DNA of 21,198 nt. Origin: a virus. Made by a program: the position numbers and the translations under genes. Shown piece by piece: positions 1-21,198 of the stretch. A model generated the notes under the pieces. The model worked only from the letters and a program-made list of their open reading frames with translations. It had not been told where the DNA came from and did no database searches. The stretch is from IMG/VR virus record IMGVR_UViG_3300023501_000066, positions 1-21,198 of that record. One strand, written 5' to 3'. Within the stretch, counting starts at the first letter, position 1, and the number at the start of each line of letters is the position of its first letter.

Positions 1-152
1 ACAATAATAGGTTCTTTTTCTAAATATTTGTCGTTAAGTATTTGATCTACTTCATAACGAGTCTCATCACCTTTAGTGATATCTCCTTTAAGTCCTACAT
101 CAAAAATATTCTTTTTAAGATCCCCTAAGAGAGTTCTTTTTTCGTCGGCCAT
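1..152 (-). CDS. Unknown phage protein, N-terminal part only
   Basis: Only the first 50 codons lie in the window; the rest runs off the left edge. The protein starts MADEKRTLLGDLKKNIFDVG and is hydrophilic and charged, with no motif I recognise. The start is well supported: an AGGAG Shine-Dalgarno sits six bases before the ATG, and the upstream gene stops one base before it. It continues the block of probable internal virion proteins downstream of the tail nozzle, so a virion-associated role is likely by position only. The full length is needed before saying more. Confidence 0.7.
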   Translation of the reverse strand, partial: MADEKRTLLGDLKKNIFDVGLKGDITKGDETRYEVDQILNDKYLEKEPII

Positions 153-153
153 G

Positions 154-1200
154 TTATGCTCCTGACGGTAATGCTAGATTTACTCCGTACTTCATATTGA
201 ATTGATCAACATCCGTTTGTGTTTGAATTTCTGCAAAGTCAACTAAAGCTGCAGGACTCTCAGCTAAAATAACTATAATATCATCTGTAATTTCTGCAGG
301 TAATCTTTGTCTTAATTCTTCGTAACTGATCCCTGATCCGGGCTCCGTGATGGGTGCTTCCATAGTCTCCGAAGCCATAGCCATGCCTCTTGGACCTTCT
401 ACTTCTTCAGTCATTGTTTCTTCCATTATTCCACCTTCGGCTCTACCTAAACGTTTATTAATTTTATCTTGTTTAACCATATCAAGGTATCTTTTTTTAG
501 TTGCTTCTGCTAAGTAGCCTTTGTTTTCCATAGCATACTCACCTTCAATAACAATTTCTTCTTGACCTTGTTCGTTAGTAATAGTTATCTTGTTAGGACT
601 TGCTTTAACATCTTTAGTTATTTGATCCATAACCCCTTCAAAATATTGTTTATTACCATATAAGGCTGCTAAATCTGGATCTTCACCAGAGTATACTCTA
701 AGTGATTGTAAAATTTTAGCTTGTGCTAAATTAAAATCTTCTACTTCCATCTCATCTTTTTGTGATTGTAAATTAAATAAATCATCTAATAGTTTCTCTC
801 CAGCTTGTGCATATTGAGTTCTAGCTAAAGCATTCGAACCCCCCTCTGAACTTAACATATCAGATTTAGCAGTCATGATTGCTTTAAACATATCATTATA
901 CTCATCACGTTCAGTACCTTCTTGTGCATATCTTGCTGCTTGCATTGCTTTAAAAGGTTCTTTAGCTGATGTAGCTGCTGTTTGAAAAATGTTTCCTGTT
1001 GGTGATCTTGATATTAAATCTAAACCAAAGTTAATTAAAAAATCACTAGTTGATCTATCGGGTGCAGCTTCAGGTCTTGTAGATTTATATTGTGTAATCT
1101 CTTCCTCAGTTGGTAAGACTTTACCAAGTCCTCCAACACCATAGCTTTGTCTAACGTCCCCACCTCTTCTAAACATAGGTCTATTTAAAGTTCTTCTCAT
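154..1200 (-). CDS. Putative internal/ejected virion protein (348 aa)
   Basis: Hypothetical virion protein. The N-terminus is basic (MRRTLNRPMFRRGG), the middle is long, charged and probably helical, and the acidic C-terminus holds a segment around residues 290-345 with ISYEELRQRLP, ILAESPAALVDFA and FNMKYGVNLALP. I remember that ending from uncharacterised marine phage proteins, but have no named family for it. There is no signal peptide or enzyme motif. It starts two bases after the preceding gene's stop, with no clear Shine-Dalgarno, so translation is probably coupled. Its place after the nozzle gene, among large Gln/Gly-rich proteins, fits the ejection-protein position of short-tailed phages. 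Function is inferred from context only. Confidence 0.6.
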   Translation of the reverse strand: MRRTLNRPMFRRGGDVRQSYGVGGLGKVLPTEEEITQYKSTRPEAAPDRSTSDFLINFGLDLISRSPTGNIFQTAATSAKEPFKAMQAARYAQEGTERDEYNDMFKAIMTAKSDMLSSEGGSNALARTQYAQAGEKLLDDLFNLQSQKDEMEVEDFNLAQAKILQSLRVYSGEDPDLAALYGNKQYFEGVMDQITKDVKASPNKITITNEQGQEEIVIEGEYAMENKGYLAEATKKRYLDMVKQDKINKRLGRAEGGIMEETMTEEVEGPRGMAMASETMEAPITEPGSGISYEELRQRLPAEITDDIIVILAESPAALVDFAEIQTQTDVDQFNMKYGVNLALPSGA

Positions 1201-1202
1201 GA

Positions 1203-2003
1203 TTAAGTATTATTTTGTCTTGGATTAAATATACCACCCAATACAGAAGCTGTACCCAACGCTGTCTGCAACGGAGTTGGATTTGGCATTGTTGATGATT
1301 GATATTGATTACCCATTCCAGAAATAAGACCCATAACTCCTGAACCATACTGACCCATTCTTTCGTAAGGTTCCATAGCTCTCATTCTATTTTGTTCTTG
1401 AGTAGCTCCTAGTTGTGCCTGCGCCTGTGCTTGTTGTAGCCCGCCCAATAGACCCAACTGATTTACGTCTTGACCTTGTTGTTGTTGAATTTGTTGTCCT
1501 AAATTTGTTTGTTGATTGAAAGCTGTGTTAGCTTGATTTTGAGCTTGTCCAAATCCTTGTTGTAACATACCCGCTTGTAGCATAGCTCTGTTCATATCTG
1601 AATCTTGTTGGTACTCTGCTCTTTGTACGCCTTCTCTACCACCCCCTAAGTTACCAGTCATCGCAGCTTGTTGTCCAATCCCAGCCATACCTTTAGCTGC
1701 TTGTTTATCAAATTGAGATAGAGATGCATCAATTACATCTTGTTGATAAGGTGACATAAAACTTTGATAACCTTGTGGTCCTGAATAAGCATTTGCTTGA
1801 GTCATGTAAGGTTGGTAAGATCCAATACCTGATGAAGTTAGATTGTAAGCTTGTTGTTGCATTGCATCTTGGCCTGCAACTTGCGGAGCGTACATGTCCG
1901 TGTTCAGTGGTACAGATGTTAAACCTGCTAATTGTGTTCCATAATCTTTACCTAAATCTTGTATGTATTGTGCTGGTAAATTTGTTACTGTTGATGTTGC
2001 CAT
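1203..2003 (-). CDS. Putative internal virion protein, Gln/Ala-rich (266 aa)
   Basis: Very rich in Gln, Ala and Gly, with a low-complexity middle (for example QQTNLGQQIQQQQGQDV around residues 164-180) that is likely helical. An earlier part reads FMSPYQQDVIDASLSQFDKQ (about residues 82-101), a pattern I associate with virion proteins of marine podoviruses. The C-terminus is Gly/Met-rich and mildly hydrophobic (VMGLISGMG, SVLGGIF), which could aid membrane interaction. A GAGG-containing ribosome site lies upstream, and the start is one base after the stop of the 443-aa gene. By position it may be ejected with the DNA or sit inside the head. No enzymatic motif is seen. Confidence 0.6.
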   Translation of the reverse strand: MATSTVTNLPAQYIQDLGKDYGTQLAGLTSVPLNTDMYAPQVAGQDAMQQQAYNLTSSGIGSYQPYMTQANAYSGPQGYQSFMSPYQQDVIDASLSQFDKQAAKGMAGIGQQAAMTGNLGGGREGVQRAEYQQDSDMNRAMLQAGMLQQGFGQAQNQANTAFNQQTNLGQQIQQQQGQDVNQLGLLGGLQQAQAQAQLGATQEQNRMRAMEPYERMGQYGSGVMGLISGMGNQYQSSTMPNPTPLQTALGTASVLGGIFNPRQNNT

Positions 2004-2004
2004 A

Positions 2005-3336
2005 TTATACTACCTCGCTTAATCGTTCAGACACATCAAGCATTCCCATGCCTTCAGGTCTTCCCTGTTGTTCTAATTGTTTCATGATACCTTGCAATCT
2101 TTCAGCACCTTTGTCAACGTCTCCATCACCTGCACCTCTTACAGCGTCAGCTGTGAATACAAATTCATTAACACTTAGTCTTGCCGGTACGTCATCTTTT
2201 TTTTCGTACTCTCCGATAGGTACAAACCCACCTTCTTCTCTATAATCTTTTTCCATACCATTCATGTCAAGCATCTCTTCGCCTTCTTCCATAACAGTAC
2301 CCATGCCCGAAGGTCCACCATCTGCATAACCCCTAGACATATCTGCACTCATATTTGGAACTTGCATTCTTACTGCTTGTTCCATTTCTTCTCTACCCAT
2401 TCCTTGAGCTTGCATACCTTCAACCATCATTCTAATTTGCTCCATCATATTTGGATCCATCATCTGTTGTCCGTAGTCGGGTATACCTAATTGAGAGATA
2501 CCACCGCCAGCTAAGTTAGCCGTTGCGATTGGTTCGTTTGCTGAACCATACTCTAATAACATTTCTGCTGGTGAATATTTTCTTGTAGAAAGTTCTGGTG
2601 AAAATCTTAATCCTGCTGCCATGGCTTGTTTAGGATCTAATATGTTTGCAGCTTTACCTACGTTTTGAATTCCGATACCTGCTCCATAATCTATATTACC
2701 TTCTGCGTCAGGTGGATTTAATTTGTCAGAAAATAATCCTGCTACTCCGCCACCGATTGTGGATAACATACCTGCACTTAAACCAAAAGGAGTGTTATCC
2801 CCTTTCTTGTTTTTTTTCATTAGGTCAGCTAAATTAAAAGATTTACCTTGATTAGTTCCCCCTGTACCTGTTCCCCCTGATCCTGGTCCAAAGACACCAT
2901 CTCCTAAAACCATATCTTTACCTTTAAGCAAATCTCCAAACCAATTTTGTCCCATTCTATTACCAGCTTCCCCTGTCATAGGAATACCAAATTGATTTAA
3001 TAAAGCTCCACCTAATACTGCAGATGTCATTGGATTCTTTTTAATAGGATCCATAATTTTTTCCTGGAACCATGAACCGATTCCATATTGTTTTCTACCA
3101 TCAACCCCCATGATACCACCGTACGCTGCCATCTGTCTCGGATCTTGTCCCATTTGTGGTTGTCCCATTTGTGGCATTTGTGGTTGTCCCATTTGTGGTT
3201 GCATCATACCTTGTTGTTGCATTTGCTGCATAGCTTGAGCATGTTTCTGCATAATTCCCGCTTGTTCAGCACGCAGGTCTCCTTCATATCTAATTGAAGG
3301 TGCATTTGTAGTTATTTGTTTCTGAGGATTCATCAT
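2005..3336 (-). CDS. Virion-associated protein with Met/Gln repeats and a DDVPARL C-terminal domain (443 aa)
   Basis: Three parts can be seen. Residues 30-69 are a Met/Gln/Pro tract with repeats such as QPQMGQ. The middle is Gly-rich with hydrophobic stretches (SAVLGGALL, TIGGGVAGLF). The C-terminus (about 367-430) contains the conserved signature DDVPARLSVNEFVFTADAVR (381-400) followed by a helical segment. That signature recurs in many phage virion-associated proteins, but its biochemical role is not known to me. The first two codons are both Met, and the true start could be either. No strong Shine-Dalgarno is visible. Position after the nozzle gene suggests an internal or injected protein. 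Calling it a tape measure or peptidoglycan hydrolase would be unsupported. Confidence 0.65.
   Translation of the reverse strand: MMNPQKQITTNAPSIRYEGDLRAEQAGIMQKHAQAMQQMQQQGMMQPQMGQPQMPQMGQPQMGQDPRQMAAYGGIMGVDGRKQYGIGSWFQEKIMDPIKKNPMTSAVLGGALLNQFGIPMTGEAGNRMGQNWFGDLLKGKDMVLGDGVFGPGSGGTGTGGTNQGKSFNLADLMKKNKKGDNTPFGLSAGMLSTIGGGVAGLFSDKLNPPDAEGNIDYGAGIGIQNVGKAANILDPKQAMAAGLRFSPELSTRKYSPAEMLLEYGSANEPIATANLAGGGISQLGIPDYGQQMMDPNMMEQIRMMVEGMQAQGMGREEMEQAVRMQVPNMSADMSRGYADGGPSGMGTVMEEGEEMLDMNGMEKDYREEGGFVPIGEYEKKDDVPARLSVNEFVFTADAVRGAGDGDVDKGAERLQGIMKQLEQQGRPEGMGMLDVSERLSEVV
3145..3202 (-). repeat. Short DNA repeats encoding the QPQMG tract
   Basis: The 15-mer tgtcccatttgtggt occurs three times in about 60 bases, separated by a shorter partial copy. 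It encodes the repeated QPQMGQPQMPQMGQPQMGQ-like segment of the 443-aa virion protein. Near-identical DNA copies suggest recent expansion by slippage. Confidence 0.8.
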
Positions 3337-3358
3337 AATTTAACTCTGGTTTTTTACC

Positions 3359-3541
3359 TTATCCTTTTTTACTAAATAAATCAAGCTTTGGCATAATAAC
3401 TCTTACATCTTGAGCCATGTCTTCATTCTTATATCCCTTGGCTTCCCACTCACTTCTCTCTTTAAAAATCTCGCCAGTTGCTATGTTTCTATACGTTGTT
3501 ATAGTTTCTGCCTGTAATACAGGTATTACTTTATTTTCCAT
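3359..3541 (-). CDS. Conserved small marine-phage protein (60 aa)
   Basis: A 60-residue hydrophilic protein. The core reads TTYRNIATGEIFKERSEW, followed by a charged linker and the ending VIMPKLDLFSKKG. I recall this pattern (YRN-TGE-F, then MP-LDLF near the end) from small uncharacterised proteins of pelagiphages and cyanophages. It lies two bases after the stop of the 112-aa gene and is probably translated by coupling. No membrane segment, signal or catalytic motif is seen. Function unknown; a minor virion or assembly role would fit the neighbourhood. Confidence 0.6.
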   Translation of the reverse strand: MENKVIPVLQAETITTYRNIATGEIFKERSEWEAKGYKNEDMAQDVRVIMPKLDLFSKKG

Positions 3542-3543
3542 GT

Positions 3544-3882
3544 TTAATCCAATACTGTTTTTTTAATGTTTAAGTAACTAATACCTACATCTGTGGCACT
3601 AGAAGCACTAGCTATAACCGTAAGAGTCGTGCCACCCACTACAATTAATGGTTGGGTTAGAAGCTCTAAACTCACGTTAGCCGTAAGAGCTATTGTTTTA
3701 ATTACAGTTACACCATTATTTTTTACTGTAATTGTAGGAGTTCCTACAGACATTACTCTTAAAGATTTAAGAATATAAGTCTCGCTTACTAAAGGGTTTC
3801 CTGTACCAAACATATTGGCACCGACTCCACTTAAATCTTGTGCAGCTACTCCATAAAATAAATATTGATTCTGTATTGACAT
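3544..3882 (-). CDS. Hypothetical beta-rich virion protein (112 aa)
   Basis: Alternating hydrophobic/polar sequence rich in Thr, Val and Ile (for example PTITVKNNGVTVIKTIAL) predicts a small beta-sandwich, as in many phage neck or decoration-type proteins. The ATG overlaps the stop of the preceding 54-aa gene (TAATG), so translation is coupled. The general pattern resembles the 109-aa gene at 15028-15357 (short, beta-rich, ending in a hydrophobic strand), but residue identity is too low to call them paralogues by eye. Function unknown. Confidence 0.55.
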   Translation of the reverse strand: MSIQNQYLFYGVAAQDLSGVGANMFGTGNPLVSETYILKSLRVMSVGTPTITVKNNGVTVIKTIALTANVSLELLTQPLIVVGGTTLTVIASASSATDVGISYLNIKKTVLD

Positions 3883-4046
3883 TAATTTAAAAAGAAATTT
3901 TTAGCTTCTATCTCCTGTTTAAGTTCCTGTTGAAACGTTGTATTTAATTTCTCAATAACGGCATCCAAATCTCTAACTTGATTGGCTGCTACATTTTCAT
4001 CATATTGTTTTGCAGGTCTTGTTAAGGATTGTACAATTTTAGCCAT
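3882..4046 (-). CDS. Conserved small helical phage protein (54 aa)
   Basis: Translating the minus strand from the ATG at 4046 gives MAKIVQSLTRPAKQYDENVA, then a heptad-like helix (VRDLDAVIEKLNTTFQQELK) and the end EAKNFFLN. I recall this family from marine phages without a known function; it looks like one amphipathic helix or coiled coil. The start overlaps the last codons of the 257-aa gene by 8 bases. An AGGAG lies nine bases upstream of the ATG, within the upstream gene. Its stop forms a TAATG junction with the next gene. Good length, ribosome site and coupling on both sides support it as real. Confidence 0.75.
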   Translation of the reverse strand: MAKIVQSLTRPAKQYDENVAANQVRDLDAVIEKLNTTFQQELKQEIEAKNFFLN

Positions 4047-4812
4047 ATAATAATTCTCCTAGTTTACTTAATACTTCTCCTGGTTTACCTCTGTTCATAT
4101 TAACATTTGTAATTCCACCGTCATTATAATCTTTTCTACCCCTACTTCCATCATAGCTACCGAAAGCACCTTCTCCTCCAGATTTAGAAGTATCAAAACC
4201 ACCTCCGCCTCCACTATTATTACTAGTAGTTTCTGCAGCTAGTTTTTTTTTAATTTCAGCTAGTTCAAAGTCACCTATTTGTTTTTTAGTTTTTTCAATC
4301 ATTTCAAAAGTTTTACTATTTGGATTTTTATAACCTCCCAATCTATTTAAATTTTTATTTAATTGTCCAAGGTAATCATTAGTTCCAAAACCAGATATAG
4401 CATTTTGACCAGATAGTACTGAATCTCCAGTATATTTATTTGAGTTTATGTATCCTTGACCTTGTGCATAATTTAGTTGATTTTGAAGATTTGGATTATA
4501 ATTAAAGGAACCTTCTCTTAAAGGATTAGTTGCATAACCTAAAGCTAATGCTCCTCCAAATAAAGGAAGTGCACTTGTTATACCACTACCCCCACCAGTA
4601 AATGCTTTGTTAGTAGCATTACTTAAAAACTTACGCCCTGCACTTTTCATTAAATTGTTAGGAGAAAACTTATTTTTTATTCCATAAATACCTCCACCTG
4701 TATAATCTTCTTCTTGTTCAATTCCCATAGCTTCATAAGCTTTAGCTAAGGCCGCCTGGGTTATTTTTCCTTTGCCATATTGTAAAGCTAAATTCATTAT
4801 AACTTGTTCCAT
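4039..4812 (-). CDS. Putative internal virion protein, Gly/Asn-rich (257 aa)
   Basis: Starts by a TAATG overlap with the nozzle gene. The N-terminal 50 residues are helical and charged (MEQVIMNLALQYGKGKITQA). Around residues 75-95 a Gly-rich, hydrophobic segment (SALPLFGGALALGY) could contact a membrane. The middle is Asn/Tyr/Gln-rich, and the C-terminus is Gly/Ser-rich and disordered, ending KPGEVLSKLGELLYG. There is no catalytic motif. The composition is typical of ejected or internal proteins in short-tailed phages, and its position immediately after the gp10-like gene supports that. This is an inference from composition and context. Confidence 0.55.
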   Translation of the reverse strand: MEQVIMNLALQYGKGKITQAALAKAYEAMGIEQEEDYTGGGIYGIKNKFSPNNLMKSAGRKFLSNATNKAFTGGGSGITSALPLFGGALALGYATNPLREGSFNYNPNLQNQLNYAQGQGYINSNKYTGDSVLSGQNAISGFGTNDYLGQLNKNLNRLGGYKNPNSKTFEMIEKTKKQIGDFELAEIKKKLAAETTSNNSGGGGGFDTSKSGGEGAFGSYDGSRGRKDYNDGGITNVNMNRGKPGEVLSKLGELLYG

Positions 4813-6998
4813 TATCTTCTTCCTCCTGAGTGTACATCTAATCTAAATGTACCTAGCTTCCAGTTACTACTTATAGCCGTATTAGATATAGTTAAAGCAA
4901 TTTGTCTAGCTCTTGCTCTAGTATCAATAAAATTAGTAGTAGGTGTTGAAGTATAAGTTTGTGTAGTAGCCGCCTCATTAGGATAATCTCTAAGATCTAA
5001 TTTAATAATAACGTCTTCACTTTGAGAAACAAAATCTGGAATAATTCTACTGATCCGCATCATAAATTCTCCATCTCCTCTAAATGAAACACCTTCTCTT
5101 TGGTCTTGTGTAATATCATAATCGCCTGAAGTAATTGAAGCAGGTATTGCAGTTGTAGTACTGGCAATTATTTGATCAAATCCAGTTTCGTGTTCAAAAT
5201 AAATTGTAATTCCATCTGTATTACCTACAACATCAAATGAGACATCATCTCCTGCATCATATTGAGTAGCATGAGGTAAACCAAATACTGATGAATCTTT
5301 CCAAGTTGTTCTAGTAAATAAAGAACTAGCATTAGTAGTCCATATAGACGTCTCTTGAGTTGAATCTAAATAGTTATATACAACACATCTATTATTTACA
5401 TTTGATGTAGACGTTGGATAGAACCAGGTAATCTCACCAAACAAATTATTAATTCCTGCATAAACTAATTCATTAGAAGTTGTATTTAAATCATCATAAA
5501 CGTAATCTTCTACTAGACATTGCATAGATTGTAATTGACCTGTGTATCTAAAGAAACCATTATCCGACATCCAATAAGCCGTACCATCAACTTCAACCGC
5601 TGCATTCATTCCTAATAATCCACAGTTAGTTCCAACTTGTTCAAAGGCAAATGTAAAAGGGGTTCCAACAAATCTCATAGTAAACATAGAACTATCTGTC
5701 CAAACATAAAGAGCATTTCTTCCAAGTTTAGCACCAATGATCCGTGATCCATCAGCCAATCTTTGTGAACCCGCACTGTTGATTGCTGTTGGTGCATAGT
5801 CATTAATATTTTCTTGAGACGAGAATCTTATAAACATATCATCTTGTGAAGTTTTATCTCCAATTGTAGTTTCAGTTCCAAAGAATACTAAGTGTCTATC
5901 CGGTGTTGATACTAACATATCACGAGAAGCTGTCGGTGCACCTGCAATAATTGTTGCTCTATTATCTGTTGCATTAGCAGCATTTGCATTCCATTGAAAA
6001 CATTCATTGTTATGAATTAAGGCTATGGCAGTTCCGCCTAAATTGTCCAAGGACCATAGTCCAGGGTCTATTACTGAGTCGGTGTTAGCTGCTGGAGATC
6101 CCCATCCTGTGTAAGATGAAGTGTTAGTTACTGTTGCACTAGTTAAATGAGAAGTAATTGTTGTTCCTCTAACACCTCTAGTAATACCTGTAAGTATTAA
6201 ACCTAAAACTCCAGTATAAGATATTTCTTCAGTACCAATTTGAATATAGTTTGTCCCTGTAGTGGGAAGACCGGTAACACTATTTAAAGTAATTTGTGTA
6301 GCGGATGCATTGTTTCCATTTGTGTCTGCCGCAAGTGCTCCATTTAAAGTAAACGTTAAAGCTCCTGGCTTTATTCCTCCAAATTGAGATATACCCCAAC
6401 CATAAGCTCCCAATTGTTCTGCTGGACCTACGTGATAGTATTGAAAATATTTCACTCCTCCAGAAGCTGTACCCCCGGCTCCTGTTTCTACACTAGCCAT
6501 CGTAATAGTAATGGTTGTAGTTGTAGGTATGGAAGTAACCATGTATTTTTTTCCATCAAAATCTGCTGCTGTGTAATTAGAATTTGTAATAGTAGAAAAG
6601 TCACTAAATAAAATAATGTCTCCTGCTACGAAAGTTTGTGAGCCACCAAAAGTTATTGTAACTGTAGCTGAACCGTTTGTAGTAGTAAAAGCACCTGTTA
6701 AAGTAGTACCTGATGGATTAACTAAAGGATGGATATCATAAAAGATACCTCCCGTATAAGCGTATAAAATTCTGTTAGTGCCAATGATTGAATAATTAAT
6801 AGAAGCATTACTAACCATATGATGTTGTGCTCTTGCAGCGCCGGTTAGTTTGCTTGTCCCTAATTGATTCCAACCACCTATTTTTTCAGGAGTACCATAT
6901 CTAAAACGTACGTTCTCTCCCCCTGTCCATCTATTTTCAGCGCCGGTAGAAGTAATTTGTTTATTGAATCCTGGTACGAAACCTATTTTTTGTAGCAT
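4812..6998 (-). CDS. P22 gp10-like tail nozzle / packaged-DNA stabilisation protein
   Basis: A 728-aa protein with the N-terminus of the family I know as phage DNA-stabilisation protein (P22 gp10, tail hub or nozzle): MLQKIGFVPGFNKQI, then NRWTGGENVRFRYGTPEKIGGW around residues 22-43. The middle is beta-rich and contains RDMLVSTPDRHLVFFGTE and WTDSSMFTMRFVGTPFTF stretches typical of beta-propeller-like nozzle proteins. The end reads WKLGTFRLDVHSGGRR. In P22 this protein sits below the portal and gp4 and closes the tail channel, and the length is comparable or somewhat longer. The gene lies next to the plus-strand oxygenase cassette and probably uses its own promoter at 7081-7109. Its start region is partly duplicated upstream (7045-7059). 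Confidence 0.7.
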   Translation of the reverse strand: MLQKIGFVPGFNKQITSTGAENRWTGGENVRFRYGTPEKIGGWNQLGTSKLTGAARAQHHMVSNASINYSIIGTNRILYAYTGGIFYDIHPLVNPSGTTLTGAFTTTNGSATVTITFGGSQTFVAGDIILFSDFSTITNSNYTAADFDGKKYMVTSIPTTTTITITMASVETGAGGTASGGVKYFQYYHVGPAEQLGAYGWGISQFGGIKPGALTFTLNGALAADTNGNNASATQITLNSVTGLPTTGTNYIQIGTEEISYTGVLGLILTGITRGVRGTTITSHLTSATVTNTSSYTGWGSPAANTDSVIDPGLWSLDNLGGTAIALIHNNECFQWNANAANATDNRATIIAGAPTASRDMLVSTPDRHLVFFGTETTIGDKTSQDDMFIRFSSQENINDYAPTAINSAGSQRLADGSRIIGAKLGRNALYVWTDSSMFTMRFVGTPFTFAFEQVGTNCGLLGMNAAVEVDGTAYWMSDNGFFRYTGQLQSMQCLVEDYVYDDLNTTSNELVYAGINNLFGEITWFYPTSTSNVNNRCVVYNYLDSTQETSIWTTNASSLFTRTTWKDSSVFGLPHATQYDAGDDVSFDVVGNTDGITIYFEHETGFDQIIASTTTAIPASITSGDYDITQDQREGVSFRGDGEFMMRISRIIPDFVSQSEDVIIKLDLRDYPNEAATTQTYTSTPTTNFIDTRARARQIALTISNTAISSNWKLGTFRLDVHSGGRR

Positions 6999-7059
6999 AT
7001 AGTTTTCTTATTATAGTTGTTAATAAAATACGCTTGAAATTTAATTTTTGTAGCATATA
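6987..7059. repeat. 15-base direct repeat at the cassette junction
   Basis: The 15-mer tttttgtagcatata occurs at 6987-7001 and again, exactly, at 7045-7059. The left copy contains the start codon of the nozzle gene (cat = ATG on the minus strand), and the right copy forms part of the -10 region of the plus-strand promoter. The copies are 58 bases apart. This may be a trace of the rearrangement that brought in the oxygenase genes, or a tandem duplication. Confidence 0.8.
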
Positions 7060-7061
7060 AT
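7034..7061 (+). promoter_or_regulatory. Sigma70-type promoter for the oxygenase cassette
   Basis: TTGAAA at 7034-7039 (five of six to consensus) and TATAAT at 7056-7061 (perfect) are separated by 16 bases. Initiation near 7068 would give a leader of about 45 bases before the ATG at 7114. The leader holds an eight-codon mini-ORF (7078-7104). This is the best promoter in the window and faces the oxygenase genes. Confidence 0.75.
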
Positions 7062-7080
7062 GCTTTATATATTAATTATG

Positions 7081-7109
7081 AATATAATGAAAGAGAGAAA
7101 ATAACTCAA
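7081..7109 (-). promoter_or_regulatory. Candidate minus-strand promoter for the nozzle operon
   Basis: On the minus strand TTGAGT (7109-7104, four of six) and TATATT (7086-7081, five of six) are 17 bases apart, pointing towards the nozzle gene at 6998. It would be needed because the oxygenase cassette separates the nozzle and internal-protein genes from the upstream virion operon. In such AT-rich DNA, chance matches are common, so this is moderate evidence only. Confidence 0.5.
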
Positions 7110-7113
7110 GATT

Positions 7114-7662
7114 ATGGATCATTTAGAAGCAATTGTCGAGATAAAAAATATAGTAGCTCCTGATTTTATAGATAGAATTATACCTTTAATAAATCATAAA
7201 GCTAAAAAAAATTTAACAGTTCAAGGGGGGTTGGATAAAGATATAAGAAATGTAAAAGGCTTTAGTTTAAATTATAAAAAATCAAAAATTGAAGATTTTT
7301 ATTGGAATTATATAAAACAAGAAATAGAAAAACTTTATACTTATTACAAAATAAAATTTCCTAAAATGACAAGCTCGAAAATTAATCAAATAGATTTATT
7401 AAAATATTCACCTGGAGGAAAGTATGAAATACACACAGATCATTATACAACGACAGCAAGACATTTAAGTATTATTATGAATTTAAACGATGATTATGAA
7501 GGTGGAGATTTAATTTTTACAGATCAAAAAGAAAAGGAAGTAAAAAGATTAAAACTAAGTACAGGTTCAATTGTTTTTTTTCCAAGTAATTTTATGTATC
7601 CCCACGGTATTCAACCTATTACGAAAGGAACAAGGTATAGTATTGTCGCTTGGCTACAATAG
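7114..7662 (+). CDS. 2-oxoglutarate/Fe(II)-dependent oxygenase, prolyl-hydroxylase type (182 aa)
   Basis: A dioxygenase of the prolyl 4-hydroxylase-like double-stranded beta-helix fold. The full metal and cosubstrate set is visible: H107-T-D109 in KYEIHTDHY, distal H164 in YPHGI, and R174 (ten residues on) in GTRYSI for binding 2-oxoglutarate. LNDDYEGGDLIF (124-135) and GSIVFFPS (151-158) are also typical. Such enzymes use O2, Fe(II) and 2-oxoglutarate to hydroxylate protein side chains, nucleobases or small molecules; the substrate here is unknown. It is the first gene after the 7034-7061 promoter, with a weak ribosome site. The DNA is much richer in A/T than the capsid genes, suggesting separate acquisition. 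Confidence 0.88.
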   Translation: MDHLEAIVEIKNIVAPDFIDRIIPLINHKAKKNLTVQGGLDKDIRNVKGFSLNYKKSKIEDFYWNYIKQEIEKLYTYYKIKFPKMTSSKINQIDLLKYSPGGKYEIHTDHYTTTARHLSIIMNLNDDYEGGDLIFTDQKEKEVKRLKLSTGSIVFFPSNFMYPHGIQPITKGTRYSIVAWLQ

Positions 7663-7683
7663 ATTATAAATTAATAAAAATAA

Positions 7684-8289
7684 ATGATTAGTATATTAAA
7701 TAAAAATAATAAATTAGAAGAAAACAAAAATAGTATTAATATTACTTATCCCAGAACTGTAAATATAATTTTTGGTAATTATGCTTATCCAGAAGTTATA
7801 AATAATTTTTTAATTAATATTAAAAATAATTTAAGTGCTAAACTGGAAAATTATACTCATGTAAAAGGAGGAATGACCGATTGGAATTATTTTGTAGATA
7901 AACCTAATTTTATCAATTTTATAAGTTATTTAATAAATACACATCAAACAACACATCCTGATATATTTCAACATTTCTTACAAAAACAAACTATTGAATC
8001 AGCTTGGGGTAATGAAATAAAAAAAGGGGATAGTTTAAATTACCACGCGCATCGTTCTTTACACGGCCTTTTATATTTAACAAAAGGATGTGATTTAATG
8101 TTACCTGAATTAAATTTAAAAATAACTCCTGAACCAGGAGATTATTATATATTTCCCCCTGAAATACTTCATGGTTTTGATTTATATAATGGGGAAAAAA
8201 ATAGATATAGTTTAATATTTAATATAAGAGAAAAAAATCGTTTTGAATATTCAAAAAAAGTAAAAGAACTCAATGAAAAAAACAGTTAA
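7684..8289 (+). CDS. Putative 2OG-Fe(II) oxygenase with H-x-H motif (201 aa)
   Basis: The C-terminal half matches the pattern of the 2OG-Fe(II) oxygenase family I know as 2OG-FeII_Oxy_5: SAWGNEIKKGDSLNYHAH, then LHGLLYL, then TPEPGDYYIFPPEILHGF and NRYSLIFNI. Candidate metal ligands are H121-A-H123 and H163, with R174 for 2-oxoglutarate. The first pair is H-x-H rather than the classic H-x-D. In this family H-x-H is, as far as I recall, normal, but the metal site needs checking. The N-terminal 90 residues are AT-rich Asn/Lys sequence. The first 60 bases of this region (7681-7740) contain only six G or C. There is no clear Shine-Dalgarno. The gene follows the first oxygenase after 21 bases and overlaps the next by 17 bases. 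Confidence 0.72.
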   Translation: MISILNKNNKLEENKNSINITYPRTVNIIFGNYAYPEVINNFLINIKNNLSAKLENYTHVKGGMTDWNYFVDKPNFINFISYLINTHQTTHPDIFQHFLQKQTIESAWGNEIKKGDSLNYHAHRSLHGLLYLTKGCDLMLPELNLKITPEPGDYYIFPPEILHGFDLYNGEKNRYSLIFNIREKNRFEYSKKVKELNEKNS

Positions 8290-8863
8290 TATAAATAACT
8301 TTATTGGAGTATATGATAATTACATTACAAAAGAAGAATGTAATAGAGCTATTAAATTATATGAAGATCAAAATAAATTTAATAATACTATTAATAGAAT
8401 AGGATTTGAAAAAGCCTCTATTTTACAAAAACAAGATCAACAATTTTTTGCAGCAACTAATAATGTAGATGTATGGTGGGAAATTTTAAAACCCATGATG
8501 TTTAATTTTGATATAGCCTTAAAGCATTATATAGAAAACACTGGAGCAAATGATGCTTATGGAACTCCATTTCATTTTACATCTTTAAAAATTCAAAAAA
8601 CATTACCTACTGAAGGCTATCATATTTGGCATATAGAACACGGGAAAGGTTTTGATAATGAACCTAGAGCTTTTGCTTATTCTATTTATTTAAATGATGT
8701 TGAAGATGGAGGAGAAACAGAATTTCTACATTTTTCAAAAAGAGTAAAACCTAAAACAGGTAGAATAGTTATTTGGCCTGCAAGTTTTCCATATGTTCAT
8801 AGAGGAAATCCACCCTTATCTGGTGAAAAATATATTTTAACTTCTTGGATGTTGGTGAGATGA
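8273..8863 (+). CDS. 2OG-Fe(II) oxygenase with H-x-E motif and Lys in place of Arg (196 aa)
   Basis: Residues 115-195 show the double-stranded beta-helix core: GYHIWHIEHG (115-124), AYSIYLNDVEDGGETEF (135-151), GRIVIWPASFPYVHRGNPP (163-181) and GEKYILTSWMLV. The likely metal ligands are H120-I-E122 (or H117) and H176; K186, ten residues after H176, takes the place of the usual Arg. I recall cyanophage oxygenases with a similar WHxE...GGETEF...HRGNPP...KYI pattern, so the H-x-E and Lys may be family traits and not decay. The start overlaps the previous gene by 17 bases. The end shares ATGA with the next gene. Function is probably hydroxylation of an unknown target. Confidence 0.8.
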   Translation: MKKTVNINNFIGVYDNYITKEECNRAIKLYEDQNKFNNTINRIGFEKASILQKQDQQFFAATNNVDVWWEILKPMMFNFDIALKHYIENTGANDAYGTPFHFTSLKIQKTLPTEGYHIWHIEHGKGFDNEPRAFAYSIYLNDVEDGGETEFLHFSKRVKPKTGRIVIWPASFPYVHRGNPPLSGEKYILTSWMLVR

Positions 8864-9378
8864 TTAAAATTATTAATGATTTTTTTAATGAAAATCAGTT
8901 AAAATTAATTCAAAATTTTACTTTAACTAAAGCTGCCTACACCCCTTGTTTTTTTGACAATGCAATAGAAAAAAATAAAGAATCTCATTATGGCAATAGA
9001 TTCTATATAAATACAGATAATGAACTTAAAAATTTGTTTATAAAACAAGCTGAATTAAAATTCAATTTAAAAAATTTAAAAATTGATAATGCATCAGGAA
9101 TTGATCAAAGAAACTTAGATCATTTTAAACCACATGTGGATACTGTCTCTGGTATATTAAATATATTAATAATGATATCAGGGCCCACTTCAGTTACGAA
9201 TGGAACTGTATTTTATTCTAAAAATAAAGAGGAAGTAGAATTAGATATCCATGTTGGATTTAGAGAAAATAGGGCTATAATGTTTCCATCAGATTGGTGG
9301 CATTCACAACACGCAAGTAAAGTACCTAACTTAAAAAGATATACAGCTACTTTATTTATAAAAGATTATGAAGAATAA
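8860..9378 (+). CDS. Putative 2OG-Fe(II) oxygenase (172 aa)
   Basis: The reading frame could begin at 8845, but the ATG at 8860 overlaps the upstream stop as ATGA and is preceded directly by GGTGAG, so I chose it. From this start, DHFKPHVDTVSG gives H92-V-D94, FPSDWWHSQHAS gives distal H148 (H151 is an alternative), and LKRYTATLFI gives R160, the full H-x-D...H...R set of 2OG-Fe(II) oxygenases. NILIMISGP and RAIMFPSDWWH fit the beta-helix strands. The pattern resembles oxygenases of phage genomes that bind a peptide or nucleotide, but no subfamily is recognised. It is last in the cassette and overlaps the convergent fibre-associated gene by 13 bases at their 3' ends. Confidence 0.75.
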   Translation: MIKIINDFFNENQLKLIQNFTLTKAAYTPCFFDNAIEKNKESHYGNRFYINTDNELKNLFIKQAELKFNLKNLKIDNASGIDQRNLDHFKPHVDTVSGILNILIMISGPTSVTNGTVFYSKNKEEVELDIHVGFRENRAIMFPSDWWHSQHASKVPNLKRYTATLFIKDYEE

Positions 9379-9740
9379 GAAGTAGGTCTTACACCTAATC
9401 TTATAATTTTTTCAGCTTCAGTTTCACTCTCAACAATGTCAGCATCCCAATCGGATTGTAATTGAGCTAAGTGTGTTGAATCCCATCTACTAGAAAATTG
9501 ACTAATGTCCCCAATGTTTGCATCAGCAAATGATGAATGAGGTGTATCATTTCTATATTCTACTTCATCAGAAGTAGTTGAAGTTCCATGTTGAATAGCC
9601 CAAATATTAGAGAATTTAGAATCAGACCAAAAAGAATCATCCGATATATTATATCCAATACCTTCTGAAGCACCTTCATCATGGTTTTTAATTACTATTT
9701 TATCATCAAATACTATTGTCCAATTTGCGTTTGTTGCCAT
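9366..9740 (-). CDS. Conserved tail-fibre-associated hypothetical protein (124 aa)
   Basis: Begins MATNANWTIVFDDKIVIKN and includes FSNIWAIQHGTSTTSDEVEY, DANIGDISQF and WDSTHLAQLQSDWD, ending EAEKIIRLGVRPTSYSS. I recall this layout from uncharacterised proteins next to collar/fibre genes of marine phages. A good AGGAG precedes the ATG by six bases, and the collar-domain gene ends eight bases upstream. Possible roles are a fibre chaperone or small fibre component; nothing in the sequence decides. Its last codons run into the convergent oxygenase cassette, where no terminator is evident, so the opposing transcripts may overlap. Confidence 0.6.
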   Translation of the reverse strand: MATNANWTIVFDDKIVIKNHDEGASEGIGYNISDDSFWSDSKFSNIWAIQHGTSTTSDEVEYRNDTPHSSFADANIGDISQFSSRWDSTHLAQLQSDWDADIVESETEAEKIIRLGVRPTSYSS

Positions 9741-9748
9741 TTTTTCTC

Positions 9749-10327
9749 CTAAGTTTTAATAATATAAATTAATGTTAAATAAGGTTGAAGAACCGAAGTT
9801 GCATCACCAGAAAAAGTTGCACTCATATTATGAGAGTGACCTGATCCTGAACCAGTGCTTGCCACAACACTGTTGTTAAGACTGGCGAATGCAGGACCAT
9901 CTGTTTTTACCGAATTTTGATATCCACCAGGATTACCTAGCGTTTGCAATGCGTGAACGTGAGAAGAAAGTTGTGCTGTCGATAAAGTTGCATTTGCTGT
10001 TGAACCACCTACGTTTCCTGTTGCTGATACAGTGTCTGCTCCACCTGTTGAAGCTAAAGCTTTAGTTCCAGATTTACCAACTGCAATATTATCTTGTAAA
10101 TCAGGTGTATTAAAAGTAGTGGATCCGTCCCCTATACCATAAGTTGTGCTTATGATTGCAAATAAAGCAGAGTAAGTTGTTCTTGAAACTGCTACACCAT
10201 CACATTCTAAAAAACCTGATGGTAATACTGCTGCTGACCAAGGTAAAATTGTACCTGTAGCTGTGCCTTCTATACCTGTAAGGTTTGCTCCATCAAAATC
10301 ATATTTAGTTGCTTCGTAATTTGCCAT
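9749..10327 (-). CDS. Tail collar-domain protein (tail fibre tip)
   Basis: Residues 24-90 are a clear phage tail collar domain: GTILPWSAAVLPSGFLECDG, then SRTTYSALFAIISTTYG, GDGSTTFNTPDL and NIAVGKSG. The C-terminus reads SGHSHNMSATFSGDATSVLQ and ends PYLTLIYIIKT, as in many short fibre/tip proteins. Two H-x-H motifs are present (H123-V-H125 in SSHVHAL and H164-S-H166 in SGHSHN). In T4 fibre proteins similar H-x-H motifs bind metal ions. Expected role: trimeric distal fibre part that contacts the host surface. It is one base after the stop of the 256-aa fibre gene, whose last codons contain the GGAG ribosome site. Confidence 0.85.
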   Translation of the reverse strand: MANYEATKYDFDGANLTGIEGTATGTILPWSAAVLPSGFLECDGVAVSRTTYSALFAIISTTYGIGDGSTTFNTPDLQDNIAVGKSGTKALASTGGADTVSATGNVGGSTANATLSTAQLSSHVHALQTLGNPGGYQNSVKTDGPAFASLNNSVVASTGSGSGHSHNMSATFSGDATSVLQPYLTLIYIIKT

Positions 10328-10328
10328 A

Positions 10329-11099
10329 TTATTTCTCCGTGTAAGTCCATCCTGTTGTAGCGTCTCCAGAATATACTAATCCAAAAGCTGCACCTTGTGT
10401 ATTAATTACAAGATCCGCTGCTGCGTTAGCTATATTAGTAGAGTTTCTACCAACAGTCAATGCGTTAGTGTTAAAATCATAACCTTGATCTATGAAATCT
10501 ACTTGATCCCCTGTAGCAGGTGATGCGGGTAAAGTTATTGTGAAAGCTGCACCATTTGTATTTGCTAAAATTCTATCGCCAGCTACTGCTGTATAAGTAC
10601 CTGTTTTAACAACCCAAGCTGAAGGACCTGTATATGAAGAAGTACCAAATGGAACTTCGTAAACACCTGTGTTAGTTGCAACACCATCAACATAAATTAT
10701 TTTCCAAGCTTTATTATCCGTTGCAAAAGTGATCGTGGCCCCCGAACCAGATACAGCTTTTAATTGTACTGTGTAAGCACCTGATGTACTATTTTTTATA
10801 AAATAAAAAGTCTCTGTAAGAAGGGGTAGGGTTACAATTTTATTTCCTGTAATTGTTTCCGGAGAAACTGCTCCTAAAATAATAACTCTATTTTGAGCGG
10901 CACCTGTTACAGCTCCATTATCTATTGCTAGAGGAGTTGTGTTAGCTCCAGTGCCACCAGCATTTAAAGTTTGAATTTTAAATCCACCTAATAGTTGTTC
11001 AGCTAAAGTTAAATTTGCGTTAGTTTTTGTTCCCCAAGTACCAGCATTTTCGCCAGTGGCCATTAACTCTAGGCCGAGATCCGTGTATGTTGATGCCAT
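10329..11099 (-). CDS. Tail fibre protein (256 aa)
   Basis: Starts MASTYTDLGLELMATGENAG, then TWGTKTNANLTLAEQLLGG, an N-terminal pattern common in marine phage fibres, where it likely attaches to the tail. The rest is Thr/Ala/Gly-rich beta sequence. A module around residues 163-215 (TYTAVAGDRILANTN, then FTITLPASPATGDQVDFID, then NALTVGRN) resembles one in the 135-aa protein at 15409-15816. A good AGGAG site precedes the ATG. The collar protein follows immediately, suggesting the two form one fibre. No transmembrane segment or enzyme motif. Confidence 0.75.
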   Translation of the reverse strand: MASTYTDLGLELMATGENAGTWGTKTNANLTLAEQLLGGFKIQTLNAGGTGANTTPLAIDNGAVTGAAQNRVIILGAVSPETITGNKIVTLPLLTETFYFIKNSTSGAYTVQLKAVSGSGATITFATDNKAWKIIYVDGVATNTGVYEVPFGTSSYTGPSAWVVKTGTYTAVAGDRILANTNGAAFTITLPASPATGDQVDFIDQGYDFNTNALTVGRNSTNIANAAADLVINTQGAAFGLVYSGDATTGWTYTEK

Positions 11100-11156
11100 A
11101 AATTTTGTTCTCCTAATTAGATCTTTAATTTATATTTTATATAAAGTCAATGACAT

Positions 11157-12185
11157 TTATATACTATTAACGTCACTATAACTAGCATTTTGCGTGGCAG
11201 TTACATTACTATAACTAGCGCTTTGTGTTGCTGTAACATCTCCATATCCTAAAGGTGCTACATTTCCTACACTAACAGTTGCTGACACTCCAGTCAAGCC
11301 CATTACGTCAGTAGGTGAAATTGCTCCAACTGTTGACGTTAAAGATAGTCCAGATAAAGTATATTCAAATCCTGTAACTAAAGATCCCACAGAAGAGGTT
11401 GATGACACTCCAATTAAATCTATAAGTTCAACGTTGACAATAGCTAGTAATCCAACGGAAGATGTTACTGCAAGTCCTGTTAATCCCATTACATCTGCAG
11501 GTGTAATAGCACCTACTGAAGATGTTGCTGCAAGCCCTGTTAATCCCATTACATCTGCAGGTATAAGAGCCCCCACTAAAGATGTTGCACTAACCCCCGT
11601 TATAACAGGTGTAGAATCTATAACAAAACTTAAAGAACCCACATTAGAAGTAGAACTTACCCCTGTTAAAGATATTACAGATGTTAAATCTAAAGTTAAA
11701 GATCCAACACTAGATGTTATACTTAATCCTGATAGTTGTTCTAATTTATTAAATGAATCTCCGTAAGGTTCTTCTCCCCAACCATTTCTACCCCAACCAA
11801 CTAATGTTCCCGCATTGTCAAAACTACCAAGTTCGGTTATGGCACTTAAGCCGGTTAAAGCTGCGATTGTAAGTTGAGTAGTAGTTGGTGATCCAACGGA
11901 AGTTGTTGCTGAGACGCCAGTTAATTCTGCTGTAATAATTTGAGCAGCTACAATATTTCCAACACTAGAAGTTGCGCTTAATCCTGTTGGTAAAACTGAA
12001 TAGTCTACACCCCAACCAGAGTTTCCCCACTGTTGTCTGCTCCAGCCTTGTTCATTGAAAGATTCTAAAGAACCTACTGATGATGTTGATTGTAAACCGG
12101 TTAAAGAAACTGTTAGAGTATTAGATTCCCAAGAATTTTCATTCCATGCTACTGAAGGATTATCACCACCCCAAATAGATGCCAT
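11157..12185 (-). CDS. Tandem-repeat tail fibre/adhesin-like protein (342 aa)
   Basis: Twelve copies of an 11-residue unit close to TGVSATSSVGS begin at residues 29, 67, 89, 111, 152, 174, 196, 216, 236, 258, 278 and 298, about 20 residues apart in the second half. Two Trp/Gly-rich linkers (GWSRQQWGNSGWG near 47-59; WGRNGWGEEPYG near 131-142) echo the Trp-rich N-terminus. The C-terminus carries two TATQSASYSN-like repeats (318-338). I recall such TGVSATSSVG repeats in marine phage structural proteins; a fibrous, beta-rich shaft is likely. The start and ribosome site sit inside a perfect inverted repeat (12183-12202). Host-binding is inferred. Confidence 0.7.
   Translation of the reverse strand: MASIWGGDNPSVAWNENSWESNTLTVSLTGLQSTSSVGSLESFNEQGWSRQQWGNSGWGVDYSVLPTGLSATSSVGNIVAAQIITAELTGVSATTSVGSPTTTQLTIAALTGLSAITELGSFDNAGTLVGWGRNGWGEEPYGDSFNKLEQLSGLSITSSVGSLTLDLTSVISLTGVSSTSNVGSLSFVIDSTPVITGVSATSLVGALIPADVMGLTGLAATSSVGAITPADVMGLTGLAVTSSVGLLAIVNVELIDLIGVSSTSSVGSLVTGFEYTLSGLSLTSTVGAISPTDVMGLTGVSATVSVGNVAPLGYGDVTATQSASYSNVTATQNASYSDVNSI
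11166..11243 (-). repeat. C-terminal VTATQSASYS peptide repeats
   Basis: Two imperfect 11-residue units (VTATQSASYSN and VTATQNASYSD) end the repeat protein; the DNA copies differ at only a few positions. They differ in sequence from the main TGVSATSSVG repeat. Confidence 0.75.
11262..12101 (-). repeat. Twelve-copy TGVSATSSVGS coding repeat
   Basis: Each copy encodes a T/S-G-L/V-S-x-T-S-x-V-G-x core. The copies vary in DNA except for adjacent 60-base units at 11461-11520 and 11521-11580, which I count as matching at 53 of 60 positions. That pair implies a recent duplication within an older repeat array. Confidence 0.85.
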
Positions 12186-12202
12186 AAGGAGTCCTCCTTA
12201 TG
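12183..12202 (-). promoter_or_regulatory. Inverted repeat covering the ribosome site and start codon of the repeat-fibre gene
   Basis: On the minus strand, CATAAGGAG-GA-CTCCTTATG is a perfect 9-base inverted repeat with a two-base centre. It contains the upstream gene's stop (TAA), the AAGGAGG ribosome site and the ATG of the 342-aa gene. The mRNA hairpin would hide the ribosome site and start codon until a ribosome finishing the upstream gene opens it, which would couple the two genes. Confidence 0.6.
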
Positions 12203-12638
12203 CTATGCCGATAATAGCTGTTCCTGCAGAAGCTGCTGGAAATTGAATTGTAAAAGTTCCACTTGATACAGTTTTGTCTCCACCAAATGCAATTGCACAA
12301 ACTGCTGGGTCACCCGCTGCGTCCTCATTAAAAATTAAACAACCATTAGCTGTAAACGAAGCTGATGTCCACGAGACATCTGCAAAGTCACAAACAGCTG
12401 TATCAGTTGATAAAACAGGTGTTACACTTGTAAGTGCTTTTCCTTTTGCAGAATATGAAGATCCTGAAGCATTTGTAATTTCGTTACTAGCCGAATAAGC
12501 TGTGGTTGATTTACTTAAAGTTGCACTACTTGTATATAAAGCTAAATTAAAAGTATCACCTGTTGACGCAGTAAAATTGTGCGTACCTGTTAAAATTTCT
12601 ACTTTAAATGAATTACATATTGCCGATGTTATTGCCAT
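12198..12638 (-). CDS. Conserved beta-rich tail/virion protein (146 aa)
   Basis: Starts MAITSAICNSFKVEILTGTH and contains FNLALYTSSATLSKSTTAY, TSVTPVLSTDTAVCDFADVSW, FGGDKTVSSGTFTIQFP and ends in IIGIA. This is a pattern I know from marine phage genomes, next to fibre genes, with no settled function. All beta, no enzyme motif; a fibre shaft, baseplate or decoration role is possible. A good AGGAG lies upstream. The stop codon is part of the inverted repeat that overlaps the next gene's start, so expression of the two is probably linked. Confidence 0.65.
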   Translation of the reverse strand: MAITSAICNSFKVEILTGTHNFTASTGDTFNLALYTSSATLSKSTTAYSASNEITNASGSSYSAKGKALTSVTPVLSTDTAVCDFADVSWTSASFTANGCLIFNEDAAGDPAVCAIAFGGDKTVSSGTFTIQFPAASAGTAIIGIA

Positions 12639-12661
12639 AATTTTTTGCTCCTAGTTCTATT

Positions 12662-13387
12662 TTACGGTGACGGTGAATCAATTTTAATTCTGACAGTTCC
12701 GTCAGTATAATCATCTCTTCTTCGTCTTCCTAATTGCGTTCCCGCAATCTTTTGTAATTGATTATTATACTTTCCTTCGTACAATGTCAACATGTCTGTT
12801 GGTCCTTTTAAGAAAGAAAATGCTTGTGATAAAGCCGCATTTAAAATTAATTCTGGATAATAATTGCTTATATAAGTAGTTGTATTAGCCGCTGATAAGC
12901 CTGTTGGAAGCTTATTATAGTATATTCTAAAATTATAATTAACATCTGGCGTAGGTGCTAAGTAAATAGCGCCTGAAGTACTATCACTTAATGCAGTTGC
13001 TCCACCAAACATAGCATAATATTTAGGCCTTCCTGTTACGTCTTGTGCAGTAGCAGAGCCTTCGGGTCCTGTTAATCTTCCTACATACTCAGATAAAAAT
13101 GTTTGATCTCTTTTCTCTAACCAGAAACCTTGTTCCGTGGTATTTGTTGCATTAAATACTTGTACACCTCTTACAAATAAAGTTCCTGCTGGTACTCTTA
13201 TATTATTTACATCAGCTGCCATTGTTCCTTCTTGAACAAATCTATCTGCATCCATAGGTAAATCATTACTAATTCTATTTTCAGATAACATAATAAAGTC
13301 ATCAATTAAACCTTGTGTAAAGACTGTAGAACTTACTTCAGTATAATCTCTAATTGCGGTTGTTAAAGTTGCGTAAGTGTATGCCAT
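12662..13387 (-). CDS. Phage neck/tail adaptor protein (SU10 adaptor-like, 241 aa)
   Basis: From the ATG at 13387 the protein reads MAYTYATLTTAIRDYTEVSS, then LIDDFIMLSENRISNDLPM, a helical N-terminus typical of the SU10-type adaptor family that joins portal and tail. The C-terminal half has FRIYYNKLPTGL, ISNYYPELILNAALSQAF and DMLTLYEGKYNNQL. An upstream in-frame ATG at 13483 would add 32 basic residues but lie wholly within the preceding gene, so I reject it. The chosen start is two bases after the previous stop, with no strong ribosome site, which fits coupling. Expected role: ring between portal and nozzle. Confidence 0.65.
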   Translation of the reverse strand: MAYTYATLTTAIRDYTEVSSTVFTQGLIDDFIMLSENRISNDLPMDADRFVQEGTMAADVNNIRVPAGTLFVRGVQVFNATNTTEQGFWLEKRDQTFLSEYVGRLTGPEGSATAQDVTGRPKYYAMFGGATALSDSTSGAIYLAPTPDVNYNFRIYYNKLPTGLSAANTTTYISNYYPELILNAALSQAFSFLKGPTDMLTLYEGKYNNQLQKIAGTQLGRRRRDDYTDGTVRIKIDSPSP

Positions 13388-13389
13388 AA

Positions 13390-13947
13390 TTATGCTTCTA
13401 AGGTTACGGGCCCAACTCCTACGGGGTAACCTCCTCCTCTTCCTGTTGATGTAGCATTTGTTGCGGCTGTAAACCAAAACCAATTAGTTTGAGTAGCATC
13501 AGTTGCTCCAGTTACATATTTACCTACTGTTATAGCATATCCTATACTTTGTGCAATAACTGCTCCTGTAATACCATTAACATTATCGGGTATATTATAA
13601 TTTCCAGCTATACCTGGAGCACCACGAAATCTTTTTATATCCCCTGTTTTATATTTATGCCCTGGTAAATTAACATTTACAATCCCTGATCCAACTTGGT
13701 ATGTTTCAAATGGATTAAACATTAATAAATCTAAAACACCAAATTCTGTTCTTGCTGGATATGCATGTTGCAAGGCTTGTGCATCAGCGCCCACGGGTCT
13801 TGGTGTAAGTTGAGGTTGCTTCGCTTCAAACTCAGAATTATGAACCCACGATCCATTCCATTCTTGTACCATTTCATTATATGGAAATGCAGCACCCGAT
13901 CTCATTGAGATCATTAATGCTCTAGAACCTTTGGAATAAACAGCCAT
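13390..13947 (-). CDS. Conserved virion structural protein (185 aa)
   Basis: Begins MAVYSKGSRALMISMRSGAA, with FPYNEMVQEWNGSWVHNSEF, then KQPQLTPRPVGADAQALQHA, a conserved pattern of marine phages that I have seen between neck genes and for which I know no function. The second half is Gly/Thr-rich, and one part (GHKYKTGDIKRFRGAPGI) resembles loops of surface proteins. It begins by TAATG overlap with the 85-aa gene and ends two bases before the adaptor gene. The Trp/His-rich middle and its position suggest a neck or tail component. No catalytic residues are evident. Confidence 0.65.
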   Translation of the reverse strand: MAVYSKGSRALMISMRSGAAFPYNEMVQEWNGSWVHNSEFEAKQPQLTPRPVGADAQALQHAYPARTEFGVLDLLMFNPFETYQVGSGIVNVNLPGHKYKTGDIKRFRGAPGIAGNYNIPDNVNGITGAVIAQSIGYAITVGKYVTGATDATQTNWFWFTAATNATSTGRGGGYPVGVGPVTLEA

Positions 13948-14204
13948 TATTTTTTACCTTTCATGTAAGCTCTTCCATAACCTCTTAAAGCTGGACCACC
14001 ATTGGCCATTTTTTTTTGACTTGGTGGAGTCATAGTCTCTAAATCTAATTCGGATTTTTTAATTTTTTTATTAGTGTCAGTAATTTTACCAGTTTTATCT
14101 TTGTATTTTCCATCTTTTACAAATTTTAAAAAATCTTTTACTTTTTCAGGTCCTTTTTTAGCACCATGCTTAAGTATTTGTTTTATTAAAAATCCAGTAG
14201 CCAT
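13947..14204 (-). CDS. Small lysine-rich protein with GGPALRGYGRAYMKGKK tail (85 aa)
   Basis: Strongly basic, with a helical N-terminus (MATGFLIKQILKHGAKKGPE) and a C-terminal signature MANGGPALRGYGRAYMKGKK. Similar Gly/Arg endings (GG...RGxGxA...GK) recur, in my memory, in small proteins of pelagiphages and other marine phages, but I know no role. Both ends are coupled by TAATG overlaps (14204 and 13947), placing it tightly between the gp4-like adaptor and the 185-aa protein. Nucleic-acid binding would suit its charge but is only a guess. Confidence 0.65.
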   Translation of the reverse strand: MATGFLIKQILKHGAKKGPEKVKDFLKFVKDGKYKDKTGKITDTNKKIKKSELDLETMTPPSQKKMANGGPALRGYGRAYMKGKK

Positions 14205-15016
14205 TAGATATTAGGGTAATAAGTTTTAGGGGTTATGTATGTACTAGATGGAGATCCATCTTCAGATAAAGCCCTTGCTAAATCATCTTCGTAAAACAAT
14301 TTTAATTCTTGTGTTCTTTCTGGTGCAAACTTTTGAGATAATAAATAAGTTAAACCAGAAACCATACATGGAACAAATCTATAAGGTGCATCAACTGCAT
14401 TACTAAATGCTCCCACATCTTGAATTCTTTTAACATAATATATACTTAATTTACTTGTAGCCACCGCAGCACTTGCACTAGGTAACGGATAAAGTGTAAC
14501 TGTAACTCTATCTATAAATCTTTGTACCCAAAACTGAGAAGGGGTTCCAACTGCAGCTTTGTTAGCTGTACCTGAATATGCGGATCTGTCTACTTTAGTT
14601 AATCCAACATCTGATTGAGAAGTAGTATTATAATTTTGTCTATAAGTAACATTTAAAAGATCTGTAATACCATAGATATTTGCTGTAGGTAAAGTTGTTG
14701 CTTGAGGTGAAGCAGCTGCTGCTGCGGCACTATCAACTGAGTTTCTGTAGAAAGTATATGTTCCAGCACCTTCGTCAGTTGCATCAACATTAGTAGTAGA
14801 CCCTTGAGTTAATGTAACATTTGTATTACCAATTTCCCAAAAGTGTAAACCTCTATTACCCCATTCTTGAAATAAAATATTTAAAGATCTTCTAGCTGTT
14901 TTTAATTGATGTCCAGAAGTACCTACTAAACCTATACGCTCATAAGCGTCAGCAATAATTTCATCAATCGAAAAGTCTTGATCAAATTGATAAGCACCTG
15001 AAGTTGTATTAGACAT
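14204..15016 (-). CDS. P22 gp4-like tail accessory/adaptor protein (270 aa)
   Basis: The N-terminus has the signature FSIDEIIADAYERIGLVG (residues 15-32), then LKTARRSLNILFQEWGNRGL (38-57) and FWEI, characteristic of gp4-like head-tail adaptors in P22-like phages. The middle is Ala/Thr-rich beta sequence; the end includes FVPCMVSGLTYLLSQKFA, then LKLFYEDDLARAL. P22 gp4 binds below the portal after packaging. Some gp4 proteins also cleave peptidoglycan, but no such domain is visible here. A good AGGAG precedes the start; the next gene is joined by TAATG. Together with the nozzle gene this supports a P22-type tail. Confidence 0.7.
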   Translation of the reverse strand: MSNTTSGAYQFDQDFSIDEIIADAYERIGLVGTSGHQLKTARRSLNILFQEWGNRGLHFWEIGNTNVTLTQGSTTNVDATDEGAGTYTFYRNSVDSAAAAAASPQATTLPTANIYGITDLLNVTYRQNYNTTSQSDVGLTKVDRSAYSGTANKAAVGTPSQFWVQRFIDRVTVTLYPLPSASAAVATSKLSIYYVKRIQDVGAFSNAVDAPYRFVPCMVSGLTYLLSQKFAPERTQELKLFYEDDLARALSEDGSPSSTYITPKTYYPNI

Positions 15017-15027
15017 TTAATACTCCT

Positions 15028-15357
15028 TTAAAATGTTCCTATAATATAAAAAAAATCACAATTAGTTAAATCAGCATACATTCCAGTATCAGCATAAATA
15101 CCAGCACCTGGTAAATTAAATTCAACAGTTTCATTGGCTCCTGCTGCAAATTTACCGTGGTAAATTAATGCAGACGCTGTTTTAGCATCTCCAATTTCAT
15201 TATATATTTTTATTTCAGCATCTGCTGCTGAAGATTGTGCATAGATACTCATAATATTACATTTAGTAATATCAGCTGCTGAGCCAGCAACAAGGGATTG
15301 AATTTGTCCATCTGCTGTTAGTATTATTGATTGTTTAACTTTTGATACTATTCCCAT
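15028..15357 (-). CDS. Hypothetical beta-rich virion protein (109 aa)
   Basis: A small protein of alternating hydrophobic/polar strands: QSIILTADGQIQSLVAGSA, then NIMSIYAQSSAADAEIKIYN, AANETVEF-like middle and FFYIIGTF at the end. No family name comes to mind. The layout (short, beta-sandwich-like) suits a head-tail joining or decoration role. An AAGGAG site lies seven bases before the ATG. A GC-rich hairpin separates it from the 135-aa gene upstream, and the gp4-like gene follows after 11 bases. Confidence 0.6.
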   Translation of the reverse strand: MGIVSKVKQSIILTADGQIQSLVAGSAADITKCNIMSIYAQSSAADAEIKIYNEIGDAKTASALIYHGKFAAGANETVEFNLPGAGIYADTGMYADLTNCDFFYIIGTF

Positions 15358-15378
15358 AATTTTCTCCTTAAATTTTGT

Positions 15379-15398
15379 AGAGGCCCCGAAGGGCCCCT
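15379..15398 (-). terminator. GC-rich intergenic hairpin with UUCG loop
   Basis: On the minus strand AGGGGCCC-TTCG-GGGCCTCT forms an eight-pair stem (one G-U) closed by a C(UUCG)G tetraloop, an especially stable RNA loop. It lies after the stop of the 135-aa gene. No run of T follows, so it may be an RNA-end or processing hairpin, or a partial attenuator, not a strong terminator. Confidence 0.5.
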
Positions 15399-15408
15399 TA
15401 ATTATTTA

Positions 15409-15816
15409 TTATACTTCTTTTGCCCAAACACCTTGAGCGTCTACTACTGTCCAAAAGTCAGTTGAGTTCAAAGATGCAAGAGTAACAAAATCACCTACTT
15501 TAGATGTAGCTTGTGTATTAATAAGATCTTTAGCGTCTGTCAAAGATCCAGCATACAAAACACCATCTGCTGCGGCAGGACTAATTGTAAAAGTGTTAAC
15601 GCCATCTTGTGCAGTATTAACAAAAGTTACTATTCTTCCAATTGAGATTGCTGGTAAAGTAAAAATAACACCATCAGTTTTTGATGTAAGTGTTTTTCCT
15701 GAATCACCATTTACTACAGTATAGCTAGATTCTTTTTTTTCAATATTAAATCCAGTTAAACCTGCTTCATTAATTTTCCCTTGAAGTACGGGTCCTCTAA
15801 ATAGAGTTGTTGCCAT
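15409..15816 (-). CDS. Hypothetical virion protein with fibre-like beta module (135 aa)
   Basis: Residues 30-85 read as a small beta module: SSYTVVNGDSGKTLTSKTDG, then IFTLPAISIGRIVTFVN and NTFTISPAA. A matching pattern (YT...GD, then FT-LPA---G--V-F, then N-LTV) appears in the fibre protein at 10329-11099. The ending FWTVVDAQGVWAKEV is conserved-looking. A good AGGAG lies upstream, and a possible promoter lies in the preceding gap. It may be a decoration or fibre-related protein; no family is named with confidence. Confidence 0.6.
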   Translation of the reverse strand: MATTLFRGPVLQGKINEAGLTGFNIEKKESSYTVVNGDSGKTLTSKTDGVIFTLPAISIGRIVTFVNTAQDGVNTFTISPAAADGVLYAGSLTDAKDLINTQATSKVGDFVTLASLNSTDFWTVVDAQGVWAKEV

Positions 15817-15839
15817 GATATATTCTCCTAGTTAATTCC

Positions 15840-15869
15840 GCATAGTCTCTAGGCCGTCGACTATACTGC
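15840..15869 (-). promoter_or_regulatory. Leader inverted repeat upstream of the 135-aa gene
   Basis: On the minus strand GCA-gta-TAGTC-(11 bases)-GACTA-TGC pairs as a hairpin with a three-base bulge. It falls in the 163-base gap (15817-15979), which has no gene and separates the capsid block from the neck and tail block. It would lie in the leader of the candidate promoter at 15906-15934. Role unknown. Confidence 0.4.
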
Positions 15870-15905
15870 GCCCATGCAGAAAATTAGTTTATGTATAGTA
15901 ATGAA

Positions 15906-15934
15906 ATAGTATACTAGATTTGAGTAGAGTGCAA
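15906..15934 (-). promoter_or_regulatory. Weak candidate promoter for neck/tail genes
   Basis: On the minus strand TTGCAC (15934-15929) is followed after 17 bases by TACTAT, or after 15 by the better TATACT (15913-15908). The gap is the longest non-coding minus-strand stretch between virion genes and lies just before the neck and tail genes, where a separate promoter would make sense. Matches to consensus are modest. Confidence 0.3.
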
Positions 15935-15979
15935 GAAATCCCACAGTAAAAATGCGATTTACGCAATGTAGCTTGTTAA

Positions 15980-16189
15980 TTAAGTAGCTACAGAAACTTG
16001 TGGAGCAGCAGCTTCTATGCTGTTTTGTAAGTGAGAAATCCTAGCTTCTTCAAGCTTTATGTCAGTAACGACTCTTTTAATTAAATCGTCGATCTTGACC
16101 ATGTCAAGAGTATATCTGTTATTATCCAGATGCTCCTGTTCCCACTTCAACTCCAAGGACCTTTTTGCTTTGTATAGGTCTTGTATCAT
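15980..16189 (-). CDS. Small coiled-coil hypothetical protein (69 aa)
   Basis: I chose the ATG at 16189 because AAGAGG lies six bases before it; the upstream ATG at 16204 has no ribosome site. The protein reads MIQDLYKAKRSLELKWEQEH, then helical repeats (VKIDDLIKRVVTDIKLEEARISHL) and an Ala/Val tail. It is probably one long helix or coiled coil. It overlaps the 86-aa gene by 68 bases in another frame, more than its neighbours do, so the 3' part of that gene or this start might be misassigned. Function unknown. Confidence 0.55.
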   Translation of the reverse strand: MIQDLYKAKRSLELKWEQEHLDNNRYTLDMVKIDDLIKRVVTDIKLEEARISHLQNSIEAAAPQVSVAT

Positions 16190-16382
16190 TGATAACCTCT
16201 TCATAAGTTATTCTATTTAATCCCGAATGGTAACTATCTCCGAGATATTCCCAAACTATACTCTTTTCTCCTAGTTTGTCAAGTATAACCTTTTCAACAT
16301 TTTTAGCTGTATCTTCATCATGTTCAATATTAAATTTAGCATGGTGATTGTAAGCCCAGATATTGATTAGAGTTTTTTTCAT
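16122..16382 (-). CDS. Hypothetical protein after major capsid gene (86 aa)
   Basis: Starts MKKTLINIWAYNHHAKFNIE and contains VEKVILDKLGEKSIVWEYLG and HSGLNRITYEEV. The folded part looks complete by about residue 68. The last 18 residues (PIQSKKVLGVEVGTGASG) are low in character and fall in the 68-base overlap with the next gene, so the natural C-terminus may be this tail or reflect gene overlap. It lies after the hairpin that follows the capsid gene, and its ribosome site is weak. No known domain. Confidence 0.5.
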   Translation of the reverse strand: MKKTLINIWAYNHHAKFNIEHDEDTAKNVEKVILDKLGEKSIVWEYLGDSYHSGLNRITYEEVINDTRPIQSKKVLGVEVGTGASG

Positions 16383-16407
16383 AAGTTTTTCTTTCTACTG
16401 TTTAAAT

Positions 16408-16430
16408 GTGGCGGAATTGTGTTCCGCCAC
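16408..16430 (-). terminator. Hairpin after the major capsid gene
   Basis: GTGGCGGAA-TTGTG-TTCCGCCAC is a perfect nine-pair stem with a five-base loop, 12 bases beyond the capsid gene's stop. On the minus strand it is followed by ATTTAAACAG, a poor T-run; the T-rich side precedes it. Most likely a partial terminator or mRNA-stabilising hairpin that keeps capsid transcripts abundant. Confidence 0.6.
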
Positions 16431-16442
16431 AAAAATTACTAA

Positions 16443-17348
16443 TTATGCACCACTACAACCGAAGATACCTCTATAGTCGGATACACCAAACGCGTATCTT
16501 TCTCTAGCTTTGTATCTAACGTTTCCAGTGTCAAAGTCCCCTTCCATTGACGTAGTCAACGGAGTTCTTGAGAACATCTTCATACCATTTGGAACGTCTG
16601 TGATTAAGTACCAAGAATCAGCGTCAGTTAGGAAGTTGTTCACTCTATAACCTTGAGGAACCATTCCCATTGAGTTGATTGCATTGATATCATTATCAGC
16701 AGTTTGAGTTCTACCTTGAGACTTCATAAGTCTTTCAGCGTTGAACTGGTTAGCTGATGGAATGATCATCTTAACCGCTTTAGCAGCTATTCTTAAACCT
16801 CTTTCATCAGTGAAAGCAGCTACGTCGATTAGCGCTTGCTCTAATGAAGTTTCGTTTAAGTCAGCTTGAGTAGCAAAAGTGTTAGCTACATTCGTACCTG
16901 AAACTGTAGTATGCGCTGTACTAAACAGTGCTACTTGGTCTCCAGATGTGAAAGTAGTAAAACCATTATTTAATGGTGCTGCACCTTTTACTTCTTTAGC
17001 GTTGGACATAGATCTTGCTAGTGCTTTTGTGTATCTAGAAGAAAGTCTATCATAAAGGTTATCCTCTATTGCTTCTTCAGTGATAGCGAAAGCTAGCGCA
17101 ATCGTTTCCATTGTGTATCTAGCAGTGTAAGTTTCTTGTGCTTCATCGTAATTAACACCTGAACCTTCTGCTTTGACTTCTGCGTTTGCAAAACCAGATA
17201 ACATTACTTCCTCTTCGAAAGCTCTGTCAGATGATTCTTTTGTATAAATCTCAGCGTGCTGATTTTCATATCTTTTGTATTCCAAGCCAAATAGTGCATT
17301 TAGACCTGGCTCTAACTCTTTAACGAGTTGTGCTCTTGATATTGCCAT
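16443..17348 (-). CDS. Major capsid protein, HK97-type
   Basis: A 301-aa protein with a conserved N-terminus, MAISRAQLVKELEPGLNALF, then EYKRYENQHAEIYTKESSDR, EEEVMLSGF, and ETYTARYTMETIALAFAITE followed by EEAIEDNLYDRLSSRYTKAL. I recognise this as the Mu gpT-like/marine-phage form of the HK97 coat fold. Later landmarks are AAKAVKMIIPSANQFNAERL and DSWYLITDVPNGMKMFSRTP. It would form the icosahedral head shell. It follows the scaffold, the 152-aa protein and the probable decoration protein, and precedes a hairpin; GC content is among the highest in the window (26 of 60 in one line at 16501-16560). The start has an AGGAG site. No N-terminal protease-cleaved delta domain is visible, so the separate scaffold probably does that job. 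Confidence 0.88.
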   Translation of the reverse strand: MAISRAQLVKELEPGLNALFGLEYKRYENQHAEIYTKESSDRAFEEEVMLSGFANAEVKAEGSGVNYDEAQETYTARYTMETIALAFAITEEAIEDNLYDRLSSRYTKALARSMSNAKEVKGAAPLNNGFTTFTSGDQVALFSTAHTTVSGTNVANTFATQADLNETSLEQALIDVAAFTDERGLRIAAKAVKMIIPSANQFNAERLMKSQGRTQTADNDINAINSMGMVPQGYRVNNFLTDADSWYLITDVPNGMKMFSRTPLTTSMEGDFDTGNVRYKARERYAFGVSDYRGIFGCSGA

Positions 17349-17371
17349 GTTTTTATTCTCCTATTTGTTGA

Positions 17372-17941
17372 TTAACTTGGTGTTACAAATTCGCAAAGGT
17401 TTTGTACTACTATTACTTTTGCATAAGCCGCTGTAATGTCTTCATTCTCAGGGTCTTCTGCTACTCGTATTAGTCTCCATTGCTTACTTGTTGCTGATGT
17501 AGTTCCGATATCTAATGTTTGAGATGATCTTCCCGTAACTGTACTTCCTGCAACAGCATTACTGTCGTAAGTTTCCATAAATCCAGCTTGTGCTACTGTG
17601 TCGTCAGTTGCAATTTCATAGTTCTGGAAAGGGTTATCATTTACAAACGCATCAATATCGCCACTGCCATCAGTAGCTGTGCTTGCTATATAAACGTTAC
17701 TCCACGTTGGCTTTTGTGTGTTAGCCGCAGTGTAGAAACATCCGTTGAATACACCAATAGTTTTACTACTGGCTGTACCAACTGTCACATAACCAGCTGC
17801 AGTTTGAACCTGCGTGCCGAGATATATGTTAGTCGCGTTGCCATTATCGATTTTATACTTTGACTGTCCCGACGTTGCAGGCGAATTGCCCAACGTACTA
17901 ACAGGTGTAAAACCCATTCCGGCTACATTTCTATTTGCCAT
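17372..17941 (-). CDS. Putative capsid decoration/head protein (189 aa)
   Basis: Starts MANRNVAGMGFTPVSTLGNS and is a Thr/Ser/Ala-rich beta protein, with KYKIDNGNATNIYLGTQVQT, then GVFNGCFYTAANTQKPTWSN and EIATDDTVAQAGFMETYDSN. It has no scaffold-like or enzyme motif. It sits directly before the major capsid gene, as decoration (cement) proteins often do, and has a strong AAGGAG site, consistent with abundant expression. A head-surface role is the best guess; a minor capsid protein is an alternative. The upstream gap has a short GC hairpin. Confidence 0.6.
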   Translation of the reverse strand: MANRNVAGMGFTPVSTLGNSPATSGQSKYKIDNGNATNIYLGTQVQTAAGYVTVGTASSKTIGVFNGCFYTAANTQKPTWSNVYIASTATDGSGDIDAFVNDNPFQNYEIATDDTVAQAGFMETYDSNAVAGSTVTGRSSQTLDIGTTSATSKQWRLIRVAEDPENEDITAAYAKVIVVQNLCEFVTPS

Positions 17942-17964
17942 GTTTTTTTCTCCTTAGTGAACCT

Positions 17965-17978
17965 GCCACGTGAGTGGC
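17965..17978 (-). promoter_or_regulatory. Short hairpin before the decoration gene
   Basis: GCCAC-TCAC-GTGGC on the minus strand is a five-pair stem with a four-base loop, in the 81-base gap between the 152-aa gene and the decoration gene. It has no T-run. It may help separate or stabilise the messages; evidence is thin. Confidence 0.3.
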
Positions 17979-18022
17979 CTCCAGTTCGGTTGATATTATT
18001 CGTTGGAGAAAGAAATAGAATT

Positions 18023-18481
18023 TTATTTCTTACCGCCACCGAAGCTTTTGCTAGAACGCTCGACGCTCATCGGCATTCTTCTATCTTGATCCCTAAGTAA
18101 GTCGTTGTTTACTGCTTCGTCTTGAGCTTGAGTTTGTTTACGTTCATACTCTTGACGTTGCTGCGCAAGTTCTTCGGGTATCCTTGCCAAGACAAGGCCT
18201 CCTACTCCAATTACTCCAGCGTATTTTCCGTCTTGTACTATTGGAAAGTCAGAATCTTCATACTCTTCAGCTCTCACTAATTCGTATCCAGCTCTTAATC
18301 TACCATGTAAATTTTTGGTATCTTGAAAGCCCATTGATTCTACTCTTATCCATCTGTGTACAAAGCCGTCTGGCGCTGCAGGTGCATCGAGTGATGAAGG
18401 TGGCTTATACTCTTTAGGTCGTTCAGTTTTGTCCCTAGTATTAGCCGCACGAGAAGTTTTATTTATTGTTTCTTTTGTCAT
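18023..18481 (-). CDS. Conserved head-associated protein between scaffold and capsid (152 aa)
   Basis: The N-terminal 40 residues are hydrophilic. The core (39-105) reads GFVHRWIRVESMGFQDTKNL, then LRAGYELVRAEEYEDSDFP and GKYAGVIGVGGLVLARIPEE; the C-terminus is a charged helix ending SFGGGKK. I know this core from marine phage genomes at the same place, beside scaffold and coat genes, without a defined function. Four bases separate its ATG from the scaffold stop, with the GGAG overlapping that stop. It is likely made with the scaffold and may be an assembly factor or inner-capsid protein. Confidence 0.65.
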   Translation of the reverse strand: MTKETINKTSRAANTRDKTERPKEYKPPSSLDAPAAPDGFVHRWIRVESMGFQDTKNLHGRLRAGYELVRAEEYEDSDFPIVQDGKYAGVIGVGGLVLARIPEELAQQRQEYERKQTQAQDEAVNNDLLRDQDRRMPMSVERSSKSFGGGKK

Positions 18482-18485
18482 ATGC

Positions 18486-19433
18486 TTATGCTCCTTCCGT
18501 GAGTTTTAATTGTTTTGCATATTCTTCGAGTGGCACTCCTAATTTTTTAGCTATTGCTACCTGTGAAGAAGTGAGTCTCACAGTTTTGCGACCAGGTTTT
18601 GTGCTTCTGTTAGCCGAAGCTACCGACTGAACGGCCCTGTTCGTTTGCTTTATATTATTATTACCAAATTTATGACCAAAGTCAACTCTAATTCTCTTGT
18701 CAACCTCTTCATAATATTCATTACTCGTTGGATCATATCCCTCTTTTTCCACTAAATCCTTGTGAATTTCAAAGGCAGTAAAAGTCATAGCTCTATCTGT
18801 TCCGAACCATTCGTTTTTTGTTGCCCAATCTTCCGCCATAGGATCAGCTTGTGGTAATGATTTTGGAGTTTGTCTTGGTAAGTTTCCACCGTCAGATAGT
18901 TGTACAGGAATTTCCCGTTCAACTGGTCTTGTTGCTCTACGTTGCTCTGCTTTAGCATTCTCAAAGGCTAAAGAAGCAATTCTTTTATTAGCTTCAACTT
19001 GTAACGCCGCATCACCATTCTCAATAGCCAGTGCAAGATCTCTCTGCGCTGAATCGAGTCCAGTTTTTAGGTTAGTTTCAAATTTAGTTTGGTAGTCAGA
19101 ATCAATCTTATCGAATCTAGATTTATCCTCTCTTCTTTTTTCTTCTACAGCGCCGGCGTATTGAAGTGCAGCTTGCTCTCGTCTTTCAGCTTCTCTCATC
19201 TTACGAGTCAATTTAGCAATTCTAGATTGTACACCTGTACTATAATCTTCTAGTTTTTTGTCTTCCTTTGTTTCCTGTATTACTTCTGTTTCTGTTCCGT
19301 GGTCCGTGTTTCCTGAATCAGTATCAATAACTGATTCTTCTTTTGTTTCTTCTATATCTACATCAATTTCTGGTCCTGATGTATCTAGATCAACCGACAT
19401 TTGTCCCGGTGATTGTTTTTGGTCTTCTGGCAT
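18486..19433 (-). CDS. Capsid scaffolding protein
   Basis: A 315-aa acidic, highly charged protein upstream of the capsid gene, as expected for a scaffold. Residues 1-65 are Asp/Glu-rich and disordered (SVDLDTSGPEIDVDIEETKE). Residues 68-170 form a coiled coil (RIAKLTRKMREAERREQAAL, continuing to RREDK). Later come DPMAEDWATKNEWFGTDRAM, then EIHKDLVEKEGYDPTSNEYY and DFGHKF. The C-terminus (280-311) is basic and helical (KTVRLTSSQVAIAKKLGVPL), matching the coat-binding helix of other scaffolds. A good GGAAGGAG lies upstream. It would direct capsid size and then leave or be degraded. No protease motif is visible. Confidence 0.8.
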   Translation of the reverse strand: MPEDQKQSPGQMSVDLDTSGPEIDVDIEETKEESVIDTDSGNTDHGTETEVIQETKEDKKLEDYSTGVQSRIAKLTRKMREAERREQAALQYAGAVEEKRREDKSRFDKIDSDYQTKFETNLKTGLDSAQRDLALAIENGDAALQVEANKRIASLAFENAKAEQRRATRPVEREIPVQLSDGGNLPRQTPKSLPQADPMAEDWATKNEWFGTDRAMTFTAFEIHKDLVEKEGYDPTSNEYYEEVDKRIRVDFGHKFGNNNIKQTNRAVQSVASANRSTKPGRKTVRLTSSQVAIAKKLGVPLEEYAKQLKLTEGA

Positions 19434-19453
19434 AGTGTCTCCTTCCGACTATG

Positions 19454-19894
19454 TTAGTATTTGTGCAGGATATCTGTTGGATCCTGTACTGTTGCGAGTA
19501 TCTCATCGTCGTTTAATAGACGAACTTCTCCACCTTCGATCTCGATTCGTGATCCGGAATAACGTGCAAAGACTACCCAATCTTTAACCTTGCACCACGG
19601 ACCATGTGGAAATTTATTTTTATCTAAATAACAATCAGGTCCCATTGCAAGAACGTTTCCGCATTGCGATGCAACTTGTTGTCTATCGATAGTTTCTTGT
19701 CCCATTAAGATTCCGCCATTAGTTTTCTCTTTCATTCTGAAAGGGAGAACTAACATACGCCATCCTGTGGGCATAGGTAATTTTGTAGTTTCCGCTGTAA
19801 TTTCTTTTACAGGTTCTTCTTTATATTTATCTAATAATGCTGATTTAATTTGTGGGACCTCTGTGGAGGTCGATGACTGTTCCGCGTTGTTCAT
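19454..19894 (-). CDS. GroES-like co-chaperonin
   Basis: Residues 40-140 follow GroES: PTGWRMLVLPFRMKEK, then mobile loop TNGGILMGQETIDRQQVASQ (58-77), GNVLAMGPDCY, a WCKVKDWVVFARYSGSRIEI core and LLNDDEILATVQDP. The GGIL (60-63) corresponds to the GGIV of GroES that docks on GroEL, so it probably works with the host GroEL, like T4 gp31. The first 39 residues are an acidic/polar extension absent from bacterial GroES. Located just before the scaffold, it likely helps fold coat protein. The AAGGA ribosome site supports the start at 19894, although the gene overlaps the 78-aa gene by 50 bases. Confidence 0.88.
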   Translation of the reverse strand: MNNAEQSSTSTEVPQIKSALLDKYKEEPVKEITAETTKLPMPTGWRMLVLPFRMKEKTNGGILMGQETIDRQQVASQCGNVLAMGPDCYLDKNKFPHGPWCKVKDWVVFARYSGSRIEIEGGEVRLLNDDEILATVQDPTDILHKY

Positions 19895-20081
19895 TTTCTT
19901 CCTTATCGTTTAGCAGGCTAATGATTTCCTGGCGCACTGATTCCAATGCATTTATTTGTCCTATTATATACTTGTAAGTCTCCATACTGTCAACCCCTCC
20001 TGATGTAACGGATAAGGCCAATAATGTGACTCTTTTATCTAGTGCTCTTCTTAATTTCGCTAATACTTGTTCTGGTTCCAT
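19845..20081 (-). CDS. Small helical hypothetical protein (78 aa)
   Basis: Reads MEPEQVLAKLRRALDKRVTL, then TYKYIIGQINALESVRQEII and SLLNDKEENEQRG, a pattern of two amphipathic helices that I associate with a common small marine-phage protein of unknown function. The Tyr-Lys-Tyr-Ile-Ile-Gly-Gln segment is the most characteristic part. An AAAGGG site precedes the ATG. The 3' end overlaps the GroES gene by 50 bases in another frame, and the GroES ribosome site lies in this gene. It may assist packaging or assembly by location; no proof. Confidence 0.65.
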   Translation of the reverse strand: MEPEQVLAKLRRALDKRVTLLALSVTSGGVDSMETYKYIIGQINALESVRQEIISLLNDKEENEQRGTVIDLHRGPTN

Positions 20082-20091
20082 TTTTCCCTTT

Positions 20092-20256
20092 CTATTTTGC
20101 TATTTTATCTTTATTGGGTCCCTTTTTTATCACATAATCTTGAGTTCCGCTAGCCCCTGTTTCTACTTCTTTTTTCAAGTGTCTAAACAAACTCATCTCT
20201 TTTATCTTTCTATAATGGTCTTTTAAAAAGGCTTCAATATCTTTAGTATCTCTCAT
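20092..20256 (-). CDS. Small lysine-rich hypothetical protein (54 aa)
   Basis: Found by reading the minus strand from the ATG at 20256: MRDTKDIEAFLKDHYRKIKE, then MSLFRHLKKEVETGASGTQD and a basic tail ending KIAK. The ATG overlaps the stop of the 90-aa gene (TAATG), so coupling supports it. It ends 10 bases before the next start and covers what would otherwise be a gap. It is helical and charged, with no recognisable domain. Confidence 0.65.
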   Translation of the reverse strand: MRDTKDIEAFLKDHYRKIKEMSLFRHLKKEVETGASGTQDYVIKKGPNKDKIAK

Positions 20257-20528
20257 TAACAATTCCATTTTCTAAGTGATTTAGATAATCTATCTTCACC
20301 CGTATTATTACTAGCTTTTTGTCTTTTTCGCATACCGGTCATACGCGCGCAGAAAGAAGATCTACGTTTAGCGTCTTTAGAACCTGCTTTTAATTTTGAG
20401 GGTTTAGTAGTAACTGCTGTTTTAAGTTTTGATCCAGGATTTGCTGCTCTGTAAGATGCAACACCTTTAGCATTCAGTCCACCTGATTTAGATTTACCTT
20501 CTTTTCTAGTCCAAGCTGCAGTAGCCAT
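20256..20528 (-). CDS. Conserved basic small protein (90 aa), DUF6321-like
   Basis: The sequence has the layout MATAAWTRKEGKSKSGGLNA, KGVASYRAANPGSKLK, then RRSSFCARMTGMRKRQK and the end RLSKSLRKWNC. I recognise this as a widespread small phage protein, probably the DUF6321 family; the name is from memory. Strong positive charge and Arg/Lys-rich segments suggest nucleic-acid or capsid-interior binding. It is linked by TAATG overlaps to the 48-aa gene upstream and the 54-aa gene downstream. One Cys in SFCAR and a terminal Cys (WNC) are conserved features as I recall. Confidence 0.7.
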   Translation of the reverse strand: MATAAWTRKEGKSKSGGLNAKGVASYRAANPGSKLKTAVTTKPSKLKAGSKDAKRRSSFCARMTGMRKRQKASNNTGEDRLSKSLRKWNC

Positions 20529-20674
20529 TATTTTTTCTTTGCTGTTTTGGCTGATTTTATAAATGCTTTTTTTGTAGGTGCACCTTTAGTTCCAGGTTTT
20601 CTCATCTTCTCACCTGAACCGTCAGCGATTCTCTTTTTTTTAGCGTGAATATTTGCGTAGAGTCCTGGTCTCAT
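20528..20674 (-). CDS. Very small basic protein, MRPGLYANIHAKK type (48 aa)
   Basis: The minus strand from the ATG at 20674 gives MRPGLYANIHAKKKRIADGS, then GEKMRKPGTKGAPTKKAF and a Lys/Ala tail. I recall this motif from other marine phage genomes next to the 90-aa type gene, so a conserved pair is likely. The start is one base after the stop of the 44-aa gene, and its stop forms TAATG with the 90-aa gene. Highly basic; possible nucleic-acid-binding or virion role, not proven. Confidence 0.75.
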   Translation of the reverse strand: MRPGLYANIHAKKKRIADGSGEKMRKPGTKGAPTKKAFIKSAKTAKKK

Positions 20675-20675
20675 A

Positions 20676-20810
20676 TTATTTTTCTACGTGATTTACACAC
20701 GAACAATTCTTAAATAAATCTCCACATCTAACACAGTGGGTAGGCGTAGTAGGTTTACAAATACATCTTTTTCCAAAAATCTTTTTTAATATTTTTTTAA
20801 TAAATTTCAC
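20676..20810 (-). CDS. Cys-rich mini-protein with GTG start (44 aa)
   Basis: A GTG at 20810 overlaps the stop of the 88-aa gene as TAGTG. The product has a basic N-terminus (KFIKKILKKIFGKR) followed by six Cys: C16-I-C18, C27-V-R-C30 and C38-S-C40, with H26 and H41. This C-x-C/C-x2-C/C-x-C arrangement could bind zinc, or an iron-sulfur centre. Full length from a coupled start, with the next ATG one base beyond its stop, supports reality. The basic first helix could bind DNA, RNA or membrane. No known family. Confidence 0.6.
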   Translation of the reverse strand: MKFIKKILKKIFGKRCICKPTTPTHCVRCGDLFKNCSCVNHVEK

Positions 20811-21076
20811 TATTCGCCTTTAGCGTCTTTAAACATTTTTTTAGTTGCTTCATTTCTTTTTTGAATGTCTTTTCCTGTTCCTTTAGAAGTATCGAAAGCT
20901 TCCGCAGATGCTTTATTTCTCTCGTGAATAGTTCTGTTTTTTTGTTTATTAAACAGGATTTTCATTTCAGCTGTTTTTTGAGCTTTTTTAGTTGTGTGAA
21001 TTGAAGGTTTAACAGATGAAATAGCTTCTTTACCTTTTTTTAAAATTGCACCCATACCTTTAGTAAATAGTCCCAT
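20810..21076 (-). CDS. Basic protein with a 17-residue internal repeat (88 aa)
   Basis: Begins MGLFTKGMGAILKKGKEAIS. The C-terminal half has two imperfect copies of one motif: IHERNKASAEAFDTSKG (50-66) and IQKRNEATKKMFKDAKG (71-87), sharing I, R-N, A, F and K-G. Highly charged and helical, rich in Lys. The start overlaps the upstream stop (TAATG), and its own TAG overlaps the GTG of the Cys-rich gene. It is in the small-protein cluster upstream of GroES; function unknown. Confidence 0.65.
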   Translation of the reverse strand: MGLFTKGMGAILKKGKEAISSVKPSIHTTKKAQKTAEMKILFNKQKNRTIHERNKASAEAFDTSKGTGKDIQKRNEATKKMFKDAKGE

Positions 21077-21198
21077 TATTTACTACCCTTCTTTTCCCAT
21101 TCTGGAAGAAAATCTCTTTTATAGTTTTTCTTTTTCTTTTCGTTTTTTACAACTTCGTTAACACTACCTGCAATTGTTCCTGTAACTAAAGTTTTATT
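21076..21198 (-). CDS. Unknown protein, C-terminal part only
   Basis: Forty codons and a TAA stop are in the window; the start is beyond the right edge. The end reads KTLVTGTIAGSVNEVV, followed by a Lys-rich stretch and DFLPEWEKKGSK. The stop overlaps the next ATG (TAATG). It belongs to the same coupled small-gene chain and is basic like its neighbours. Confidence 0.65.
   Translation of the reverse strand, partial: NKTLVTGTIAGSVNEVVKNEKKKKNYKRDFLPEWEKKGSK

Follow-up and report, generated by a model that had tools for sequence, protein, structure and literature searches.

Four tightly packed genes, g1–g4, occupy positions 7114–9378 of the plus strand of the window, which is the entire 21,198-base virus record that was analysed, and lie inside a structural module encoded on the minus strand. 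All the remaining long gene-like ORFs of the window are located on the minus strand, as revealed by the ORF listing. The order of the structural module comprises GroES, capsid, several tail genes, a repeat protein, a fibre, a collar-domain protein and a small protein, f1; past the cassette, the minus strand continues with a nozzle/stabilization-like protein and further genes. The first-pass annotation of this DNA had described four adjacent plus-strand oxygenase genes between the fibre genes and the nozzle gene in an otherwise minus-strand stretch, and its coordinates proved exact. The overlaps are also as it gave them: g1 (7114–7662) is followed by g2 (7684–8289), g3 (8273–8863) overlaps g2 by 17 bases, and g4 (8860–9378) overlaps g3 by ATGA. 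A start of g4 at the TTG at 8845 is less likely than the start at 8860. The cassette is AT-rich, as was claimed, with a GC content of 23–29% versus about 33–42% in the surroundings, or roughly 25% compared with 37% overall.

One border of the slot is formed by the gene of the nozzle/stabilization-like virion protein (4812–6998, minus strand), recognised by a PHROG match (phrog_3287, E = 2.6e-92) and by tblastn matches to pelagiphages. On the other side, a putative tail fibre protein (10329–11099, minus strand; phrog_31104, phrog_972 and others) is encoded upstream of the tail collar-domain protein (9749–10327, minus strand; PF07484), a candidate substrate of the cassette enzymes, which contains HxH motifs close to its C-terminus. 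The collar gene is followed by f1 (9366–9740, minus strand), which encodes a small conserved protein and is a candidate substrate or tip partner. The f1 gene is convergent with g4, their 3′ ends overlapping by 13 bases. The C-terminal tail of f1 has the form G.RPTSY, within which PTS is invariant. The structure model of f1 is confident (pLDDT 86); neither this model nor a PDB profile search with f1 gave a PDB match and, since the fold is not recognisable, f1 was assigned to the tip by its position.

The window shares its gene order with HTVC027P, an isolate infecting HTCC1062 that carries a related architecture, and the identity of the compared proteins is 82% for the capsid, 69% for the collar protein, 64% for GroES and 44% for the nozzle. 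By these sequence comparisons, with homologous capsid, nozzle and tail genes in the HTVC027P order, the marine virus is a relative of HTVC023P-type pelagiphages. The 21,198-base record yielded no PolA gene. Pelagiphages infect the ocean bacterium SAR11 and rank with the most abundant marine viruses. 2OG oxygenases belong to the auxiliary genes that they carry most often, and we know of no substrate for these pelagiphage enzymes.

Predicted chemistry of the cassette proteins

The HMM search that had been proposed for the four proteins placed three of them above the Pfam cut-offs. The g1 product (182 aa) is a 2OG-Fe(II) oxygenase matching PF13640 with E = 1e-17 (65.3 bits against a cut-off of 27), and g3 (196 aa) matches the same family with E = 2.7e-11 (44.7 bits, cut-off 27). 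The g2 product (201 aa), a putative 2OG-Fe(II) oxygenase of the PF13759 type, gave E = 4.6e-6 and 27.4 bits, with a cut-off of 27. The g4 product (172 aa) remained below the 27-bit cut-off (PF13640, E = 1.5e-4, 23.1 bits) and was therefore classed by its fold and metal site, as a diverged 2OG oxygenase, and not as a member of PF13640.

The structure check, which was run on g4, agreed with the first-pass assignment. The model, built on an alignment of 31 sequences, has a mean pLDDT of 91.8, and its predicted fold is a double-stranded beta-helix matching solved 2OG oxygenases. At E ≤ 0.001 it gave 273 PDB matches, of which the 50 that were listed are all 2OG oxygenases; PKHD/PiuC oxygenases and the HIF prolyl hydroxylase PHD2 lead the list, and E values are as low as 1.1e-6. 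The g4 sequence in a PDB profile search returned only spurious matches. The site residues H92, D94, H148 and R160 are invariant across 31 homologues. The family alignments, read for conserved patterns only, give the canonical HxD...H...R for g1 and g4, HxE...H...K for g3 and HxH...H...R for g2. Thus, g1–g4 stand as four 2OG-type oxygenases, two of them with non-canonical sites, and their catalysis is predicted.

By sequence similarity, g3 matches bacterial prolyl 4-hydroxylase (P4H) structures with E = 1.1e-6; it resembles prolyl 4-hydroxylases, and peptidyl proline hydroxylation is its predicted activity. In domain or fold, and in most of the metal/2OG site, g1, g3 and g4 agree with prolyl-4-hydroxylases, PKHD enzymes and HIF PHD2, but in g3 HxD is replaced by HxE and Arg by Lys. 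Among solved structures, those closest to g1 and g3 in sequence, and to g4 in fold, are largely prolyl or peptidyl hydroxylases. SAR11 chromosomes contain a distant g3 homologue, of about 31% identity, that is fused to or adjoins TPR-like repeats, and collagen P4H is likewise associated with TPR-like repeats.

The median pN/pS of the cassette genes against close relatives is 0.16–0.31, which indicates purifying selection and rules out decaying or random ORFs.

The slot between the tail tip and the nozzle gene in related phages

IMG/VR was scanned with g1–g4, the nozzle and f1 as queries, and the best 80 loci per scan yielded about 400 loci, which were de-duplicated because some contigs came up with several queries. 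Every ORF was labelled with HMMs made for g1–g4, for the genes flanking the cassette and for 23 further cassette families; the cassette families beyond g1–g4 are HMM clusters of the present analysis, assigned by best score. Among the matches listed (best 80 per scan), the complete interval from the tip (collar/f1) to the nozzle was found in 255 loci, 166 of them distinct, and g3 was present in all 166 distinct cassettes of the matches listed. The number of oxygenase-type genes per distinct cassette varies from one to nine, with four in 57 and three in 52 of the 166. The recognised cassette genes are inverted relative to the structural strand in 697 of 711 cases, and the mean GC content of the distinct cassettes, 26.1% compared with 36.9% for the nozzle gene, is the lower of the two in 166/166.

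The 166 distinct cassettes display 126 different gene orders. The four-gene order of the window, which the first-pass annotation had suggested looking for, recurs in IMG/VR: the exact g1-g2-g3-g4 order was found in the window, in one further contig (L084/L323), where the three genes used as queries are 100% identical to those of the window, and in a diverged independent contig (L175). The 166 distinct cassettes and the isolate genome, along with the recurrence of the order in L084 and L175, rule out an assembly artefact. HTVC027P carries three oxygenase genes in a row (g2-g3-oH), inverted, at the same slot, and two of the three are annotated only as hypothetical proteins. A related architecture was also found on a contig (L413) of a Pelagibacteraceae genome record, with a g3 identity of 66%; its cassette is mixed, three genes being collinear and g2-g3 inverted. 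Together with HTVC027P, this contig makes SAR11 a candidate host of the present virus.

The cassettes of some relatives include genes of other types. These encode a protein of the tryptophan-halogenase family (PF04820, E = 1.8e-89 and 5e-37), a carbamoyltransferase made up of two genes (PF02543; PF16861, E = 8e-56), proteins of the cupin/JmjC type, a methyltransferase and a probable sulfotransferase, for which the best PF03567 match has E = 1.6e-4 and PAPS-site-like motifs were recognised by eye. Some PHROG matches of cassette proteins bear the label DNA endonuclease V; most proteins so labelled have oxygenase domains if they match Pfam at all. The commonest partner gene, oB, with which g1 of relatives is usually paired, adjoins g1 in the order g1-oB in 69 of the 166 cassettes, and a single profile, phrog_3531, covers both, oB matching positions 13–183 and g1 191–360. 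The PHROG label of oB is "ferrochelatase". The search of oB against Pfam gave no match, a PDB profile search gave only a very weak, non-significant match to a TET-like dioxygenase (E = 0.3), and oB has a conserved oxygenase-like HxD...H...R pattern. The absence of a Pfam match and the oxygenase-like pattern throw the label into doubt. A ferrochelatase partner is discussed in PMC9599517 and PMC11561400, the latter naming phrog2954, and the partner of these two papers may thus be a mislabelled family.

The ends of the cassette are constant. The divergent intergenic region between the nozzle start and g1 (6999–7113, plus strand) is 115 bp long in the window, compared with the usual length of about 44–47 bp in relatives, because the boundary sequence TTTTTGTAGCATATA is duplicated and occurs near 6988–7002 and 7047–7061. 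A conserved 44-bp leader, CaTatAnTanntTATATAtTAnTTtTatAgAgAATGAAAG, is located at 7054–7097 on the plus strand. This block is common to 112 distinct relatives, in which it lies between the nozzle start codon and whatever gene comes first in the cassette, and the distance from TATAT to TGAAAG equals 22 in 87 of the 112. A PWM of the element finds its sole match in the window at 7054–7097 (score 46) and its sole match in the HTVC027P genome at the equivalent place (score 49). A generic sigma-70 scan found promoter-like sites no more numerous than in shuffles. The element of about 44 bp is promoter-like and could act on the cassette, on the nozzle gene or on both; it lends support to the earlier proposal that the cassette has its own promoter. 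At the opposite border, the last cassette gene, whatever gene it is, usually converges on the tip gene and overlaps or adjoins it, and no convincing terminator was found at the convergent 3′ junction. Constant ends with exchanged contents are the pattern expected of a plug-in cassette.

Association with one type of tail tip

The f1 query recovered an inverted cassette including g3 in all 70 loci with 1.5 kb or more of sequence past the tip genes, among the best 80. The nozzle query gave 42 loci with at least 3 kb upstream, also among the best 80. The collar/f1 tip is present in nine of these, with g3 and the inversion in 9/9, and missing in the other 33, where g3 is absent in 33/33 (Fisher p = 2e-9). 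In 32 of these 33 loci, which belong to phages with other tail tips, different oxygenase genes are found at this place on the structural strand. HTVC023P represents this collinear form and HTVC027P the inverted one, and no match to collar, f1, g3 or g2 was found in HTVC023P and 023Pt_psg01. With g3 as the query, collar/f1 is located convergently just downstream in 78 of the best 80 loci, the other two contigs ending too soon. As regards possible query bias, the sets collected without oxygenase queries (f1 and nozzle) agree with the slot counts.

The identity of the window proteins to those of HTVC027P rises from 47% for the fibre to 69% for collar, 62% for f1, 87% for g3 and 73% for g2, and falls to 44% for the nozzle. 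Tip and cassette are thus, as a unit, more similar than the neighbours on both sides, as if travelling together. Among 56 contigs, the distance in cassette composition correlates with the distance of fibre (r = 0.22), collar (0.20) and f1 (0.15), with p ≤ 0.004, although these correlations are small; for the nozzle, which is equally adjacent, the value is 0.07 and not significant. Gene trees were used to see whether accessory genes track the tip phylogeny; the turnover of these genes is near-saturated on every tree and almost as fast on the tip trees as on the nozzle tree. The accessory set is therefore not tightly tied to the tip sequence, and the weak distance correlations alone remain for such tracking. 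Only g3 is tied to the presence of the collar/f1 tip.

Possible targets of the cassette enzymes

The swapping of oxygenase sets in the slot of relatives suggests that the enzymes may chemically decorate the host-contacting part of the virus. The four genes would represent one version of an exchangeable enzyme cassette situated between collar/f1 and the nozzle. Its enzymes, presumably made during infection, would hydroxylate C-H bonds on new tail-tip proteins, namely collar, f1 and perhaps the fibre, and g3, which is akin to peptidyl prolyl-4-hydroxylases, might carry out an obligatory modification. Accessory oxygenases and, in relatives, the halogenase and the carbamoyl-, sulfo- and methyltransferase might then add lineage-specific decoration, the new hydroxyl groups being possible handles for carbamoyl or sulfo groups. 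Swaps of accessory genes would change the surface chemistry of the tip, and hence host binding, with the amino acid sequence of the tip remaining constant. The first-pass annotation supposed that four enzymes act in successive steps on one or more targets, fibre side chains among them. Fibre side chains are favoured by the location and by the perfect co-occurrence with one tip type, as a candidate substrate only; a fixed four-step pathway is unlikely because the contents of the cassette are exchanged and reordered with little restriction (126 orders among 166 cassettes), and an obligatory core, g3, with exchangeable add-ons fits this reshuffling better.

That the enzymes hydroxylate and further tailor the co-inherited tail-tip protein is a tentative proposal, to which we give a little less than an even chance. 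The fixed slot, g3 in 166/166 cassettes, the co-occurrence with the tip, the identity peak over tip and cassette and the composition correlations argue for it, as do the hydroxylase-type nearest solved relatives and the TPR-linked g3 homologue of SAR11. Against it stand the weakness of the composition correlations, the accessory turnover, which is almost as fast on the tip trees as on the nozzle tree, the g3 homologues of cyanomyophages, which are not beside fibres, and the placement of f1 in the tip, which rests on position. Halogenases and carbamoyltransferases, moreover, more often act on small molecules or sugars. The further proposal of combinatorial post-translational tailoring, in which a lineage-specific set of one to nine oxygenases, joined in some lineages by a halogenase or by carbamoyl-, sulfo- or methyltransferases, diversifies the tip chemistry around the obligatory g3, is rather doubtful.

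The main rival is a modification of the host surface (a receptor protein, lipid or glycan) that blocks re-infection by related phages or tunes adsorption. The linkage to the tail-tip genes is in accordance with such a function, and a site next to these genes would keep receptor specificity and modification together, like serotype-converting genes by tailspikes; the carbamoyl-, sulfo- and methyltransferases of relatives could act on surface glycans, and HTVC027P and HTVC023P bear a glycosyltransferase a few genes off. However, HTVC027P, described as lytic (PMC12753301), would gain less from superinfection exclusion, and among solved structures g1, g3 and g4 are closest to peptidyl or prolyl hydroxylases. 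We consider this rival unlikely. Auxiliary metabolism seems more unlikely still; the oxygenases would then tune the host's 2-oxoglutarate, iron or nitrogen status, or take part in nutrient processing, and their location would have no significance. It is how such genes are treated in PMC3037559, PMC9599517, PMC12753301 and PMC11561400, and infection with HTVC027P induces host iron genes (PMC12753301), but it needs neither a lock to one tail-tip type and slot (9/9 versus 0/33) nor continual reshuffling of some 20 sequence families at the slot, and the "ferrochelatase" behind the haem idea has the Pfam and motif properties of oB given above.

The set of oxygenases, halogenase and carbamoyl-, sulfo- and methyltransferase recalls the tailoring of peptide natural products, and the cassette might make or tailor a small peptide or another secondary metabolite that is set free at lysis or directed against competitors or host defences. 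There is no obvious space for a precursor-peptide gene in the packed cassettes, and g3 is tied to the tail-tip genes; we regard this role as very improbable. The chances of a modification of phage DNA bases, or protection of the DNA, are slighter again: 2OG enzymes can act on bases, and the endonuclease V labels and the non-significant TET-like match of oB (E = 0.3) point in this direction, but most of the labelled proteins have oxygenase domains where Pfam matches them at all, the cassette adjoins tail genes and not replication genes, and peptidyl hydroxylases are the closer relatives.

If the tail tip is indeed the substrate, the cassette would provide an oxidative, combinatorial decoration of a phage adhesin, and if the tailoring takes place, host binding would be altered by the enzyme content and not by the tip sequence. 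Given the tip lock, the constant presence of g3 and the conserved leader, the role of the oxygenases becomes a testable question, for which an isolate is at hand, HTVC027P on HTCC1062, with the three-oxygenase version. Diversity-generating retroelements would likewise diversify a tail tip, as proposed here for the cassette, but they do so through the tip sequence and not through the enzyme content, and no reverse transcriptase was noticed here. Modification enzymes linked to receptor-binding genes, next to tailspike genes, are familiar from serotype-conversion and tail-fibre modification loci. The enzymes of such loci are glycosyl- or acetyltransferases acting on the host O-antigen, usually in temperate phages, whereas in the present cassette oxygenases dominate and the target is a predicted one.

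The presence of several 2OG genes in such phages was already known from PMC9599517, PMC12753301 and PMC3037559. The first-pass annotation regarded single 2OG oxygenases as common in marine phages and a run of four as unfamiliar; this holds only in part, as HTVC027P has three in a row and eight 2OG families, clustered "although not adjacent", are reported for HTVC023P-type genomes in PMC9599517 (2022). That group is a related lineage with several non-orthologous 2OG genes near the tail genes in the same region, but the genes are described there as near and not adjacent, paired with a ferrochelatase and seen as auxiliary metabolism; the passages of that paper considered here contain no description of an inverted cassette, a g3/tip lock, a conserved leader or halogenase, carbamoyl-, sulfo- or methyltransferase partners. 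In the open-access papers searched, no description was found of a mosaic cassette that is inverted, centred on g3, locked to the tip and preceded by a conserved leader, and absence there is no proof; the tip-locked, inverted, mosaic architecture appears to be unpublished. The DNA matches outside pelagiphages belong almost entirely to T4-like cyanophages, which likewise have many 2OG genes per genome and for which prnA and a carbamoyltransferase are listed (PMC3037559). The more distant g3 homologues of cyanomyophages lie on the structural strand, with capsid genes on one side and gp3/UvsY on the other, and do not adjoin the fibre-tip genes.

Cassette variants in related loci

One contig, L413, which belongs to a Pelagibacteraceae genome record, shows a mixed arrangement at positions 2676-5609: as recognised by eye, genes of the oA, oO and g4 types are collinear with the nozzle gene and g2-g3 are inverted. 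In three other loci (L270, L271 and L321), the region before the nozzle gene belongs to phages with a tip type other than collar/f1 and encodes glycine-rich fibre-like proteins, after which other oxygenases (oF, oD/oO, oH and oB types) stand collinearly in a row. The inverted cassettes of pelagiphage-like contigs also include, on the minus strand, genes of tryptophan-halogenase-family proteins (PF04820; L255:3322-4743 and L276:2239-3387) and a carbamoyltransferase encoded by two neighbouring ORFs, an N part and a C part (L276:3384-4792 and L315:4503-5934). Homologues of the prolyl-4-hydroxylase-like g3 occur on SAR11 chromosomes (L436:4420-5585 and L452:4437-5609), adjoining or fused to TPR-like repeats.

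Possible traces of recombination

A plus-strand ORF of 439 aa (L411:734-2053) joins, as judged by eye, an oxygenase start to a truncated halogenase and is apparently a product of recombination inside a cassette. In the window, the nozzle start boundary TTTTTGTAGCATATA is present twice (6985-7061), which extends the leader preceding the first cassette gene to 115 bp; this duplication looks like a recombination scar.

The ferrochelatase label and collar histidines

Members of the oB family (e.g., L277:4858-5382, minus strand) fall into PHROG 2954, 'ferrochelatase', and have no match in Pfam. They conserve an HxD...H...R pattern, and the profile phrog_3531 joins them to a g1-type oxygenase. What papers on pelagiphages list as a 'ferrochelatase' AMG may thus be an oxygenase-like protein under the wrong label.

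Metal-binding His motifs occur in known phage fibre tips. The collar protein (9749-10327, minus strand) possesses similar HxH motifs, SHVH and GHSHNM, near its C-terminus; iron may connect it with the Fe(II) enzymes encoded next to it.

Follow-up and report, generated by a model that had tools for sequence, protein, structure and literature searches.

A phage GroES with a selected N-terminal arm and a conserved C-terminal tail in an HTVC023P-type head module

The stretch of viral DNA analyzed here (the window; 21,198 nt) encodes, among genes for head proteins, a GroES with additional residues at the N-terminus. The question raised by this locus is whether these residues are a genuine part of the protein and, if so, what an arm of this kind might do on a co-chaperonin lid; Cpn10 lids are usually regarded as caps. 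The first-pass annotation of this DNA described a phage GroES fold with a GGIL mobile loop and an N-terminal extension of 39 residues. Beyond that description, the locus shows an upstream small ORF that overlaps the gene by 50 nt, alternative arm motifs among the relatives and a conserved C-terminal tail (Table 1).

Table 1. Positions in the window of the GroES gene, its parts and the neighboring head genes
Feature	Position	Strand	Basis
Upstream small ORF, 78 aa, phrog_32603 (E 3e-16), overlaps GroES start	19845..20081	-	PHROG match
TAAGGA ribosome-binding site, 5 nt 5' of GroES ATG	19900..19905	-	sequence
Phage GroES (Cpn10) gene including arm and tail	19454..19894	-	146 aa; Pfam/PHROG; AlphaFold2 model
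Overlap (50 nt) of upstream small ORF with first arm codons	19845..19894	-	sequence
N-terminal arm, residues 1-40, low model confidence save weak helix 19-25	19775..19894	-	start calls, AlphaFold2, dN/dS
Class A short motif, residues 12-27 (EVPQIKSALLDKYKEE)	19814..19861	-	motif profile, 107 distinct A arms
Mobile loop region with GGILM, residues 55-78	19661..19732	-	4 residues longer than E. coli GroES
Roof segment, kept, residues 86-104	19583..19639	-	G85-D105 span
Conserved C-terminal tail past Cpn10 fold, residues 138-146 (DPTDILHKY), modelled helix 139-145	19457..19483	-	conservation, dN/dS, model
Scaffold-like protein, 315 aa, phrog_28737 (no annotated function)	18486..19433	-	position, model, weak scaffold match
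152-aa protein, phrog_36003	18023..18481	-	240/240 loci having 1,700 nt or more of downstream sequence
189-aa protein, phrog_37556	17372..17941	-	215/215 loci having 2,400 nt or more of downstream sequence
Major capsid protein, Phage_capsid_4 / Mu gpT-like, 33.2 kDa, likely client	16443..17348	-	Pfam 4.2e-12, phrog_371 9.4e-25

The GroES core, its arm and its tail

The GroES ORF starts with ATG and contains a Cpn10 domain in residues 42-135 (PF00166, E 4.3e-10; 39.9 bits against a cut-off of 21.1); residues 41-137 match phrog_3188, 'co-chaperonin GroES' (E 4e-19), and the NCBIfam GroES models match as well, each below its own cut-off. The AlphaFold2 model was computed from 67 family rows (the window protein and 66 representatives less than 90% similar, leaving aside the named isolates and rows L001-L004) and contains the Cpn10 beta-barrel, with a mean pLDDT of 70.5 overall and 87-92 in the barrel blocks. 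Values below 50 are found at residues 1-18, 27-33, 58-63 and 69-71, the last two stretches being inside the mobile loop. The top matches of the model among solved structures are Cpn10/GroES proteins (1wnr, Z 11.2, 2.2 A over 73 residues; 3nx6, Z 11.1), and the first non-related structure appears at Z 7.5. Two glycines followed by hydrophobic residues (G60-G61-I62-L63) form the mobile-loop motif. Among the matches listed, the R46-G79 span is 33 in all 226 aligned proteins compared to 29 in E. coli, and the G85-D105 span across the roof is 19 or 20 compared to 19 in E. coli. The fold, the mobile-loop motif and the roof segment are shared with bacterial GroES (E. coli, T. thermophilus); the E. 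coli protein, at 97 aa, has a shorter mobile loop and neither arm nor tail. Family membership and the predicted fold thus agree in identifying the product as a phage GroES, as originally annotated.

About 40 residues precede this core, in good agreement with the extension initially proposed. The GroES gene was located in 309 sequences, namely the window, four named phages and 304 IMG/VR loci; the latter are the best matches kept per scan, some of them from one contig fetched twice, and these scans started from GroES itself. Two of the 309 run into the edge of the contig before a start is reached, leaving 307 callable loci. In all of these, among the matches listed, the start with the best ribosome-binding site is located 29-56 residues before the core and is preceded by a Shine-Dalgarno match of at least 5 bases, the strength of which is not independent of the call because starts were chosen by the best such match. 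Arms are also present in all 14 loci from genome collections (MAG, single-cell and other genome contigs, three of them labelled Pelagibacteraceae), where they span 32-54 residues. The first-pass annotation had named relatives beginning near residue 40 as the sign of a start-codon error, and neither set of best starts contains any. Where the arm does not overlap the upstream ORF, dN/dS is 0.19 in class A, 0.32 in class B and 0.18 in class C (the classes are described below) compared to 0.06-0.12 in the core, as measured in pairs 80-98.5% identical that share class, arm length and overlap length and are not independent of each other; a single pair of class 'other' exists as well. These values indicate that the arm is constrained, although less tightly than the core. 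Judging by these sequence comparisons, the arm is a real part of the protein that is subject to purifying selection outside the gene overlap. The alternative that translation truly starts near residue 41, for which one can cite an ATG at this position in the window and start codons within 12 residues of the core in 36 of the 307 loci (8 of these also with a Shine-Dalgarno-like match of at least 4 bases), has a negligible probability and is rejected given the start calls, the absence of a Shine-Dalgarno match ahead of residue 41 in the window, the poor conservation of Met at this position (entropy 2.47, with Q the commonest residue) and the selection acting on the arm.

At the opposite end of the protein, the nine-residue tail follows the consensus xPxD[IL]LHx[YF], in which P139 and H144 are invariant in the 226 aligned proteins (among the matches listed). 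The conservation of the tail matches that of the core (mean entropy 0.97 and 0.92, respectively), with dN/dS of 0-0.09 in classes A-C. Exactly 15 residues follow the string LNDDE in 206 of the 207 proteins that contain it; the string is absent in 19. In the RW group, the tail reads GDPLAIKAFI instead. It is already published that HTVC023P-type pelagiphages, a group called widespread, have GroES among their 13 core genes (PMC9599517); the selected, modular arm and the conserved tail are the additions made here. No description of the arm motifs, motif switching or the tail was found in the literature searched, which mostly lay outside subscription journals.

The head module and linkage to the coat lineage

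The head module of the HTVC023P type is found in the window in one run: a small ORF, GroES, a scaffold-like gene, genes for proteins of ~153 aa and ~195 aa, and the coat gene. Among the matches listed, each of these genes is present wherever the locus has room, bar one small ORF (the homolog of which was found in 292 of the 293 loci with room). The scaffold-like gene follows GroES in all 252 loci whose downstream sequence reaches 1,100 nt and is separated from it by no more than 60 nt in 291 of 293, and the coat gene is found downstream in all 144 long-enough loci, again among the matches listed. The window does not include the portal gene, the upstream position of which was seen only in named phages. 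The initial description of GroES as placed beside scaffold and coat genes is thus accurate for the neighbor, with the proviso that it is a scaffold by prediction, whereas the coat gene comes after two further genes. The product of the neighboring gene is encoded upstream of the coat and is largely helical; its model consists of an acidic N-terminus of low confidence, a 92-residue helix and a C-terminal helix pair, an organization that we take to resemble that of known scaffolds. It weakly matches the scaffold PHROG phrog_8865 (E 0.0024) and has no match in NCBIfam; hence 'putative scaffold' appears to be the appropriate label. The acidic N-terminus of this protein also contains a motif, VD[IL]DTSGP (residues 14-21, ~19371-19394), which is the majority sequence in 55 aligned relatives (5 of 59 candidates were left out of the alignment).

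Homologous coats were identified in 21 phage records, and 18 of these have GroES near the coat, 16 found by direct match and two annotated as such and scoring above the Pfam cut-off; the surroundings were fetched for 12 of the 18, and match positions were used for the other six. Podo-, myo- or siphovirus isolates are among these records, and the hosts include SAR11, Roseobacter, Caulobacter, Alcaligenes and cyanobacteria. In MinM2, the coat spans the end of the record. The three records with no GroES nearby, two of which were inspected, have the most distant coats (28-29% identity). Scans that started from the coat provide an independent test. Among the matches listed, GroES is located 1.8-3.5 kb upstream of the coat in all testable loci of two coat groups that are 35-45% and 37-40% identical to the window coat (35/35 and 73/73), and in none of the six testable loci of a distant group (24-32% identical); loci that were too short (15/50, 7/80 and 2/8) were left out, and presence of GroES upstream of the coat rather than gene order was scored. 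This linkage, 108/108 versus 0/6, is the strongest support for a role of the GroES in head formation, most simply in the folding of the coat. The head-assembly job suggested by the first-pass annotation is accordingly well supported by linkage; co-inheritance with a coat lineage is not proof of a client relationship.

The explanation that we favor, and that taken as a whole seems somewhat more probable than its negation, is that this protein would act as a phage-specific lid for the host GroEL, retained as a fixed member of a single head-assembly module, thanks to which the 33-kDa coat of the module, the presumed client, would fold efficiently late in infection. The arm would then be a translated, mostly flexible tether that displays one short docking motif (class A in the window) at a variable distance from the lid, with seven arms per lid if the protein forms a heptamer as other Cpn10s do. 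Most likely, the arm would tether a partner near the folding cage, and this partner would be a head protein or else a site of the chaperonin itself. The basic job of the module apparently does not depend on the arm since, in the kin of QDWS535, which have the same head module, 39 of the 41 GroES proteins are only 98-115 aa long and lack the long arm. If this explanation is correct, a lid with several flexible arms and an exchangeable, selected motif would imply that a co-chaperonin can choose or hold its partner. The coat-lid pairs from phages with different hosts and tail types comprise a large natural set, in which one can ask why coats that fit the normal cage need a dedicated lid.

Arm motifs, their switching and candidate partners

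Two main motifs are found in the arms: A, with the form EVPxxKxALLDKYxxE in the window, and B, with the form IxLPNKELVGVKK. Among the matches listed, the 227 distinct proteins include 119 with class A arms, 68 with class B, 38 with class C (the HTVC023P type) and two others, and no arm with two motifs is found in this set. The consensus of motif A over 107 distinct arms is E-V-P-K-x-K-x-[AG]-L-x-[DE]-K-Y-x-x-E, in which E-7, P-5 and K-4, none of which belonged to the search pattern, are conserved at 97-99%; that of motif B over 68 arms is I-x-L-P-N-K-[ED]-L-V-G-[VL]-K-K, with P conserved at 99%, I at 90% and KK at 82-87%. The weak helix modelled in the window arm coincides with motif A. The motifs are separated from the core by 15-42 residues in class A and by 20-31 residues in class B, and a short motif on a spacer of variable length is typical of docking segments. 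A helix similar to that of motif A (ALEEKW, ALQKKW, ALERKW) is present in the more distant DSL-LC04 and in two genome-collection loci, which suggests that A may be the older form of the arm.

The arm class has switched repeatedly among these loci. On the core trees (105 columns), the A/B label changes 10 times with 81 loci and 9 times with 148 loci. On FastTree trees of the neighboring proteins, constructed for 148 distinct loci of 174, there are 7 changes for the scaffold-like protein and 6 each for the 153-aa protein and the upstream ORF; of these, at least 5, at least 5 and at least 3, respectively, are forced by the starred branches. These 6-9 changes compare with ~42 for shuffled labels (148 loci), which indicates that the class is mostly inherited, with occasional but repeated switches, as far as the trees tell; repeated convergence would look the same as recombination. 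For example, the loci L086 (class B) and L112 (class A) encode scaffolds that are 90% identical, followed by two proteins with 94% and 96% identity and by coats with 99.5% identity, the latter over only 210 residues because the L112 coat is cut off.

One can go a step further and view the arm as a swappable docking cassette: co-chaperonins of the same coat lineage would exchange two unrelated short motifs, probably through recombination with the overlapping upstream ORF, and so would tether much the same lid and head proteins to different partners, such as surfaces of the host GroEL or host factors. This is possible but tentative, and we would sooner bet against it than for it. In a search for partners by shared motif, strict forms of motifs A and B were not detected in 3,976 neighboring ORFs. 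A looser form of the motif A core occurs in 6 copies of a small phage protein in the same set (0.3 expected in shuffles), with ALEDKYxxE near its start, encoded ~846 nt (L040) and ~1945 nt (L162) upstream of the GroES stop; variants of this protein lose the motif, so that the likeness is probably coincidental.

Alternatively, the arm might have no outside partner, and instead fold back on the lid or line the GroEL-GroES cage, thereby adjusting the volume or charge of the cage, possibly together with the C-terminal tail of the neighboring subunit, an arrangement that we consider unlikely. The N- and C-termini are near each other in the Cpn10 ring. The longer mobile loop of all 226 proteins along with the nearly fixed length of the tail indicates that the whole lid is remodeled; also, switches of arm class with little change in the scaffold are compatible with the chaperonin itself being the partner. 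Nevertheless, the almost three-fold variation of the motif-core distance in class A is odd for a packed element, motifs A and B are dissimilar, and the arm is placed with low confidence in the model. Less likely still is that the lid boosts host folding in general in the course of infection, untied to the coat. T4 gp31 and RB49 CocO can replace GroES for essential host proteins (PMC3012670), and accordingly, a phage lid need not be client-specific; the location of GroES inside the head module and its association with one coat lineage are not what such a booster would lead one to expect.

The suggestion of the first-pass annotation that the extension recruits the scaffold encoded next door is not favored and is given a low probability. 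The near-constant adjacency of the two genes described above is in its favor, as is the presence of a member of the same PHROG after GroES in four distant phages, with weak matches in two of these. However, the motif class switches at least 5 times on the scaffold tree, and armless GroES genes also have a gene in the scaffold position. Scaffolds of class B loci are up to 92% identical to those of class A partners; all eight best cross-class pairs have L112 as the A partner, and without this locus the best value is 85%. When the cores are 94-100% identical, scaffolds aligned over at least 280 residues are 80% alike between classes (11 pairs) and 75% within classes (698 pairs). Thus, the class does not strictly track the scaffold lineage, and this speaks against a contact with the scaffold that depends on class. 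The equivalent comparison of full-length coats, 88% between classes (3 pairs) versus 94% within (227 pairs), with the best cross-class pair at 95% identity (L052/L021), decides nothing on class-specific contact given that only three pairs are informative; the comparison that yielded 98% versus 94% included coat fragments.

It is very unlikely that the explanation lies in the arm working, or at least traveling, with the small protein of the upstream ORF. The two genes overlap in 303 of the 307 loci (among the matches listed) and, with cores 94-100% identical, the upstream ORF products are 64% alike between classes (13 pairs) but 81% within (737 pairs), the cross-class pairs being few and with shared loci; furthermore, in the L086/L112 pair, this protein is only 40% identical, in contrast to 90-96% for the scaffold and the next two proteins. 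The arm class may indeed travel with this ORF, but physical overlap alone would produce such co-travel, and even on the upstream-ORF tree the class still switches as noted above. Least plausible among the explanations of an arm that is actually translated is that it is a passive by-product of the overlap, which we regard as extremely improbable and largely refuted: the ubiquity of the overlap and the roughly equal constraint on the two frames in class A (0.61 vs 0.66) are compatible with it, whereas ALLDKY, the conserved part of the window's motif, falls outside the overlap, selection acts on the GroES frame of the arm where no second frame overlaps it, the overlap itself is constrained in the GroES frame in classes B and C (0.27 and 0.11, compared to 1.8 and 2.2 for the other frame), and DSL-LC04 has an arm of 46 residues and no overlap. 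The idea that the QSSTS/PLSTS/TLSTS run echoes the conserved TVIDL of the upstream ORF is not borne out by the two-frame counts, with class A undecided.

Relatives of the co-chaperonin and other genes of the window

The closest known systems are those of the HTVC023P-type pelagiphages (HTVC027P gp55, HTVC023P gp36 and 023Pt_psg01), which share the family, the arm, the tail and the gene order with the window and are annotated in their records just as GroES. Isolates of this group exist (HTVC027P, HTVC023P). The HTVC027P protein is 64% identical to that of the window over residues 1-146, and its coat is 82% identical; HTVC023P has the third, unrelated arm type. GroES is likewise encoded upstream of a homologous coat in the Caulobacter RW group, CRP-901/902, Planktothrix/Synechococcus phages and Alcaligenes phage QDWS535. 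In the RW kin, the arm has another sequence (~27 residues in the printed ones), and the tails differ from that of the window both in this group and in the QDWS535 kin. In CRP-901-type phages, GroES is marked in a figure legend of PMC10149686, and many phages encode GroES alone, as stated in PMC7185714. Viral GroES proteins of 153 and 155 aa are present in a public predicted-structure library.

The label 'T4 gp31 type' given in the first-pass annotation does not hold. The window protein resembles T4 gp31 and RB49 CocO in being a phage co-chaperonin with a longer mobile loop and, presumably, a coat client, and its model matches the gp31 fold (1g31, Z 8.5; 2cgt, Z 9.3). However, there is no significant profile match to the single gp31 sequence (hhalign E 0.19), and gp31 has no roof, a loop of 22 residues versus 16 and a client, gp23, of ~56 kDa (PMC6318259), whereas the window protein keeps the roof and is linked to a coat of 33.2 kDa, its likely client. 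Sequence, roof and client size thus all speak against membership in the gp31 type. No annotated virion head gene is found in a 9-kb region around T4 gene 31. A bigger cage for a large client is also inapplicable to a 33 kDa coat, the four additional mobile-loop residues notwithstanding.

Several other regions of the window encode proteins worth recording. Four consecutive ORFs for 2OG-Fe(II) oxygenase-like proteins (7114-9378, plus strand) run opposite to the structural genes, and the GC content is lower there (29% compared to 34-38%); three of the four reach the Pfam cut-off. A 342-aa protein (11157-12185, minus strand) consists of imperfect 20-22-residue repeats (LTGLSATSSVGS-like, with a 60/66-nt spacing), has no Pfam match and is possibly a tail or fibre protein. 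Also on the minus strand are a 192-aa protein with a phage tail collar domain (9749-10327; Pfam E 1.5e-20) and a 90-aa DUF6321 protein (20256-20528), the matches of which include the C-terminal ends of a number of larger phage protein families.
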